From the NCBI GenBank assembly GCA_013316825.1, contig WSLY01000010.1, positions 1-64,000 on the forward strand: a stretch of DNA of 64,000 bases, in the 5' to 3' direction. The DNA comes from Lachnospiraceae bacterium (GTDB lineage Bacteria; Bacillota; Clostridia; Lachnospirales; Lachnospiraceae). Shown one piece after another: positions 1 to 64,000 of the stretch; the first letter of the stretch is position 1, and every line of letters begins with the position of its first letter. The position numbers were made by a program, and so were the translations under genes. The notes under the pieces were generated by a model, which saw only the letters and a program-made list of their open reading frames with translations, had not been told where the DNA came from and searched no databases.

Positions 1-828
1 TTTCTTTTAGGGGAAATCGGTGACGATGACTTGCAGACGATTCAGTCCTATATAGGGGAAACCCTTTTGGATACGGCGTTTTGCTTTAATCTTGGCAGCA
101 TGGAAAAGTGGGACGAGGCGTATCTGCTAAAGCAGGTGCTTTGTATGGAGGAGGCAGGACTTAATCCGACTTTGTTTTTCAGTTCTCATGATATGCGAAG
201 GCATTTTTCCAGACTGTGCGGGGAGAATATGGAAATGGCAGAGCTGTTGGCGCTGTTTTTGCTGACGGCAAAAGGAGTTCCCTTTTTGTATCAGGGAGAG
301 GAGCTGCCGCTTGCGGATGTGCGCCTTGCGGACAGCAGCGATTTAAAGGATGCACAGGGCAGGTATGCCTATGAAAAGATGCTTTCGGCAGGAGCCGGCG
401 AGGAGGAGGCTTTCCTCTATGCGAAAGAACGCGCCAGAGACTATGCGAGGGCGCTGATTGATTGGCGGCATTGGGAGTATCCTAAGCAACAGCCCAAGGC
501 ACAGCCCAAGGCACAGCCTTTGGGATGCGACTCGGACTGCACTTTGAGATGCCTGTACGGGAAGCTGCTGAAGCTGCGGCGGGAATATAAAGCGCTGCGT
601 ATGGGGGAATACGGAGAAATAACGCTTTCCGGGCACAGGTTTTATTATGAGCGGAGCTGCGGACAGGAACGGATTGCCGTGACAATGGATTTTTCCCTGA
701 AGGGATGGGAAATTTTTCAAAAAGAACGGGGAATTTCCCGAAAAGAACGGGAAATGGAAAAAGGAATTTTGCTTGTAATCAAAAATGAGAGCGGGCGTAT
801 CATAGGACTGGTAGAACATTTGGTTTAG
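1..828 (+). CDS. GH13 alpha-glucosidase-like protein, C-terminal part (5' end outside window)
   Basis: The reading frame is open from base 1, so about 275 residues of the C-terminal part of a longer protein are visible. An FFSSHDMRRHF segment matches the conserved (N)HD region of GH13 enzymes, which holds the transition-state-stabilising Asp, and VPFLYQGEELPL matches the GMPF-YQGEE segment that follows it in oligo-1,6-glucosidase and trehalose-6-phosphate hydrolase relatives. The catalytic nucleophile and acid/base lie upstream of the window, so the exact substrate cannot be read. The late domain has an unusual Pro-Lys-Ala-Gln repeat (about residues 159-168) replacing a loop. The LacI-type gene 60 bp downstream is a likely local regulator. 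The family call is firm; the specificity is unknown. Confidence 0.8.
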   Translation, partial: FLLGEIGDDDLQTIQSYIGETLLDTAFCFNLGSMEKWDEAYLLKQVLCMEEAGLNPTLFFSSHDMRRHFSRLCGENMEMAELLALFLLTAKGVPFLYQGEELPLADVRLADSSDLKDAQGRYAYEKMLSAGAGEEEAFLYAKERARDYARALIDWRHWEYPKQQPKAQPKAQPLGCDSDCTLRCLYGKLLKLRREYKALRMGEYGEITLSGHRFYYERSCGQERIAVTMDFSLKGWEIFQKERGISRKEREMEKGILLVIKNESGRIIGLVEHLV

Positions 829-834
829 GGAGAA

Positions 835-847
835 CCGCAGACTGCGG
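835..847. promoter_or_regulatory. Short dyad between GH13 gene and LacI gene
   Basis: CCGCAG-A-CTGCGG is a perfect 6-1-6 dyad in the 60-bp gap. The one-base loop makes it a poor RNA hairpin, so a protein-binding site is the more natural reading. It does not match the usual LacI-family centre (CG flanked by AA/TT), so the link to the adjacent regulator is a guess. Confidence 0.25.
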
Positions 848-888
848 ACAAAGATGCGCAAGTGTTTTAAGATACAGGGGGTGTAGGA

Positions 889-1875
889 ATGAAAAAAGTA
901 TCCATGCAGGATATAGCAAGAGAACTGGGCTTTTCCAAAATGACGGTATCCAAATGCTTTCATGATAGTGAGGATATTCCGGAGGAGACGAAACAGGCGG
1001 TTTTTAAAAAAGCGGACGAGATGGGATATGAGTACAGGAAGCGGGTGAAATACCGGATTGCAGTGCTTTTTTCAGAGGTTTATTTTGAACCGAACGAAAA
1101 ATTTTATAATGAATTGTATAAGCGGCTGATAGAGCAGGAATGGCGCAGCAGCATGAAGTTTTCCATGATTTATGTAAACAGGGAGGATGAGAGAAATCTG
1201 TATTTAAACCCTATGGTGCTGGAGAATGACGCCATTATGCTTTTGGGGCAGTTTTCCAAAAAATTTGTGGCTAGTATTGTGGAGCGCAGGATTCCGGTGG
1301 TGTGCCTTGACTTTTATTACAGGGGGATAGAGGCGGACTCCGTCATTTCTAACAGCTACCAGACGAGCTATGAACTGACAAGTCATTTGATTGAGCAGGG
1401 GCATAAAAAAATCTGCTTTCTGGGAAACAAAAACTATACAAACAGCGTCAACGACAGATATATGGGTTACTGTAAGGCGCTCTTGGAGGAAAATCTGGAA
1501 ATTGACCCCAAAAACCGGATAGATGACAGGAGCGAGAGAGGGATTTTGCAGGAATTTGCATTGCCGGATGCACTTCCGACTGCTTTTGTCTGCAACAACG
1601 ACCACGCGGCGTATCTTTTGATTAGACAATTAAAACAAATGGGGCTTAAGGTGCCGGAGGATATCAGTGTGGTTGGGTTTGATGATGTACTGTACGCCGA
1701 AATATCGGAGCCGCCGATTACGTCGGTACACGTAAAACGTAAGTTTATGGCAGAGCAGGCGGTGAGCCTGATGAAGAGGAGAATGGAAACGCCCGATGCA
1801 GGGGCGAGGGTTGTGACGATAGACTGTTCCATTGTGTATAGAAAATCCGTGGCGGCTGCCGTACAAAAGCAATAA
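889..1875 (+). CDS. LacI-family transcriptional regulator
   Basis: 328 residues, the usual LacI length. The N-terminus (VSMQDIARELGFSKMTVSK, residues 4-22) is the LacI helix-turn-helix, followed by the hinge region and a periplasmic-binding-protein-like sensor domain. VPEDISVVGFDD near residue 260 and the PPITSVHV segment are the signature end of this domain. The ribosome site GGTGTAGGA precedes the ATG. It sits directly downstream of the GH13 gene in the same direction, so it probably controls that sugar operon in response to a saccharide. The ligand cannot be predicted. The stop codon lies next to repeat element A and a strong hairpin. Confidence 0.92.
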   Translation: MKKVSMQDIARELGFSKMTVSKCFHDSEDIPEETKQAVFKKADEMGYEYRKRVKYRIAVLFSEVYFEPNEKFYNELYKRLIEQEWRSSMKFSMIYVNREDERNLYLNPMVLENDAIMLLGQFSKKFVASIVERRIPVVCLDFYYRGIEADSVISNSYQTSYELTSHLIEQGHKKICFLGNKNYTNSVNDRYMGYCKALLEENLEIDPKNRIDDRSERGILQEFALPDALPTAFVCNNDHAAYLLIRQLKQMGLKVPEDISVVGFDDVLYAEISEPPITSVHVKRKFMAEQAVSLMKRRMETPDAGARVVTIDCSIVYRKSVAAAVQKQ

Positions 1876-1899
1876 GCACGGCTTCATTGCTTTAAAAGC
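1871..1899 (+). repeat. 29-nt post-stop repeat element, copy A
   Basis: First of three related copies (others at 44048 and 49956). The consensus reads AATAAGCA-n-G-n-n-TT-n-ATTGCTT, ending in A-n-A-R-GC. With the preceding AAGC it folds as AAGCAATAAGC / GCTTCATTGCTT around a 3-nt loop (1867-1892). The TAA stop of the LacI gene is inside the element. A strong hairpin follows immediately. Confidence 0.6.
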
Positions 1900-1900
1900 A

Positions 1901-1921
1901 GGCCTCTTTATAAAAGAGGCC
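1901..1921. terminator. Bidirectional hairpin between lacI-type gene and aroC
   Basis: Perfect 9-bp stem GGCCTCTTT / AAAGAGGCC with a 3-nt loop between two convergent genes. The stop codon of aroC (1908-1910, minus strand) lies inside the left arm, so the last aroC codons are also part of the hairpin. The T tracts are weak on both sides, TGCTTTTAAAGC being the better one on the minus strand. Confidence 0.6.
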
Positions 1922-3017
1922 TGTGGTAAAATTGAATCATATGTTCAGTTTGTGCACTCATATTGAGAAGCAGCGCGTCGGCTATGGTAAGAGCTACCAT
2001 GGCTTCCATGACAACGACGGCTCTTGGAACGATGACCGGGTCATGACGTCCTTTGATTTGGACGGAAATGTCCCGGTTATTTTTATCCACGGTTTCCTGC
2101 GTTCTGAAAATGGAAGGAGTGGGTTTTACGTGGGCGCGCACTAAGATAGGGGAACCGTCGCTGATGCCGCCCAAAATGCCGCCGGCGTGGTTGGTTCTTT
2201 TGGAGACTTTAGAGCCATCCATGTAAAATGTGTCGTTGTTATCGCTGCCTTTTGCTTCGGAAACTTTGATACCGTCTCCGATTTCCACTGCTTTGACGGC
2301 GCCGATGGACATAACGGCTTTGCTTAAGCAGGCGTCGAGCTTGTCAAATACCGGCTCGCCGATACCGGCGGGCATTCCTTCTACCAGACATTCCATAACG
2401 CCGCCTGCGGAGTCGAGTGCTTCCATGGTATCCCGCAGATAGCTTTCCGCGCGAAGGGATGCGTGATAATCCGGCATGGCGGTGGGAGTGCGCAGGATGG
2501 CTTCTCTGTCAAAGGCAGACAAGTCTGCCATGATAGGGCCGATAGAGCGGGTATAGGCAGTAACGCGGATGCCAAGGAGACTTAGAAGCTTTGCAGCAAT
2601 GGCGCCGGCAGCCACGCGTCCGATAGTCTCGCGGCCGGAAGAGCGTCCGCCGCCCCTATAGTCCCGAAAGCCATATTTGGCATCAAAGGTGTAATCGGCA
2701 TGTCCGGGGCGGTAATAGGAAGCAATTTCGCCGTAGTCGGCAGAGCGCTGTGAAGTGTTTTTTACAATAAGGGAGATGGGGGTTCCTGTGGTGAGTCCTT
2801 CAAATACGCCGGAAAGGATTTCCACCTCGTCGTCCTCTCTGCGAGGCGTGGAGATGCGGCTCTGCCCGGGTTTTCTGCGGTCCAGATAGGGCTGGATATC
2901 CGCCTCGGAGAGCGCAAGTCCTGCAGGACAGCCGTCCACCACCACACCAAGTGCCTTGCCGTGGGATTCGCCCCATGTTGTAATTTTAAAAATAGTGCCG
3001 TAGGATGAACCTCCCAT
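1908..3017 (-). CDS. aroC: Chorismate synthase
   Basis: Last step of the shikimate pathway: 5-enolpyruvylshikimate-3-phosphate to chorismate, using reduced FMN. The 369 residues start with SYGTIFKITTWGESHG, the family N-terminus, and contain the family blocks GGGRSSGRETIGRVAAGA and DPVIVPRAVVVMEAM. I chose the ATG at 3017: it has AAGGACGG about 12 nt upstream and gives the standard N-terminus, while the longer frame adds a Lys/Arg-rich tail unlike the family. The gene is transcribed alone on the minus strand, divergent from the VanY-like gene, with its own promoter at 3093-3122. Confidence 0.97.
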   Translation of the reverse strand: MGGSSYGTIFKITTWGESHGKALGVVVDGCPAGLALSEADIQPYLDRRKPGQSRISTPRREDDEVEILSGVFEGLTTGTPISLIVKNTSQRSADYGEIASYYRPGHADYTFDAKYGFRDYRGGGRSSGRETIGRVAAGAIAAKLLSLLGIRVTAYTRSIGPIMADLSAFDREAILRTPTAMPDYHASLRAESYLRDTMEALDSAGGVMECLVEGMPAGIGEPVFDKLDACLSKAVMSIGAVKAVEIGDGIKVSEAKGSDNNDTFYMDGSKVSKRTNHAGGILGGISDGSPILVRAHVKPTPSIFRTQETVDKNNRDISVQIKGRHDPVIVPRAVVVMEAMVALTIADALLLNMSAQTEHMIQFYHRPLL

Positions 3018-3092
3018 TTTCTTTTTCCGTCCTTTTTTAAAATGTCTACACAATTTCCGCAGCCGGAAACATTGTAATTTCTTCGTTTTTCA

Positions 3093-3122
3093 ATCATACA
3101 ATAAAAGAAGTGGCTGTTGCAA
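3093..3122 (-). promoter_or_regulatory. Candidate sigma-A promoter of aroC
   Basis: On the minus strand, TTGCAA (3122-3117) and TATGAT (3098-3093) are 18 nt apart. This puts transcription start about 70 nt before the aroC ATG. Confidence 0.5.
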
Positions 3123-3236
3123 TACTAAAAAAACAAAAAAATCAAAAAAATTTTGAATTTTTGTAAAAAAGTAATGCAATGCGCAAAAAAGTGTGATATT
3201 ATAATTTCGTATAGACTTTTACTGATAGGATGAATC

Positions 3237-4289
3237 ATGAAGAAGACATTTCGGGAAAAATTCATAGCCCGCTGTGGCGCAAAAGTAAAAAAGCATAAAT
3301 GGCTGAAATTCCCCGTAACCATATATATGACGGCGGTTCTTCTGGTTTATTACACAGGACTAAGGCTTGCAGCGAATGGCAAGCGGTATTCCTGTGCTGT
3401 TTTGCTGATGCTTTTTATGGTGGTAAGCAGCAGTTTTGCAGCACCGGAAAGCCTTGCGGGACAGGGCGGGACGGCACTGTCGCCGGACGGTGCACAGCTT
3501 GCGGCGGAGCAGGAGGTCAATGAGGCTGAGGTTGCCATCATTGAGATTGAAACGGATGATATGGAAACCTATGACGATGTGGCGCTTTTGTCGGAGGTGG
3601 AGCTTGATACATATACACTGGATGAAATTTTGGAAAGCAACAGCGATTACAGAAATCTAGTGGAAACGACAGAAAATGAAGTGGAGAATGCGGAAGATTC
3701 CGATTACAGCGATTATGAATTTGATTCCGCAGACTGGCGTCTGATTCTGGTTAATAAGCAGCATTCCATACCGGAGGATTATACATTTCCTCTGGGAACA
3801 ATAACCGGCAGTATGCAGTGCGATGAGAGAATACTGGAAGAGCTGCTTGCCATGATGCAGGCGGCGAGGGCTGACGGCGTGGATTTGGTAGTCTGCTCCC
3901 CTTACAGGGATTACAACCGGCAGACCTATCTGTTTGAGAGAAAAATTACCCGTTATATGAATGCAGGCATGTCTTATATGGATGCATACAAGACGGCTTC
4001 TATGTCAGTGACTTCTCCCAATGCCAGCGAGCATAGAATCGGGCTTGCAATTGATTTTTACAGCAGCAGTTATATGAGGCTGGATACCGGTTTTGCGGAC
4101 ACGGAAGCAGGAAGGTGGCTTGCGGCGCACAGTTACGAGTATGGCTTTATCCTGCGCTATCCGGAAGGAAAGGAATACATCACGGGAATCGGATATGAGC
4201 CGTGGCATTTTAGGTATGTAGGAGTGGAAGCGGCGACAGTCATTACGGAAAAAGAAATTACCTTGGAAGAGTTCTGGGAGGACTTATAA
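3237..4289 (+). CDS. VanY-like D-alanyl-D-alanine carboxypeptidase (peptidase M15B), membrane-anchored
   Basis: Zinc peptidase predicted to trim terminal D-Ala from peptidoglycan stem peptides outside the membrane. 350 residues: hydrophobic stretches in residues 26-62 form a membrane anchor, followed by an acidic linker rich in Asp/Glu/Ser/Tyr (about 80-165), then the M15 domain. Zinc-site residues are visible in SEHRIGLAIDF (His266, Asp273) and EPWHFRYVG (His324), the S-x-E-H-x-x-G-x-A-x-D and WH motifs of the family. It has no VanRSHAX neighbours, so a housekeeping role in wall maturation is likelier than glycopeptide resistance. It is followed within 3 nt by tgt. Confidence 0.88.
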   Translation: MKKTFREKFIARCGAKVKKHKWLKFPVTIYMTAVLLVYYTGLRLAANGKRYSCAVLLMLFMVVSSSFAAPESLAGQGGTALSPDGAQLAAEQEVNEAEVAIIEIETDDMETYDDVALLSEVELDTYTLDEILESNSDYRNLVETTENEVENAEDSDYSDYEFDSADWRLILVNKQHSIPEDYTFPLGTITGSMQCDERILEELLAMMQAARADGVDLVVCSPYRDYNRQTYLFERKITRYMNAGMSYMDAYKTASMSVTSPNASEHRIGLAIDFYSSSYMRLDTGFADTEAGRWLAAHSYEYGFILRYPEGKEYITGIGYEPWHFRYVGVEAATVITEKEITLEEFWEDL

Positions 4290-4292
4290 AAT

Positions 4293-5420
4293 ATGTTTCA
4301 AGTGTTAAAGCAGGAAGGAAGAGCCAGAAGGGGTGAATTCCATACTGTGCATGGCGTGATTCATACGCCGGTTTTCATGAACGTGGGAACGGCTGCGGCG
4401 ATAAAGGGAGCGGTTTCTACAGAGGATTTGGAAGGGATTCGCACGCAGGTGGAGCTATCCAATACCTATCACCTGCATGTCAGACCCGGTGACAAAGTGA
4501 TAAAGCAGCTTGGCGGCCTTCACAGGTTTATGTCCTGGGACAGGCCGATTCTCACGGATTCGGGAGGATTTCAGGTTTTTTCCCTTGCAGGGCTGCGCAA
4601 GATAAAAGAAGAGGGCGTTTATTTCAATTCCCACATAGACGGAAGGAAAATTTTCATGGGGCCGGAGGAAAGTATGCAGATACAGTCCAATCTGGCGTCC
4701 ACCATCGCGATGGCTTTTGACGAGTGTCCAAGCGCAAGAGCAGACAGAACTTATGTAAAAAATTCCGTGGAACGCACTACAAGATGGCTTGCGCGCTGTA
4801 AAAAGGAGATGCAGAGGCTGAACGGCATGGCGGATACTATCAATAAAAGCCAGCTTCTTTTTGCGATTAATCAGGGTGCGGTTTATCCTGACATTCGGGT
4901 GGAACATGCCAAAATCATATCTGAGATGGAGCTGGACGGATACGCAGTCGGCGGGCTTGCCGTGGGAGAGACGCACGAGGAGATGTATCATATTTTAGAG
5001 GAGACCATTCCTTTTCTGCCAAAGAACAAGCCGGTGTATTTGATGGGAGTGGGAACGCCTGCCAATATATTGGAGAGCGTGGAGCGGGGCGTGGACTTCT
5101 TTGACTGCGTATACCCTACCAGAAACGGCAGGCATGGGCATTTGTATACCAATCAGGGAAAAATTAATTTATTTAACGCCAAATATGAGCTGGACCTGCG
5201 CCCGATAGAAGAGGGATGCGGCTGTCCTGCCTGCAAAAGATATTCAAGGGCATATATCCGCCATCTGCTCAAAGCGAAAGAAATGCTGGGTATGCGTCTT
5301 TGTGTGCTGCATAATCTCTATTTTTACAATACCATGATGGAAGAAATCAGGGATGCACTTGAACAGGGAGAATTTGCCGCCTACAAGAAGCAGAAGCTGG
5401 AAGGTATGCTGCATGAATAA
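4293..5420 (+). CDS. tgt: tRNA-guanine transglycosylase
   Basis: Exchanges guanine-34 in GUN-anticodon tRNAs for the queuosine precursor preQ1. 375 residues, normal for bacterial Tgt. Landmarks: ILTDSGGFQVFSL (active-site Asp, substrate pocket), MAFDECPSA, DCVYPTRNGRHGHLYT (second active-site Asp and tRNA contact), and a CGCPACKRYSRAYIRHL zinc site (Cys-x-Cys-x-x-Cys...His). The start lies 3 nt after the carboxypeptidase stop, so the two are probably co-transcribed. The queuosine maturation gene queA is not next to it here, but yajC follows, as in many bacteria. Confidence 0.97.
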   Translation: MFQVLKQEGRARRGEFHTVHGVIHTPVFMNVGTAAAIKGAVSTEDLEGIRTQVELSNTYHLHVRPGDKVIKQLGGLHRFMSWDRPILTDSGGFQVFSLAGLRKIKEEGVYFNSHIDGRKIFMGPEESMQIQSNLASTIAMAFDECPSARADRTYVKNSVERTTRWLARCKKEMQRLNGMADTINKSQLLFAINQGAVYPDIRVEHAKIISEMELDGYAVGGLAVGETHEEMYHILEETIPFLPKNKPVYLMGVGTPANILESVERGVDFFDCVYPTRNGRHGHLYTNQGKINLFNAKYELDLRPIEEGCGCPACKRYSRAYIRHLLKAKEMLGMRLCVLHNLYFYNTMMEEIRDALEQGEFAAYKKQKLEGMLHE

Positions 5421-5524
5421 AAAGGTGCAAACGGTCTGCAATACTGCTTTTGTCTTTTTTGATAGGTATGGTTTTTGTCTTTATCCCGATAGGGCTGATG
5501 GGAAATTAAAAATTTATAAAATGC

Positions 5525-5553
5525 TTGCCCTATGGCGGGAAGTTGTGTATGAT
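5525..5553 (+). promoter_or_regulatory. Candidate sigma-A promoter of yajC
   Basis: TTGCCC and TATGAT are separated by 17 nt. The leader then contains a 6-bp hairpin, TGTCCA/TGGACA (5564-5569 with 5578-5583), ending 7 nt before the GGAGGG ribosome site. This suggests yajC can be expressed separately from tgt. Confidence 0.5.
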
Positions 5554-5602
5554 ATGCAATAGGTGTCCACAAACAGTTGGACAAGTTACAGGAGGGCAGA
5601 AC

Positions 5603-5947
5603 ATGGGTATTTTACTTGCGGAAACAGGAGCGGCAGCGGGAGCAGCAGGAAACGATGCGGCTGCAATGGGCGGTTCATTTATGCTGACGGTGGTATATTT
5701 GGTATTAATGGTTGCCGTAATGTGGTTTATACTTATCAGACCGCAGAAAAAGGAAAGAAAGAAACTGGCAGCCATGCTGTCATCTTTGGAGACAGGAGAT
5801 TGTGTACTGACAACGTCAGGATTTATCGGTATTGTCATCGACATCAACGACGACACGGTTATCGTAGAGTTCGGCAACAACAAAAACTGCCGTATCCCGA
5901 TGGAGAAATCTGCCATCAGCCGTGTAGAAAAACCCGGAGAAGCATAA
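5603..5947 (+). CDS. yajC: Preprotein translocase accessory subunit YajC
   Basis: Small subunit associated with SecDF-YidC at the Sec translocon. 114 residues: an Ala/Gly-rich N-terminus, one membrane segment (about 26-46) ending in ILIRPQKKERKKL, then the typical YajC cytoplasmic domain (LETGDCVLTTSGFIGIV and the IVEFGNNKNCRIPMEKSAI region). I chose the ATG at 5603 because GGAGGG lies 7 nt upstream; a longer frame from 5525 would run through the promoter and hairpin. A strong terminator follows, so this ends the tgt-yajC group. Confidence 0.93.
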   Translation: MGILLAETGAAAGAAGNDAAAMGGSFMLTVVYLVLMVAVMWFILIRPQKKERKKLAAMLSSLETGDCVLTTSGFIGIVIDINDDTVIVEFGNNKNCRIPMEKSAISRVEKPGEA

Positions 5948-5954
5948 ACAAAGC

Positions 5955-5992
5955 AAAAAAAGTACTGCGGATTCCCCCGCAGTACTTTTTTT
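5955..5992 (+). terminator. Rho-independent terminator after yajC
   Basis: 10-bp GC-rich stem AGTACTGCGG / CCGCAGTACT with a 6-nt loop, flanked by an A tract and followed by seven T. The A and T tracts make it usable in both directions. Confidence 0.9.
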
Positions 5993-6076
5993 ATCCCTGT
6001 CGCAGGCTGCTATCCCGTCCCTGAAGGCGTCCTATACCCTAAAAACCCCTCCCATCTGCCCCACAACGATTTCCTA

Positions 6077-6105
6077 TTGAATTTTTCACATTATTGGGTT
6101 ATGAT
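6077..6105 (+). promoter_or_regulatory. Candidate sigma-A promoter of leuB-ilvD-ilvB
   Basis: TTGAAT and TATGAT with a 17-nt spacer. The expected start is near 6112, leaving a leader of only about 40 nt before leuB. That is too short for a T-box or a leader-peptide attenuator, so regulation is more likely by a DNA-binding protein. Confidence 0.6.
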
Positions 6106-6150
6106 TATAAAAGCAATTTTTTACTTTAAATCAGAAAAGAGGAGTACATA

Positions 6151-7233
6151 ATGAACTTAAATATTACCTGTATTCCCGGAGACGGAATCGGTCCGGAGAT
6201 TGTAGCAGAAGCAAAGAAGGTTTTAAACCGTGCCGGAGAGAAGTATGGATTTTATCCGGATTTTACGGATATTTTGATGGGGGGCGCTTCTATTGATGTG
6301 CACGGCGTTCCGCTGACAGAAGAGGCGGTTGCCGTGGCAAAAGCGGCTGATGCCGTTTTGATGGGCTCCATCGGCGGAGACACGACGACTTCGCCATGGT
6401 ATAAGCTGCCTCCCCAAAACAGACCGGAGGCAGGACTTTTGAAAATCCGCAAGGAGTTGAACCTTTTTGCCAATTTAAGACCGGCGCTTCTCTACAAGGA
6501 GCTTGCGGCGGCTTGTCCTTTGAAAGAGGAAATCAGTGCGGCGGGGTTTGACATTATGATTATGCGTGAGCTGACCGGCGGACTGTATTTTGGAGAGCGG
6601 AGCACAGTGGTGGAGGGAGGCATTCGAAAAGCAACGGATACCCTGACCTATGATGAAAATGAAATCCGCAGGATAGCCATTAAGGGCTTTGAAATTGCCC
6701 TAAAGAGAAAACGCAAAGTTACAAGTGTGGACAAAGCAAATGTGCTGGATTCCTCTCGACTTTGGAGAAAGGTTGTGGAAGAGGTTGCAGAGCACTATCC
6801 GGAGGTGACGCTGGAGCATATGCTTGTGGACAACTGCGCTATGCAGCTTGTCAAGAATCCTGCACAATTTGACGTGATTCTCACGGAGAATATGTTTGGG
6901 GATATTCTTTCCGATGAGGCGAGTATGGTAACCGGTTCTATCGGTATGCTGGCTTCTGCTTCTTTAAATGACACCAAATTTGGACTGTACGAGCCGAGTC
7001 ACGGCTCTGCGCCGGATATTGCGGGAAAGAACATTGCAAACCCTATCGCAACGATTTTAAGCGCTGCCATGATGCTGCGGTTTAGCTTTGACTTGGATGA
7101 AGCGGCAGGCGCTATGGAAGCGGCGGTAAAGCAGATTCTTGCAGAAGGGTACCGCACGGGGGACATTATGTCCGACGGCTGTAAGCAGGTGAGCTGTTCT
7201 GAGATGGGAAGCCTGATTGCAGAGCGGATATAA
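6151..7233 (+). CDS. leuB: 3-isopropylmalate dehydrogenase
   Basis: Leucine pathway: oxidative decarboxylation of 3-isopropylmalate to 2-ketoisocaproate with NAD+ and a divalent metal. 360 residues, normal length. Family blocks: [15 protein letters not shown] at the N-terminus, [13 protein letters not shown] (substrate site of LeuB rather than isocitrate dehydrogenase), [13 protein letters not shown], and the NAD-binding loop [18 protein letters not shown] near the C-terminus. The AGAGGAG ribosome site is well placed. First gene of a leuB-ilvD-ilvB operon; leuA, leuC and leuD are not in this window. Confidence 0.97.
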
Positions 7234-7297
7234 AAATAAAATCATTGCGCCGGATACGGGAACGCACCTGTACCGAAATGCGCAGATAGGAGCAGAT

Positions 7298-8971
7298 ATG
7301 AGAAGTGATTCCGTAAAGACGGGCACCGGACAGGCGCCCCATAGAAGTTTATTTAATGCGCTCGGTTATACCGAGGAGGAGAGAAGAAGGCCGCTTATCG
7401 GCATTGTAAGTTCTTATAATGAGATTGTACCCGGGCATATGAATTTGGATAAAATTGCAGATGCCGTAAAAATGGGCGTGGCAATGGCGGGCGGTACACC
7501 GGTTATGTTTCCGGCGATTGCAGTTTGTGATGGGATTGCCATGGGGCATATCGGCATGAAGTATTCTCTTGTGACAAGGGATTTGATTGCGGACAGCACG
7601 GAGTGCATGGCTGTTGCGCATGGCTTTGACGGACTGGTATGCATCCCAAACTGCGATAAAAATGTGCCGGGACTTTTGATGGCGGCAGCAAGACTTAATA
7701 TTCCTACCATTTTCGTGTCGGGCGGCCCCATGCTTGCCGGCAGGGTAAAGGGTGAAAAGAAGAGCCTTTCGGCTATGTTTGAAGCGGTGGGAAGCGTGGC
7801 GGCAGGCACCATGACGATGGAAGAGCTCTGTGAATATGAAGAGAAGGTGTGTCCTACCTGCGGCTCCTGTTCCGGTATGTATACGGCAAATTCCATGAAC
7901 TGTCTGACTGAGGCAATCGGCATGGGACTTCGCGGCAACGGTACGATTCCTGCCGTTTACTCTGAGAGAATCCGCCTTGCGAAGCAGGCAGGCATGAAGA
8001 TTATGGAGTTGGTGGAGAAGGATATCAAACCCCGCGATATTATGACGAAGGACGCCTTTATGAATGCCCTTACTGTGGATATGGCGCTGGGCTGTTCCAC
8101 CAATACCATGCTGCATTTGCCGGCAATCGCTCATGAAGCGGGGGTTGACTTAAATCTGGATATTGCAAATGAGCTATCCGCAAAAACGCCGAATCTCTGC
8201 CATCTTGCACCGGCAGGTCCTACCTATATGGAGGATTTGAACGAGGCGGGCGGCGTGTATGCCGTGATGAAGGAGCTTACCAAGTTAAATCTTTTAAAGC
8301 TGGATTTGATTACCGTCACCGGCAAAACTGTGGGCGAAAATATTGCGCCTGCCTTAAACAGGGACGAAACCGTTATCAGACCGGTGGAGAATCCGTATTC
8401 GGCGACGGGCGGCATCGCAGTACTCAAGGGAAATTTGGCGCCGGACTCCGGCGTGGTAAAGCGTTCTGCCGTTGTGCCTGAAATGATGGTGCATGAGGGA
8501 CCGGCGAGGGTATTTGATTGTGAGGAAGATGCCATTGACGCGATTAAAGGCGGCAGGATTGTGGCAGGTGACGTTGTGGTTATCCGCTATGAGGGACCTA
8601 AAGGGGGTCCCGGTATGAGGGAAATGCTGAATCCCACCTCTGCCATTGCAGGCATGGGACTTGGCTCCAGTGTGGCGCTGATTACGGACGGACGTTTTTC
8701 CGGCGCTTCCAGAGGCGCGTCCATCGGGCATGTTTCGCCGGAAGCGGCGGTGGGTGGTCCGATTGCCCTTGTCAATGAGGGGGATATCATCAGCATCAAT
8801 ATTCCGGAAAACACGCTGAATATAAAAATTTCCGATGAAGAACTGGAAAGAAGGCGCGCCGCATGGCAGCCAAGAGAGCCGAAGATTACCACCGGTTATC
8901 TGGCACGCTACCGTGAGCTGGTTACCAGTGGAAACCGTGGCGCGATACTGGAGATACCCGGTAAAAAGTGA
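7298..8971 (+). CDS. ilvD: Dihydroxy-acid dehydratase
   Basis: Dehydrates 2,3-dihydroxy-isovalerate or -3-methylvalerate to the 2-keto acids of Val/Leu and Ile synthesis, using an Fe-S cluster. 557 residues. Cluster and metal regions are visible: [19 protein letters not shown] and [21 protein letters not shown]. The ATG at 7298 has AGGAG 6 nt upstream and gives the family start MRSDSVKTG; a longer in-frame version would overlap leuB and lacks a ribosome site. It lies 64 nt after leuB in the same transcription unit. Confidence 0.97.
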
Positions 8972-9049
8972 GGCAGATGCAGAGCGGCATTTTGGATGCC
9001 GCTCCGGTGTAAGTATCGGCATATAAGAGGAAACAAGGAGGATAAAATC

Positions 9050-10726
9050 ATGCGGCTGACAGGCGCGGAAATTGTAATCGAATGTCTGAAAGAACAGGGT
9101 GTGGACACTGTATTCGGATACCCGGGCGGTACGATTTTAAATATTTATGACGCACTTTATAAACACAGCAGTGAAATCCGTCATGTGCTGACTTCCCATG
9201 AACAGGGCGCTTCCCATGCGGCGGACGGATATGCAAGGGCGACGGGGAAGGTGGGAGTCTGTATGGCGACCAGCGGTCCGGGGGCAACCAATCTGGTGAC
9301 AGGGATTGCGACGGCTTATATGGATTCGGTTCCCATGGTGGCAATTACGGCAAATGTCAATCTGCCGCTTCTCGGCAAGGATACCTTTCAGGAGGTGGAT
9401 ATTGCCGGTGTGACTATGCCGATTACCAAGCATGGATATATTGTAAAAGACGTCAATATTCTGGCAGATACCATCAGAAAGGCGTTTCAGATAGCAAAGA
9501 GCGGGCGTCCCGGTCCGGTACTGGTAGATATTACAAAGGATGTGACCGCCAATACCTGCGAGTATACGCCGGTTTCCCCAAAAGAGGCTCAAAAGGTGAA
9601 ACGGTATACGGAAAGCGATTTGGAGGAAGCTGTTTCCTTGATTGAAAAAGCCGAGAAACCCTTTATTTATCTGGGCGGCGGCGCCATCATTTCAGAGGCG
9701 GCAGAAGAAGTGGCGGAGTTTGCGGAAAAGATAGACGCACCGGTCTGTGACACTTTGATGGGAAAGGGCGCTTTTGACGGGCATAGCAGCCGGTATACGG
9801 GCATGATTGGAATGCACGGAACCAAAACTTCCAATTTTGGCGTCAGCGAATGTGATTTGCTGATTGCGCTTGGCGCACGGTTTTCTGACCGCGTTATCGG
9901 CAATCCCAAAACCTTTGCGGGGAATGCAAAGGTGCTTCACATCGATATTGATGCAGCAGAGATTGGCAAAAATATTCCGGCATATGCCAGCGTGACGGGC
10001 GACTTAAAAAGTGTACTGCAAGAGCTGAACGTAAGGCTTGCAAAGAAAGAGCATACGGAGTGGATGGCGCATATTGCAAAATTGCAGGAAAAGTATCCGT
10101 TGAAATACAATACGGAACAGCTCTCTTGTCCGTTTGTCATTGAGGAAATTGACAGGGTGACAAAGGGGGAGGCGGTTATCAGCACGGATGTCGGACAGCA
10201 TCAGATGTGGGCAGCGCAGTATTACAAGTATACGAAGCCGCGTACCTTCCTTTCTTCCGGCGGGCTCGGCACCATGGGCTACGGGCTTGGCGCATGTATC
10301 GGCGCTAAGGTAGGACAGCCGGATAAAATCTGCATCAACATTGCGGGGGACGGCTGCTTCCGCATGAATATGAACGAGCTTGCGACGGCAAGCCGGTACA
10401 ATATCCCGATTATACAGGTTATTATCAATAACCATGTGCTAGGTATGGTTCGTCAGTGGCAGACATTGTTTTACGACCACCGGTATTCACAGACTGTCTT
10501 AAATGATAAGGTGGATTTCTGCAAGGTATCGGAGGGACTTGGCTGTACGGCGATGCGGGTAACAAAGAAAGAGGAATTTGCGCCAGCGCTGGAAAAAGCA
10601 ATTACAATGCAGGCTCCGGTAGTGATTGAATGTGTGATTCCCGAGGATGACAAGGTGTTTCCTATGGTGCCGGCAGGAGCGCCTATTAGTGAAGCATTTG
10701 ACGAGGACGATTTACAGAAGGCTTAA
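9050..10726 (+). CDS. ilvB: Acetolactate synthase, large (catalytic) subunit, copy 1
   Basis: TPP- and FAD-dependent condensation of two pyruvates, or pyruvate with 2-ketobutyrate, in Val/Leu/Ile synthesis. 558 residues: N-terminal TPP domain with the activating Glu in TSHEQGASHAADGYARATG, a central FAD-associated domain, and a C-terminal TPP domain with GDGCFRMNMNELATA and the NNHVLGMVRQWQ segment typical of anabolic AHAS. The ATG at 9050 has a strong AAGGAGGA. There is no small subunit next to it; both ilvN genes are 47 kb away beside a second large subunit. Confidence 0.95.
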   Translation: MRLTGAEIVIECLKEQGVDTVFGYPGGTILNIYDALYKHSSEIRHVLTSHEQGASHAADGYARATGKVGVCMATSGPGATNLVTGIATAYMDSVPMVAITANVNLPLLGKDTFQEVDIAGVTMPITKHGYIVKDVNILADTIRKAFQIAKSGRPGPVLVDITKDVTANTCEYTPVSPKEAQKVKRYTESDLEEAVSLIEKAEKPFIYLGGGAIISEAAEEVAEFAEKIDAPVCDTLMGKGAFDGHSSRYTGMIGMHGTKTSNFGVSECDLLIALGARFSDRVIGNPKTFAGNAKVLHIDIDAAEIGKNIPAYASVTGDLKSVLQELNVRLAKKEHTEWMAHIAKLQEKYPLKYNTEQLSCPFVIEEIDRVTKGEAVISTDVGQHQMWAAQYYKYTKPRTFLSSGGLGTMGYGLGACIGAKVGQPDKICINIAGDGCFRMNMNELATASRYNIPIIQVIINNHVLGMVRQWQTLFYDHRYSQTVLNDKVDFCKVSEGLGCTAMRVTKKEEFAPALEKAITMQAPVVIECVIPEDDKVFPMVPAGAPISEAFDEDDLQKA

Positions 10727-10758
10727 GAAGGCAAAAAGCAAAAGCGGTATAAGGACTT

Positions 10759-12144
10759 ATGAGGAAAAAGATAAAGGCCATTGTGCGTTTTTTCGTACTG
10801 GCAGGGATTTGTCTGGGGATTGTCTTGTATATCGGGATTGGGTTCTGTTATCGGGGGCGGTTTGCCCCGGGAACCTTTATTAACGGTATATACTGTACGG
10901 GGAAAACGACAGAAGAGGTAAATGAAGAATTAAAGAGTATATATCCGCACAACAGTATATGGGTGCAGGACGGTGAAGAAGTACAGTTTGAAATTTCTTA
11001 TGCAGACCTTGCGGTCAACATAGACTACACCGGTCAATTAAGAAAACTGAAGGGCGGGCAGAATCCTTTCCTTTGGATTACCGCGCTTTTTGGAAGCGGA
11101 CAGACTTCACTTGCGCCGCAGGTGTCTTTTGAGGAGGAGCTGCTTAAAAATGCGCTTGCAGATAAGCTTGCACCGGCAAAAGAACCGGCGGGTGAAATTG
11201 TGGAAATCCGAAAGACGGCGGGCTATGTGCTTTTTAACGGCAGAGAGCATGTTTTGAACTTTGATTTGGTTTATGACACGGTGGCAGCCGCGCTTTTAGA
11301 AGGAAAGACTTTTGCGGATATATCGGGCTGTTACGAAGATTTGCCCTATACGGAAGAGATGTATAAGACGCTTTCCTTGTGGGAACAGGTGGAGGCATTT
11401 CAAAGCTGCCGTATCCAGTATGATATGGGGGACGCAACAATATCCCTGACGCCGGAGATTGTCAGTGAATTTATTGCTTTGGATGAGGCGGGCGGATTTC
11501 TGTTAGATGAGACCGGAAGGCTCGTGATAGACGAAGAAGCGGTGGCTTCTTTCATAGATTCGCTTTGTCAGGAATATGATACTTTGGGGAGCGCGAGATC
11601 TTTCCAGTCCACCAGAGGGGATATCATAACGGTGGAAGGCGGTACCTATGGCAATAAAATTGACAGAGATGCGGAAATTGCGTATTTAACGCAGGCGCTT
11701 ATGGAACATGCGGACGAGGTGCATATTCCGGCGTATGAAGAGGAAGCGCGCATACGGGGCAGGGACGATATCGGCGATACCTATGTGGAGGTCGATATGA
11801 CGGAGCAGAAGCTTTATTATTATGAGGAGGGAGAGCTTCTTCTGGAAACAGACGTTGTCACCGGAAATGTGAGGGGCGGGCATAAAACGCCTTCCGGCGT
11901 CAACTATGTTTATGCCATGCAGAGAGACCGCATTTTAAGAGGGCCGGATTATGAATCCTTTGTAAAATATTGGGCGCCGGTTAACCGCGGCATCGGGATT
12001 CACGATGCTTCCTGGAGAGGGAGTTTTGGCGGAGAAATTTATAAGACGAACGGTTCTCACGGCTGCATCAATGTGCCGCCTTCTGTGATGGCGACGCTGT
12101 TCGATATGCTGGAAATCGGAGTGCCGGTTGTCATGTTTTATTGA
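10759..12144 (+). CDS. L,D-transpeptidase (YkuD) with N-terminal membrane anchor
   Basis: Cell-wall enzyme that forms or remodels 3-3 crosslinks. 461 residues: a membrane anchor at about 10-33, two putative peptidoglycan-binding/VanW-like repeats rich in acidic residues (about 35-320), and a C-terminal YkuD domain. The catalytic motif GSHGCINVP is complete, with Cys436, and the upstream HDASWRGSFGG segment supplies the family His. It begins 32 nt after ilvB with TAAGGA as ribosome site and may read through from that operon, although its function is unrelated. The catalytic role is firm; the repeat assignment is less so. Confidence 0.9.
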   Translation: MRKKIKAIVRFFVLAGICLGIVLYIGIGFCYRGRFAPGTFINGIYCTGKTTEEVNEELKSIYPHNSIWVQDGEEVQFEISYADLAVNIDYTGQLRKLKGGQNPFLWITALFGSGQTSLAPQVSFEEELLKNALADKLAPAKEPAGEIVEIRKTAGYVLFNGREHVLNFDLVYDTVAAALLEGKTFADISGCYEDLPYTEEMYKTLSLWEQVEAFQSCRIQYDMGDATISLTPEIVSEFIALDEAGGFLLDETGRLVIDEEAVASFIDSLCQEYDTLGSARSFQSTRGDIITVEGGTYGNKIDRDAEIAYLTQALMEHADEVHIPAYEEEARIRGRDDIGDTYVEVDMTEQKLYYYEEGELLLETDVVTGNVRGGHKTPSGVNYVYAMQRDRILRGPDYESFVKYWAPVNRGIGIHDASWRGSFGGEIYKTNGSHGCINVPPSVMATLFDMLEIGVPVVMFY

Positions 12145-12208
12145 TAGCGTGCTGTAATATTGAAATATAGTACTTTAGTACATGGTTGAAAAAAATTTAA
12201 CAATGCAG

Positions 12209-12237
12209 TTGACTAAAGCGAAATCAGAGTTTAAAAT
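12209..12237 (+). promoter_or_regulatory. Candidate sigma-A promoter of serC-serA
   Basis: TTGACT and TAAAAT with a 17-nt spacer. The expected start is near 12244, leaving about 54 nt of leader before the GTG of serC. The leader holds only a weak GCCC/GGGC pairing. Confidence 0.6.
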
Positions 12238-12297
12238 AAATAGAAATGCCCGAAGCATGTAGAAAATGGGCGCATACGATTATGAGGAGGTATAAAC

Positions 12298-13383
12298 GTG
12301 CGAGTTTATAATTTTTCAGCAGGTCCGGCGGTGCTGCCTGAAGAGGTATTGCAGGAAGCGGCAGCGGAAATGCTTGACTATCAGGGAAGCGGCATGTCCG
12401 TTATGGAGATGAGCCACCGCTCTAAGGTCTACGATAAGATTATCAAAGAAGCAGAAGCTGATTTGCGGGAGCTTATGCAGATTCCCGACAACTATAAGGT
12501 GCTCTTTTTACAGGGCGGCGCAAGTTCTCAGTTTGCCATGATTCCCATGAATCTGATGAAAAATAAGGTTGCTGACTATATAGTAACCGGTCAGTGGGCA
12601 AAAAAGGCGTATCAGGAGGCGGCAATTTACGGCAAGGCAAATAAGATTGCAAGCAGCGAGGATAAGACGTTTTCCTACATACCTGACTGCTCGGACCTTC
12701 CCATTAGTGAAGATGCGGATTATGTTTATATTTGTGAAAACAATACGATTTACGGCACCAAGTTTAAGACGCTTCCCAATACAAAGGGCAAGACTTTGGT
12801 AGCGGATGTTTCTTCCTGCTTTTTGTCAGAGCCGGTGGACGTGAGCAAATACGGTCTTATTTATGGAGGCGTGCAGAAGAATATCGGACCTGCAGGCGTG
12901 GTGATTGTGATTATCAGAGAGGATTTGATTACGGAGGACGTACTTGCCGGTACGCCTACCATGTTCCGGTATAAAATTCATGCGGATAACGAGTCCTTAT
13001 ACAATACGCCGCCGGCATACGGCATCTATATCTGCGGTAAGGTATTCAAGTGGCTGAAAAAGCAGGGCGGACTTGAAGCGATGAAGGAATACAATGAAAA
13101 GAAGGCGAAAATTCTCTATGATTATCTGGACGAGAGCAGTCTTTTCAAGGGAACCGTCAGGAAGGAAGACCGTTCTCTCATGAATGTGCCTTTTGTGACG
13201 GGAAGCGAAGAGCTGGATGCAGAGTTTGTAAAGGAAGCGGCAGCAGCAGGTTTGGTGAACCTGAAAGGTCATAGAAGTGTGGGCGGCATGCGCGCCAGCA
13301 TCTACAATGCAATGCCGATAGAGGGCGTTGAGAAGCTGGTTGCATTTATGAAGGAATTTGAACAAAATCATACGGAAGCGTAA
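12298..13383 (+). CDS. serC: Phosphoserine aminotransferase
   Basis: PLP enzyme of serine synthesis: 3-phosphohydroxypyruvate plus glutamate to O-phosphoserine. 361 residues. The N-terminus [19 protein letters not shown] is the family hallmark. The PLP-binding Lys is in [13 protein letters not shown], and [17 protein letters not shown] closes the active site. Starts with GTG, preceded by a strong AGGAGG. It is followed 33 nt later by serA, giving the first two committed serine steps in one unit. SerB is not in the window. Confidence 0.97.
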
Positions 13384-13416
13384 GAAAAATCTGCGGCAGC
13401 AGGAAAGGGGCATCAA

Positions 13417-14580
13417 ATGTTTCAATATTATTGCATGAATCCGATTTCACAGGTTGGATTATCAAAATTTACGGAGGAGTATCAGAAAACCGACAATATG
13501 GCAGAAGCGCAGGGGGTGCTGGTTAGAAGCGCGTCCATGCATGAGGTGGAGCTTCCCGACAGCCTTCTGGCGGTGGCAAGAGCCGGAGCAGGCGTCAACA
13601 ATATACCGTTGGAGCGCTGCGCGGAAAAGGGTATCGTGGTGTTTAATACGCCCGGCGCAAATGCTAACGGCGTGAAGGAACTGGTGATAGCCGGCATGCT
13701 GCTTGCGGCAAGAGATGTGACAGGCGGTATCGAGTGGGTGAAGGAAAATGCTTCCGATGAAAATATTGCCAAAACCGCGGAGAAAGAAAAAAAGAACTTT
13801 GCAGGCACGGAGCTTAACGGCAAAAAGCTGGGTATTATCGGGCTTGGCGCAATCGGCGTCAAAGTTGCCAATGCTGCAAGGCATTTTGGTATGGAAGTGT
13901 ATGGTTATGACCCGTATTTGTCCGTAGATGCCGCATGGAATTTGAGCAGGGATGTCAAGCATGTAATCAATGTGGAGGATATTTACAAGTCTTGTGACTA
14001 TATTACCATCCATGTGCCGCTTTTAGATTCCACAAAAGGTATGATTGACAAGGCGGCAATCGACATGATGAAGGATGACGTGGTTATCTTAAATTTTGCA
14101 AGAGATTTGCTTGTCAATGAAAAAGATGTTCTGGAAGCTTTGGAGACCGGAAAAGTGCGCAAGTATGTAACAGATTTTCCGAATCCGGTGACAGCAGGCA
14201 AAAGGGGCTGTATCGTGATTCCGCATCTTGGCGCTTCGACGGAAGAATCTGAGGACAACTGTGCAGCTATGGCAGTAAAGGAAATGATGGAGTATCTGGA
14301 AAACGGCACTATCAAAAATAGTGTAAACTATCCGAACTGCGATATGGGCGTCTGCACCAATGCCGGCAGAATCGCCATTTTCCACAAAAATATTGCCAAC
14401 ATGATTACCAAGTTTACAGGCTGCTTTGGCGAAATCGGTATCAATATCAGCGATATGATGAATAAGTCCAGAGGCGAGGTTGCCTATACTATGCTGGATG
14501 TAGAGAGCCCGGCGACAGCCGACATCGTGGAAAAGCTGAGCGCAATAGACGGTGTATTCCGCGTAAGAGTCGTAAAATAG
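13417..14580 (+). CDS. serA: D-3-phosphoglycerate dehydrogenase
   Basis: Oxidises 3-phosphoglycerate with NAD+ in the first step of serine synthesis. 387 residues, the shorter class. The Rossmann motif is LGIIGLGAIGVKVANAA. Catalytic blocks are ARAGAGVNNIP and HLGASTEESEDN, and a C-terminal ACT-like tail of about 70 residues (INISDMMNKSRGEVAYTML) could bind serine for feedback. AAAGGGG lies 7 nt before the ATG. It probably shares a transcript with serC. A terminator follows 33 nt after the stop. Confidence 0.95.
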   Translation: MFQYYCMNPISQVGLSKFTEEYQKTDNMAEAQGVLVRSASMHEVELPDSLLAVARAGAGVNNIPLERCAEKGIVVFNTPGANANGVKELVIAGMLLAARDVTGGIEWVKENASDENIAKTAEKEKKNFAGTELNGKKLGIIGLGAIGVKVANAARHFGMEVYGYDPYLSVDAAWNLSRDVKHVINVEDIYKSCDYITIHVPLLDSTKGMIDKAAIDMMKDDVVILNFARDLLVNEKDVLEALETGKVRKYVTDFPNPVTAGKRGCIVIPHLGASTEESEDNCAAMAVKEMMEYLENGTIKNSVNYPNCDMGVCTNAGRIAIFHKNIANMITKFTGCFGEIGINISDMMNKSRGEVAYTMLDVESPATADIVEKLSAIDGVFRVRVVK

Positions 14581-14613
14581 CCTTACGGTATAAAGTTTAT
14601 CCTGACAAAATAG

Positions 14614-14666
14614 AGCACATACTGCGTATTTGGCGAAAGAGCCGGTGCGCGGTATGTGCTTTTTTA
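14614..14666 (+). terminator. Terminator after serA
   Basis: 9-bp stem AGCACATAC / GTATGTGCT with inner pairing GCG/CGC, followed by five to six T. Confidence 0.85.
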
Positions 14667-14769
14667 AAATATCTTACAAAACAGGAAAAATTCTGCAACT
14701 TTTTCTGCCGCTTGGGGGTATTCCTTATATAAGATATAAAAGCCGTTTGAGCGGGAGAAAGGAGAGGAC

Positions 14770-16065
14770 TTGAAAAATAAATTTGTTTTATTGCTTTTCG
14801 TTTTCATGGCAGTGCTTTTTGCCGGTGCCTGTGGAAAGGAGCCTCAGGCTCATGATGTGCCCAAACAGTCTGAGACGGCAGATGAACAGGAAAAAGAGGA
14901 AACGAAAAGTGACGGCAAGCGGGAAGGCGGCAATGGCCGGACAGCCGAAGAAGGAGAAGAAAAAGAAGAAAAAGAAGGAAAACAACCTGTTTCAGACGTT
15001 AAGCTGGGGGACGATTTTGATGAAGCGTATGATGGTTTTGCCTATCTGCAGTGTGAAACCCTGATTCTGAAGCCGGATGAATACGGGGAACAGACACAGG
15101 AAAAAAAACTGAAGATATTTCTCCCTTCCGGTGAATATACCAGCGTAAACCAAAACATTGGTTATGCCGACAGCAGAGGCATGGATTTGAAAGTGGCGCT
15201 TTCGCCCTATTTATTGGGGGATGACGATGCCGGTACGCTGAAAGAGGCTTTACAGTACTATATAGAAGCGGAATATGATGTGTTTTTTAACATTGCCGTA
15301 TATGATCTGGAGCTGTCAGAGATTGCAACAACGGAAAGCGGCGTAAAAGGCGTGGCAAAGTACTGTTATTATGACAAGTGGACGGATTCTTTTATGCCGG
15401 TATACTGTACGTATTATCTGACACAGATAGCAGGTGAGATGGTGCTTGTGGAAGTGGAAATCAACCTTGTGGATGTAAGGGATGGTATGGAGGAGATGCT
15501 TGCAGAGCTGGAAGCTTTTTATGGATTTGACATTGCATGGGATGCGAAAGAGGCGCAGAAAAAGCTGGAGAATTTTATGGCGGCAGGCGTTCCCGATACT
15601 ATAAGGGAAACAACAGGCTATCTCTTGTTCGAACTGCCGAAGGGCTGGGCGGAGGATTACAGCTACGGCTATGAAACAGAAACTTTTGCACCGGGCGGCT
15701 CTGTGGCGGATGCAGGCTGTGCAGTCAGTATATCTCATGAGTATATGGGAGCTGACAAGATAGATATTACGGAAATACTGTCGAGTCAGGGAGCGATTGA
15801 TGCTTATACTGCCGGTTTTGCAGCAAGTGCGTCATACGAGATGGAAGATATGAAAATAGAGCCCTACGGCAGCACTTGTATGGGAGAGGCGATGAAATTC
15901 ACTTTCAGGGCAAAGAACGAAGAAGGTGAAATAGAAGCTGTGATGTTCCTGATTACAGATGAAAATTACTTTTCCGTGGTTTTTGTGACGGCAAACACTG
16001 ACAAATTCGAGGAAACGATGGCGGTAGCAGAGAACATCCTTGCAAACGGCAGAATATACCCGTGA
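14770..16065 (+). CDS. Lipoprotein of unknown function
   Basis: 431 residues. The N-terminus is a lipoprotein signal with lipobox FAGAC (Cys at about 21), followed by a long charged linker of Glu/Lys runs (about 30-75). I do not recognise the folded part. It has two similar-sized halves; the second (from about residue 275, TIRETTGYLLFELPKGW) resembles the short alpha/beta surface domains common in clostridial lipoproteins. Starts with TTG preceded by AAAGGAGAGG. It lies upstream of an ECF sigma operon in the same direction and could be a sensor or target of it, but that rests on position alone. Confidence 0.75.
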   Translation: MKNKFVLLLFVFMAVLFAGACGKEPQAHDVPKQSETADEQEKEETKSDGKREGGNGRTAEEGEEKEEKEGKQPVSDVKLGDDFDEAYDGFAYLQCETLILKPDEYGEQTQEKKLKIFLPSGEYTSVNQNIGYADSRGMDLKVALSPYLLGDDDAGTLKEALQYYIEAEYDVFFNIAVYDLELSEIATTESGVKGVAKYCYYDKWTDSFMPVYCTYYLTQIAGEMVLVEVEINLVDVRDGMEEMLAELEAFYGFDIAWDAKEAQKKLENFMAAGVPDTIRETTGYLLFELPKGWAEDYSYGYETETFAPGGSVADAGCAVSISHEYMGADKIDITEILSSQGAIDAYTAGFAASASYEMEDMKIEPYGSTCMGEAMKFTFRAKNEEGEIEAVMFLITDENYFSVVFVTANTDKFEETMAVAENILANGRIYP

Positions 16066-16074
16066 CGAATGGAG

Positions 16075-16104
16075 TTGGAAAGATTCCGAAGCATATGGTA
16101 CAAT
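16075..16104 (+). promoter_or_regulatory. Candidate promoter of the ECF sigma operon
   Basis: TTGGAA and TACAAT with an 18-nt spacer begin 10 nt after the lipoprotein stop. The match to sigma-A is moderate. I did not find a repeated alternative -35/-10 that would show autoregulation by the ECF factor. Confidence 0.35.
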
Positions 16105-16188
16105 GTCCGTAAAAGGTATTTGACGGCTGTAAACATCAAATATGCGTGAAGATATGTGGAAATAAAGGCGGACTATCGGAGAAAAGAC

Positions 16189-16695
16189 ATGGGTGCACTG
16201 GAGCTTAAGACGGAAGAGATTATAGATAAATATGCGGATATGGTTTACCGGATAGCGATAAACCAGACGGGAAGCAGGGAGGAAGCGCAGGATATTTTTC
16301 AGGAAGTATTTCTGCGTCTGGTTCGCTGCCGTGACAGAATTTCCGGTGAAGAACATGTAAAGGCATGGCTTATCAGGGTGACGATTAATTGCGCGAAAAA
16401 GTATCAGGCAAGCTTTTGGAAGAAAAAGGTTTCTTTGGAAGAGACGGCAAAAGAGGGTCCGGACAAAAAAGCAGAACACTTTTATGAAGCGGTGGAAAAT
16501 GCCGATTCTTCAGTTTTACAGGCGGTGAAAGAGCTGCCGGAAAAGTACGGCAGCGTAGTGTACTTGTTTTACTATGAGGAGATGAGCATTGCACAGATAG
16601 GAAGGATTTTGGGAGAAAAAGAGGCGACGGTGAAATCCCGTCTGTACAGAGCTCGGAGTATACTAAAAATAAGGCTGAAAGGAGAACTGCCATGA
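16189..16695 (+). CDS. ECF-type RNA polymerase sigma factor
   Basis: 168 residues with region 2 (DKYADMVYRIAINQTGSREE..DIFQEVFLRL, about 11-45) and region 4 (LPEKYGSVVYLFYYEEMSIAQIG..LGEKEATVKSRLYRAR, about 113-160). There is no region 3, so it is of the extracytoplasmic type. The ATG at 16189 is favoured by GGAG 8 nt upstream; a GTG 33 nt earlier has no clear ribosome site. Its stop overlaps the next start as ATGA. The next gene is a single-pass membrane protein, which fits the usual sigma/anti-sigma pairing. Confidence 0.9.
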   Translation: MGALELKTEEIIDKYADMVYRIAINQTGSREEAQDIFQEVFLRLVRCRDRISGEEHVKAWLIRVTINCAKKYQASFWKKKVSLEETAKEGPDKKAEHFYEAVENADSSVLQAVKELPEKYGSVVYLFYYEEMSIAQIGRILGEKEATVKSRLYRARSILKIRLKGELP

Positions 16696-17258
16696 AACAA
16701 CAAACAGAGCCGGATGTCGTTTGGAATATGGGTGAATCTTATAAAAAAGAATTAGCGGACATACATGCGCCTGCGGAGTTGATAACGCTTACGAAAGAAA
16801 GAGCGGCGGCGGAAGAAAAGAAACAGAAACGCCATAAGAGATATAGAAGCGTATATCTGCCTGCGGCTGTGGCAGCCGCCGTTTTGTTGCTTGTTTTTTG
16901 TTTCCCTATGTGGAACAGGATATCGGAGAAAAAGGGGCAGGAATCGGTGCAGCCTTATCTGGGAAGCACTGAGGAGATGCCAAAGAGTGCGGGGGAGACA
17001 GAAAAGTCGGAGGAGGTCATGCTGCTGCAGAAGAAAACAGTTTTGCCGATGGGATTTTTGAAGGAGGATGCATGGACGGAGGAGCTGGAAGGTACACAAG
17101 TAAAATTTGTGCAGGAAGGCGATACCTGCATAGCGGCATATGCAGAGGAAGACGGATATATGGTAGTCAGCATGAAGACAAAGGATTTGGATGGTTTTAG
17201 GGAAGCGGTAAGGCGTCTGCTTCAAAATGGAGGGAATATATATGAAGATAGAAAATAA
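16692..17258 (+). CDS. Single-pass membrane protein, probable anti-sigma partner
   Basis: 188 residues. A cytoplasmic N-terminus (1-52) rich in Lys/Arg before the membrane, one membrane segment at about 54-73, and an outside domain of about 110 residues with a DUF4367-like end (VKFVQEGDTCIAAYAEEDGYMVV). No zinc anti-sigma HxxxCxxC motif is present, so if it holds the sigma factor it does so without that module. It is translationally coupled to the sigma gene (ATGA overlap) and its end overlaps the next start by 17 nt. The anti-sigma role is inferred from operon structure and topology. Confidence 0.65.
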   Translation: MKQQTEPDVVWNMGESYKKELADIHAPAELITLTKERAAAEEKKQKRHKRYRSVYLPAAVAAAVLLLVFCFPMWNRISEKKGQESVQPYLGSTEEMPKSAGETEKSEEVMLLQKKTVLPMGFLKEDAWTEELEGTQVKFVQEGDTCIAAYAEEDGYMVVSMKTKDLDGFREAVRRLLQNGGNIYEDRK

Positions 17259-19839
17259 TTTGTTTTTACTGGTGTTGCAGAAGAAAAAAAGAGGAGGCGC
17301 CCTGCTCCCCATTCTGTTGTGTTTTGTGCTTGCAGCAGGTATTTTTGGCGGCGGTGTACTTGCCGGAAGAGCGGGTATTAAAAACGAGCATACAATAGCG
17401 GAGAGTAACGGCGGTGCAGGAGAAACAGACGGAGCCGGACAGCCTTCCACGGCAGGCGATGCGGCAGACGCAGACAAGGCGGCGGATGATGTGCAGGGCT
17501 CGGATCCGGACGGCGGCGAGTTTGGGGAGGAATCCTATGTGACAAGCGCCTATCTTGCGGAAATGACGCGGGATAAGTATGAGGGCGGAAAGTCTCCTTA
17601 CGGTTATGACTATGGTACTGCCATAACAGGTCTTACAAGGGGGAGTAACATTGTGATTCCCGTTGGGTTTGATGTGGATAAACTGGACATAGAATACTGG
17701 ACGGAAATCCTGAATCTCTATGCAGATCCGGAGCTGAAATATGAAGTCGGACCAAGTGCATGGGCTTATGATAAAGAAAATGGCGCCATTGTGCTTTCCC
17801 CGACCAATTATCCGGTAGGACAGGTTAGCATAAGCGGACTTAAGACAGACGTGGTAAGAAAGTATGAGCATGATGACATCAAGTTCTTTCCCAAGGATGC
17901 CGGTAAGGACTGGGGAAATCTGGGGACCATGTATCTTGCCTCCTACATCGACATGGAGACAGGAGAAAAGCTGGAAACGCCGAAGGTGCAGGTGGTATCA
18001 CTTGCAGGTGAGCTTTTGGATACACCGGTCCTTACCTGCACGTATGCGGATGACGGAAGGGTGCAGTTTTCATGGAACAAGGTGGATGGCGCGGAGGAAT
18101 ATTTTGTCTGCCATATGGACTTCAGCGAAAAATACGGGTACAACGGTACGATGAGCGTATTGGCTGTGACGCCGGATACGGAGTGGATATCGGAAGCGCC
18201 GGAGTATGGCTCCGTTATCTTAAACACTACCTTTTCCAATTATATCGCAGCAGAGGATGACTGGTATGATGCGATTCGCAGGGAAAGCCGGATTGCAGAA
18301 TACGGGGAGGAACCGTCTGCTGTCTATAAGACGGAGAGCAGGAGCTTTTTCTATGTGATAGCAGTGAGCCAAAAAGGAACTTCCATGATGAGCAATCCTG
18401 TGGATATTCTGGATATGCAGAAAAATATACCGGTGACAATTGCAAGGAATACATGGAATGCAAACGGCTACAGCAGCATTGGGTATGAAAGGATAGAAGA
18501 GGTAATGCCTTACGGCTATGTCACGATGGCGGATGGCACGACGGCTATGAAGCTGATAGATTACGATACGGCAAATGCGATGATAGTGGAGGATAGGTAC
18601 ATTTATACGGATGAAAACGGAGCATTTTTGGAGGGCAGGAATGTCAAAGTATTGAAGATACCTTACCGGATTGAAGGTACTCCGTTTGAGAATGTAGCAG
18701 AAGTCGTAGATTATGATGAAAGCAGGCTGGAGGCGGATTTAAAGTATATTGAAGAAAGAGAAGACATGCTTAGAAAACGTGCCGGAGACGTTGCGCTGAA
18801 CCGCAATGTGGTGTTTGAAGCGAATGAAAAAGTTTCCACGAAGATAAGACAGGTTGATGTTGATATTACGGCAAACAGTGCACTTTCCGAATACCTTGCC
18901 ATGAATATGCTTGCCGGTGTGGAGGTCATAGATGTGTCGGCGTTTCCGGAGGCGGCAGACCCCGATATCCTGTCAGATTCCCTTTTGGAAGCATACTATC
19001 AGAATCCGCTTATTTTAGGAATAAACGGTTATTGTACCAATACGGCGGGGACTGCCGTGAAGGTGGTTTATGACGATACGGCAGAGGTGAATGCCAAAAA
19101 GCAGAGTGAAATCAAGGAGAAGATTCAGCAGGTTATTGCACAGATTATCACGCCGGGCATGACGGAACTGGAAAAAGAGCTTGCCATCAACCAATATCTT
19201 TGCGATACCTGCGAGTACGACGATGCAGCGCTTGCCAATGCCGAGCAGCACAATTTCAGGTATGTAGATAACGAATTCAACGATTCCTTTACGGCATATG
19301 GCGCGCTTATCAATGGAAAATGTGTTTGTGCAGGCTATGCAGGAGCTTTTAAAATTCTGGCGGATGCTGCCGGACTGGAATGTGTTGTGGTGACCGGCAC
19401 GTTGGAAGGCAATCTGGCACATGCATGGAATAAGGTGAGAATCGACGGGGAATGGGAGATTCTGGACGTCACGAACAATGACAATGAGTTTTTATCCAAT
19501 GCGCTTTTGAATCTGCCTGATGAGGCAGGAAGACGTACCCTGACGGAGAACAGTGATTATGTGCTGGACAGCTGCATGAGAAATTACGCGGCTGACAATG
19601 GACGCAGGGAGTATTACCGCTTAAACGGTATGTATTATGGCTATGGCGAAATCGGTGAGAAGCTTGCCGAACTGCTTAACGAAGAAGGGACGGCGCTTTT
19701 GCGCACGGAATACGGTCTGGATGACGAAACATTTTCCAGAATCGGGCAGGATGTTTACGCTGCGCTTGAAGGCGACAAAAAATTGTATGGGTATTACTGG
19801 ATGGGAGTTATCTATCTGACAACAAAAGAACCGGATTAA
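17242..19839 (+). CDS. Membrane-anchored transglutaminase-like protein
   Basis: 865 residues: one N-terminal membrane segment (about 19-41), a Ser/Gly/Asp linker, an unknown beta-rich region, a fibronectin-III-like stretch (VLTCTYADDGRVQFSWNKVDGAEEY, about 275-300), then a transglutaminase-like core near the C-terminus. The catalytic triad is readable: Cys696 in VCAGYAGAF, His727 in AHAWNKV and Asp742 in ILDVTNND. Such domains act as Cys proteases or crosslinkers on surface proteins. The ATG at 17242 has GGAGGG upstream and lies inside the end of the previous gene, so the three genes form one operon, presumably with this protein as an effector of the ECF pathway. Confidence 0.85.
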   Translation: MKIENNLFLLVLQKKKRGGALLPILLCFVLAAGIFGGGVLAGRAGIKNEHTIAESNGGAGETDGAGQPSTAGDAADADKAADDVQGSDPDGGEFGEESYVTSAYLAEMTRDKYEGGKSPYGYDYGTAITGLTRGSNIVIPVGFDVDKLDIEYWTEILNLYADPELKYEVGPSAWAYDKENGAIVLSPTNYPVGQVSISGLKTDVVRKYEHDDIKFFPKDAGKDWGNLGTMYLASYIDMETGEKLETPKVQVVSLAGELLDTPVLTCTYADDGRVQFSWNKVDGAEEYFVCHMDFSEKYGYNGTMSVLAVTPDTEWISEAPEYGSVILNTTFSNYIAAEDDWYDAIRRESRIAEYGEEPSAVYKTESRSFFYVIAVSQKGTSMMSNPVDILDMQKNIPVTIARNTWNANGYSSIGYERIEEVMPYGYVTMADGTTAMKLIDYDTANAMIVEDRYIYTDENGAFLEGRNVKVLKIPYRIEGTPFENVAEVVDYDESRLEADLKYIEEREDMLRKRAGDVALNRNVVFEANEKVSTKIRQVDVDITANSALSEYLAMNMLAGVEVIDVSAFPEAADPDILSDSLLEAYYQNPLILGINGYCTNTAGTAVKVVYDDTAEVNAKKQSEIKEKIQQVIAQIITPGMTELEKELAINQYLCDTCEYDDAALANAEQHNFRYVDNEFNDSFTAYGALINGKCVCAGYAGAFKILADAAGLECVVVTGTLEGNLAHAWNKVRIDGEWEILDVTNNDNEFLSNALLNLPDEAGRRTLTENSDYVLDSCMRNYAADNGRREYYRLNGMYYGYGEIGEKLAELLNEEGTALLRTEYGLDDETFSRIGQDVYAALEGDKKLYGYYWMGVIYLTTKEPD

Positions 19840-19848
19840 ATCCGGTTC
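19828..19848. terminator. Hairpin at convergent gene ends
   Basis: Perfect 9-bp stem GAACCGGAT / ATCCGGTTC. The loop is TAA, the stop codon of the transglutaminase-like gene, and the right arm also contains part of the stop of the minus-strand gene. Only the minus strand has a T-rich tail (TTTTGTTG), so it probably works best for the small gene. Confidence 0.6.
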
Positions 19849-20128
19849 AGCGGTAGAAAAAGGGCTGGCTGCCGTTTTCGTTCAGCTCATCCCTGAACTC
19901 TTCCCGCATTTTACTGTCGGTCAGGCAGGCGGCTTCGCTCTGCAAATCCATGTAACGGATAAAAATATCTTCGAGAGAAGAGCCCTGCTCGCCGGCAATT
20001 TCCTGCAGGACGGGCTTCAGCTTTTCGAGCTGAGCGCCCACCTGCACTTTTTGCGGGTCAATGTCGGCAAGGGCTTCCTCAGCGTATTTGTTGATACGAG
20101 CAAGCATTTTTCTGTCTTCTGCTGTCAC
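19847..20128 (-). CDS. Small conserved-looking hypothetical protein
   Basis: 93 residues, mostly predicted alpha-helical and acidic (TAEDRKMLARINKYAEEAL..., ending NGSQPFFYR). I chose the GTG at 20128 because AAAGGAG lies 7 nt upstream; the longer frame to 20161 runs through that ribosome site. No membrane segment, zinc motif or family that I recognise. It is divergent from the DUF1015 gene and converges on the transglutaminase-like gene. Coding potential is supported by the ribosome site and the tight hairpin at its stop. Confidence 0.6.
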   Translation of the reverse strand: MTAEDRKMLARINKYAEEALADIDPQKVQVGAQLEKLKPVLQEIAGEQGSSLEDIFIRYMDLQSEAACLTDSKMREEFRDELNENGSQPFFYR

Positions 20129-20160
20129 AATACCACTCCTTTCCTCGGTTATTGCCACCA

Positions 20161-20185
20161 AAAATATCAGATTCTTCGATATTTT
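20161..20185. promoter_or_regulatory. Dyad in the divergent 19847-gene/DUF1015 intergenic region
   Basis: AAAATATC (20161-20168) and GATATTTT (20178-20185) form an 8-bp inverted repeat with a 9-nt gap between two divergent start regions. It is a candidate operator, with no recognised regulator. Confidence 0.3.
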
Positions 20186-20197
20186 ATCACCATTTGC

Positions 20198-20226
20198 TTG
20201 TGATGTATAGCAATTTTTGTTAAAAT
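20198..20226 (+). promoter_or_regulatory. Candidate sigma-A promoter of DUF1015-glgB
   Basis: TTGTGA and TAAAAT with a 17-nt spacer. The expected start is near 20233, about 28 nt before the DUF1015 ATG. Confidence 0.5.
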
Positions 20227-20260
20227 GAAATTAAAATCACAGGAAAAGAGGAAATATGGT

Positions 20261-21532
20261 ATGGCGGATATCAGACCCTTTCGTGCAATCAGACCGGCAA
20301 AAGGCTTGGAAAGCAGTATAGCGGCGCTTCCGTATGATGTGTACAGCCGTAAGGAAGCGAAGGAAGCGGTGGCGGACGCGCCTTATTCTTTTCTGCGGAT
20401 AGACCGCGCAGAAACACAGCTTTCCGATGAGGTGGACACTTATGACGAGCGTGTATACCAGAAAGCGAAGGAGCTGTTTTATGGACAGATAGCGGGAGGA
20501 GAGTTTGTTACGGAGAAAAAGCCCTGCTTTTACTTGTACGAGCTTGTGATGGATGGCAGGAGCCAGACAGGAATCGTTGGCTGTGCCTCCATAGATGACT
20601 ACATGGAAAATGTGATTAAGAAGCATGAAAATACCAGAGCAGAAAAAGAGGAAGACCGTATCCGGCATGTGGACGTGCTGGATGCGCAGACAGGACCTAT
20701 TTTCTTAGCCTACCGCAAGAAGGAAGAGCTGAGCACAGTCGTGGAAGCATATAAGAGGGGGAGGCCTCTGTATGATTTTGTCTCGGAGGATGCAATCCGC
20801 CACAGGGTGTTTTGTATCGACAAAGAGGAAGATATAGAAAAAATAGAGGCAGCGTTTCGGGATATGCAGCAGATTTATATTGCGGATGGGCATCACAGGT
20901 GCGCTTCCGCCGTAAAGGTGGGATTGAAGCGCAGGGCAGAGCATCCCGCATACACGGGAAAAGAGGAATTCAATTATTTTCTTTCCGTGCTGTTTTCAGA
21001 CAGCGAGCTGATGATTATGGATTATAACAGGGTAGTGAAAGACCTGAACGGACTTACCAAGGAGCAGTTTCTGGAAAGGCTTTCGACTTGCTTTATTGTA
21101 GAAGAAAGGGGCAGCGAGCCTGTCAGACCAAAGAAAAAAGGACAGATAGGCATGTACCTTGCAGAAGAGTGGTATTTGCTTACGGCAAAAGAAAGTGTAA
21201 GAAGTGCAGATGTGGTAAAAAATCTGGATGTGTCCGTATTGCAGGACTATGTGCTGGCTCCCATATTGGGGATATGCGACCCGAAAACGGATAAGAGAAT
21301 AGACTTTGTGGGAGGCATTCGGGGGCTGGAAGGGCTGGAAAAGAGAGTGCATACAGATATGGCGGCGGCGTTTTCCCTGTATCCGACTTCCATTGAAGAG
21401 CTGTTTGCCGTGGCGGATGCCGGATTATTGATGCCGCCAAAATCCACATGGTTTGAGCCTAAGCTAAGGAGCGGGCTGTTTATCCACAGTCTGAAGCAGA
21501 TTGAAGAAGTGCAGCGGGAGGAAGCAAGATGA
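20261..21532 (+). CDS. DUF1015 family protein
   Basis: 423 residues with the DUF1015 (COG4198) pattern: MADIRPFRAIRPAKG at the start, the LPYDVYSRKEA block, and YIADGHHRCASA near residue 205, where the His pair and Asp look like a conserved site. The ATG at 20261 gives the exact family N-terminus; AGAGGA precedes it. The biochemical function of the family is unknown to me. In other Firmicutes this family is often near serC/serA, which here lie 6 kb upstream. Its stop overlaps the glgB start by 4 nt (ATGA), so it is coupled to glycogen branching enzyme in this genome. Confidence 0.88.
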   Translation: MADIRPFRAIRPAKGLESSIAALPYDVYSRKEAKEAVADAPYSFLRIDRAETQLSDEVDTYDERVYQKAKELFYGQIAGGEFVTEKKPCFYLYELVMDGRSQTGIVGCASIDDYMENVIKKHENTRAEKEEDRIRHVDVLDAQTGPIFLAYRKKEELSTVVEAYKRGRPLYDFVSEDAIRHRVFCIDKEEDIEKIEAAFRDMQQIYIADGHHRCASAVKVGLKRRAEHPAYTGKEEFNYFLSVLFSDSELMIMDYNRVVKDLNGLTKEQFLERLSTCFIVEERGSEPVRPKKKGQIGMYLAEEWYLLTAKESVRSADVVKNLDVSVLQDYVLAPILGICDPKTDKRIDFVGGIRGLEGLEKRVHTDMAAAFSLYPTSIEELFAVADAGLLMPPKSTWFEPKLRSGLFIHSLKQIEEVQREEAR

Positions 21533-23817
21533 CGAATAAATTATATAAATTGATGAACTGGCCGGCGATTGAAGAAATCATATATTCAGAAGCCTCAAAT
21601 CCACATGCCCTGTTAGGACCCCATACGGTAGGGAACAATACCTTGTTTCAGGCATTTTTCCCGGGGGCGCAGAGGGTGCAGATACAGTTCGTTGAAAATA
21701 TGACGGAGAAGGATATGGAAATGGCGGACGAAGACGGCTTTTTTGCCTTGCTTGTGTCCGGCAAAAAGACGGGCGGATACCGTTACATTGTTACCATGCC
21801 TGACGGCAATGTGGAAATTCGTCAGGATGCATACCGGCATAAGCCGTTGATTACGCCGGAGGATGAAGAAGCATTTGCCCATGGCGTGCATTATACTATC
21901 TATGAAAAGCTGGGCGCGCATCCTATGACGCTTTCCGGCGAGGAGGGAGTGTATTTTGCAGTCTGGGCGCCGGGTGCGGTCAGGGTCAGTACGGTTGGCG
22001 ATTTTAATCACTGGGACGGAAGAATGCATCAGATGCGCAGGCTTCCATCCGGTATCTTTGAAATTTTTATTCCGGATGCAAAAGCAGGCGATAACTACAA
22101 ATATGAATTAAAACTGAAAGGCGGGCTTACTTACCTGAAAGCGGACCCCTATGGCAATGCAGCGCAGCTAAGACCGGAAACGGCTTCTGTGGTTGCTGAT
22201 TTACGGGCATTTACATGGGAGGATGAAGGGTGGCTGAAAGCGAGAAAAAGCTGTCAGAAGCCAGAGGCGCCTATGAGTGTTTATGAGCTTTATCTGGGCA
22301 GTTTTACGGAGCCGTCCGAAGACAGCGAATATGCCAACTACAGGGAAATTGCCCCAAAGGTGATTGCATATGTAAAAGATATGGGATACACCCATGTGGA
22401 GCTTATGCCTGTGATGGAGCATCCCTTTGACGGCTCATGGGGTTATCAGGTTATCGGGTACTATGCGCCTACGGCGAGGTATGGCAGCCCTGCGGACTTT
22501 ATGTATTTTGTCAATGCGCTTCATAAAGCGGGAATCGGCGTGATTTTGGACTGGGTGCCTGCGCACTTCCCAAGGGATACCTATGGTTTGTCTAATTTTG
22601 ACGGCACCTGCCTGTATGAGCATTTTGATCCAAGGCAGGGTGCACATCCCCACTGGGGTACGCTGATTTACAATTACGGACGTGCGGAGGTAAAGAACTA
22701 TCTAATTGCCAATGCTTTATTCTGGGTGGAGAAATTCCATGCGGACGGGCTTCGTATGGATGCAGTGGCATCCATGCTTTATCTGGACTATGGCAAAAAT
22801 GATGGGGAGTGGGTTGCCAACATTTACGGCGGCAATGAAAATCTGGAAGCGATTGAGTTTATAAAACATGTGAATTCCATTTTAAAGAAGCGGAATCCCG
22901 GCGTGCTGAGCATTGCAGAAGAGAGTACGGCGTGGCCCATGATTACCGGAGAGCTGGATAAAGGCGGGCTTGGTTTCGACATCAAATGGAATATGGGCTG
23001 GATGAACGACTATCTGCGCTATATCCGCTTTGACCCTTATTTTAGAAGTCATCATCACAGCGAATTGACTTTTAGTATGATTTATACCTACAGTGAAAAC
23101 TTTATGCTGGTGTTCTCTCATGACGAGGTGGTACACGGCAAGGCTTCCATGATTGGTAAAATGCCGGGCGATACAGAACAAAAGTTTGCAGGGCTGCGTT
23201 TAAGCTATGCATATATGATGACGCATCCGGGTAAAAAGCTTTTGTTTATGGGGCAGGACATTGCGGAGTTTGACGAGTGGAACGAAAGCAGACAGGTGGA
23301 ATGGGAGCTGCTGCAATATCCGGCGCATAAAGGCGTCAGAGAGCTTGTAAAAGAATTGAACCACCTTTACAGGACGCAGCCGGCGCTGTATGAGCTGGAC
23401 AACCGCCCTGACGGATTCGAGTGGCTCAACTGTATCGCAGCCAATGAGTGTTATCTGACATTCCTGCGAAAAGGCAGGAAACGTGAGAATGCGCTTTTGG
23501 TGGCGGCGAATTTTTCCGGTGCGGCAATGAAGCTGCAGGTTGGAGTGCCTTATGCCGGCAGCTACAAAGAAATCCTGAATACGGATGCCGTAAAGTTTGG
23601 CGGAACCGGCGTGGTAAACGGTCGTGCAAAAAAGGCGGCGGCAAAGGAATGGGACGACAAACCTTACTCTATCAATATCAATCTGGCGCCTTTGTCGGTG
23701 AGCATATTATCCTATATACCGGAGGCCGGCGGCGAGACAAAGAAGAAACCGGATGGGAAAACGGGGACGTCTTCGGCAAAGCAGGGCAGAAAAAAGAAGG
23801 AAGCAGCAAAGGCATAA
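21529..23817 (+). CDS. glgB: 1,4-alpha-glucan branching enzyme
   Basis: Makes alpha-1,6 branches in glycogen. 762 residues: N-terminal module, CBM48-like domain (VYFAVWAPGAVRVSTVGDFNHW, about 142-165), GH13 barrel and C-terminal beta domain. Catalytic residues: nucleophile Asp411 in GLRMDAVAS, acid/base Glu464 in IAEEST, and the Asp in FSHDEVVHGK. The last 30 residues are a Lys-rich tail not usual for the family. It is translationally coupled to DUF1015. No other glycogen genes (glgA, glgC, glgP) are in the window. Confidence 0.96.
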   Translation: MTNKLYKLMNWPAIEEIIYSEASNPHALLGPHTVGNNTLFQAFFPGAQRVQIQFVENMTEKDMEMADEDGFFALLVSGKKTGGYRYIVTMPDGNVEIRQDAYRHKPLITPEDEEAFAHGVHYTIYEKLGAHPMTLSGEEGVYFAVWAPGAVRVSTVGDFNHWDGRMHQMRRLPSGIFEIFIPDAKAGDNYKYELKLKGGLTYLKADPYGNAAQLRPETASVVADLRAFTWEDEGWLKARKSCQKPEAPMSVYELYLGSFTEPSEDSEYANYREIAPKVIAYVKDMGYTHVELMPVMEHPFDGSWGYQVIGYYAPTARYGSPADFMYFVNALHKAGIGVILDWVPAHFPRDTYGLSNFDGTCLYEHFDPRQGAHPHWGTLIYNYGRAEVKNYLIANALFWVEKFHADGLRMDAVASMLYLDYGKNDGEWVANIYGGNENLEAIEFIKHVNSILKKRNPGVLSIAEESTAWPMITGELDKGGLGFDIKWNMGWMNDYLRYIRFDPYFRSHHHSELTFSMIYTYSENFMLVFSHDEVVHGKASMIGKMPGDTEQKFAGLRLSYAYMMTHPGKKLLFMGQDIAEFDEWNESRQVEWELLQYPAHKGVRELVKELNHLYRTQPALYELDNRPDGFEWLNCIAANECYLTFLRKGRKRENALLVAANFSGAAMKLQVGVPYAGSYKEILNTDAVKFGGTGVVNGRAKKAAAKEWDDKPYSININLAPLSVSILSYIPEAGGETKKKPDGKTGTSSAKQGRKKKEAAKA

Positions 23818-23888
23818 GCAGATCGAAAGCTAAGGGATAAAAAAGAGGAAAGAGCAGCAATATGCCTGCGATAGGCAGAGGAGGCATT

Positions 23889-24701
23889 ATGGAAGAGTTT
23901 CTGCAAGGGCTGCCGGAAAAGGCATTGAATCTGGGAATCAGGATTCTTTTGTCGGCAGTGGTGTTTTTTATCGGCATACAGGTTATCAAGCTTTTCCGCC
24001 GCTTTTTAAAAAAGTCGCTGCAGCGTGCAAAAGCGGATGTGGGTGTGATTCAGTTTCTGGATTCCCTGTTAAAAGCAGTTTTGTATGTGGTTTTGATTTT
24101 TACGATAGCATCAGGCTTTGGCGTGGATGCAGCCAGCATTGTGGCATTGCTGGGCTCAGCCGGTGTAGCGGTGGGGCTTGCCATTCAGGGGAGTCTGTCC
24201 AATTTTGCGGGAGGCGTTCTGATTCTTTTGCTAAAGCCTTTCAAGGTGGGTGATTACATTAAAGAAGACAGCAATGGAAATGAAGGAACGGTTGTAGAAA
24301 TACAGCTTTTTTATACAAAACTTGCCACGCCGGATAACCGTATTATCGTACTGCCAAACGGCACGCTGGCAAATACCAGTATGACAAACGTAACGGAGGC
24401 GGCGGTCAGGAGACTGGATATTTATGTGGGAATTGCCTATGATTCCTCCATAAAGCAGGCGAGAGAGGTGCTCATTGCTATGCTGCAGGCGGATGAAACC
24501 ACATTGAAGGATAAAGAGCTGCGCGTGTTTGTGGACGAGCTCGCCGAATCTTGTATCAGGCTGGATATTCGCTGCTGGGTGAACAAAGAGGATTACTGGG
24601 AGACCAAATGGAGACTGACTGAGGAGACGAAATATGCGCTCGATGCGGCGGGAATTGTCATTCCTTTTCCGCAGTTGGATGTTCATCAGAAGCTTTCTTG
24701 A
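23889..24701 (+). CDS. mscS: Small-conductance mechanosensitive channel (MscS family)
   Basis: Opens under membrane tension to release solutes. About 270 residues: hydrophobic segments at about 15-34 and 55-82, then the pore helix AASIVALLGSAGVAVGLAIQGSLSNFAGGV and the beta domain (GDYIKEDSNGNEGTVVEIQLFYTKLATPDNRIIVLPNG). The Gly/Ala packing pattern and the PNG turn are typical. I prefer the ATG at 23889, which has AGGAGG just upstream, over 23862, which adds nine unfamily-like residues. It lies 71 nt after glgB in the same direction. Confidence 0.9.
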   Translation: MEEFLQGLPEKALNLGIRILLSAVVFFIGIQVIKLFRRFLKKSLQRAKADVGVIQFLDSLLKAVLYVVLIFTIASGFGVDAASIVALLGSAGVAVGLAIQGSLSNFAGGVLILLLKPFKVGDYIKEDSNGNEGTVVEIQLFYTKLATPDNRIIVLPNGTLANTSMTNVTEAAVRRLDIYVGIAYDSSIKQAREVLIAMLQADETTLKDKELRVFVDELAESCIRLDIRCWVNKEDYWETKWRLTEETKYALDAAGIVIPFPQLDVHQKLS

Positions 24702-24719
24702 ATATTTTAAAAAAAATAG

Positions 24720-24748
24720 TTGCATTTTCGGGGGTTACCGATTATAAT
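24720..24748 (+). promoter_or_regulatory. Sigma-A promoter of tRNA-Thr
   Basis: TTGCAT and a perfect TATAAT with a 17-nt spacer, ending 30 nt before the mature tRNA. Confidence 0.7.
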
Positions 24749-24778
24749 AATAAATGTTGTGGCTGGTACTAGTCACGT

Positions 24779-24851
24779 GCTGAAATAGCTCAGTTGGTAG
24801 AGCACTTCACTCGTAATGAAGGGGTCGAGGGTTCAAGTCCCTTTTTCAGCT
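24779..24851 (+). tRNA. tRNA-Thr (anticodon CGT)
   Basis: 73-nt cloverleaf: acceptor GCTGAAA/TTTCAGC, D arm GCTC..GAGC, anticodon stem CTTCA/TGAAG around a loop with anticodon CGT (reads ACG), and T arm GAGGGTTCAAGTCCCTT. The 3' CCA is not encoded. It has its own promoter and terminator. Confidence 0.95.
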
Positions 24852-24863
24852 CTTTCTTATTTC

Positions 24864-24897
24864 CCCGAAAACCGTAAGCGCGGTGTTCGGGTTTTTT
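24864..24897 (+). terminator. Terminator after tRNA-Thr
   Basis: CCCGAA/TTCGGG outer and ACCG/CGGT inner stems followed by six T. Confidence 0.9.
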
Positions 24898-24967
24898 ATT
24901 TTAATATACGCTGACTGTATGTGGTATATTTTAGGCAAATAAGAAAATGTGGATAGGAGGGAAAAGA

Positions 24968-27268
24968 ATGTATTGTACAAAATGTGGAAGAGAAAACGCG
25001 GATGGGGTGAAATTCTGCATTCATTGCGGTGCAATGATGGAGCAGCCTGAACCGGTCAATCAGGAAACGCCTGCAGAGCCTGCGTCTGCCGAACAGGGAG
25101 CAGTGTCCGAAATGGCAGAACAGCCCGTGTCCGCAGAGCAGCCTGCACCGGCAGAACAGCCCGTGTCCGCAGAGCAGTCTGCACCGGCAGAACAGTCTGT
25201 GTCCGCAGAGCAGCCTGCACCGGCAGAACAGCCCGTGTCCGCAGAGCAGCCTATACCGGCAGAGCCGATTCAGGCAGTAGAACAGCCTGCGCCGGCAGAA
25301 CAGCCTTGGATGGCAAATCAGCCTGTTATTGTGGAACAGTCGTGGATGGGAGGGCAGCCTAAGCAGACGATGGAGAATGTGCCTCCCGTGCAGATGGGGC
25401 AGATGCCGCCTATGGGACAGGCTTCCGTACAGGGTGGGCAGATGCCGCCTATGATGGGACAGGCACCTATGCAGGGCGGACAGATGCCGCCTATGGGACA
25501 GGCACCTATGCAGGGCGGACAGATGCCTATGGGACAGGTGCCTATGCAGGGCGGACAGATGCCGCCTATGGGACAGGTGCCTATGCAGGGCGGACAGATG
25601 CCGCCTATGGGACAGGTGCCTATGCAGGGCGGGCAGATACCTCCTACAAATGGACAGATGCCGCCTATGCCTTATGCGGCGGTCCCTCCTGCACAGCCGT
25701 CACAGAAAAAAGGAAACGGTGCTGTGAAGGTAGTTGTGGGCATTATCGTTGCGTTGTTGATAATTGGGATTGGCGTTTTAGCGTTTTTGTTTATTAACAA
25801 AGGCTCACAGGAAAAGAAGCTGCAGAATCAGCTTGAGACGGCTGCCAATTACAGGGCGGACGGTTCTTATGAAGAAGCAATCGATGCATATCTGGAAATA
25901 CTGGAAAAGAATCCGGAGAACAGTGAAGCTATTGACGGACTGACGAATACTTATATTGAGTGGGCAGAGCGCTATGCAAAGGATGAAAATTATGAAGAAG
26001 CCATTTCTATTCTGAAGGGCGCGGACGACCATGCAAAGAGCAAGACCATCAAAAAGGCAATCAGTGAATATGAGGAAGCGTTGGAGGCGCTGAATGCGGC
26101 AAATAACGAGGGATTTACAGATGCGGATTTGGTGTTCCGTAATGGTTCCGAAGAGGTTACGGTGGAACGTGACCATGCGCTCATCGTGCGTTCATCGGGC
26201 GTCAGCTACTGCAGTTCCTATGTGGACGGCTCTTATGAAGAATATGGGGCGCTGGAGACGAGCAGGGGCTTAAAGCTTGGAGATTCGCTGGAGGATTATC
26301 TGTCTCTTTACACGGTGGAGTCCGGTTATTCTGCGTGGGAATTGTACAGCGGTGACAACAATGAGTATACCAGTTTCGCGGAGTATGAAGGACAGTCTCC
26401 TGCAACCATGTATGAAAGTTACAACAATGTATGGCTGGATATCGGTTTTAGCAAGGAAAATGGTGAGTGGAGAGCCTTGACAGACCGTGAAATCAGGGAT
26501 ACCTGGTTCTGCGAAGCTCCTTTGTCCGATTATGAAGAAGTGATTGTATTTGCCGTTAATTTTGACTCATGGGGAGAGGTTGTCGGTATTTCCTGCGAGT
26601 ATTTTTCCTATAATGAAGTCTGGGTAGAGTGGCAGGCATGGGACAATGGAACGGACAGCGGAAATGGCGATAGCGGCAATGGGAGCGGCGACTACAGCGT
26701 TCCGGAGTATGACGGCAATAAAGAGGAGTTTACGGATGCGGACTTAATGTTTTATTGTGGCAGCGACAGCACTGAGGTTTCCCTGAATCATTCTTTTATC
26801 GTGTATGCGGACGGCAGTCAGATTATTTCTTATGTGGATGCGGAACGTGAAACGACAGAGGATGTTTATGTTACCAACAGAGGTCTGGCGCTTGGAATGA
26901 CACTGGAGGATTACAAGAATCTGTATTTCGTAGAGCCGGGGTATGCGGCGTGGGAATTGTTCCGCGGTGAAAACAACGAGTATACCAGCTTTGCCGAATA
27001 TACGGGACAGGACCCTTTTGATATGTATGATGGAACTTATAATAACGCATGGCTGGATATCGGTTTCTGTAAGGAAAACGGCGAGTGGAGAGCTCTGCGG
27101 GATTATGAGGTGCAGGATACGTGGTTCTGCGATGCCAATCTGGATGACTATGAAGAGGTAGTGGTATTTGCGGTTAATCTGGACCAATGGGGAGAAATCA
27201 GAGGATTGTCTCTTGAACATTTTACCTATGACGACGGCTGGGTAGAATGGCAGGGATGGGCAAACTAA
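24968..27268 (+). CDS. Zinc-ribbon membrane protein with low-complexity repeats and two tandem C-terminal domains
   Basis: 766 residues. An N-terminal zinc ribbon (Cys3, Cys6, Cys17, Cys20) faces the cytoplasm, followed by 12-residue AEQPVSAEQPAP repeats (about 48-100) and 13-residue MGQxPMQGGQMPP repeats (about 145-225). One membrane segment lies at about 253-275. Outside are a TPR-like helical pair (NYRADGSYEEAIDAYLEILEKNPEN) and two copies of a roughly 175-residue domain (about 383-562 and 588-766), each starting FTDADL and sharing WELxxGxNNEYTSFAEY. I do not recognise that domain. The ATG at 24968 has GGAGGG 6 nt upstream. A strong terminator follows. Similar zinc-ribbon plus membrane layouts occur at 49387. 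Confidence 0.85.
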   Translation: MYCTKCGRENADGVKFCIHCGAMMEQPEPVNQETPAEPASAEQGAVSEMAEQPVSAEQPAPAEQPVSAEQSAPAEQSVSAEQPAPAEQPVSAEQPIPAEPIQAVEQPAPAEQPWMANQPVIVEQSWMGGQPKQTMENVPPVQMGQMPPMGQASVQGGQMPPMMGQAPMQGGQMPPMGQAPMQGGQMPMGQVPMQGGQMPPMGQVPMQGGQMPPMGQVPMQGGQIPPTNGQMPPMPYAAVPPAQPSQKKGNGAVKVVVGIIVALLIIGIGVLAFLFINKGSQEKKLQNQLETAANYRADGSYEEAIDAYLEILEKNPENSEAIDGLTNTYIEWAERYAKDENYEEAISILKGADDHAKSKTIKKAISEYEEALEALNAANNEGFTDADLVFRNGSEEVTVERDHALIVRSSGVSYCSSYVDGSYEEYGALETSRGLKLGDSLEDYLSLYTVESGYSAWELYSGDNNEYTSFAEYEGQSPATMYESYNNVWLDIGFSKENGEWRALTDREIRDTWFCEAPLSDYEEVIVFAVNFDSWGEVVGISCEYFSYNEVWVEWQAWDNGTDSGNGDSGNGSGDYSVPEYDGNKEEFTDADLMFYCGSDSTEVSLNHSFIVYADGSQIISYVDAERETTEDVYVTNRGLALGMTLEDYKNLYFVEPGYAAWELFRGENNEYTSFAEYTGQDPFDMYDGTYNNAWLDIGFCKENGEWRALRDYEVQDTWFCDANLDDYEEVVVFAVNLDQWGEIRGLSLEHFTYDDGWVEWQGWAN
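25114..25260 (+). repeat. 36-nt tandem coding repeat
   Basis: About four imperfect units encoding AEQPVSAEQPAP inside the zinc-ribbon protein. Units differ by few bases, so copy number may vary between strains while the frame is kept. Confidence 0.75.
25405..25640 (+). repeat. 39-nt tandem coding repeat
   Basis: About six imperfect units encoding MGQxPMQGGQMPP; one unit lacks PP and one gains a Met. Near-identical units point to recent slippage or unequal crossing-over. Confidence 0.75.
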
Positions 27269-27281
27269 TTTGCAGTTATGT

Positions 27282-27316
27282 AGCCGGGCTCATATTTTAT
27301 GAGTCCGGTTTTTTTA
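27282..27316 (+). terminator. Terminator after the zinc-ribbon gene
   Basis: CCGGGCTCATA/TATGAGTCCGG stem with one wobble pair and a run of seven T. It lies directly against the convergent ABC permease stop. Confidence 0.85.
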
Positions 27317-28135
27317 TTACATTCTTTTTTTATAGTAATGCTCTACCCACTGGATAATCTGATAGAGGCCCATGGCAATGATACAGAGCAGGATAATGGA
27401 GGTAATCACCATATGCATTTGGAAAACCTGTGAACCGTAGATAATCAGGTATCCGAGTCCTCTTCGCGCAGCGAGAAATTCGCCGATGATAACGCCTACG
27501 AGGGCGAGACCGATATTTACTTTCATTGTGCTCAAAATGGTAGGAATACTGCCAGGCAGGACCACTTTGAAAAAGGCATTCCACTTGCTGCCGCCCAGCG
27601 TATAAATCAAGGTGATTTTTTCGCCGTCTACCTGTCTAAAACCAGTGTAGAGGCTGATAATCGAGCCAAAGATGGCAACGGAAGCGCCGGCTACGATAAT
27701 CGTGGGGGTGCCGGTGCCAAGCCATACAATGAAAAGAGGAGCAAGCGCGGACTTTGGCAGGCTGTTTAAGACGACAAGGTACGGTTCCATGATTTCCGAA
27801 ATGCCGGAGGAATACCAGAGCAGAGTTGCCGCCGCCATGCCGATAAGAATCACCAAAAAGAAGCTTACCAGTGTTTCGGCAAGCGTGATTCCAATATGCA
27901 GGAACAGGTTTTTTCCCGTTACCAGTTCAAAGAAGCAGAGGAGCACTCTGGAAGGGCTGGAGAAAAAAAAGGTATCTATCCAGCCTAAATCTGCAGCAGT
28001 TTCCCACAGGGCTAAAAACAAGATAAAAATCAAAGTGCGGCAGAGAGATATTTTGTTGTGATAATGCTTATGCGCCCTGACAAAGGCTTCCTGCCGCGTC
28101 AGCTCCTTTGCGGGGGCATTGTTATATTTTTTCAT
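27317..28135 (-). CDS. ABC transporter permease, NitT/TauT (SsuC-like) type
   Basis: 272 residues with about six membrane segments and the BPD_transp_1 domain. The EAA-like loop reads YTLGGSKWNAFFKVVLPGSIP, the ATPase contact. Relatives import sulfonates, taurine, nitrate or thiamine precursors; the substrate cannot be read here because no binding protein is adjacent. The ATG at 28135 is inside the end of the ATPase gene (14-nt overlap), so the two are coupled. A longer frame to 28240 lies entirely within the ATPase gene and is not supported. Confidence 0.88.
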   Translation of the reverse strand: MKKYNNAPAKELTRQEAFVRAHKHYHNKISLCRTLIFILFLALWETAADLGWIDTFFFSSPSRVLLCFFELVTGKNLFLHIGITLAETLVSFFLVILIGMAAATLLWYSSGISEIMEPYLVVLNSLPKSALAPLFIVWLGTGTPTIIVAGASVAIFGSIISLYTGFRQVDGEKITLIYTLGGSKWNAFFKVVLPGSIPTILSTMKVNIGLALVGVIIGEFLAARRGLGYLIIYGSQVFQMHMVITSIILLCIIAMGLYQIIQWVEHYYKKRM

Positions 28136-28895
28136 TGGACAGCGCCTCCCATAGAAGATTAAAATAATATTGGAATTCCGGAGCGTTTCTGGAAGCCAGC
28201 GGGGAATCGTCAGGCAGGGAAAGCTTGATGGGAACTTCAAATTTTACGGTAGCAGGACGACGGCTTAGTATGATAATTCGGTCTGCCAGACTGATTGCCT
28301 CCGATAAGTCATGGGTAATCAACAGTGCAGTCTTCCCTGTTTTCCGGATGATCTGGCAAATATCGGAGGAAACCATAAGGCGGGTCTGATAATCCAGAGC
28401 GCTGAAGGGTTCATCTAAAAGCAGAAGACCGGGGTCTAGGGCAAGCGTCCGTATCAGTGCTGCGCGCTGCTTCATACCGCCGGATAATTCGCTGGGTTTC
28501 TTATCTTTGAATTTATACAAATCGTAGTCTTTCATGAGCTGCAGCACCCGGTCGGTATTTTTTTGTGTCAGCATCTTGTTTATTTCCAGCCCGAGGATGG
28601 CGTTCTGATATACGGTGCGCCATTCGAGAAGATGGTCTCTTTGCAGCATGTAGCCAATCTTCGGATAGTGGAAGGAGCCGTCAGGATTATGAAAGACAAT
28701 GGTTCCTTCTTCAGGTGGAAGCAAGCCTGCAATAATGGAGAGCAGGGTTGATTTTCCACAGCCGCTCGGTCCTACGATGGCAACAAACTCTCCCGTATCG
28801 ATGTGGAAAGATACGTGGGAAAGTGCCGGAGTTTCCATCTGAAGGCTGTGGTAGGAATAACAGATATCTTTTAATTGCAGCAGAGGTTCCGGCAT
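28122..28895 (-). CDS. ABC transporter ATP-binding protein, NitT/TauT (SsuB-like) type
   Basis: 257 residues with a complete nucleotide-binding domain: Walker A GPSGCGKST, Q-loop at YMLQRDHLLEW, signature LSGGMKQR, Walker B LLLLDEPFSALD and switch His in LLITHDLSEA. The YMLQRDxLLxW segment is typical of the nitrate/sulfonate/taurine group. The ATG at 28895 has AAAGGA 9 nt upstream. First gene of a two-gene unit divergent from argH. Only one permease and no solute-binding protein are present, so partners must be elsewhere. Confidence 0.9.
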   Translation of the reverse strand: MPEPLLQLKDICYSYHSLQMETPALSHVSFHIDTGEFVAIVGPSGCGKSTLLSIIAGLLPPEEGTIVFHNPDGSFHYPKIGYMLQRDHLLEWRTVYQNAILGLEINKMLTQKNTDRVLQLMKDYDLYKFKDKKPSELSGGMKQRAALIRTLALDPGLLLLDEPFSALDYQTRLMVSSDICQIIRKTGKTALLITHDLSEAISLADRIIILSRRPATVKFEVPIKLSLPDDSPLASRNAPEFQYYFNLLWEALSNEKI

Positions 28896-28970
28896 AATAC
28901 ATTTCCTTTTTTGTTTTACTGTTATTCTATGAAAAAGAAGAAGATTGGTGTAAAGATTTGTTGCACTGTA

Positions 28971-28999
28971 TTGCATTAAAGCAAAATTTATGCTACTAT
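28971..28999 (+). promoter_or_regulatory. Candidate sigma-A promoter of argH-asd
   Basis: TTGCAT and TACTAT with a 17-nt spacer, in the divergent gap with the ABC unit. No clear ARG-box palindrome was seen nearby. Confidence 0.55.
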
Positions 29000-29034
29000 C
29001 ATGGTTAGATTTTACTTTATAATGGAGGAATACT

Positions 29035-30441
29035 ATGGCGCAGCTATGGGGCGGACGCTTTACAAAAGAGACGGATGATAAGGTTTTTGCTTTTAATGCG
29101 TCCATCCGTTTTGATAAAAATTTATTTGGGCAGGATATTGAGGGAAGTATCGCGCATGCAGTGATGCTCGGCAAACAGGGGATTCTGACCGTAGAGGAAA
29201 AGGATGCCATTGTAAAAGGACTTGCGGGTATCAGGGAGGATGTAGAGAGCGGCAGGCTTGCGATTGACGAGACGCAGGAGGATATTCACAGCTTTGTAGA
29301 AGCGGTGCTGACAGAGCGGATTGGAGAAGCCGGCAAAAAGCTGCATACGGGGCGGAGCCGCAATGATCAGGTGGCGCTTGATATGCGTTTGTATACAAGG
29401 ACGCATGTGCTTGAGTTGGATGGGCTGTTAAAAGAGCTTCTTGCGGCGATTCTTTTCATTATGGAAGAAAATGTAGAGACCTATATGCCGGGCTTTACAC
29501 ATTTACAAAAAGCGCAGCCGGTAACTCTGGCGCATCATCTTGGTGCATATTTTGAAATGTTTAAGCGGGACAGACAGCGGCTGAAAGATATTTATTTCCG
29601 CATGAATTACTGTCCTTTGGGCGCAGGGGCGCTTGCCGGAACTACGTATCCGCTGGACAGGAATTATACGGCTTCTCTGCTTGGATTTGAGGGTCCCGGT
29701 TTAAACAGCATGGATTCTGTATCTGACAGGGATTATTTGATAGAGTATTTGGCGGCTCTTTCTATTCTGATGATGCATTTTTCCCGATTTTGTGAAGAAA
29801 TTATCATATGGAATTCCAATGAGTATCATTTTGTAGAGATAGACGATGCATATTCCACTGGAAGCAGCATTATGCCGCAAAAGAAAAATCCGGATATTGC
29901 AGAGCTTATCAGAGGCAAGACCGGAAGAGTGTATGGCGCGCTTATGTCGCTTCTTACTACAATGAAGGGACTTCCGCTTGCTTATAACAAGGATATGCAG
30001 GAGGATAAGGAACTTAGCTTTGACGCGATGCATACGGCGGAAGTTTGTACGGCGCTTTTTACGAAGATGCTTTCCACCATGAAATTTAACAAAGAAGCAA
30101 TGGAAAAAAGCGCGGTAAACGGCTTTGCGAATGCTACGGATGCCGCCGATTATCTGGTAAACAAGGGCGTTCCCTTCAGGGATGCGCATGGCATTATTGG
30201 CAGGCTGGTGCTTTACTGCATTGACAAGGGCGTTGGAATCGACGCACTCAGCATGGAAGAACTGAAGGCGGTCAGCGACAAGTTTGAACCGGATATTTAT
30301 GATGCTGTCAGCCTAAAGACCTGTGTGGAAAAGCGGCTTACGCTTGGCGCACCGGGACCGGAGGCAATGCGTGAAGTCATCCGTTTACATAGAGCATATT
30401 TAAAAGAAGACTGGCAGAAAGGAACAGAAAAAAATGAGTGA
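29035..30441 (+). CDS. argH: Argininosuccinate lyase
   Basis: Cleaves argininosuccinate to arginine and fumarate. 468 residues, normal length. Family blocks: LWGGRFTKETD at the start, TGRSRNDQVALD, and the fumarase-superfamily signature TGSSIMPQKKNPD containing the mobile catalytic Ser. AATGGAGG precedes the ATG. The stop overlaps asd by 8 nt. argG is not in the window, so this gene is separated from its usual partner. Confidence 0.97.
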   Translation: MAQLWGGRFTKETDDKVFAFNASIRFDKNLFGQDIEGSIAHAVMLGKQGILTVEEKDAIVKGLAGIREDVESGRLAIDETQEDIHSFVEAVLTERIGEAGKKLHTGRSRNDQVALDMRLYTRTHVLELDGLLKELLAAILFIMEENVETYMPGFTHLQKAQPVTLAHHLGAYFEMFKRDRQRLKDIYFRMNYCPLGAGALAGTTYPLDRNYTASLLGFEGPGLNSMDSVSDRDYLIEYLAALSILMMHFSRFCEEIIIWNSNEYHFVEIDDAYSTGSSIMPQKKNPDIAELIRGKTGRVYGALMSLLTTMKGLPLAYNKDMQEDKELSFDAMHTAEVCTALFTKMLSTMKFNKEAMEKSAVNGFANATDAADYLVNKGVPFRDAHGIIGRLVLYCIDKGVGIDALSMEELKAVSDKFEPDIYDAVSLKTCVEKRLTLGAPGPEAMREVIRLHRAYLKEDWQKGTEKNE

Positions 30442-31519
30442 AAAATTAAAGGTTGGAATATTAGGCGGAACGGGTATGGTAGGGCAGCGCTTTATTGCGC
30501 TGTTAGAGAATCACCCTTGGTTTGAAGTGACGACCATCGCGGCAAGTCCCCGCTCGGCAGGTAAAACTTACGAAGAGGCAGTGGGCGGCAGATGGAAGAT
30601 GCAGACTCCCATGCCTGAAAAAGTAAAAGATATTGTGGTTATGAATGTCAATGAGGTGGAGAAGGTTGCGGCAGAGGTGGATTTTGTATTCAGTGCCGTG
30701 GATATGACAAAAGAAGAAATCAAGGCGATTGAGGAAGCATATGCAAAGACGGAAACGCCGGTGGTATCCAACAACAGCGCGCATCGCTGGACACCGGATG
30801 TTCCCATGGTAGTACCGGAGATTAATCCGGAGCATATGAAGGTAATTGATTTCCAAAAGAAGCGTCTTGGAACAAAAAGAGGATTTGTAGCGGTAAAGCC
30901 TAACTGTTCGATTCAGAGTTATGCGCCTGTTCTGACAGCATGGAAGGAGTTTGAGCCGGTGGAAGTAGTAGCGACTACTTATCAGGCAATTTCCGGTGCG
31001 GGTAAAACTTTTAAGGACTGGCCTGAGATGGAGGGCAATATTATTCCGTATATTGGCGGCGAGGAAGAAAAATCCGAGAAGGAGCCGCTTCGTATCTGGG
31101 GAGAGATAAAGGACGGGGTGATTGTTCCTGCTGCGCTGCCGGTTATTACCTGTCAGTGCATCAGAGTGCCGGTATTAAACGGACATACGGCAGCCGTTTT
31201 TGTCAGGTTTAGGAAAAAACCTACAAAGGAGCAGTTAATCGAAAAGCTTGTGAGCTATAAGGGCATTCCGCAGGAGCTTTCCCTTCCTTCTGCACCGAAG
31301 CAGTTTATCCGGTATATGGAGGAGGATAACCGCCCGCAGGTAAGTCTTGATGTAGATTATGAAAATGGTATGGGAATCAGCGTAGGACGTCTTCGCGAGG
31401 ATTCTGTATATGATTTTAAGTTTGTGGGATTGTCACACAATACGGTCCGCGGAGCCGCGGGGGGAGCCGTTCTGTGTGCGGAGCTTTTGAAGGCACAGGG
31501 GTATATAAGTAAGAAATAG
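30434..31519 (+). CDS. asd: Aspartate-semialdehyde dehydrogenase
   Basis: Reduces aspartyl phosphate to aspartate semialdehyde for Lys/DAP, Thr and Met synthesis. 361 residues, of the archaeal/fungal-like ASADH class. NADP motif VGILGGTGMVGQRFIALL at the N-terminus; active-site Cys in VKPNCSIQSY; GHTAAVFVRF supplies the later catalytic segment. It overlaps argH by 8 nt and should be translationally coupled. dapA/dapB do not follow. Confidence 0.95.
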   Translation: MSEKLKVGILGGTGMVGQRFIALLENHPWFEVTTIAASPRSAGKTYEEAVGGRWKMQTPMPEKVKDIVVMNVNEVEKVAAEVDFVFSAVDMTKEEIKAIEEAYAKTETPVVSNNSAHRWTPDVPMVVPEINPEHMKVIDFQKKRLGTKRGFVAVKPNCSIQSYAPVLTAWKEFEPVEVVATTYQAISGAGKTFKDWPEMEGNIIPYIGGEEEKSEKEPLRIWGEIKDGVIVPAALPVITCQCIRVPVLNGHTAAVFVRFRKKPTKEQLIEKLVSYKGIPQELSLPSAPKQFIRYMEEDNRPQVSLDVDYENGMGISVGRLREDSVYDFKFVGLSHNTVRGAAGGAVLCAELLKAQGYISKK

Positions 31520-31621
31520 CGGGGAGCGAAAAGCAGCAGGGGAGTAAAGGTTACAAAAGCGGGGAAAAGACGGTAAAATTGTGTTTTGCCGGGAAATAAG
31601 GGTTTGAATGGAGGAAACAAA

Positions 31622-33343
31622 ATGGACGAGCTGCGGTATCAGATAGATTTATTGAAGGCGATGAATCAACAATTAAGCGGACGGGATAAGATGTACCGTC
31701 TGGTTTGTGACACGTCCAACAATGCCTTTCTCTATATCGTATTTGAAAAGAACGATGTCATTACGCTTGGCAACTGGGATGAATATTTTTCTTTCAAGGT
31801 CAAGGAGAACAGGGAGCTTCCTTTTATCCTTGACGAATTGGAAGAAAAATATATTCTGCCGGTGAGGGAAGCTTTGTTTCTTGAAAAAACCGGCAGCGAG
31901 CGGGACGTTGTGGAATGCTGTATGAAAAATGGCAAAACATGGCTGGAATTTGAAGTTAGAATTAATTATGACGAGCAGAATGTTCCCATTGACAAGATTG
32001 TCTGTATCAGAGATATCACAAAATTTAAGGCGCAGAATGATGAGCTTCGGTATATGGCTTATTATGACTCGCTGACGGGGCTGTATAACCGCAATTATTT
32101 TGTTATGCGGCTGGGGGAATTTATCCGCAGGGCGGAGGAAGAGCACAGGATTGTCAGCGTCATGTTTATTGACATTGACGATTTCAGGAAAATCAACGAC
32201 GGCATGGGACTGCTGGTAGGTGATGAGGTGGTTCAGCAATACGGACAGTTTCTGGGCTCTTTTTCTGATGACAATGTGATTGTCTGCCATATGACGAGCG
32301 ATATCTATTGTATGGCAATCTATGACCCCTATGGGGACAGAAGCGTAGAACATATACATAAGTGTATTTTGGAAAGGATTCATCAAGGATTTCTTTTAAG
32401 CAACGGGATGGAAATCCGGCTTACGGTCAGCATCGGCGTTGCAGAATATCCGGAGTCCTCAAAGCAGGCGCTTGAATTGATTAATTGTGCCGAGATTGTT
32501 ATGTTTAAGGCGAAAGCAATCGGAAAAGCATCCATACAGTATTTTGATGCGGTAATTTTGCATGATTTTCTGGAAACGGTGGAGATTGAAAATAAGCTGA
32601 AAGAGGCAATTTTTAATAAAAATTTCTGCCTGCATTTCCAGCCGCAGTATTATACCAACACCAAGAGACTCAGAGGTGTGGAGGCGTTGATACGCTGGAA
32701 GGACGAGGACAACAAAATGATAAGTCCTTCTGTTTTTATTCCGATTGCAGAGAAAAACGGCGCGATTATCCCGATTGGAAGCTGGGTGATGGAGGAGAGT
32801 ATTAAGCACTACGCAGAGTGGAAACGCAAATATGGGTATCCGCTTATCATGTCCATCAATATTTCGTCCATTCAGTATAAACGGAAGGATTTTGTGGGAA
32901 AGCTGTTGGAAATGATTCAGAAATATGATGTGGAGCCGGGAGAAATCGAATTAGAGATTACGGAAAGTATTTTAATCGAGGACTTTGAAGAAGTGAAGGA
33001 CAAGCTTTTGACACTGAGAGATTACGGTGTCAAGATATCACTGGATGATTTTGGTACAGGCTTTTCTTCTTTGTCCTATTTGAACGGGCTGCCGATTGAT
33101 ACGCTCAAGATAGACAAGAGCTTTATAGACAGGGTTATTACGGACGAATCCACAAAAATCATTACGGAGTCCATTGTTTCCATGGTTAGCAAGCTCGGTT
33201 ATGAGACAGTGGCGGAGGGTGTGGAGACTGAGGAGCAGTTTGATTATATGAAGCAGATTGGATGTGATATCATTCAGGGATACCTGCTTGGCAGACCGGT
33301 GCCTGCGGACGACATAGAACAGATGCTGATAGGGCTTTTATAA
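31622..33343 (+). CDS. Cyclic-di-GMP phosphodiesterase with PAS-like, degenerate GGDEF and EAL domains
   Basis: 573 residues, no membrane segment: a PAS-like N-terminus (about 15-135), a GGDEF domain whose motif reads VGDEV (199-203), and an EAL domain. The EAL motif is intact (Glu354 in VEALIRW), as are ELEITES, DDFGTGFSSLSYL, KIDKSFID and AEGVET, so it should hydrolyse c-di-GMP while the GGDEF part is at most a GTP-sensing module. The ATG at 31622 has GGAGG upstream. It stands between asd and topB without a terminator on either side. Confidence 0.9.
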   Translation: MDELRYQIDLLKAMNQQLSGRDKMYRLVCDTSNNAFLYIVFEKNDVITLGNWDEYFSFKVKENRELPFILDELEEKYILPVREALFLEKTGSERDVVECCMKNGKTWLEFEVRINYDEQNVPIDKIVCIRDITKFKAQNDELRYMAYYDSLTGLYNRNYFVMRLGEFIRRAEEEHRIVSVMFIDIDDFRKINDGMGLLVGDEVVQQYGQFLGSFSDDNVIVCHMTSDIYCMAIYDPYGDRSVEHIHKCILERIHQGFLLSNGMEIRLTVSIGVAEYPESSKQALELINCAEIVMFKAKAIGKASIQYFDAVILHDFLETVEIENKLKEAIFNKNFCLHFQPQYYTNTKRLRGVEALIRWKDEDNKMISPSVFIPIAEKNGAIIPIGSWVMEESIKHYAEWKRKYGYPLIMSINISSIQYKRKDFVGKLLEMIQKYDVEPGEIELEITESILIEDFEEVKDKLLTLRDYGVKISLDDFGTGFSSLSYLNGLPIDTLKIDKSFIDRVITDESTKIITESIVSMVSKLGYETVAEGVETEEQFDYMKQIGCDIIQGYLLGRPVPADDIEQMLIGLL

Positions 33344-33376
33344 TATAAGATTGTGTGCCGCAAGTAAGGAGAATGG

Positions 33377-35482
33377 GTGGGAAAGAGTTTATATATAGCA
33401 GAAAAACCAAGTGTTGCGCGGGAATTTGCCAAGGCGCTGAAACAGAATATGGCGGGAAAAGACGGCTATCTGGAGTCGGAGCAGGCAATTGTGACATGGT
33501 GCGTCGGGCATCTGGTGACTATGAGCTATCCGGAAGCATACGATGCCGCATACAAAAAGTGGTCTTACGATACGATTCCCTTTATCCCGAAAGAATTTAA
33601 ATATGAGGTCATTGACAGTGTGAAAAAGCAGTTTGCCATTGTCAGTGGCCTGCTTTCACGGAAGGATGTGGACACGATTTATGTCTGCACTGACTCCGGA
33701 CGTGAAGGGGAGTACATATACCGTCTGGTAGAGCAGATGGCGGGCGTAAAAGGAAAAGAAAGAAAAAGAGTATGGATAGATTCTCAGACGGAGGAGGAAA
33801 TTTTGCGCGGCATCAGGGAAGCAAAGGATTTGTCGGCCTATGATTCTCTGGCGGATGCCGCTTATTTGCGTGCCAAGGAAGACTACCTGATGGGTATCAA
33901 TTTTTCGCGGGTACTCACATTAAAATACGGCAATGCCGTAAAAGGCTATTTAAAGAGGGAGAAGGCAGTGATTTCCGTCGGACGCGTTATGACCTGTGTG
34001 CTTGGTATGGTGGTAAAAAGGGAGCGGGAAATTAGGGCTTTTGTGAAAACGCCTTTCTACCGCCTTTTGGGTGGATTTTCCTATGCGGGCAAAAATTTTG
34101 AGGGCGAGTGGCGCGCTGTGGAAGGATCTCCCTATTTTGCGTCTCCGCTTTTGTACAAGGAAAATGGTTTTAAAGAAAAAAAAGATGCCGAAGCGCTTAA
34201 GACGTCACTTGCAGACGCTGTTTGGGAGGCAGGGCAGTCAGCCGCATCAGGCAGCGCGCCGCAGTCAGGGCAGCCAGCTACATCAGGCAGCGCGCCGCAA
34301 TCGGGGCAGACGGCGCATATTCCGGTGGTGGACAGCATAGAACGGAAGAAGGAAAGTAAAAATCCGCCTCTTCTTTATAATTTGGCTGAACTGCAGAACG
34401 ATTGCTCCAAATATTTTAAAATCAGTCCTGACCAGACGCTGCAGATTATTCAGGAGCTCTATGAAAAAAAGCTTGTGACCTATCCGCGAACGGATGCCAG
34501 AGTGCTTTCTACGGCGGTTGCAAAAGAAATCCACAAAAATATTGCGGGACTTAAAAACTATGATAAGGCGGCTGTTTTTGCGGAGGAAATCCTCAAAAAT
34601 GGAAGTCACAAAAACATTGCCAAAACCCGTTATGTCAATGACAAGCAGATAACGGACCATTATGCGGTAATCCCCACAGGACAGGGCATGGGGGCGCTGG
34701 CAGGTCTGAATGCTACGGCGCAGAAGGTTTATGAGATTATCGTGCGTCGGTTTTTAAGTATCTTTTTTCCGCCGGCCATCTACCAGAAGGTGTCCCTTGT
34801 GGCGAATGTAAAGGGGGAAAAATTTTTTGCCAATTTTAAGGTGCTTTGGCAGGAAGGCTATCTGCGCGTTGCACAGTTTTCCTTCTTCAAAAAGAAAGAG
34901 GAGAGTCGTGAGGCGGCGGAGGGTGAGGAAGAGGAAGAAACAAAATGCGATGCCGCTTTTATGGAACAGCTTCAGAAGCTGAAGGCGGGAGAGCCGCTTA
35001 CCTTAAGGGAGCTTACCATCAAAGAGGGAGAGACATCGCCGCCCAAAAGATACAATTCCGGTACGATGATACTAGCGATGGAAAATGCCGGACAGCTTAT
35101 TGAGGACGAGGAGCTTCGGGCGCAGATAAAAGGCTCCGGCATAGGCACTTCGGCAACCCGTGCGGAAATATTAAAGAAATTAGTCAATATAGAATATCTT
35201 GCGCTGAATAAGAAGACCCAGATTCTGACACCGACCTTGATGGGGGAAATGATTTACGACGTGGTGGATGGCTCTATTCGTCCGCTTTTAAATCCGGCGC
35301 TCACGGCGAGCTGGGAAAAGGGGCTTAACATGGTTGCGGACGGCAGCATCACAGCGGCAGAATACATGGAAAAGCTGGACGGCTTCGTTTCCCGAAGAAC
35401 CAACGCCGTGAAACAGCAGTTTAACCAGACGCAGTTATACGTAAAATTTAACGAGGCGGCAGTCAACTATAAAAAGCAGTAG
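33377..35482 (+). CDS. topB: DNA topoisomerase III
   Basis: Type IA topoisomerase that relaxes and decatenates DNA. 701 residues. Toprim domain at the start (LYIAEKPSVAREFAKAL; TDSGREGEYIY) and catalytic Tyr369 in LVTYPRTDARVL. NSGTMILAMENAG and KGSGIGTSATRAEIL are the late conserved blocks. Starts with GTG, AAGGAG 5 nt upstream. A Ser/Gly/Gln/Pro linker of about 30 residues, built from two near-identical repeats (about 291-315), is inserted ahead of the domain carrying Tyr369. No zinc-finger tail. Such TopB proteins occur on chromosomes and conjugative elements alike; neighbours here are chromosomal. Confidence 0.93.
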   Translation: MGKSLYIAEKPSVAREFAKALKQNMAGKDGYLESEQAIVTWCVGHLVTMSYPEAYDAAYKKWSYDTIPFIPKEFKYEVIDSVKKQFAIVSGLLSRKDVDTIYVCTDSGREGEYIYRLVEQMAGVKGKERKRVWIDSQTEEEILRGIREAKDLSAYDSLADAAYLRAKEDYLMGINFSRVLTLKYGNAVKGYLKREKAVISVGRVMTCVLGMVVKREREIRAFVKTPFYRLLGGFSYAGKNFEGEWRAVEGSPYFASPLLYKENGFKEKKDAEALKTSLADAVWEAGQSAASGSAPQSGQPATSGSAPQSGQTAHIPVVDSIERKKESKNPPLLYNLAELQNDCSKYFKISPDQTLQIIQELYEKKLVTYPRTDARVLSTAVAKEIHKNIAGLKNYDKAAVFAEEILKNGSHKNIAKTRYVNDKQITDHYAVIPTGQGMGALAGLNATAQKVYEIIVRRFLSIFFPPAIYQKVSLVANVKGEKFFANFKVLWQEGYLRVAQFSFFKKKEESREAAEGEEEEETKCDAAFMEQLQKLKAGEPLTLRELTIKEGETSPPKRYNSGTMILAMENAGQLIEDEELRAQIKGSGIGTSATRAEILKKLVNIEYLALNKKTQILTPTLMGEMIYDVVDGSIRPLLNPALTASWEKGLNMVADGSITAAEYMEKLDGFVSRRTNAVKQQFNQTQLYVKFNEAAVNYKKQ

Positions 35483-35504
35483 AAGCGGAAGGGAGAGGCA
35501 GCTT

Positions 35505-36173
35505 ATGGAAGCAGTCAGTGTAAAGCAGTTATACAATTTGGAGGAAACCATAGCAGCAGATTTGTTTGCGGGAGTTGTCCATCCATGGGAAGTGCTTGGC
35601 AGGATTCATGATTTTATCATAGAACTGGGCAATTCCCTGCCCGAAGAACTCTTTGAGAGAAAGGGAGAAAACATTTGGGTGGCAAAGTCCGCAAGCATAG
35701 CGCCCACGGCGTGTTTAAACGGACCGCTCATTGTGGATGAGGAAGCAGAAATCAGACATTGCGCGTATATCAGGGGCAATGCCATTGTGGGAAAAGGCGC
35801 TGTTGTGGGTAATTCTACGGAGCTGAAAAATGTGGTGCTTTTTAATAAGGTGCAAGTACCCCATTACAATTATGTAGGTGACAGTATTTTAGGATACCGT
35901 GCCCATATGGGGGCAGGCTCTATTACCTCCAATGTCAAAAGTGATAAAACGCTTGTAACGGTAGCGGCAGGAGCGGAGCGTATACCGACAGGACTGAAGA
36001 AAATGGGCGCCATGTTAGGCGATTTTGTGGAGGTGGGGTGTAATTCCGTATTAAATCCGGGCGTCGTTGTAGGAAAAAACAGCAATATTTACCCCACATC
36101 CAGCGTGCGGGGCTTTGTGCCGGCAGATTCTATTTTTAAAAAGAACGGCGAAATTGTGTTAAAGCGGCAGTAA
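35505..36173 (+). CDS. Left-handed beta-helix (hexapeptide repeat) transferase-like protein
   Basis: 222 residues. After a helical start (VKQLYNLEETIAADLFAGVVHPWEVLGRIHDF) the middle is a hexapeptide-repeat beta-helix (IAPTACLNGPLIVDEEAEIRHCAYIRGNAIVGKGAVVGNS). This layout matches the GlmU/UDP-N-acetylglucosamine pyrophosphorylase-like proteins of Clostridia that lack the nucleotidyltransferase domain. The GAGSITSNVKSDKT loop resembles the GlmU acetyl-CoA site. Substrate unknown. It lies 22 nt after topB. Confidence 0.75.
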   Translation: MEAVSVKQLYNLEETIAADLFAGVVHPWEVLGRIHDFIIELGNSLPEELFERKGENIWVAKSASIAPTACLNGPLIVDEEAEIRHCAYIRGNAIVGKGAVVGNSTELKNVVLFNKVQVPHYNYVGDSILGYRAHMGAGSITSNVKSDKTLVTVAAGAERIPTGLKKMGAMLGDFVEVGCNSVLNPGVVVGKNSNIYPTSSVRGFVPADSIFKKNGEIVLKRQ

Positions 36174-36248
36174 TCGTGTAAATTCCCTATATTTTTGAAA
36201 AATCACTGGATTTTTTACCATAAATATGAGAAAATGAACACGATGAAA

Positions 36249-36266
36249 ATGATAAATAAATATCAT
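36249..36266. promoter_or_regulatory. AT-rich dyad upstream of the NifU-like gene
   Basis: ATGATA / TATCAT arms with a 6-nt gap, 26 nt before the NifU-like start. It resembles metal or Fe-S regulator boxes in style but matches no consensus I can name. A TTGAAA ... CATAAA pair at 36195-36224 may be the promoter. Confidence 0.3.
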
Positions 36267-36291
36267 ATTTATTTTTGAAAGGAGATTTCAC

Positions 36292-36996
36292 ATGATTTAT
36301 TCAAAGGAAGTTGAAGAAATGTGTCCCGTAGCGCAGGGTGTTCATCACGGCTGTGCACCGATTCCTGAAGAAGCAAAGTGGGTTCAGGCTAAAAAAGTAG
36401 AAGACATTTCCGGTTTTACGCACGGTGTTGGCTGGTGTGCACCGCAGCAAGGCGCCTGCAAGCTGTCCCTGAACGTAAAGAACGGAATTATTGAAGAGGC
36501 GCTGGTTGAGACAATCGGCTGCTCCGGTATGACCCATTCCGCAGCCATGGCTGCAGAGATTTTGCCGGGTCTTACCGTTATGGAAGCATTAAATACGGAC
36601 CTTGTATGTGATGCCATCAATACGGCAATGAGAGAGTTGTTTTTGCAGATTGTTTACGGACGTTCCCAAAGTGCATTTTCTGAGGAAGGTCTGCCGGTAG
36701 GCGCAGGTCTTGAGGATTTGGGCAAGGGCTTGAGAAGTCAGGTAGGAACTATGTACGGTACGAAAGCGAAGGGCCCCCGTTACCTTGAGATGGCGGAAGG
36801 CTATGTAACAGGTATTGCTTTGGATGCAGACAACCAGATTATCGGTTATAAGTTTGTAAGCCTTGGCAAGATGACGGACTTCATCAAGAAAGGTGACGAC
36901 CCGAATACCGCATATGAGAAGGCATGTGGACAGTATGGACGTGTGGCGGATGCGGTGAAGATTATCGACCCCAGAACTGACGAAGAAGTGAAATAA
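36292..36996 (+). CDS. NifU/IscU-like iron-sulfur scaffold protein
   Basis: 234 residues. The IscU/NifU N-terminal fold is suggested by the GACKLSLNVKNGIIEEALVE and TIGCSGMTHSAAMAAEIL blocks. Cysteines at 11, 21, 49, 56 and 77 offer more ligands than the three of canonical IscU, and Cys77 sits where IscU has its GC motif. The C-terminal third is not NifU-like. GAAAGGAG lies well placed upstream. It pairs with the GGGtGRT gene 21 nt downstream, an arrangement I have seen in anaerobic Firmicutes. There is no iscS or suf gene nearby, so it is unlikely to be the housekeeping scaffold. The client is unknown. Confidence 0.78.
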   Translation: MIYSKEVEEMCPVAQGVHHGCAPIPEEAKWVQAKKVEDISGFTHGVGWCAPQQGACKLSLNVKNGIIEEALVETIGCSGMTHSAAMAAEILPGLTVMEALNTDLVCDAINTAMRELFLQIVYGRSQSAFSEEGLPVGAGLEDLGKGLRSQVGTMYGTKAKGPRYLEMAEGYVTGIALDADNQIIGYKFVSLGKMTDFIKKGDDPNTAYEKACGQYGRVADAVKIIDPRTDEEVK

Positions 36997-37017
36997 GAGA
37001 AGAGGAGGCAAAGACAA

Positions 37018-38028
37018 ATGGCTTTATTTGAATCATATGAAAGACGTATTGATCAGATTAACAATGTACTGAACAGCTACGGCATTTCTTCCATTGAGGA
37101 AGCTGAAAAAATTACAAAGGATGCCGGACTGGACGTATATGAGCAGGTGAAGAAAATCCAGCCTATCTGTTTTGAAAATGCATGTTGGGCTTACACCGTA
37201 GGCGCAGCAATTGCAATTAAAAAGGGCTGCCGCAAGGCTGCTGAGGCTGCTGCTGCAATCGGCGAAGGCTTACAGGCATTTTGTATTCCCGGTTCTGTGG
37301 CGGATACTCGTAAGGTTGGTCTTGGACATGGCAATTTGGGAAAAATGTTGTTGGAGGAAGAAACGGACTGCTTCTGTTTCCTTGCAGGACATGAATCCTT
37401 TGCAGCGGCAGAAGGCGCTATCGGTATTGCGGAAAAGGCAAATAAAGTACGCCAGAAACCTTTACGTGTTATCCTGAACGGACTTGGCAAGGATGCAGCG
37501 CAGATTATCTCCAGAATCAATGGATTTACCTACGTAGAGACCCAGTATGACCCGTATACCAATAAGGTGGAGGAAGTGTTCCGCAAACCCTATTCAGAAG
37601 GTCTTCGTGCGAAGGTAAACTGCTATGGCGCTAATTCTGTTCCGGAAGGCGTTGCAATTATGTGGAAAGAAAACGTGGATGTATCCATCACCGGCAATTC
37701 CACCAATCCTACCAGATTCCAGCATCCGGTTGCAGGTACATACAAGAAAGAAAGAACCGAAGCAGGAAAGAAGTATTTCTCCGTAGCTTCCGGCGGCGGT
37801 ACAGGACGTACCCTGCATCCCGACAATATGGCGGCGGGTCCCGCTTCTTATGGCTTCACCGATACGTTGGGACGTATGCACTCTGATGCACAGTTCGCAG
37901 GCTCTTCCTCCGTACCTGCTCATGTGGAGATGATGGGACTTATTGGTATGGGCAATAACCCCATGGTTGGTGCAACCGTTGCGGTTGCCGTTTCCGTAGA
38001 GGAGGCAGCCAAGGAAGGGAAGTTCTAA
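37018..38028 (+). CDS. GGGtGRT family protein (function unknown)
   Basis: 336 residues. The name-giving motif is present (ASGGGTGRTLHPDNMAAG, about residues 258-275), followed by a Gly/Ala-rich C-terminus (GLIGMGNNPMVGATVAVAV). A mid-region KKGCRKAAEAAAAIGEGL and CIPGSVADTRKVGLGHGNLG suggest a phosphate- or nucleotide-binding enzyme, but I know of no assigned activity. No membrane segment. It has AGAGGAGG upstream and is in one operon with the NifU-like gene, so it may receive an Fe-S cluster. A terminator follows at 38188. Confidence 0.85.
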   Translation: MALFESYERRIDQINNVLNSYGISSIEEAEKITKDAGLDVYEQVKKIQPICFENACWAYTVGAAIAIKKGCRKAAEAAAAIGEGLQAFCIPGSVADTRKVGLGHGNLGKMLLEEETDCFCFLAGHESFAAAEGAIGIAEKANKVRQKPLRVILNGLGKDAAQIISRINGFTYVETQYDPYTNKVEEVFRKPYSEGLRAKVNCYGANSVPEGVAIMWKENVDVSITGNSTNPTRFQHPVAGTYKKERTEAGKKYFSVASGGGTGRTLHPDNMAAGPASYGFTDTLGRMHSDAQFAGSSSVPAHVEMMGLIGMGNNPMVGATVAVAVSVEEAAKEGKF

Positions 38029-38187
38029 ATTACCTTGTGAATTAATATATGGTAGATGCCTTTATGGATAAACTACGATAAGGTGCGGAAGACTTGGTAT
38101 GCGGTTCCGCGCATTGTCAGATGGCGGACTATTGATCGCAGGTGCTGGCAAAAAAGATATCAAAGATTTTATACAACCAAAATAAAG

Positions 38188-38227
38188 AGCAGCGCTTTGC
38201 TTTATCGAAGCAAGAGCGCTGCTTTTT
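38188..38227. terminator. Terminator between GGGtGRT gene and glycerate kinase
   Basis: AGCAGCGCT plus TTGCTT pairs with AAGCAA plus AGCGCTGCT (one bulged G), followed by five T. It lies between convergent genes. The 245-nt gap also has a GCGGAA/TTCCGC pairing near 38083-38113 of unknown use. Confidence 0.85.
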
Positions 38228-38273
38228 GCATCCTAAGAAAATTTGTCTCTTTTATATAAAGAGTACGGTTTAT

Positions 38274-39434
38274 TTATTTCTTTTGCAGCGCCATGCCTGC
38301 CTTGAGTAAAAGAAAGGTTCGCTCAGCAGCATCGCGCAGCAGATTCTGGGAATGCCGGAAGACTTCCGTTAGTGGCATGACACGGTTTAAGGCAGGTACA
38401 ATTGCCGTAATCCCGCAGTCGTAGAGCAGCTTTGCATCAGGGCGCATACCGCCTGCAATGGCAATTACAGGAATCCCTTTTTCTTTGGCGCTTGTACCGA
38501 TACCCCAGAGTACTTTCCCCTGCGCAGACTGTCCGTCCGCACAGCCTTCTCCGGTGATGACAATATCTGCATGTTCTAAAAACAATTCAAACCGGACAAG
38601 CTTTAACATAGTCTTTATGCCGGACTGCAGTTTTGCGTCCAAAAAGGCGCAGAGAGCGCCGCTAAGCCCGCCGGCAGCGCCGGAGCCGGAAACATCTTTG
38701 ATATCCTTTCCCAAATCTCTTTTTATTACCTCTGCAAAATGTAACATACCTTCTTCTAAGAGAAAGAGCGCGTCATCAGCGGCGCCTTTTTGGGGAGCGT
38801 AGGTGTAAGTGGCACCGTCAGGACCCGTGAAAGGGCTGCGGACATCGCACATGACAGTAAAAGAAACATTCTCTGTAAGCTCCGGTAGTCTGCCTGATGT
38901 ATCGATACGGGAAATATGAATTAAATTTTCTCCCGTCGGCGTTACGTCTCTGCCATTTTCATCCAGAAAGCGAAAACCCAGTGCTGCCATGGCGCCGGCA
39001 CCGCCGTCGTTGGTTGCACTTCCGCCAACAGCAATGGTGATATCCTTGATTCCCTGCCTTAAGGCATCGGCAATCAATTCTCCGGTTCCGTAAGAAGTGG
39101 TTATTAAGGCGTTTCTTTGAGCGGCTGGGAGCAGGGTGAGACCGGAAGCTGCCGCCATCTCTATGATGGCGGAGAGGCTGCCGTCTATGTTTTCCATGAT
39201 TCCGTAAGCAGCGTCTACTTGTTCAAAAAGAGGATTCGTGACGGCAATATGCCGCGTCCTGCCGCCGCATGAGGCAAGAACGGCTTGAACGGTGCCTTCG
39301 CCGCCGTCAGCAATGGGAACTCCCGTAATTTTTGCTTCGGGAAAATGAAGGTGTGCTTCCGCCGACACAATTTCTATAATCTGTTTAGAAGAAAGGGTTC
39401 CTTTGAAGGAATCCGGTGCAATGACAATGTGCAT
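38274..39434 (-). CDS. glxK: Glycerate kinase
   Basis: Phosphorylates D-glycerate; the GarK/GlxK family, to which this belongs, is known to give 2-phosphoglycerate. 386 residues with the family start IVIAPDSFKGTLSS, the VPIADGGEGTVQA block, GGSATNDGGAGAMAALG near residue 136, and GEGCADGQSAQGKVLWG in the C-terminal domain. AAAGGAG precedes the ATG. It lies 20 nt downstream of the LacI-type gene on the same strand and is divergent from the glucosylglycerate phosphorylase operon. It should therefore consume the glycerate that enzyme releases. Confidence 0.95.
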   Translation of the reverse strand: MHIVIAPDSFKGTLSSKQIIEIVSAEAHLHFPEAKITGVPIADGGEGTVQAVLASCGGRTRHIAVTNPLFEQVDAAYGIMENIDGSLSAIIEMAAASGLTLLPAAQRNALITTSYGTGELIADALRQGIKDITIAVGGSATNDGGAGAMAALGFRFLDENGRDVTPTGENLIHISRIDTSGRLPELTENVSFTVMCDVRSPFTGPDGATYTYAPQKGAADDALFLLEEGMLHFAEVIKRDLGKDIKDVSGSGAAGGLSGALCAFLDAKLQSGIKTMLKLVRFELFLEHADIVITGEGCADGQSAQGKVLWGIGTSAKEKGIPVIAIAGGMRPDAKLLYDCGITAIVPALNRVMPLTEVFRHSQNLLRDAAERTFLLLKAGMALQKK

Positions 39435-39454
39435 AAGAAATACTCCTTTATCAG

Positions 39455-40486
39455 TTACTGGTGTTTCAAATTGGCAACAGAGCCGCGAAACTGTATTTTT
39501 GTGGGAAGCATTTGGCTGGTTTCTTTTTTATCTGATTGAATCATGGAGAAGAGCTTGGAAGCGGAAATCATACCAAGTTCATGAATAGGAACACGTATGG
39601 TGGTGAGGGGCGGCGTAAGGAGAGAGGAAAAATCAAAGTCATTATGCCCGAACACCGAAATATCCTCGGGAATACGCAGGTTCATATTGCGTGCTGCCTT
39701 GTAGATGCCGAGCGCCTTGATATCATCGGTGGCAAAAATAGCAGTAAGCTGTCTGTTAGAACAGAGAAGATTGAGCGCTGCCATATAAGCTGTGTCCACG
39801 GTATCGCCGCCGTCTACAAAGCAGTCCTCGTCGAACGCAATGTGACGGGTCTTTAAGCAGTCCTTTAGTCCCTGTACACGGTCCACTGCCACATAATGAT
39901 TTAAGGGGGCGTGGATGCAGCCGATGTGCGTGTGTCCCATTTGCAGCAGATAGTCGCCAATCTCATAGCTGTCCTGATAATTGTCCGTGTCCACGGATAC
40001 AATGCATTCTGAGTGAATGGAAGGGTTGTATTTTCCGATTACCACAATCGGAATCCCCGTGCCGGCCAAAACTTCCAGAAATTTACTGTTGGTACGGCTG
40101 CTCAAGAGCACAATACCTTTAATCAGCTTGCTATTTATCATGGAAACAGCCTTCTCAATTTCATTATCTTCATTGTCGTTGGAATGCAGAATCAAATCAT
40201 AGTCATTTTGCTCGGCTACCATACCGATAGAACCGATAATGTTGCCAAAATAGGGGTTGTCGGCAGCCTGCGTGGACGAGCGCGTAAAGATAATGAGAAT
40301 GTTGTTGAAACCGTTGGATGAGAGTCCTCTTGCAAGCTGGTTTGGAATATAATCCAGTTCCTTCATGACAGAGAGCACTTTGGAACGGGTTTCCGGCAGT
40401 ACAGCGGGATGATTGTTCATTACCCGCGATACGGTTGACATGGAAACACCTGCTTTTTTGGCTACTAATTGAATTGTTGGTTTCAT
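39455..40486 (-). CDS. LacI-family regulator of the sugar locus
   Basis: 343 residues. The N-terminal helix-turn-helix is PTIQLVAKKAGVSMSTVSRVMN, followed by the hinge and a sensor domain with PEDISVFGHNDFDFSSLLTPPLTT. It is first in an operon with glycerate kinase and divergent from the phosphorylase-transporter operon. Two LacI-type operators lie ahead of that operon and a palindrome lies ahead of its own start, so it probably represses both directions and is relieved by glucosylglycerate or a breakdown product. The ligand is inferred from neighbours. Confidence 0.92.
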   Translation of the reverse strand: MKPTIQLVAKKAGVSMSTVSRVMNNHPAVLPETRSKVLSVMKELDYIPNQLARGLSSNGFNNILIIFTRSSTQAADNPYFGNIIGSIGMVAEQNDYDLILHSNDNEDNEIEKAVSMINSKLIKGIVLLSSRTNSKFLEVLAGTGIPIVVIGKYNPSIHSECIVSVDTDNYQDSYEIGDYLLQMGHTHIGCIHAPLNHYVAVDRVQGLKDCLKTRHIAFDEDCFVDGGDTVDTAYMAALNLLCSNRQLTAIFATDDIKALGIYKAARNMNLRIPEDISVFGHNDFDFSSLLTPPLTTIRVPIHELGMISASKLFSMIQSDKKETSQMLPTKIQFRGSVANLKHQ

Positions 40487-40501
40487 AGACCCCTCCCGCT
40501 G

Positions 40502-40516
40502 TGAAAAAGTTTTTCA
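40502..40516. promoter_or_regulatory. Palindrome near the start of the LacI gene (candidate autoregulatory site)
   Basis: TGAAAAA-G-TTTTTCA, a perfect 7-1-7 dyad just after the expected transcription start of the minus-strand regulator. It shares the TGAAAA half with the downstream operator at 40837 but lacks the central CG. Confidence 0.4.
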
Positions 40517-40529
40517 TGAACATATGAAA

Positions 40530-40558
40530 ATTATACCAAACAAAATGTACAAACGCAA
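40530..40558 (-). promoter_or_regulatory. Candidate promoter of lacI-glxK
   Basis: On the minus strand, TTGCGT (40558-40553) and TATAAT (40535-40530) have a 17-nt spacer. The 415-bp gap 40487-40901 thus holds two divergent promoters and three operator-like sites. The remainder is AT-rich with nothing else recognisable. Confidence 0.5.
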
Positions 40559-40693
40559 GAAAAATATGAAAAAAATATAAAAATGCAAAGAATAATGCAT
40601 CCAAACCTTTTAGAAAAGCATTGAGATAATTAGAGAAAGATAGCGTATTATATAGGATAAAAGAACTAAAACAAAACTTTTTCAAAAAAACTC

Positions 40694-40722
40694 TTTACAA
40701 ATTTCATGTCATTGTATATAAT
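40694..40722 (+). promoter_or_regulatory. Sigma-A promoter of the phosphorylase operon
   Basis: TTTACA and perfect TATAAT with a 17-nt spacer. The expected start (about 40729) abuts the operator at 40730, a classical repression geometry. The leader would be about 170 nt. Confidence 0.7.
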
Positions 40723-40729
40723 CAAGTTA

Positions 40730-40743
40730 TGGAAACGCTTCCA
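40730..40743. promoter_or_regulatory. LacI-type operator O1
   Basis: TGGAAACGCTTCCA fits the LacI/CcpA-type pattern TGnAAnCGnTTnCA at every fixed position. It lies at the predicted +1 of the phosphorylase operon. A catabolite (cre/CcpA) site is an alternative reading. Confidence 0.7.
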
Positions 40744-40836
40744 CGAAAGAAGAGAAAGCAAGATAAAATAATATGTAAAACATATAAAAAAAGCTGATTT
40801 TTGCATAAATAACATACTATATCACCAATTAGTATA

Positions 40837-40850
40837 TGAAAACGTTACCA
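40837..40850. promoter_or_regulatory. LacI-type operator O2
   Basis: TGAAAACGTTACCA keeps the AACGTT core with one mismatch to TGnAAnCGnTTnCA. Its centre is 107 bp from O1, about ten helical turns, which would suit DNA looping. Confidence 0.5.
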
Positions 40851-40901
40851 TGAGAGAAAAATGAGTGGGATAAAAGAAAGAACAGAGAATACCGGAGGAA
40901 A

Positions 40902-42569
40902 GTGGGCAAGGGCATGAACTGGAAAGAACGTTTTACCGACATTTACGGCGAAGAAGCAGGAGAAAAGTGGCTGCCGAAGCTGGAAAAGAGGATACAGGAA
41001 GCCAAAGAGTCGCTGAAAAATAAAACGGCGGATGCAGAGAATCAATATGTGATATTAATTACCTATCCGGATCAGTTTTACGGAGAAAAGAATCGACTGG
41101 AATTGTTTGAACGGTTTGCCGCAAAGTATTTGGAAGGTATATTTGACGCCATACATTTTCTTCCGTTTTGTCCTTACTCGTCGGATGACGGTTTTTCGGT
41201 GATGGATTACAAAAGCTTGAACAGCGGATTGGGAGATTGGGAAAATTTAGAAGGACTTTCCGGCAATTTTACCCTGATGTATGATTTTGTGTGCAATCAT
41301 GTGTCGGCAAAGCATAAATGGTTTTTGAAATGCCTTGACGGAGATAAAACATATGAAAAATATTTCATGGAGACGGACCCGAAAGAAGACTTATCCATGG
41401 TGACAAGGCCAAGAACGACGCCGCTGCTCACAAAATTTGATACGGCAGACGGTGAAAAGTATTATTGGACTACCTTCAGTGCGGACCAGATAGATTTAAA
41501 TTACCGCAATCCGGCGGTTTTTTCAGAGGCGGCAGATATTTTTCTGACGTATCTGGAAAGAGGAGGAACATGGATTCGGCTGGACGCCATCGGTTTTTTG
41601 TGGAAAGAAGCCGGCACCACCTGTATGCACCATGAAAACACACATAAGCTGGTCAAACTGCTCCGCAGCATAATGGAGGAGGTTTATCCGGAGGGCAGAA
41701 TTGTAACGGAAACCAACGTGCCCCATGCGGATAATGTTTCTTATTTTGGAAACGGATATGATGAAAGTCATATGGTATACCAGTTTCCGTTACCTATGCT
41801 GGTACTCTACAGTTTTTATAAGAAGGAGGCGTCAATTCTGTCGAACTGGGCATTAGGGCTTTCACTGCCTTCTGAGAGGACAAGTTTTTTTAACTTTCTT
41901 GCTTCTCACGACGGAATTGGCGTCAATCCGGTCAGAAGTATTGTGCCGGAGGAAGAAATCAATGGTCTGATTGCGCATTTGCAGGAAAAATCCGGCGCGT
42001 TGGTTTCTTACAAAGAAAACGCGGACGGCTCAAAAAGTGCTTACGAAGTGAATGTATCGTATTTCTCCGCTTTGCGGGAAGACTATGATTTTGAGACGGC
42101 AAAGCGCCGGTATCTGAATGCGCACGGCGTACTGCTGGGTATGCAGGGAGATGCCGCCATCTATATCAATTCCTATCTTGGAGTAGAAAATGACGAAGAA
42201 GGAGTTTGTCGGACAGGTATGAACAGAAGCATCAACCGAAAAAAAATTCGCTATGATGAACTGATGGAAAAACTGGAACATGCGGAGGACGGACAGGCGC
42301 AGATAAGAAAGGAAATGGAAAAGCTGATACGTATCAGGAAAAGCTGTGACGCTTTTGATACCCATGCAGAACAGAAGGTTTTGCAGGAAGAAAAAGAATT
42401 ATTTTCCTACATCAGGAACGGAAAGACGAAAAGGGTGCTCTGCCTTCACAATTTTTCGGAGAAGGAGATAGAAAAGAGCGGCATCAAAGGAACGGATTTG
42501 TGGACAGGAGAAAAAGTGAATGGCGTTGTGAAGATTTTACCCTATGGATTTAAATGGATAATCCTGTAA
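40902..42569 (+). CDS. GH13_18 glycoside phosphorylase, probable glucosylglycerate phosphorylase (YcjM-like)
   Basis: 555 residues of the sucrose-phosphorylase subfamily. From memory, E. coli YcjM (glucosylglycerate phosphorylase) shares long segments such as TETNVPHADNVSYFG and LASHDGIGVNPVR, unlike true sucrose phosphorylases. Catalytic residues are present: nucleophile Asp228 (RLDAIGF), acid/base Glu270 (VTETNVP) and Asp337 (ASHDGIG). Predicted reaction: 2-O-glucosyl-D-glycerate plus phosphate to glucose-1-phosphate and D-glycerate. The divergent glycerate kinase supports this. The start is ambiguous: GTG 40902 follows GGAGG closely, ATG 40914 aligns better with YcjM. No signal peptide, so it acts on imported substrate. 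Confidence 0.88.
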   Translation: MGKGMNWKERFTDIYGEEAGEKWLPKLEKRIQEAKESLKNKTADAENQYVILITYPDQFYGEKNRLELFERFAAKYLEGIFDAIHFLPFCPYSSDDGFSVMDYKSLNSGLGDWENLEGLSGNFTLMYDFVCNHVSAKHKWFLKCLDGDKTYEKYFMETDPKEDLSMVTRPRTTPLLTKFDTADGEKYYWTTFSADQIDLNYRNPAVFSEAADIFLTYLERGGTWIRLDAIGFLWKEAGTTCMHHENTHKLVKLLRSIMEEVYPEGRIVTETNVPHADNVSYFGNGYDESHMVYQFPLPMLVLYSFYKKEASILSNWALGLSLPSERTSFFNFLASHDGIGVNPVRSIVPEEEINGLIAHLQEKSGALVSYKENADGSKSAYEVNVSYFSALREDYDFETAKRRYLNAHGVLLGMQGDAAIYINSYLGVENDEEGVCRTGMNRSINRKKIRYDELMEKLEHAEDGQAQIRKEMEKLIRIRKSCDAFDTHAEQKVLQEEKELFSYIRNGKTKRVLCLHNFSEKEIEKSGIKGTDLWTGEKVNGVVKILPYGFKWIIL

Positions 42570-42579
42570 GAATGTATGC

Positions 42580-42602
42580 TTTTTCCCCTTTTCAGGGAAA
42601 GG
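42580..42602 (+). other. Intercistronic hairpin before the binding-protein gene
   Basis: TTTCCC / GGGAAA stem extended by two wobble pairs, 7-nt loop, no T tract after it. It may protect the 3' or 5' end of a processed mRNA so that binding protein outruns phosphorylase. Confidence 0.35.
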
Positions 42603-42662
42603 CTTCATTATAGAATACAAACCCCATAAAGCAAAAAGGATAAAAGAAAGGAAGGAAAGGTT

Positions 42663-44033
42663 ATGAAAAAGATGAAAAAGACATTGGCGGCTATTTTAGC
42701 GGCAGCAATGACGCTCAGCCTCGCGGCATGTGGCGGCAAAGAACCGGAAAATGTTCCGAAGCAGGATACACCGTCAGCAGAGAGCCCTACCCCGGCTCCC
42801 TCTGAACCTGAAAATGAGGAAAAAAATCCTGTTACCATCCAGTTTATGCACAGCATGGTACAGGAGGAACGCCAGCAGGCAATTCAGGGACTTATCGACA
42901 AATTTGAGGAGGAATATTCCTGGATTACGGTGGAGCAGGTCCCGACGGACGGTGAATCTACTTATGATACCAAGCTGACGGCTTTTGCGGGCGGCGGTAT
43001 GCCCGCAGTGATTGAAGTAAACCAAAATCGGGCAAAATGGCTGGTAGGAAACGAGCTTGCGGACCTTTCTGCCATCCGTGAAGTAATTGAAGCAAAACCC
43101 GGCGAGTATTATGATGCTATCTTAAAGATTAATACGACGGAAGACGGACAGGATTTTATCGGTGTTCCTGTCGGCGGCTGGGTGCAGGGAATTTGGTACA
43201 ATAAGACTGCTTTTGACGAGAAGGGATTGGCAGCTCCTGATACATGGGAGAACATTCTTGCAGCAGCAAAGGCATTCCACGACCCTGACAACAAGAAATA
43301 CGGCATTGCGCTTCCCACGGTGGACGGTGCATTTTCTGAGCAGAGTTTTTCTCAGTTTGCGTTATCGGTAGGAGCAAATGCGCTGAATGCGGACGGTGAA
43401 GCAGATTTCAATTCTGACAAGATGATAGAAGCGCTGACTTTTTATAAGGAGCTCTACCAGTATTCCATCCAGGGGTCTAACGGCACCACCGAGGTAAAGG
43501 ATGCTTTGCTGAACGGTTCTGTACCCATGGGTATTTATTCTACCTATATTTTAAAAGATTTGATAAATGAAGGTATGATGGATGATTTTGGTTTTGCACT
43601 GGTAACCAAGGAAACCAGCGCATCCTACGGCAGCGTTGGTATGCTTTCTGTCTCCGACGGCTTAAGCGACGAGGAAAGAGAAGCAGCAATCCTCTTTGTG
43701 AAATTCCTGGTAGAAACGGAAAACAATGTTGCATGGCTTCATATGGCACCCGGAGGACAGCAGCCGGTTATGCCTGCAGTAGCAAGCGATCCTGCTTATC
43801 TGGATAATGAAATCATCAAAGGATTTGAAGCACTTTCACCGGAAATTTCCGCAGCTTTTGGAAGCATCTCCCTGTTCGGTATTGTGGATGGCAGGAATTT
43901 TGTAAGCATGGGTAATGTTACAAGCTCCAATGTTATCTCAAGGGCAATCTATGACCTTACTGTCAATGATAAGGATCCGGCTGAAGTGGCGGCTGAGACA
44001 CAAAAACAGATAGAGGATTTGATTTCTCAATAA
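42663..44033 (+). CDS. Sugar ABC transporter substrate-binding lipoprotein
   Basis: 456 residues. Lipoprotein signal with lipobox LAAC (Cys23), a Ser/Pro/Glu linker, then a family-1 extracellular solute-binding domain (VTIQFMHSMVQEERQQAI.., PVGGWVQGIWYNKTAFDEKGL, NGSVPMGIYSTYIL). It should capture the glycoside outside the cell for the two permeases that follow. AAGGAAAGG ribosome site. Hairpins on both sides (42580, 44084) suggest differential expression from the rest of the operon. The ligand is probably a glucosylglycerate-like compound, by context. Confidence 0.92.
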   Translation: MKKMKKTLAAILAAAMTLSLAACGGKEPENVPKQDTPSAESPTPAPSEPENEEKNPVTIQFMHSMVQEERQQAIQGLIDKFEEEYSWITVEQVPTDGESTYDTKLTAFAGGGMPAVIEVNQNRAKWLVGNELADLSAIREVIEAKPGEYYDAILKINTTEDGQDFIGVPVGGWVQGIWYNKTAFDEKGLAAPDTWENILAAAKAFHDPDNKKYGIALPTVDGAFSEQSFSQFALSVGANALNADGEADFNSDKMIEALTFYKELYQYSIQGSNGTTEVKDALLNGSVPMGIYSTYILKDLINEGMMDDFGFALVTKETSASYGSVGMLSVSDGLSDEEREAAILFVKFLVETENNVAWLHMAPGGQQPVMPAVASDPAYLDNEIIKGFEALSPEISAAFGSISLFGIVDGRNFVSMGNVTSSNVISRAIYDLTVNDKDPAEVAAETQKQIEDLISQ

Positions 44034-44047
44034 CAGACGTTCAAAGC

Positions 44048-44076
44048 AATAAGCAAGGCTTTATTGCTTCAGAAGC
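44048..44076 (+). repeat. 29-nt post-stop repeat element, copy B
   Basis: Second copy, 14 nt after the stop of the binding-protein gene. With the preceding bases it folds as AAGCAATAAGC / GCTTTATTGCTT around a 3-nt loop (44044-44069). A strong hairpin follows 7 nt later. Confidence 0.6.
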
Positions 44077-44083
44077 TTAACAA

Positions 44084-44122
44084 GGGGCTGTCCATACTGC
44101 ATTTTGGCTGCGGGACAGCCCC
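44084..44122 (+). terminator. Hairpin between binding protein and permease genes
   Basis: 10-bp stem GGGGCTGTCC / GGACAGCCCC with a 19-nt loop, 109-nt intergenic gap. Without a T tract it is more likely a partial attenuator or mRNA stabiliser than a full terminator, as is common after binding-protein genes. Confidence 0.6.
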
Positions 44123-44142
44123 ATCTTGTAAGGAGTGAGGCG

Positions 44143-45006
44143 ATGAACAGAAAAAAAGAAATGACAGCAGGATTTTTATTTATAGCGCCCAGCATATTGC
44201 TGATCGTACTGCTGATTGGCTATCCTATGATATACAATTTCATTATCAGCTTTCATAAGGTGCCGGTCAATCCCAAAAAACCCATGCAGTTTGTAAACTT
44301 TGGGAATTTTACGAAAACGCTGGCGGACCCGTCTTTTTATAAGGCGCTTGGCGTAACCGTATTTTTTACTCTTTTGGTGGTTTTTTTGAGTACGGCGGTG
44401 GGACTGGCTGTTGCAATTCTTTTAAACCGCCGGTTCTTTGGCAAAAAAATCGTGAAGGCGCTGATACTGCTTCCGTATATTGTACCTTCCGTATCCTTGA
44501 TTTTTGCATGGAAGTACATGTTTAACAACACCTATGGAATTGTCAATTACCTGTTTGTGGATGTTTTGGGGCTGTTTGAGCGGGCGCCGCTTTGGTTTGA
44601 CCGTCCGGCAAGTGCTTTTGTGCTGGTAACGCTGTTTTGTGTGTGGAAGTTTTTCCCTTATGCATTTATGTCGTTTTATGCCATACTGCAGACCATCGAC
44701 AGGACGTTGTACGAAGCGGCGGATGTGGACGGCGCAAACGGCTGGCAGAAATTCAAAGTCATTACACTGCAGGAAATCAAGCCGGTGCTGGCGACAGTTG
44801 TTACACTCCGCACCATATGGGTATTTTATATGTACACGGAAGTTGCTCTTTTGAGCGGGCAGGTGAAGACAATCAGCGTGTATCTGTATGAAAATGCATT
44901 TTCCATGCGGGATATGGGAAAGGCCGCCGCTATTTCTATTCTGCTGTTTGCTATTATCTTCAGCTTTATTATGCTGGTGAGAAAGAAGGTGTTTAAGTAT
45001 GAGTAA
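44143..45006 (+). CDS. Sugar ABC transporter permease, MalF/UgpA type
   Basis: 287 residues with six predicted membrane segments and the EAA motif YEAADVDGANGWQKFKVITLQEIKP for ATPase docking. The ATG at 44143 has AAGGAG 7 nt upstream; the longer frame starts inside the preceding hairpin. It overlaps the next permease by 8 nt. No ATPase gene is in this operon, so a shared MsmK/UgpC-type ATPase encoded elsewhere probably energises it, as is usual in Firmicutes. Confidence 0.92.
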   Translation: MNRKKEMTAGFLFIAPSILLIVLLIGYPMIYNFIISFHKVPVNPKKPMQFVNFGNFTKTLADPSFYKALGVTVFFTLLVVFLSTAVGLAVAILLNRRFFGKKIVKALILLPYIVPSVSLIFAWKYMFNNTYGIVNYLFVDVLGLFERAPLWFDRPASAFVLVTLFCVWKFFPYAFMSFYAILQTIDRTLYEAADVDGANGWQKFKVITLQEIKPVLATVVTLRTIWVFYMYTEVALLSGQVKTISVYLYENAFSMRDMGKAAAISILLFAIIFSFIMLVRKKVFKYE

Positions 45007-45847
45007 AAAAAAGAAGAAAAAAATAGTGCGGGGCATATTTTTTTATGCGGGCATCCTGCTGCTCATGGCGGTGATTCTGATTCCCTTCTTTTTCATGGTT
45101 ACGGTGTCCTTGAAATCGGCAAAGGAAGCGATTCAGGTTCCGCCCACCGTACTTCCCGAAGCACTTACTTTACAGCATTATAAAGATATTTTCAACGCCA
45201 ACATTTTTCCGTTTTTAAAGTATTTTAAAAACAGCCTTTATGTGTCGGTACTGGCGGCGTCGATTTCGCTTGTTTTGGGTATTATGGCGGGATATGCGCT
45301 TTCGAAGCTCAGGTTTCCCGGGCGGATGACCATCAGCAACAGTTTTTACTGCGTCTATATGTTTTCCGGCATTCTGCTGATTGTGCCTCTTTACAGGCTG
45401 CTTTCATCCGTTGGACTTTATAACCACAGAGAAGCGCTGATTATTATCATGGTGGTGCAGACACTTCCGACATCGATTTATATGCTGAAGGGCTTTTTTG
45501 ATACGATTCCGCAGGAAATCGAGGAGGCAGGAAAAATTGACGGGCTGAATTATGTGCAGAGTATTTTCTACATCGTTATCCCTATTTCCGTATCGGGTAT
45601 CGTATCGGTATTTGTATATGCGTTTATGATTGCATGGAACGACTTTTTATATGCGACCATATTCTTAAGTTCATCTGATTTGTTTACGCTGCCAATCGGG
45701 TTGAATTCGCTGTTCAACCGCCCTGATTATATTTGGGGGCGCATGATGGCGGCGGCGCTTGTCACATCGGTTCCGGTCGTCATTATGTATGCATTCAGCG
45801 AGTTTCTGATGAAAAAGGGAACAACCGAAGGCGGCGTGAAAGGATAA
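44999..45847 (+). CDS. Sugar ABC transporter permease, MalG/UgpE type
   Basis: 282 residues, six predicted membrane segments. A Lys-rich N-terminus (SKKKKKKIVRG) faces the cytoplasm, and the EAA loop is IPQEIEEAGKIDGLNYVQSIFYIVIPI. It completes the heterodimeric channel with the overlapping upstream gene. Its stop is 20 nt before the dehydrogenase start, keeping transport and catabolism in one transcript. Confidence 0.92.
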   Translation: MSKKKKKKIVRGIFFYAGILLLMAVILIPFFFMVTVSLKSAKEAIQVPPTVLPEALTLQHYKDIFNANIFPFLKYFKNSLYVSVLAASISLVLGIMAGYALSKLRFPGRMTISNSFYCVYMFSGILLIVPLYRLLSSVGLYNHREALIIIMVVQTLPTSIYMLKGFFDTIPQEIEEAGKIDGLNYVQSIFYIVIPISVSGIVSVFVYAFMIAWNDFLYATIFLSSSDLFTLPIGLNSLFNRPDYIWGRMMAAALVTSVPVVIMYAFSEFLMKKGTTEGGVKG

Positions 45848-45867
45848 AATGGGAAAGGAAGAAAAAG

Positions 45868-46866
45868 ATGGAAAGAGTAAGACTGACTTCCATGGAGGAT
45901 GGTATTGTATTTTTAAAAAAGGAGACGATAGAGGAGCCGAAGGATACGGAGGTTACGGTAGCGCTAAAGGCTTCCGTCGTGAGCCCGGGAACGGAGCGCG
46001 CGTTCATTCTGTCATTGGAAAACACGGACCGCAATTATCCGCGTATATTAGGCTACAGTGCTGCCGGCGTAGTGGTAAAGACAGGAAAGAAGGTAACGGA
46101 TTTTAAGGTGGGAGACAGAGTTGCGGGCATTATGCCCCATGCCAGTCTTCACAATGCGGAAAGTAGAAATCTGGTGCATATTCCTGATGGCGTCAGCTTT
46201 GAGCAGGCGTCGTTTGTGAGAATCGGCGTTATTTCCATGCAGGCAGTCAGAAAGGCAAGGCTGGAGCTGGGAGAGGGCGCCATGGTGCTGGGACTGGGGC
46301 TGATTGGACAGATGGCAGTGCAGCTTGTAAAGACAAACGGCGCGTCTCCCGTTATTGGTCTGGATATTGTGGAAAGCAAGCGCTGTCTGGCGAAAGAGCT
46401 TGGCTGTACTTACGTGTGTGATTCCCGTCAGGAAGATATCGAAGAAATCTTAAAGGGCATTGGAAACGGAAAACTGCCGCAGGTGGTAGTAGAATCTACC
46501 GGCTTCCCGGGTCCTATAGAACAGGCAATCCGGTTGACGGAAAAGTATGGCAGGGTTATAATTTTAGGAAGTACCAGAGGCAGCACGGAAATTAATTTTT
46601 ATCGTGACGTACACAAAAAAGGAATTCAGATTATCGGTGCGCATATTTCCTGTAATCCGACAGATTTCTCTTATCCCGGATACTGGACTTTTCAGGATAA
46701 TGCAAACTGCTTCATGCGTCTTTTGTCAGAAGGCAGGGTATGTGTGGACAAGCTGGTATCCCAGCGTGCAGATTATCATGATTACAATGAAATATACGCA
46801 AATGTGCTGCAGTCAAAAGAGGATTATATTACATCCGTCATTACATGGGAGGAGGAGCGGGCATGA
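45868..46866 (+). CDS. Medium-chain dehydrogenase (YcjQ-like), zinc-site residues not canonical
   Basis: 332 residues of the MDR superfamily. The Rossmann motif is GLGLIGQMAVQLVK (about 141-154). The normal GHE zinc loop is replaced by RILGYSAAGVV and the structural four-Cys lobe is absent, as in the E. coli guloside 3-dehydrogenase YcjQ and the Bchl/bi-domain oxidoreductase group. By analogy it may interconvert a glycoside and its 3-keto form with NAD(H). I chose the ATG at 45868 (AAAGGAAG upstream); the longer frame lies inside the permease gene. The stop overlaps the next start (ATGA). Confidence 0.82.
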   Translation: MERVRLTSMEDGIVFLKKETIEEPKDTEVTVALKASVVSPGTERAFILSLENTDRNYPRILGYSAAGVVVKTGKKVTDFKVGDRVAGIMPHASLHNAESRNLVHIPDGVSFEQASFVRIGVISMQAVRKARLELGEGAMVLGLGLIGQMAVQLVKTNGASPVIGLDIVESKRCLAKELGCTYVCDSRQEDIEEILKGIGNGKLPQVVVESTGFPGPIEQAIRLTEKYGRVIILGSTRGSTEINFYRDVHKKGIQIIGAHISCNPTDFSYPGYWTFQDNANCFMRLLSEGRVCVDKLVSQRADYHDYNEIYANVLQSKEDYITSVITWEEERA

Positions 46867-47858
46867 AAGAAACAGTAAATTATGCAATTGTAGGATGCGG
46901 TTCTATTTCCAAAACCCATATAAAGGCGCTTGCGCAGGTGGAAAATGCCAAGCTGTATGCCGTCTGCGATAAGTCGGCGGAGCGGGCAGAGGCAGCGGCG
47001 GCATTAAGCGGCGCCATAGTCTATACGGATTTGGATGAGATGCTTGCCGACAAGGAGGTGGATGCCGTTATTATCCTGACGGCAAGCGGCATGCACGGCG
47101 ATATGGGCATGAAGGCAGCAAAAGCAGGTAAGCATGTAATCGTGGAGAAGCCTATCGACATATCGGTGGAAAAAGCAAAGCAGCTTATAAGCACTTGCGA
47201 GGAAAATCAGGTTTCGGTAAGCTGCATTTTCCAGCACCGTTACGATGCGGATACAAAAGCGCTCGCCGAGGCGGTAAAGGAAGGCAGGCTGGGAACCCTT
47301 CATGCCGGCTGCTGTCATACCAAATGGTACAGGGGGCAGGCATATTATGATGAGGTGGACTGGCGCGGAACCCGCAGGTATGACGGAGGCGGCGCACTGA
47401 TGAATCAGGGTATCCATCAGCTTGATTTGTTCCAATATCTAATGGGCGAAGTGGAGGAGGTTTTTGCTTACTGCGCAACAAGGGCACATGAGCGGATTGA
47501 TGTGGAAGATTTATGCATGGCGACGCTGAAATTTAAGAATGGTGCGCTGGGAATACTGGAGGCAAGTACCGTGGCAGCTCCCGGTTTTTATACCAGAATT
47601 GACATAAACGGAAGCAGAGGCAGCGTCATTTTACAGAATAATGCCGTGGCAGAGTGGAAAATTGAGGGAGAAGAAGCCTATCAAACACAGGAAACACAGC
47701 TTCCTCACAGGATACAGCTTGCGGAAATTACAGAAAGCATCCGAAAGGGTGTGCCTTCACTGGTAAACGGCAGGGAAGCTTTAAAGGCTTTGCAGGTGGT
47801 AGAAGCCATCTATAAATCGGCAGAAACGGGAAAGCCCGAAAAAATCTGCTATGAATAG
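46863..47858 (+). CDS. Gfo/Idh/MocA-family oxidoreductase (YcjS-like)
   Basis: 331 residues. The N-terminal NAD domain begins YAIVGCGSISKTHIKAL; the family EKP motif gives Lys96 (IVEKPIDI), and catalytic His185 lies in NQGIHQLDLF with Asp188. The region WRGTRRYDGGGALMNQG is the substrate loop. E. coli YcjS of this family oxidises D-glucosides at C3; a similar 3-dehydrogenase role is likely here given the neighbours. It is coupled to the previous gene by ATGA with GGAGGAG upstream, and the GH4 gene starts 34 nt after its stop. Confidence 0.85.
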   Translation: MKETVNYAIVGCGSISKTHIKALAQVENAKLYAVCDKSAERAEAAAALSGAIVYTDLDEMLADKEVDAVIILTASGMHGDMGMKAAKAGKHVIVEKPIDISVEKAKQLISTCEENQVSVSCIFQHRYDADTKALAEAVKEGRLGTLHAGCCHTKWYRGQAYYDEVDWRGTRRYDGGGALMNQGIHQLDLFQYLMGEVEEVFAYCATRAHERIDVEDLCMATLKFKNGALGILEASTVAAPGFYTRIDINGSRGSVILQNNAVAEWKIEGEEAYQTQETQLPHRIQLAEITESIRKGVPSLVNGREALKALQVVEAIYKSAETGKPEKICYE

Positions 47859-47892
47859 CCGCAGTACGGCAGAATGGGAGGAGAAAGGAAAC

Positions 47893-49275
47893 ATGGAATA
47901 CGGCAAAAACAGTTGCAGTGACATTCAGATTTGCTATATCGGCGGAGGCTCGCAGGGCTGGGCATGGAAGCTGATGAGCGACCTTTATCTGGAGGAGGCG
48001 CTTTCCGGCACCATAAGATTGTATGATATTGATATGGAGGCGGCGAAAGCCAATGAAGCCATCGGAAACAGGCTTTTTGCCTATGAAGGAGCAAAAAGCA
48101 AATGGAATTTTGTGACGGCTGCTTCTTTGGAGGAGGGGCTTAAGGGTGCGGATTTTGTTATTATTTCCATACTGCCCGCTACTTTTGAGGAGATGCGCTC
48201 CGACGTACATGCGCCGGAAACTTATGGTATCTATCAGTCCGTAGGCGATACTGTGGGACCGGGCGGGGTATTCCGCGCCCTCAGGACAATTCCGATGTAT
48301 GAGGTGATTGCAGGCGCCATCAAGACATATTGTCCTAATGCGTGGCTCATCAACTATACCAATCCCATGTCCATCTGTACGGGTGCGCTTTACCGGATAT
48401 TTCCGGATATCAAGGCATTCGGATGCTGCCATGAGGTATTTGGCGCGCAGCGGCTTTTGCTGATGGCGTTAAAAGAGGAGCTTGGCATTGAAGAACCGGA
48501 CCGGCATAAGCTGCGCACCAATGTAGTGGGCATCAACCATTTTACATGGATTACGGAGGCCTCCTACAAAGAGGTGGACTTGTTCCCCATATATGCGCGT
48601 TTTGTAGAAAAACATTATAAAGAAGGCATCTGCGACAAGGTGACGGATTTTCATTTTATGTCCCTCAATAAAGTGAAATTTGATTTGTTTCAAAGATACG
48701 GCGTAATTGCGGCAGCGGGAGACCGGCATCTGGCTGAGTTTGTGCCGGAATACCTGCAGAATCCGGAGAATGTAGAGGCGTGGGGATACGCGCTTACGCC
48801 GATAGAATACCGTATAGACAATAAAAAGGAACTAAATGAAAAGAGCCGTGCCTATGCAACCGGTGCGGAGCCGATTCCCATCGAGCCTTCGGGCGAGGAG
48901 GGTGTTGCGCAGATAAAGGCACTTTTAGGGCTGGGAGAGATCATTACCAATGTAAACCTGCCCAACAGAGGACAGCTTCAGGCTTCACAGGAGATAGTGG
49001 TGGAGACCAATGCGCTTTTTACCAAAGACTCTGTGCGTCCGGTTATGGCAGGGGCGCTTCCTGACGGCGTTGCGCTTTTGATGGGCAGGCATATGCAGAA
49101 TCAGGAGATGATAGTAAAAGCGGCGCTTCACAGAGATACAAAACTTGCTTTTGAAGCTTTCTGCAATGACCCGATTACGGCGTGTCTTAGCTTAAAACAG
49201 GCGAAAGAGTTGTTTGGGCGCATGTTTGAAAATACAAGGCAGTATCTGCCGGATTATGCGCCGCTGTCCGTATAG
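47893..49275 (+). CDS. GH4 glycosidase, LplD-like (alpha-galacturonidase-type)
   Basis: 460 residues. GH4 enzymes oxidise the sugar at C3 with NAD+ and Mn2+, then cleave by elimination. NAD loop YIGGGSQGWAWKL near residue 16; metal ligands Cys179-His180 in GCCHEVFG and His216 in GINHFTWI; VGDTVGPGG and NYTNPMSICT are also present. From memory the match is closest to B. subtilis LplD (alpha-galacturonidase), with which it shares SVGDTVGPGG and SGEEGV-containing blocks, rather than MelA or 6-phospho-glucosidases. The ATG at 47893 follows GGAGGAGAAAGG. Last gene of the locus. Its real substrate here may be the same imported glycoside in oxidised or epimerised form. Confidence 0.9.
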   Translation: MEYGKNSCSDIQICYIGGGSQGWAWKLMSDLYLEEALSGTIRLYDIDMEAAKANEAIGNRLFAYEGAKSKWNFVTAASLEEGLKGADFVIISILPATFEEMRSDVHAPETYGIYQSVGDTVGPGGVFRALRTIPMYEVIAGAIKTYCPNAWLINYTNPMSICTGALYRIFPDIKAFGCCHEVFGAQRLLLMALKEELGIEEPDRHKLRTNVVGINHFTWITEASYKEVDLFPIYARFVEKHYKEGICDKVTDFHFMSLNKVKFDLFQRYGVIAAAGDRHLAEFVPEYLQNPENVEAWGYALTPIEYRIDNKKELNEKSRAYATGAEPIPIEPSGEEGVAQIKALLGLGEIITNVNLPNRGQLQASQEIVVETNALFTKDSVRPVMAGALPDGVALLMGRHMQNQEMIVKAALHRDTKLAFEAFCNDPITACLSLKQAKELFGRMFENTRQYLPDYAPLSV

Positions 49276-49295
49276 CGGACTGTCATGTTTATGCG

Positions 49296-49316
49296 ACATA
49301 TTTTGCGAAAATATGT
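49296..49316. promoter_or_regulatory. AT-rich dyad touching the -35 of the next gene
   Basis: ACATATTTT / AAAATATGT, a 9-bp inverted repeat with a GCG loop. It ends on the first base of the -35 box, so it could be a weak terminator for the GH4 gene or an operator for the zinc-ribbon gene. Confidence 0.4.
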
Positions 49317-49344
49317 TGACTTCCTCTATGGCAGGGTATAAGAT
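49316..49344 (+). promoter_or_regulatory. Sigma-A promoter of the zinc-ribbon/DUF4190 gene
   Basis: TTGACT and TAAGAT with a 17-nt spacer, 42 nt before the ATG. Confidence 0.6.
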
Positions 49345-49386
49345 AAGAGAGTATTTAGCGAAATTTTCTTATTAGGAGGAAGAAGT

Positions 49387-49923
49387 ATGTTTTGTAATCA
49401 ATGTGGAACACAGGTGAATGATGGTCAGGCATTCTGCCCGAACTGCGGCGCCCCGATAGGAGCACAGCAGGAGCAGAATACGGCGCCGATGAACAGTATG
49501 CCGGCAAGTGCTCCTTACCAGCAGCCGATGGCTCCTATGGGCGGCAGCAGCAATACCAACAACACGATAGCTCTTATTCTTGGTATCGTAAGTATCATAC
49601 TCGGTGTATTGGGCGGGGTGCTGTTTGGTTTATTTGGCGCAGCCTTTGGTCTGGTTGCAGGCGTTGTTGCGCTCGTTTTAAGCATCGGTGTGAGAAAAGA
49701 GACGAACAATGCGCAGGGCACCCCCGCTTTTATCTGTGCTCTTATCGGTCTTATCTTCTCTGTTATTTTTGCGGCAGGCTGCGGTATCTGCGGCTGCTCT
49801 CAGAAAGTGGCTGGTTTAGGTGATTACACCTGCTATGGCTGTGTGGGCGGAAACTGCAAGGCACAGAGTGATTTGAAGGGCGCTTATCGTGACCTCAATG
49901 ATTTTTTAAATGAATGGTATTAA
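49387..49923 (+). CDS. Zinc-ribbon membrane protein with DUF4190-like domain
   Basis: 178 residues. The N-terminal zinc ribbon FCNQCGTQVNDGQAFCPNCGA has four Cys; a Gln/Met/Pro linker follows, then two membrane segments (about 58-85 and 105-128) of the DUF4190 type with a short Cys-rich tail (CGICGCSQKVAGLGDYTCYGC). It sits alone under its own promoter. The function is unknown; the zinc ribbon is cytoplasmic by topology. The gene at 50884 has the same membrane module with a different N-terminus. Confidence 0.82.
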   Translation: MFCNQCGTQVNDGQAFCPNCGAPIGAQQEQNTAPMNSMPASAPYQQPMAPMGGSSNTNNTIALILGIVSIILGVLGGVLFGLFGAAFGLVAGVVALVLSIGVRKETNNAQGTPAFICALIGLIFSVIFAAGCGICGCSQKVAGLGDYTCYGCVGGNCKAQSDLKGAYRDLNDFLNEWY

Positions 49924-49955
49924 AGCAGGCTGTTTCAGATAAACGGCTGGCTGTG

Positions 49956-49984
49956 AATAAGCATGATTTGATTGCTTCAGAGGC
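49956..49984 (+). repeat. 29-nt post-stop repeat element, copy C
   Basis: Third copy, 24 of 29 bases identical to copy B by eye. It begins 33 nt after the stop of the zinc-ribbon gene and its end overlaps the left arm of the following hairpin. Confidence 0.55.
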
Positions 49985-50008
49985 TGTTGCATAAGCAACA
50001 GCCTCTTT
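49979..50008 (+). terminator. Hairpin upstream of lgt
   Basis: 12-bp perfect stem AGAGGCTGTTGC / GCAACAGCCTCT with an ATAA loop and a short TTT tail. It ends only 15 nt before the lgt start. Confidence 0.75.
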
Positions 50009-50022
50009 GAAAAGGAGAGGAT

Positions 50023-50835
50023 ATGTTTCCTGTTGTAAACGTTTTTGGACTGTTCCCTATTCCGCTGTATGGAACAGTTTTTGGCATCGGTTTTGCGCTT
50101 GCCGTGCTGATTGCAAGAAAAACAGGACCTTCTTATGGAATTGGCAAGGACGATATTACATTTGCGTCTCTTTACGGCATAATTGGTCTTTTGGCAGGGG
50201 CGAAGTTACTGTATTTTCTGACAAAGCTGCCGGCAATCATCATGCATTTTGGCGTTTATATGAGAGTAATGCGTGAGGCTCCCATAGAAGCACTGTCTTA
50301 TGCATTTGGCGGGCTGGTGTTTTACGGCGGTCTTTTTGGCGCAATTTTAGGCGTATACTGCTATTGCAGGCAGTATAAGGTGCCGTTTATTCCGTATCTG
50401 GATATTTACGCACCGCTTCTGCCGTTTGTTCATGGCATGGGCAGGATTGGCTGCTTTCTGGCAGGATGCTGTTACGGCATCGAGTACCACGGATTCGGCA
50501 GCGTGCAGTTTCCGTACAACGAGCTGATACCGGAGCTGAATCAGGTACCGAGGGTGCCCGTACAGCTTATGGAGGCGGCGTTAAATTTTGTGCTGTGTGC
50601 AGGACTGTTTCTTTTGCGCAGAAAGAAAAAGCTTCGTGCCGGACAGCTCATGGGAATTTACTTTGTGTACTATGCGATTGTCAGGTATTTGATGGAGATG
50701 CTCAGGGGAGATATTATCAGAGGGGGCGTAGGCGCTTTTTCTACCTCTCAGATAATCAGCATATTGCTTCTTCCCATAGGTATCATTCTGATAAGAGGAA
50801 AATGGATGGCTGCAAGGCAGTCGAAAAAAGCGTAG
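50023..50835 (+). CDS. lgt: Prolipoprotein diacylglyceryl transferase, clostridial type
   Basis: Adds diacylglycerol to the lipobox Cys of prolipoproteins. 270 residues with about seven membrane segments. The signature region is HGMGRIGCFLAGCCYG, the variant found in many Clostridia, instead of GRxGNFxNxE; a YGGLFGAILGVYCYC block and the C-terminal MEMLRGDIIRGGVG segment match Lgt. AAGGAGAGG precedes the ATG. At least three lipoproteins in this window would be substrates. Because of the divergent signature a second, canonical Lgt could exist elsewhere. Confidence 0.85.
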   Translation: MFPVVNVFGLFPIPLYGTVFGIGFALAVLIARKTGPSYGIGKDDITFASLYGIIGLLAGAKLLYFLTKLPAIIMHFGVYMRVMREAPIEALSYAFGGLVFYGGLFGAILGVYCYCRQYKVPFIPYLDIYAPLLPFVHGMGRIGCFLAGCCYGIEYHGFGSVQFPYNELIPELNQVPRVPVQLMEAALNFVLCAGLFLLRRKKKLRAGQLMGIYFVYYAIVRYLMEMLRGDIIRGGVGAFSTSQIISILLLPIGIILIRGKWMAARQSKKA

Positions 50836-50883
50836 CTTTCTGGTAGTAATCATGTAAATTTGACGGGGAAGGAGTTTTATATT

Positions 50884-51492
50884 ATGGAAGGACAAAATTT
50901 TAATAATGGGTATGAATCGCAGCAGGGGCAGAATGGAAGCGGACAGACCGGAAACGGACAGAGTTCCGTTTACGGGCAGCCGGCATATAACCAGCAGCAA
51001 CAGGCGCAAAATTCTTATGGGCAGAACCCTTACGGACAAAATGGCTATGGACAGAACCCTTATGGGCAGAATCCCTATGGACAGAACGGTTATGGGCAGA
51101 ATGGCTATGGACAGAATGGCTATGGACAGAATGGCTATGGACAGAATGGCTATGGGCAGCCGCCTTATGCGTATGGGCAAAACGGCTATGGGCAGCCGCA
51201 GAAACAGATAAGCGGATGGTCTATTGCCGGTTTTATCATTGGTACGCTGGGACTGGTAAGTTCTTTTCTTCTCAGTTGGATTTCCGCGTTGGTGGCAGTT
51301 GTGGGGCTGGTGTTCTCCATCGTGGGACAGGCGCTGAAAAAGTCCGGCTTTGGCGTAGCTGCTATTATTTTGAGTGTGCTGGGAATTCTTGCCGGCGTGG
51401 GATTTTTTATTCTGTACCTGTTTATCTTAAGTAACGGCGGCTTTTTTTTGTCGCATACTTCTGTCGGTAACTTATCTGATATGTTTAGATAG
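50884..51492 (+). CDS. Gly/Tyr/Gln/Asn-repeat membrane protein with DUF4190-like domain
   Basis: 202 residues. The first 110 are low-complexity, built on [10 protein letters not shown] pentads; then come two membrane segments (about 116-140 and 158-180) like those of the protein at 49387, but no zinc ribbon. The ATG at 50884 has AAGGAG 9 nt upstream. The Q/N/Y-rich tail faces the cytoplasm if topology matches the paralog, and could self-associate. Function unknown. Confidence 0.78.
51015..51195 (+). repeat. 15-nt tandem coding repeat (GYGQN)
   Basis: About eleven near-identical 15-nt units; five in the middle are almost base-identical. Copy number is likely variable, always in frame. Confidence 0.8.
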
Positions 51493-51523
51493 GCGCAGCA
51501 GGCTGATAAGTCATGATTTTAAG

Positions 51524-51567
51524 ATACCCTTAATATACTCTACTAATGAGATATTAAGGGTATTTTT
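51524..51567 (+). terminator. 13-bp hairpin directly before pdaA, containing its ribosome site
   Basis: ATACCCTTAATAT (51524-51536) pairs with ATATTAAGGGTAT (51551-51563), then TTTTT runs to the base before the pdaA ATG. The AAGGG of the right arm is the only ribosome site for pdaA, so the element may both end upstream transcripts and mask translation. Confidence 0.75.
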
Positions 51568-52380
51568 ATGAAAAAATTTCTGGTAATGAAGAAAGTATTG
51601 CTGCTGTTATTTCTGGCTTCCATGTTTTTTGTGGGAAGAGGCGTCGGCTATGCGGTCCGCTATGTGGAGGCTTTTTCGGCAAAGTCGGGAGAGGCGCAGA
51701 ATTGGGGGCTTGGCTTTGGGCAGGAGGGTACGCAGCCTTCCGGAAATGCTTCCGCTGAAAAGCTTGCCGAGTATGATGCCTATTATGTAGGGAGCGGCAG
51801 TGAAAAAGTCATCTATCTGACCTTTGACTGCGGATATGAGAACGGGAATACGGAGCCGATTCTGGATGCACTAAAAAAACACAACGCACCGGCAACTTTT
51901 TTTGTGGTTGGACATTTTCTGGAGTCTGCGCCGGATATTGTAAAGAGAATGGTGGAAGAAGGGCATATGGTAGGAAATCATACATACCATCATCCGGATA
52001 TGTCGAAAATATCGGATATGGATTCTTTCCGAAAGGAAATCGAAGATGTGGAGTCGCTGTTTGCAGAAATAACAGGAAGGGAGCTTGCGCCTTATTACAG
52101 GCCGCCGCAGGGGATTTACAGTACGGAAAATTTGAAGATGGCAAAAGAGCTGGGATACCATACTTTTTTCTGGAGCCTTGCTTATGTAGACTGGTATCAG
52201 GATAAGCAGCCGAGTCATGAAGAAGCATTTGAAAAGCTGACCGGAAGAATTCACCCGGGTGCAATCGTGCTGCTGCACAGCACTTCTCAGACAAATGGAG
52301 AGATACTGGATGAACTGCTTACAAAATGGGAAGAAATGGGATATCAGTTCAGACCGCTCTCGGATTTGTTTGAGAAGTAA
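51568..52380 (+). CDS. pdaA: Polysaccharide deacetylase, PdaA-like
   Basis: 270 residues with an N-terminal signal/anchor (about 6-25). The NodB domain has VIYLTFDCGYENGN (catalytic Asp and metal Asp), GNHTYHHPDMS (metal His pair), RPPQGIYS and a late IVLLHS. These match B. subtilis PdaA, the N-acetylmuramic acid deacetylase that makes muramic delta-lactam in spore cortex, more than generic chitooligosaccharide deacetylases. If so, the organism can probably sporulate. The ATG sits right after the hairpin described above. Confidence 0.88.
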   Translation: MKKFLVMKKVLLLLFLASMFFVGRGVGYAVRYVEAFSAKSGEAQNWGLGFGQEGTQPSGNASAEKLAEYDAYYVGSGSEKVIYLTFDCGYENGNTEPILDALKKHNAPATFFVVGHFLESAPDIVKRMVEEGHMVGNHTYHHPDMSKISDMDSFRKEIEDVESLFAEITGRELAPYYRPPQGIYSTENLKMAKELGYHTFFWSLAYVDWYQDKQPSHEEAFEKLTGRIHPGAIVLLHSTSQTNGEILDELLTKWEEMGYQFRPLSDLFEK

Positions 52381-52385
52381 CCGTG

Positions 52386-52862
52386 TTATTCTACGGATTC
52401 AATGGTTGCGCCTTCGTCGGAAATATCTTCTCCATGTAGAAGCTTTAAGATGACTGTGACACGTTTGTAGGCACGCTCATAATTTTGTCTTGCATATTCT
52501 GCGGTGTATTCATTGTAGGAATTTTCGCCAAAGGCTTCGTGATAGGCGCTGACGGCCGTAGTCATGTAACTGCTGGCTTCATCTGCAAGTTCCTCCATAT
52601 AGGAATAATCTGCGGGCACGGGTATTGACGCAAAATTTTGAAAAGTCTGCTCCAACTGGTCCAAATATAACAAAAGTTCATCCTTTGCCGATTCCGATTG
52701 GGCATCAATCTGATTGATACTGGCATCGATTGCCGCCACTTCACTGCAAAAAGCATCGATAGCATCGATGAACTGATTGATTTCAGGGTTTTTTTCACCG
52801 CAGCCTGCAAACGTCACACTCAAAAGTAACGCTGTCAGGAGCAGCAGTAATGCTTTCCTCAA
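52386..52862 (-). CDS. Small lipoprotein, function unknown
   Basis: 158 residues. Signal peptide with lipobox FAGC (Cys21), then a helical, acidic domain (EINQFIDAIDAFCSEVAAIDASINQIDAQ...) with no family I recognise. AAGGAGG lies just before the ATG. It converges on pdaA with only 5 nt between the stops and is divergent from metH. Confidence 0.75.
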   Translation of the reverse strand: MRKALLLLLTALLLSVTFAGCGEKNPEINQFIDAIDAFCSEVAAIDASINQIDAQSESAKDELLLYLDQLEQTFQNFASIPVPADYSYMEELADEASSYMTTAVSAYHEAFGENSYNEYTAEYARQNYERAYKRVTVILKLLHGEDISDEGATIESVE

Positions 52863-52935
52863 TTTTCCACCTCCTTGAAAAAAGAACCGAATACATAAAA
52901 TTTAACATATTTTTGTCATAAAAGCAATACAGTGC

Positions 52936-52964
52936 TTGTCATTTTAAGGGAGAATCCCTATAAT
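52936..52964 (+). promoter_or_regulatory. Sigma-A promoter of metH
   Basis: TTGTCA and perfect TATAAT with a 17-nt spacer. The expected start is near 52971, giving a 92-nt leader that begins with a 16-bp tandem repeat. Confidence 0.7.
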
Positions 52965-52975
52965 ATAGGTTATTG

Positions 52976-53007
52976 TACCGGCTTTTTTGCTTACCGGCTT
53001 TTTTGCT
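52976..53007 (+). repeat. 16-bp perfect tandem duplication in the metH leader
   Basis: TACCGGCTTTTTTGCT occurs twice head to tail, within the first 40 nt of the predicted transcript. Each unit carries six T. Confidence 0.8.
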
Positions 53008-53062
53008 GGTGCAGACAGTTATGTATTTGTATGCGCGTTGGTACACGCAGATGGGAGCGGCT

Positions 53063-55588
53063 ATGACAAAAAAAGAATTTGCAGCATGGACATCAGAAAA
53101 TACGATCTATTTAGACGGCGCGACCGGTTCCAATCTGATGAAGGCGGGAATGCCTGCGGGCGTTTGTCCGGAACAATGGATTTTAGAACATGAAGAGGTT
53201 TTTCTTGCGCTGCAGAAAGGATATGTGGAGGCGGGAAGTCATGTTTTATATGCGCCAACCTTTACAGTCAACCGGATTAAATTAAAAGAATACGGGCTGC
53301 AGGAGCGGCTGCAGGAAATGACAAACAGGCTTGTCGCCCTTTCAAAGCAGGCGGCAGGCGGCAGGGCGCTTGTTGCCGGAGACATTACCATGACGGGTGA
53401 ACAGCTTGCGCCGATGGGAAGCATGGATTTTGAAGAGCTTGTGGATATTTATAAAGAGCAGATTGCGGCGCTTGCGGCGGCAGGCGTGGATTTGCTTGTA
53501 GTAGAAACCATGATGAGCCTGCAGGAGGCAAGAGCGGTGCTGATTGCCGCAAAAGAAACCTGCAGCCTTCCGGTAATGGTAACCATGACTTTTGAAAAGG
53601 ATGGGCGGACGCTCTACGGAACGGATGCCCTTACTGCCGCCGTGGTCCTTGCTTCACTGGGGGCGGATGCTGTTGGCGCCAACTGTTCCACGGGTCCTGC
53701 GGCAATGTATGATGTGATACGCACAATGGCGGAAGCGGTTTCTGTTCCCATCATTGCAAAGCCAAATGCAGGACTGCCTTTTGTGGATGGGGAGGGCAAT
53801 ACCTGTTACGATATGCAGGCGCAAGACTTTGCGGAAGAAATGAAACTGCTTTTAGAAGCCGGCGCATCTATTCTGGGGGGATGCTGCGGTACGACGCCGG
53901 CTTATATAAAAGAACTGCAGGACAAGCTTGGGACAAAGCGCGGCAAGGAAAGAAGATGCAAAGAGGGACTCCGCTATCTGTCATCCGAAAGAAAAACGGT
54001 TTCTTTTTCCCTTGATGATGGCTTTATGATAGTGGGGGAACGTATCAATCCTACGGGTAAGAAAAAGCTGCAGACTGCGCTCAGAGAAGGCAGCATGGAA
54101 TTAGTCAAAGCCTTTGCGGAGGAGCAGGAGGCATGTGGCGCGCAGATACTGGACGTCAATATGGGCATGGGCGGCATCGATGAAAAGGAGATGATGCTGC
54201 GGGCGCTGACAGAAATTGAGGGTGTCACCAATCTGCCCCTCTCGCTGGATTCCAGTCATATACCCGTGCTAGAGGCAGCGCTTCGCAGATACCCCGGACG
54301 GGCGCTTGTCAATTCCGTTTCTTACGAAAAGGAAAAGTTTGAAAACCTGCTTCCCATTGTCAAAAAGTACGGCGCCATGTTTATTCTGCTTCCCCTTTCT
54401 GACGCGGGACTGCCGGAAAGTCTAACGGAAAAAAAGGAAATCATAAACAAAATTCTGGAAAGAGCGAAGGCGCTTGGCTTTCAAAAAGAAGATATTGTGG
54501 TGGATGGTCTTGTCAATACGGTGGGTGCCAATCAAACGGCTGCGCTGGATACGCTGGATACCATCCGCTACTGTAAGGAGGAGGGACTTGCCACCATATG
54601 CGGTCTTTCCAATATATCTTTTGGTATGCCGGAGAGAAGCTATGTGAATACGGCATTTTTGACGATGGCAGTCGGAGCGGGACTGACGATGGCGATTGCC
54701 AACCCGTCGCAGGAGCTTTTGATGGGCTGCGCCTTTGCCGCGGATTTGCTGCTGAATAAAAAAGAGGCGGACATGCGTTATATTGACTATGCCGGCGTCA
54801 TAAAAGAAAAACGGCTGCAGCAGGAAGAGGCGCAGGCAGCTTTACAGGCACAGCAGGCGCCAAAAAGCAGTATGGAGCAGGCTGCGGGTGTAAGGGAGCG
54901 TCAAAAAGAGGGCACTTTCACAGCAGGAGAAAACGCGTCCGCAAGAGAAAAACTGAAAAGTGCCGTATTAAAGGGTAATAAAAGCGGTATTGTGCAGATA
55001 ACAAAAGATGCACTTGCCGAGGGTGCAGAGGCAAAAGAGCTGTTGGATACGGTACTTTTGCCTGCCATCAATACGGTAGGCGATTATTTTGACAGCGGCA
55101 AGTATTTCCTTCCACAGCTTATTGCGGGTGCGGAAGCCATGAAGCTGTCCATCGAGGTCTTAGAGCCGCTTATGCTGCAAAAGAACACGAAGAAGGACAT
55201 GCCTGTTGTCATCATTGCAACCGTGGAGGGAGATATCCACGATATCGGCAAGAATCTGGTGGCGCTGATGCTAAAGAATTATGGCTTTCAGGTGGTGGAT
55301 TTGGGAAAGGATGTGCCAAAAGAAAAAATCATTGAGGCGGCGAAAACGCATAACGCCTCCATCATAGCCTTATCTGCGCTGATGACGACCACCATGAAGC
55401 AGATGGAAGCGGTAATACAGTATGCAAAGGAACAGAATGTGACTGCCAAAATCATGGTAGGCGGTGCGGTTATCACGAAGGAATATGCGGATGAAATCGG
55501 GGCGGACGGTTATTCCAAGGATGCTGCAGAGGCAGTTAAGCTTGCCGGACGGCTGATTGAACAGTTGAAAGAAACAATTTCCTATTGA
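53063..55588 (+). CDS. metH: Cobalamin-dependent methionine synthase lacking the activation domain
   Basis: Transfers methyl from methyl-tetrahydrofolate to homocysteine through cobalamin. 841 residues: homocysteine domain (LDGATGSNLMKAG start; zinc Cys in GANCSTG and GGCCGTTP), pterin domain (IVGERINPTGKKKL, QILDVNMGMGG), a Gln/Ala-rich linker (about 590-635), cobalamin cap and Rossmann domain (GDIHDIGKNLVALMLKN, the D-x-H-x-x-G lower axial ligand). The roughly 350-residue AdoMet reactivation domain of E. coli MetH is missing, so a separate activase must exist. The ATG at 53063 has GGGAG upstream; a longer frame to 52973 runs into the promoter and repeat. Confidence 0.95.
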   Translation: MTKKEFAAWTSENTIYLDGATGSNLMKAGMPAGVCPEQWILEHEEVFLALQKGYVEAGSHVLYAPTFTVNRIKLKEYGLQERLQEMTNRLVALSKQAAGGRALVAGDITMTGEQLAPMGSMDFEELVDIYKEQIAALAAAGVDLLVVETMMSLQEARAVLIAAKETCSLPVMVTMTFEKDGRTLYGTDALTAAVVLASLGADAVGANCSTGPAAMYDVIRTMAEAVSVPIIAKPNAGLPFVDGEGNTCYDMQAQDFAEEMKLLLEAGASILGGCCGTTPAYIKELQDKLGTKRGKERRCKEGLRYLSSERKTVSFSLDDGFMIVGERINPTGKKKLQTALREGSMELVKAFAEEQEACGAQILDVNMGMGGIDEKEMMLRALTEIEGVTNLPLSLDSSHIPVLEAALRRYPGRALVNSVSYEKEKFENLLPIVKKYGAMFILLPLSDAGLPESLTEKKEIINKILERAKALGFQKEDIVVDGLVNTVGANQTAALDTLDTIRYCKEEGLATICGLSNISFGMPERSYVNTAFLTMAVGAGLTMAIANPSQELLMGCAFAADLLLNKKEADMRYIDYAGVIKEKRLQQEEAQAALQAQQAPKSSMEQAAGVRERQKEGTFTAGENASAREKLKSAVLKGNKSGIVQITKDALAEGAEAKELLDTVLLPAINTVGDYFDSGKYFLPQLIAGAEAMKLSIEVLEPLMLQKNTKKDMPVVIIATVEGDIHDIGKNLVALMLKNYGFQVVDLGKDVPKEKIIEAAKTHNASIIALSALMTTTMKQMEAVIQYAKEQNVTAKIMVGGAVITKEYADEIGADGYSKDAAEAVKLAGRLIEQLKETISY

Positions 55589-55614
55589 ACTTGCGCGCTT
55601 TACTGTGTTAATAT
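55585..55614 (+). promoter_or_regulatory. Candidate promoter of ilvB2-ilvN1
   Basis: TTGAAC and TAATAT, 18-nt spacer. The -35 overlaps the metH stop codon. Confidence 0.4.
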
Positions 55615-55649
55615 AAGAAAACACGATGTTTAGAATGGGAGGTAACAGT

Positions 55650-57269
55650 ATGATAGGAGCAGACGCCATTGTCAGATGTCTGGAGGCGGAAGGTGTGGAA
55701 GTAGTTTTCGGTTATCCGGGCGTCGCTATCTGTCCTTTTTATAACAGTATATTACAATCGGAAATCAAAACTGTCCTGATCCGCACGGAACAGAATGCCG
55801 CTCATGCGGCAAGCGGTATGGCGCGGATAACCGGAAAGCCCGGCGTCTGCGCGGTCACTTCCGGCCCGGGGGCAACGAATGTTATCACGGGTATTGCCAC
55901 GGCTTTTGCCGACAGCATTCCGCTTATCTGTATTACAGGGCAGGTAAACAGCGAGCTTTTGGGCAGCGATGTGTTTCAGGAGGCGGATATTACCGGCGCG
56001 GTGGAATCTTTTGTCAAATACAGCTATCTGGTTAAAAATGTGCAGGATATTCCCCGCGTTTTTAAGGAAGCTTTTTATATTGCGGGTTCGGGCAGAAAGG
56101 GCCCCGTTCTGATTGATATTCCGATTGATGTACAGAATGCGCCCGTAAGCCGTTACAGTTATCCCCAAGAGGTGTTTCTGCGCACTTACAAACCCACGGT
56201 CAAGGGACATATTGTGCAGATTAAGAAGGTGGTAAAAGAGCTGGAAAAGGCAAAACGCCCCATTATCTGTGCAGGCGGCGGCGTGCTTTTGAGTGAAGCG
56301 GAGGAAGGGCTTCGGGCGTTCGCTGAGCGTCATAAAATACCGGTGGTGTCCACCATGATGGGCATTGGCGTTATGCCCACAAAGCATCCTTTATATTACG
56401 GCATGGTGGGAAACAACGGCAAGGCGTATGCCAACAGGGCGATGAACGAATCGGATCTGCTGATTATGGTAGGTGCAAGAGTGGCGGACCGCGCTGTCAG
56501 CCAGCCGGATTTGATTACCCAGAACAAGGTGCTGGTACATATCGACGTAGATCCGGCTGAAATCGGCAAAAATGCAGGACCGACCATTCCCCTTGTAGGA
56601 GATGCCGCCCATATTTTTGAAGATTTTTTACATCAGGAGTTTTTATGTGAACATGAAGAGTGGCTGGTGCAGCTTGACAAATACCGCGATACCATGGAGA
56701 AAAAGCGCACGCCCAATCCGGCATACGTAGACCCGGCAGGTTTTATTACAAGACTCTCTGAAAAAATGCAGGAGGATGGCGTCTATGTGGCGGATGTAGG
56801 TCAGAATCAGATATGGTCCTGCGGTTACCATGTAGTAAAAAAAGGCAGGTTTTTGACTTCCGGCGGCATGGGAACCATGGGCTATTCCATTCCGGCAGCC
56901 ATGGGAGCTAAACTGGCTGATATGAAAAAGCAGGTGATTGCCGTGTGTGGCGACGGCTCTTTTCAGATGTCCATGATGGAGCTTGCCACGATACAGCAGC
57001 ACCATGTACCGGTAAAAATTATTGTGCTGAAAAATAACTATCTGGGTATGGTAAGGGAATATCAGCATTATACCTACAAGGACAACTATTCCGTGGTGGA
57101 TTTGTCTGGCAGTCCCGATTTGGAAAAGCTTTCCGCAGCATATGATATTCCGTTCCTCAGACTGGAAAATATGGAGCGGATGGAAGAGGTGCTCGAGCGC
57201 TTTCTGGCACAGGACGAATCCATGCTGTTGGAATGCCTGATAGACCCGATGGATTTGGTAAAAGAATAG
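55650..57269 (+). CDS. ilvB: Acetolactate synthase, large subunit, copy 2
   Basis: 539 residues with the same three TPP/FAD domains as the copy at 9050. Activating Glu in IRTEQNAAHAASGMARITG; TPP/metal motif GDGSFQMSMMELATI; NNYLGMVREYQHYTY. It differs clearly from copy 1 (for example VAICPFYNSIL for GTILNIYDALY), so the two are old paralogs rather than a recent duplication. GGGAGG precedes the ATG at 55650. The small-subunit gene follows 19 nt later and is the natural partner. Confidence 0.93.
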   Translation: MIGADAIVRCLEAEGVEVVFGYPGVAICPFYNSILQSEIKTVLIRTEQNAAHAASGMARITGKPGVCAVTSGPGATNVITGIATAFADSIPLICITGQVNSELLGSDVFQEADITGAVESFVKYSYLVKNVQDIPRVFKEAFYIAGSGRKGPVLIDIPIDVQNAPVSRYSYPQEVFLRTYKPTVKGHIVQIKKVVKELEKAKRPIICAGGGVLLSEAEEGLRAFAERHKIPVVSTMMGIGVMPTKHPLYYGMVGNNGKAYANRAMNESDLLIMVGARVADRAVSQPDLITQNKVLVHIDVDPAEIGKNAGPTIPLVGDAAHIFEDFLHQEFLCEHEEWLVQLDKYRDTMEKKRTPNPAYVDPAGFITRLSEKMQEDGVYVADVGQNQIWSCGYHVVKKGRFLTSGGMGTMGYSIPAAMGAKLADMKKQVIAVCGDGSFQMSMMELATIQQHHVPVKIIVLKNNYLGMVREYQHYTYKDNYSVVDLSGSPDLEKLSAAYDIPFLRLENMERMEEVLERFLAQDESMLLECLIDPMDLVKE

Positions 57270-57288
57270 CGTTTGAGGAGGTATCAAG

Positions 57289-57777
57289 ATGAAGAAGATA
57301 TATTCCGTGCTGGTGGAGAACCGTTCCGGCGTGCTGTGCAAAGTAGCGGGACTTTTCTCAAGAAGGTGTTTCAATATAGACAGTCTTGCCGTTGGGGAGA
57401 CAGACGATGCCGCCGTATCCTGTATGACGATTGTTTCAAGCGGGAACGAGCGCACTATAGAACAGATTGAAAAGCAGCTCAATAAAAAGCTGGACGTGAT
57501 TAAGGTAAAGACCTTTGACGAAATCCAGAGCATAAGCAGGGAGCTTATGCTTGTCAAGGTAAAGTATAATAAAAGTACACGCCGTGAAATTATGGAAATA
57601 TGCGAGGTCATGAAGGCGGATATTGTGGATATGTCAAAAAACCAGATGATGATACAGGTGTGTGACATTCCGGAGCGGACGAAGCTGTTTATTTCTATGC
57701 TGGCATCGATCAGTATTGTCGAAGTGGCGCGGACAGGGACGCTTGCCCTGCCGAAATGTGCGGAGAGCGATAACTGA
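57289..57777 (+). CDS. ilvN: Acetolactate synthase, small (regulatory) subunit, copy 1
   Basis: 162 residues: an ACT domain (KKIYSVLVENRSGVLCKVAGLFSRRCFNIDSL) plus the C-terminal ALS domain. Valine-site residues known from E. coli IlvH are partly kept: the Gly of NRSGVL and the Asn of FNIDS are present, the following Ala is Gly. AGGAGG upstream. It shares a transcript with ilvB2. The tail differs much from the next ilvN. Confidence 0.92.
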   Translation: MKKIYSVLVENRSGVLCKVAGLFSRRCFNIDSLAVGETDDAAVSCMTIVSSGNERTIEQIEKQLNKKLDVIKVKTFDEIQSISRELMLVKVKYNKSTRREIMEICEVMKADIVDMSKNQMMIQVCDIPERTKLFISMLASISIVEVARTGTLALPKCAESDN

Positions 57778-57824
57778 AAGGAATAGAAGAAAAGAATATA
57801 GGGATTTTTCATAATTGTAAGTTA

Positions 57825-57838
57825 TGGAATGTATTCCA
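57825..57838. promoter_or_regulatory. Palindrome upstream of the ilvN2-ilvC promoter
   Basis: TGGAAT-GT-ATTCCA, perfect 6-2-6 dyad ending 12 bp before the -35 box. The position suits an activator or repressor. It is not a CodY-box. Confidence 0.4.
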
Positions 57839-57850
57839 AAAGGTCATACG

Positions 57851-57879
57851 TTGACAAAAAAATAAAGTGTTGCTATGAT
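57851..57879 (+). promoter_or_regulatory. Strong sigma-A promoter of ilvN2-ilvC
   Basis: Perfect TTGACA and TATGAT with a 17-nt spacer, in the 140-nt gap between the two small-subunit genes. This separates ilvN2-ilvC from ilvB2-ilvN1. Confidence 0.75.
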
Positions 57880-57917
57880 AGAAAACTAAGGGAAGATTTG
57901 TTGTGGAGGGATAAATT

Positions 57918-59574
<1,657 letters not shown>

Positions 59575-59597
59575 TTTCCAAAACTGATGAGAAGACA

Positions 59598-59629
59598 AAG
59601 AGCAGATAGCTTACTGCATCTGCTCTTTT
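59598..59629 (+). terminator. Terminator after ilvC
   Basis: AGAGCAGAT / ATCTGCTCT stem, 10-nt loop, TTTTT tail. Confidence 0.88.
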
Positions 59630-59659
59630 TGTGCCCGGCAGACAGGAAGGTATGATGAA

Positions 59660-61465
59660 ATGAAGGACTTTGTGAAGCTGACTTCCCCCAGAAAAGAGAT
59701 AGATACGGAAAATTGGTTCATTGAAAGCTACAGACGGCATAAAGGGCATCCGATTCAGATACTGTTATCCTTGTACAAAGGAAACTACCATAAGTTTCTT
59801 ATGGCGGTTATTTGCTTTTTTTTGAAGCATATCTGTGTCTGGGTGCTGCCCATTGTGACAGCCAATATCATCAATGATATTACGACGGGCAATCCCAATA
59901 CCATCCGCAATATGCTTTTTTACGCTGTGCTGATGGTTGCGCTGATTGGGCTGAATATACCGATGAATTATCTGTACACTTCCTACAAGAGCCTTGCCAC
60001 CCGCTATGCGGAGACGGGACTCAGAAAAGCGCTTATCAGAAAGCTGCAGCAGCTTTCTATTTCGTATCATGTGGAAATGCAGTCCGGCAGGCTGCAGTCC
60101 AAGATTATGCGTGACGTGGAAGCGGTGGAGACTCTTTCCACCCAGATGTTTTTAAGCGTCTTAAACATTGGACTCAATATTGTGGTGGCGCTTGTAGTTA
60201 CGGTGTCAAAAAGCAGGATGGTATTTGTATTTTTCCTGATTACGGCGCCGGTGGCGGCGATTACCATGGTAAGCTTCCGCAGCGCCATGCGGCACAAAAA
60301 CCGTGAATTTCGGAAAGAGATGGAAGAAACCTCCGCAAGGGTGATGGAGATGGTGGAGCTTGTTCCTGTGACAAGGGCACATGCGCTTGAAGACGAGGAA
60401 GTGGAAAAGATGAGCGGACAGCTCTTTGCCGTAGCGGAAAAGGGCTATAAGCTGGACTTGGTACAGGCGCTTTTCGGTTCTGTGGGGTGGGCGGTGTTTC
60501 AGGTATTTCAGGTTATCTGCCTTGTTTTTACCGGCTATCTTGCCTTTCAGGGGAATATTCTGGCAGGTGATATTATGCTGTATCAGAGTTATTTTGCAAC
60601 GGTTGTCAATCAGGTATCCGCAATTGTGACGCTTCTGCCTACGATTACGAAAGGAATTGAATCTGTCAACTCCATCGGGGAAGTATTGCTTTCCGATGAA
60701 ATAGAAGAAAACGAAGGCAAAGAAAAACTGAAACAGGTTGACGGTGTCTTTGACTTTAAAGATGTTTCTTTTTGTTATAAAAACAATGGCGCCAAGGTGC
60801 TGAATCATTTAAATCTGCATGTGGAGAAGGGAGAGACCATCGCGCTTGTAGGGGAATCGGGCGCCGGAAAATCCACGATATTAAACCTTGTTATTGGCTT
60901 TAACCTTGCCGGAGGAGGCGAGGTGCTGATGGACGGAAAAGATATGAGAGAGATTGATTTGAGAACTTACAGACAGCATCTGGCGGTAGTGCCCCAGACT
61001 TCCATTCTTTTTTCCGGCAGCATCAGGGATAATATTACTTATGGCTGCGGACAGGTGTCCGAAGAGGAGCTTGCAGGCGTTGTGGAAGCGGCAAATCTGA
61101 AAGACCTTATCGCTTCACTGCCGGACGGACTTGATACCATGGTGGGTGAACACGGCGGCAAACTGTCCGGCGGGCAGCGGCAGCGGATTTCCATCGCGCG
61201 TGCTCTGGTGCGCAATCCCCGCGTTATTGTGCTGGACGAGGCGACATCCGCCCTCGACAGTATTTCGGAAAAGCTGATTCAGCAGGCGCTTTCCAATCTG
61301 ACCCGCGGACGTACCACATTTATTGTGGCGCATCGGCTTTCTACCATACGGGAGGCGGACAGAATAGCCGTTATTGCAGACGGGCATTGTGTGGAGTATG
61401 GTACTTATGAAGAGCTGATGGCGCTTAAGGGTGAATTTTACAAAATGAAGATATTACAAAGCTGA
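59660..61465 (+). CDS. ABC transporter, fused membrane and ATPase domains (exporter type)
   Basis: 601 residues. Six-helix membrane domain (about 50-330) followed by a complete ATPase: Walker A GESGAGKST, Q-loop VVPQTSILF, signature LSGGQRQR, Walker B VIVLDEATSALD, His switch IVAHRLST. Half-transporter of the MdlB/MsbA-like group; it may work as a homodimer because no second half follows. Substrate unknown. GGAAGG precedes the ATG, and terminators bound it on both sides. Confidence 0.92.
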   Translation: MKDFVKLTSPRKEIDTENWFIESYRRHKGHPIQILLSLYKGNYHKFLMAVICFFLKHICVWVLPIVTANIINDITTGNPNTIRNMLFYAVLMVALIGLNIPMNYLYTSYKSLATRYAETGLRKALIRKLQQLSISYHVEMQSGRLQSKIMRDVEAVETLSTQMFLSVLNIGLNIVVALVVTVSKSRMVFVFFLITAPVAAITMVSFRSAMRHKNREFRKEMEETSARVMEMVELVPVTRAHALEDEEVEKMSGQLFAVAEKGYKLDLVQALFGSVGWAVFQVFQVICLVFTGYLAFQGNILAGDIMLYQSYFATVVNQVSAIVTLLPTITKGIESVNSIGEVLLSDEIEENEGKEKLKQVDGVFDFKDVSFCYKNNGAKVLNHLNLHVEKGETIALVGESGAGKSTILNLVIGFNLAGGGEVLMDGKDMREIDLRTYRQHLAVVPQTSILFSGSIRDNITYGCGQVSEEELAGVVEAANLKDLIASLPDGLDTMVGEHGGKLSGGQRQRISIARALVRNPRVIVLDEATSALDSISEKLIQQALSNLTRGRTTFIVAHRLSTIREADRIAVIADGHCVEYGTYEELMALKGEFYKMKILQS

Positions 61466-61473
61466 CGATTCAT

Positions 61474-61512
61474 AAAAGCCAAAGGGTTTCTTAAGAAAAT
61501 CTTTGGCTTTTA
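61474..61512 (+). terminator. Terminator after the ABC exporter
   Basis: AAAAGCCAAAG / CTTTGGCTTTT perfect 11-bp stem whose flanks supply A and T tracts, so it can act both ways. Confidence 0.85.
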
Positions 61513-61531
61513 CTGTGTGTGAAATTTTGAA

Positions 61532-61560
61532 TTGCAGATTATGATAATTTAAAGTATATT
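61532..61560 (+). promoter_or_regulatory. Candidate promoter of the two-component system
   Basis: TTGCAG and TATATT with a 17-nt spacer, 57 nt before the response-regulator ATG. Confidence 0.5.
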
Positions 61561-61617
61561 GATAATGGTTAAAATAAGTGAAAAATCTGACTGACAAAAT
61601 GAGAGGGCAGAAAGAAA

Positions 61618-62328
61618 ATGGAAAATAAATATCATATCCTGCTGGTTGAGGATGACAGAGAAATCAGGGAAGGTATAGAAATTTACTTAAAAAACCAAGG
61701 CTACGAGGTATTTCAGGCAGCCAACGGCAGAGAAGGGATTTCCGTTGTGGAAACGGAGGAAATTCATTTGGGCATCGTGGACATTATGATGCCGGTCATG
61801 GACGGCGTCACCATGCTGATGAAGCTGCGCGCCATGGGACAGGAGTTTCCGGTGATTATGCTCTCCGCCAAATCAGAGGAAGTGGATAAGATACTGGGAC
61901 TTAACATGGGAGCCGACGATTACGTGACGAAGCCTTTTACGCCTATGGAGCTTTTGGCGCGTGTCAACTCCCAGCTTCGCCGGTATTCCAAATACCTTTC
62001 TGCCACACAGGGAAGCACGGCAAGCGAGCATGTCTATACCATCGGCGGACTAGAGCTGAATGAGGAGACCGTGGAGGTCAGCGTGGACGGCGTGCCCGTT
62101 AAAATGACGCCTATGGAATTTAAGATTGTACAGCTTCTCATAAAAAATCCCGGCAGGGTTTTTTCCGCGGACGAAATCTATGAGAGAATCTGGAACGAGA
62201 AGGCAATCAACACGGATACGATTATGGTACATGTGCGCAACATCAGGGAGAAGATAGAGGTGGACCCCAAGAATCCAAAATATTTAAAGGTGGTGTGGGG
62301 AGTCGGCTATAAAATTGAGAAGCAGTGA
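61618..62328 (+). CDS. OmpR/PhoB-family response regulator
   Basis: 236 residues. Receiver domain with acidic pair EDDRE, phosphorylation Asp in LGIVDIMMPVMDG, Thr/Ser switch in MLSAKS and Lys in VTKPF; then a winged-helix DNA-binding domain (VFSADEIYERIWNEKAINTDTIMVHVRNIREKIE). It lies 67 nt upstream of its kinase in the same direction. The target genes cannot be read; the ABC exporter upstream is a candidate by position. Confidence 0.94.
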   Translation: MENKYHILLVEDDREIREGIEIYLKNQGYEVFQAANGREGISVVETEEIHLGIVDIMMPVMDGVTMLMKLRAMGQEFPVIMLSAKSEEVDKILGLNMGADDYVTKPFTPMELLARVNSQLRRYSKYLSATQGSTASEHVYTIGGLELNEETVEVSVDGVPVKMTPMEFKIVQLLIKNPGRVFSADEIYERIWNEKAINTDTIMVHVRNIREKIEVDPKNPKYLKVVWGVGYKIEKQ

Positions 62329-62395
62329 AGATGTGTAACAGCCATGCGGCAGGGGAATCGTCTGCTGCATAAATTGGGACGGAGGATAGAATAGG

Positions 62396-64000
62396 ATGAA
62401 GGACAGGGAAGCAGTGAAAAAGTCAGGAAAGAAAAAAATTTTTATAGCGCTTACCATACTGGTGCCCCTGTTTGCGGTCGCCATTATCATGAGCACTTAC
62501 GGCATGGTGAAAAATTATAAAACATCCCTATACGAAAATGTAGACGAGACCATGCTGGACCGGCTGTTTCGGGGAAACTATGTGCTGTATCGGAATCTTT
62601 ATGAAAAGGTCGGAGGAGAAAACGTGCAGTATACGGACCTCTATTTAACGGACCTAAAGGGACTTTTGGGCAGCGCCCTCGGCGATTTCGACGAGGATGA
62701 AAAAGAATATTATCTGAAAGCCTTTAATTCTGTTTTTGCCCGTGAGCTGGAAACGGAATCTCTGAAAGCGCTGCAGTATTTTGATTACTATGTGGAGGAT
62801 TTGAAAAGCGGCATAAACATCAGCAATGCGCAGGCGCCGCTTACGGATAACCTTGACAAGTATGCATACTATCTGGAAATTGTTTATGACGAAAACGGCT
62901 CTGCGTCTATTTCTGCCGCAAGAGCAGAAAATGCTGACCAGCTTATGCGGAGAGCTTCCGAGCTTACGTTGGCAAAAAACCAGCTTTTGCAGGACTGGAT
63001 AACCAGCCATGGATATGAAAACAGGGAGAATACAAATTTACTGGAATACGGAGATGCCCCCAAAAGCTGCCGTATTGCCTATGGCATGACACAGGAACTT
63101 TTAGACACCTATTATCTGCAGGGAATGGGGACACATCGGAATATTCCCATGAATGTTTACTATAACTATCTGGATTCCGGTATCATGGGATATATTGTGC
63201 TTGTATACTGCGGGGTACTGCTTTTAGCACTGTTTCTGCCGCTTCGGAGTCTGGTAGAAAAACCGTTTCATAAATATAAGCTGTTAAACATTCCCATAGA
63301 AGCGGCAGCTTTCATTATCCTTTTAGAGGCACTTTTATCAGAGGAGCTTTTGGTGTATATTATCCGCTTCCTTACCGGACAGACCGCGGCGGATATTGCT
63401 GATTTTATGCGGATTTCCCATAGCACGGCGGAGGTCTTTACCTTTTATACCCATATCATTCCCCTGTATGCCGTTTTTTTGTCGGCATGGTATCTGGGCT
63501 TGTGCCTGCGTGGGGTAAGGGAGAAGGGCATAAAGGGATATGTGAAGGAAAACTGCCTGATTTACAGAATTTTTCCCTTCTGTAAGCGAAAGCTGCTTGC
63601 GATGTACGAAGCGCTCGAACATATTGATGTGACGAAGAAAGCGGAGCGGACCATTCTAAAAATCGTGCTTGTCAATGCCGTTATCCTCTTTTTGATAAGC
63701 TCCCTCTGGTTTGGCGGTTTTGCCGTTACAGTCTGCTATTCTCTGCTTTTGTACTTTGGGCTGAGGTTTTATGTCAGCAGGCTGCAGAAAAAATATTTCA
63801 TTCTGCTGTCCAAAATACAGGAGATATCTGCGGGGAATCTCAATGTGGAAATACAGGAGGATTTGGGCTTGTTTGAACCCTTTAAGGAGCAGCTTCTGCT
63901 GATACAGGAGGGCTTCCGCAACGCAGTGGGAGAGGAAGTAAAAAGCCAGAAGATGAAATCGGAGCTGATTACCAATGTTTCTCACGATTTAAAGACGCCG
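62396..64000 (+). CDS. Sensor histidine kinase, multi-spanning (3' end outside window)
   Basis: The frame opens at ATG 62396 (GGAGGATAG upstream) and stays open for 535 codons to the last base. Membrane segment 1 is at about 15-36. An outside domain of about 200 residues follows, and four or five further membrane segments lie at about 260-470. A short HAMP-like linker (EISAGNLNVEIQEDLGLFEPF) leads to the HisKA box ending NVSHDLKTP, with phosphorylatable His530. The ATPase domain is beyond the window. It is the cognate kinase of the upstream regulator. The many membrane segments between sensor and kinase are unusual compared with the normal two. Confidence 0.88.
   Translation, partial: MKDREAVKKSGKKKIFIALTILVPLFAVAIIMSTYGMVKNYKTSLYENVDETMLDRLFRGNYVLYRNLYEKVGGENVQYTDLYLTDLKGLLGSALGDFDEDEKEYYLKAFNSVFARELETESLKALQYFDYYVEDLKSGINISNAQAPLTDNLDKYAYYLEIVYDENGSASISAARAENADQLMRRASELTLAKNQLLQDWITSHGYENRENTNLLEYGDAPKSCRIAYGMTQELLDTYYLQGMGTHRNIPMNVYYNYLDSGIMGYIVLVYCGVLLLALFLPLRSLVEKPFHKYKLLNIPIEAAAFIILLEALLSEELLVYIIRFLTGQTAADIADFMRISHSTAEVFTFYTHIIPLYAVFLSAWYLGLCLRGVREKGIKGYVKENCLIYRIFPFCKRKLLAMYEALEHIDVTKKAERTILKIVLVNAVILFLISSLWFGGFAVTVCYSLLLYFGLRFYVSRLQKKYFILLSKIQEISAGNLNVEIQEDLGLFEPFKEQLLLIQEGFRNAVGEEVKSQKMKSELITNVSHDLKTP

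What the first reader, a model, noticed from the sequence alone, without database searches (positions are those of the whole stretch)
45868..49275. Three NAD-dependent enzymes suggest a 3-keto-glycoside route with GH4 replacing the YcjR epimerase
Seen: a zinc-loop-less MDR enzyme (YcjQ-like), a Gfo/Idh/MocA enzyme (YcjS-like) and an LplD-like GH4 enzyme, tightly spaced or overlapping. Known: YcjS and YcjQ work on C3 of glucosides and gulosides, and GH4 enzymes cleave through a transient 3-keto sugar. Inference: the locus may oxidise or remodel the imported glycoside at C3 and cleave it by elimination, giving a second route beside phosphorolysis. I do not know this combination as a described pathway.
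Basis: partly seen in the sequence, partly recalled or inferred. Interest (0 to 1): 0.82.

Follow-up and report, generated by a model that had tools for sequence, protein, structure and literature searches.

The report
Galacturonide-processing gene trio beside glucosylglycerate operon
Three neighbouring genes in a gut bacterium look like a unit that adjusts and cuts a galacturonic-acid-containing sugar imported by a known but poorly understood transport operon, which offers a concrete way to look for that operon's unknown natural food.

Summary
In detail: a zinc-less MDR, a Gfo/Idh/MocA enzyme and an intact LplD-type GH4 follow a glucosylglycerate phosphorylase and its ABC importer. Regulator, phosphorylase and importer are 42-60% identical to YcjW/M/N/O/P, but MDR and Gfo match YcjQ and YcjS at only 26%. 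So GH4 does not replace YcjR; MDR-Gfo-GH4 is a separate module. In G168 uxaB-uxaA-uxaC, the galacturonate route, come next, so GH4 is probably an alpha-galacturonidase. The nearest solved structure to the Gfo enzyme, by sequence and fold, is WlbA, which binds a uronic-acid sugar and works at C3. MDR and Gfo also occur fused. Two relatives keep GH4 and glycerate kinase without the dehydrogenases, so GH4 does not depend on them. Most likely reading: the pair oxidises and re-reduces one carbon, probably C3, of an imported uronoside, giving the galacto form that GH4 cleaves. The pair's activity is inferred.

The parts
38274..39434 (-). glycerate kinase (TIGR00045), for the glycerate released by the phosphorylase; kept next to GH4 in L004 and L006
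   Evidence: NCBIfam TIGR00045 434.5 bits vs cut-off 168; neighbours
39455..40486 (-). LacI-family regulator, YcjW-like
   Evidence: 44% to E. coli YcjW
40730..40743 (.). LacI-type palindrome TGGAAACGCTTCCA, candidate operator
   Evidence: function not tested
40837..40850 (.). second LacI-type near-palindrome TGAAAACGTTACCA, candidate operator
   Evidence: seen by eye, located; function not tested
40902..42569 (+). GH13_18 2-O-glucosylglycerate phosphorylase (YcjM-like)
   Evidence: 45% to a 465-residue stretch of YcjM; has the TETN motif and loop-A Glu that PMC7178133 (passages read) gives as the signature
42663..44033 (+). ABC sugar-binding lipoprotein, YcjN-like
   Evidence: 42% to YcjN
44104..45006 (+). 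ABC permease, YcjO-like (an ATG at 44143 is also possible as start)
   Evidence: 58% to YcjO
44999..45847 (+). ABC permease, YcjP-like
   Evidence: 60% to YcjP
45868..46866 (+). zinc-less medium-chain dehydrogenase/reductase, first gene of the trio
   Evidence: Pfam; zinc ligands absent; model pLDDT 94.5, MDR fold; 26% to YcjQ
46845..47858 (+). Gfo/Idh/MocA dehydrogenase, WlbA-like, second gene of the trio (likely start 46863)
   Evidence: Pfam; best solved match WlbA 3q2k by sequence and fold; W.R.Q.Y motif in 34 of 34 aligned rows
47851..49275 (+). LplD-type GH4, probable alpha-galacturonidase, third gene of the trio (likely start 47893)
   Evidence: 3fef E=4.6e-145; intact motifs; uxaBAC follow it in G168

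Best explanation
The window holds a YcjMNOPW-type operon that imports an alpha-glycoside, with glucosylglycerate phosphorolysis and glycerate phosphorylation at its end. A distinct three-gene uronoside module, MDR-Gfo-GH4, is built into it. GH4 most likely hydrolyses an alpha-galacturonoside by its own redox/elimination cycle, and the galacturonate enters UxaC-UxaB-UxaA. MDR and Gfo most likely act as a coupled pair on the same carbon of the uronosyl residue, probably C3: one oxidises, the other reduces, so the net result is a change of configuration (or rescue of a 3-keto form) into the galacto form that GH4 accepts. Shown here: gene content, strong similarity of importer, phosphorylase and regulator to ycj, separateness from YcjQRS, linkage to uxaBAC in one genome, conservation of the pair. 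Inferred: substrate of GH4, carbon and direction of each dehydrogenase, the epimerisation.
For: GH4: best solved match is LplD alpha-galacturonidase, 487 bits against 97 for the next; intact motifs; in G168 uxaB-uxaA-uxaC follow on the same strand, 344 bases after GH4, with tagaturonate reductase and glucuronate isomerase above their NCBIfam cut-offs; UxaA/B/C-like genes (40-61%) within the fetched flanks of 19 of the 80 GH4 loci; UxaC in the window's own genome, on another contig. Pair: MDR and Gfo adjacent in window, L005 and G168; 24 of 28 more distant MDR loci also show a Gfo-like neighbour; fused MDR-Gfo proteins beside a heparinase II/III-like protein on a Parabacteroides plasmid and beside a protein annotated as alginate lyase family on a Streptomyces plasmid. 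C3 of a uronoside: WlbA is top by sequence (profile 283 bits; first other protein 196) and by fold, and shares the W.R.Q.YY...WRG motif; W.R.Q.Y is absent from the two YcjS proteins tested. Separateness. Phosphorylase signature.
Against: No activity is known for any of the three. NCBIfam's best names point elsewhere, though all are below cut-off: GH4 to alpha-galactosidase (265 bits, cut-off 486), Gfo to inositol 2-dehydrogenase (187, cut-off 355). The MDR has no close characterised relative (best solved matches about 16-24% identity), so its carbon and direction are guesses. WlbA acts on a nucleotide sugar, at 28-33% identity, and the loop with the shared motif is the least certain part of the Gfo model (pLDDT blocks of 72 and 64). 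The uxaBAC linkage of the trio is seen in one genome only; in the window these genes are not adjacent. The UxaA-like protein matched only galactarate dehydratase, below cut-off (272, cut-off 731), so its altronate role rests on resemblance. L004 and L006 keep GH4 without the pair, so the pair is not essential to what GH4 does there.
Confidence: 0.4

Rival explanations
1. GH4 is an ordinary alpha-galacturonidase and the two dehydrogenases process the released aglycone (a polyol, inositol or aldonate), not the uronoside.
For: GH4 persists without the pair in L004 and L006; the best NCBIfam match of Gfo is inositol 2-dehydrogenase (187 bits, cut-off 355), and MDR also matches scyllo-inosose 3-dehydrogenase (82 bits, cut-off 450).
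Against: Both scores are far below cut-off; WlbA scores well above any protein named inositol dehydrogenase in the solved structures (283 against 142 bits); the substrate-side motif matches WlbA.
Confidence: 0.25
2. One reading: MDR and/or Gfo pre-oxidise the imported glycoside at C3 and GH4 cleaves the 3-keto glycoside by elimination.
For: GH4 chemistry passes through C3 oxidation and beta-elimination (PMC10628242, passages read); a WlbA-type dehydrogenase is next door.
Against: GH4 makes its own 3-keto intermediate, and the same paper says GH4 enzymes hold the entire pathway in one active site; GH4 is retained without the pair in L004 and L006.
Confidence: 0.12
3. The pair is a salvage system that reduces 3-keto (or other keto) glycosides made by other bacteria before cleavage.
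For: Two reductase-capable enzymes in an import operon; Gfo enzyme of the WlbA type.
Against: One enzyme would do; I know of no source of keto-uronosides.
Confidence: 0.12
4. True YcjQ/YcjS replacements acting on glucosides, with GH4 acting on the same glucoside.
For: MDR stands right after the permease genes, as YcjQ does in E. coli.
Against: 26% identity and coexistence with true YcjQRS in G168; GH4 of LplD type with uxa genes after it there.
Confidence: 0.06

Closest known systems
E. coli ycjMNOPQRSTUVW cluster (YcjQ-YcjR-YcjS: D-guloside to D-glucoside)
   Same: Regulator, phosphorylase, binding protein and both permeases are 42-60% identical; an imported glycoside met by an MDR and a Gfo/Idh/MocA enzyme
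   Different: No match to YcjR, YcjT or YcjU; MDR and Gfo only 26% identical to YcjQ and YcjS; GH4 present; in G168 both modules coexist
LplD, GH4 alpha-galacturonidase (3fef; Bacillus origin recalled)
   Same: 487 bits over nearly the full length; about 50% identity to the Bacillus spizizenii homologue L054; same visible motifs
   Different: Sits with a dehydrogenase pair and a glucosylglycerate phosphorylase; separate branch from the two Bacillus rows in the tree
WlbA, dehydrogenase solved with NADH and UDP-GlcNAcA (3q2k, 3q2i)
   Same: Best match of the Gfo enzyme by sequence and fold; shared W.R.Q.YY and WRG motifs
   Different: WlbA is biosynthetic and binds a nucleotide sugar; the window enzyme is in a catabolic import operon
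Bi-domain-containing oxidoreductase (fused MDR and Gfo)
   Same: N-terminal half matches MDR (114 and 125 bits), C-terminal half matches Gfo (53 and 65 bits)
   Different: Single protein, in polysaccharide biosynthesis loci beside proteins annotated as alginate lyase family
Oxidation-elimination-hydration glycoside breakdown (levoglucosan PMC7676230, title and start of abstract in a listing; phlorizin PMC10628242, passages)
   Same: C3 oxidation by a dehydrogenase or oxidoreductase as first step
   Different: There separate eliminases and hydratases follow; GH4 combines all steps

Membership tests
Glucosylglycerate phosphorylase (GH13_18) | (T/S)ETN motif and Glu in loop A | tested here: met
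   TETN in RIVTETNVPH; AYEVN aligned to IYQIN of 7qqj; signature from PMC7178133
Glucosylglycerate phosphorylase (GH13_18) | Phosphorolysis of 2-O-glucosylglycerate | not testable with these tools
   needs an assay
GH4 | Pfam Glyco_hydro_4 and 4C, NAD-binding GGGS loop, Cys-His metal motif (roles of the motifs recalled) | tested here: met
LplD-type alpha-galacturonidase | Closest to LplD among solved GH4s, CHEV motif (its meaning recalled) | tested here: met
   487 bits to 3fef against 97 for the next; CHEVFG in window
LplD-type alpha-galacturonidase | Activity on alpha-galacturonides | not testable with these tools
   indirect: uxaBAC after GH4 in G168
YcjQ (D-guloside 3-dehydrogenase) | Orthology to E. 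coli YcjQ | tested here: not met
   26% identity; in G168 a true YcjQ (61% to E. coli) coexists with the trio's MDR (63% to the window's)
YcjS (D-glucoside 3-dehydrogenase) | Orthology to E. coli YcjS | tested here: not met
   26% identity; in G168 a true YcjS (45% to E. coli) coexists with the trio's Gfo (65% to the window's); both YcjS proteins lack the W.R.Q.Y motif
Zinc-dependent MDR | Catalytic Cys and His-Glu ligands and structural zinc loop | tested here: not met
   SPGTE and GYS in their place, loop region missing
WlbA-like Gfo/Idh/MocA group | Nearest fold and shared active-site motifs | tested here: met
WlbA-like Gfo/Idh/MocA group | Oxidation of C3 of a uronic-acid sugar | not testable with these tools
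   needs an assay; the catabolic context makes a UDP-sugar unlikely

The most novel reading that the evidence does not exclude
The operon family works as an assembly line on one oligosaccharide: a hexuronosyl unit capping a (gulosyl/glucosyl-)glucosyl-glycerate. MDR and Gfo flip C3 of the uronosyl cap without a separate epimerase, GH4 removes it as galacturonate, YcjQRS and YcjT trim the next unit where present (G168), and the phosphorylase and glycerate kinase finish the core. This would reveal the natural substrate of the ycj cluster and a new epimerise-then-cleave strategy.
Probability: 0.13. Interest if true: 0.75.

Novelty: new variant of a known kind. Interest (0 to 1): 0.5.

Why it matters
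The natural substrate of the ycj cluster appears to be unknown: a ligand screen of E. coli YcjN found no ligand (PMC11543891, passages read). The trio, and above all the G168 operon that joins it to uxaBAC and YcjQRST, suggests that the imported compound, or one of several, carries a galacturonate-type residue. That makes a defined set of candidate ligands testable. It would also show a dehydrogenase pair preparing a substrate for a glycosidase.

Tried and rejected
Rejected: that MDR and Gfo are YcjQ and YcjS; that GH4 replaces YcjR; that the trio is common. (61 genomes: the window's own and relatives): 15 matched the Gfo enzyme at E<=1e-40, none above 43% identity except the window itself. 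(391 class genomes): 27 matched MDR at E<=1e-45; besides the window only G168 was above 43%. Searches (398 phylum genomes, MDR, E<=1e-70; 397 family genomes, GH4, E<=1e-175): only the window itself. (22 genomes of G168's family, Gfo, E<=1e-80): only G168.

Led nowhere: the fold search of the MDR gave only general MDRs. Wider regions round ten distant MDR loci: nine of ten showed a Gfo-like neighbour at 22-29% identity, none a GH4 or uxa gene. Two archaeal plasmid regions with MDR relatives (33% identity) showed no GH4 in their annotation. Rfam found nothing in 38000-50000. Paper searches for galacturonidase with glucosylglycerate, and for at least two of galacturonidase, Gfo Idh MocA and 3-keto, gave one paper each, neither on this subject by title and abstract start. 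A 2024 paper that I recall as an alternative glycan-breakdown pathway is not held under the DOI I tried, nor are two ycj papers; what I say of YcjQRS activity comes from passages of PMC11543891 and RefSeq product names.
Full report
What is there. The window carries, left to right, glycerate kinase and a LacI regulator on the minus strand, then a GH13_18 phosphorylase, an ABC binding protein, two permeases, and the three genes of the finding on the plus strand. Pfam gives each its family. The three genes are tightly packed; by Shine-Dalgarno context the Gfo and GH4 proteins probably start at 46863 and 47893. Two LacI-type palindromes lie between regulator and operon.

The frame is a ycj operon without its middle. 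Against E. coli K-12 (L084) the regulator is 44%, phosphorylase 45% (over 465 residues, as YcjM was cut by the stretch), binding protein 42%, permeases 58% and 60% identical to YcjW, M, N, O and P. MDR and Gfo reach only 26% to YcjQ and YcjS, and none of the nine proteins matches YcjR, T or U at E<=0.01. The phosphorylase has the TETN motif and loop-A Glu that a review gives as the mark of glucosylglycerate phosphorylases (PMC7178133, passages read), and a glycerate kinase stands by, a neighbour the same review names as frequent.

The trio is its own module. In G168, a genome of another family of the same class (99% complete, 3% contamination, contig of 67,778 bases), one strand carries binding protein (53% to the window's), permeases (65, 69), MDR (63), Gfo (65), GH4 (68); then, 344 bases on, a tagaturonate reductase, a protein of the altronate/galactarate dehydratase kind and a glucuronate isomerase (UxaB, A, C); then YcjQ (61% to E. 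coli), YcjR (57), YcjS (45), YcjT (40) and YcjM (46% to the E. coli stretch, 44% to the window's). The LacI gene (47%) is divergent. True YcjQ and YcjS thus sit in the same operon as the trio's MDR and Gfo, which are only 24-28% like them. This speaks against GH4 replacing YcjR in a YcjQ-YcjS pathway. Of 391 class-level genomes, 10 have a close phosphorylase, the window's included. Five of these 10 carry YcjQRST, G168 among them, and only the window and G168 show the trio within the stretches read (for G154 the contig is 4.6 kb; near YcjQ of G257 no importer was detected).

GH4. Its nearest solved relative by far is LplD, named alpha-galacturonidase (487 bits, next 97), with the visible motifs conserved. 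NCBIfam's nearest name is alpha-galactosidase, below its cut-off (265, cut-off 486), and database names of relatives vary between alpha-galactosidase and galacturan 1,4-alpha-galacturonidase. The uxaBAC genes after it in G168 fit galacturonate as product. UxaC is present on another contig of the window's genome. Uxa-type genes lie within the fetched flanks of 19 of the 80 GH4 loci; many loci are short, several of these GH4s are distant, and the weaker UxaB hits (about 40%) could be fructuronate reductases.

GH4 does not need the pair. L004 and L006, two Lachnospiraceae genomes with the window's neighbouring genes around the site, have glycerate kinase and GH4 side by side with everything between missing. 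Searches of both genomes found no close phosphorylase (32% only) and no close Gfo enzyme (28-29%); MDR and importer were not searched there genome-wide. In a tree of 86 GH4 rows, 17 of 18 rows labelled as module and both of these lie in one supported clade of 53 rows (100/97), with the two nested among module rows, and L006 keeps a stretch like the window's Gfo-GH4 junction before GH4; loss of the block is the simpler reading. Limits: the module label rests partly on equal contig lengths, 33 rows of that clade have unknown context, the label needs three changes on the tree, one module row (Paenibacillus cremeus) falls outside, and some rows have long branches.

The dehydrogenase pair. The MDR lacks catalytic and structural zinc sites. 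Its model (pLDDT 94.5) is a plain MDR fold with no specific relative. The Gfo enzyme is closest to WlbA by sequence (profile 283 bits; first other protein 196) and by fold (the ten best rows are WlbA chains, solved with UDP-GlcNAcA). C3 oxidation of UDP-GlcNAcA is described for WbpB in PMC10622841 (passages read), which cites the WlbA papers; that WlbA is the same step is recalled. All 34 aligned rows share W.R.Q.Y; E. coli and G168 YcjS do not. In the Gfo model the region after this motif is the least certain. The MDR and Gfo genes stay together: 24 of 28 more distant MDR loci have a Gfo-like neighbour, and both domains are fused in two bi-domain oxidoreductases, one beside a heparinase II/III-like protein by Pfam, the other beside a protein annotated as alginate lyase family. 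Two enzymes that travel as one unit suggest oxidation and reduction of the same carbon. In an operon with an alpha-galacturonidase that would turn a non-galacto uronoside, or its keto form, into a galacturonoside. This last step is inference.

Against it. No activity is known for any of the three; the uxaBAC linkage of the trio rests on one genome; WlbA is distant (28-33%); an aglycone-processing role for the pair is not excluded.

Verdict. Real and rare, kept across two families of one class. I found no description of it in the listings, a library that lacks most subscription journals. New variant of a known kind.

Noticed in passing
L145 and L146 (G168 contig 6): A single operon joins importer, MDR-Gfo-GH4, uxaBAC and YcjQRST-M; the best natural clue to the ycj substrate seen here.
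   Followed up: partly
L004 2687-5425 and L006 8680-11422: The block from lacI to Gfo is missing while glycerate kinase and GH4 remain adjacent; why this pair is kept is unknown.
   Followed up: partly
window 50860-51492: ORF with many [15 protein letters not shown] repeats and a hydrophobic C-terminal half; read by eye, no family search made.
   Followed up: no
window 57289-57777 and 57918-58418: Two similar small ORFs in tandem that look like acetolactate-synthase small subunits, after an ORF that looks like the large subunit; read by eye, no family search made.
   Followed up: no
L158 3734-7419 and L159 3794-7950: Fused MDR-Gfo proteins directly followed by proteins annotated as alginate lyase family (heparinase II/III-like by Pfam in L158) in polysaccharide loci; one paper search for their name gave one paper, on Streptomyces transcriptomes.
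   Followed up: partly
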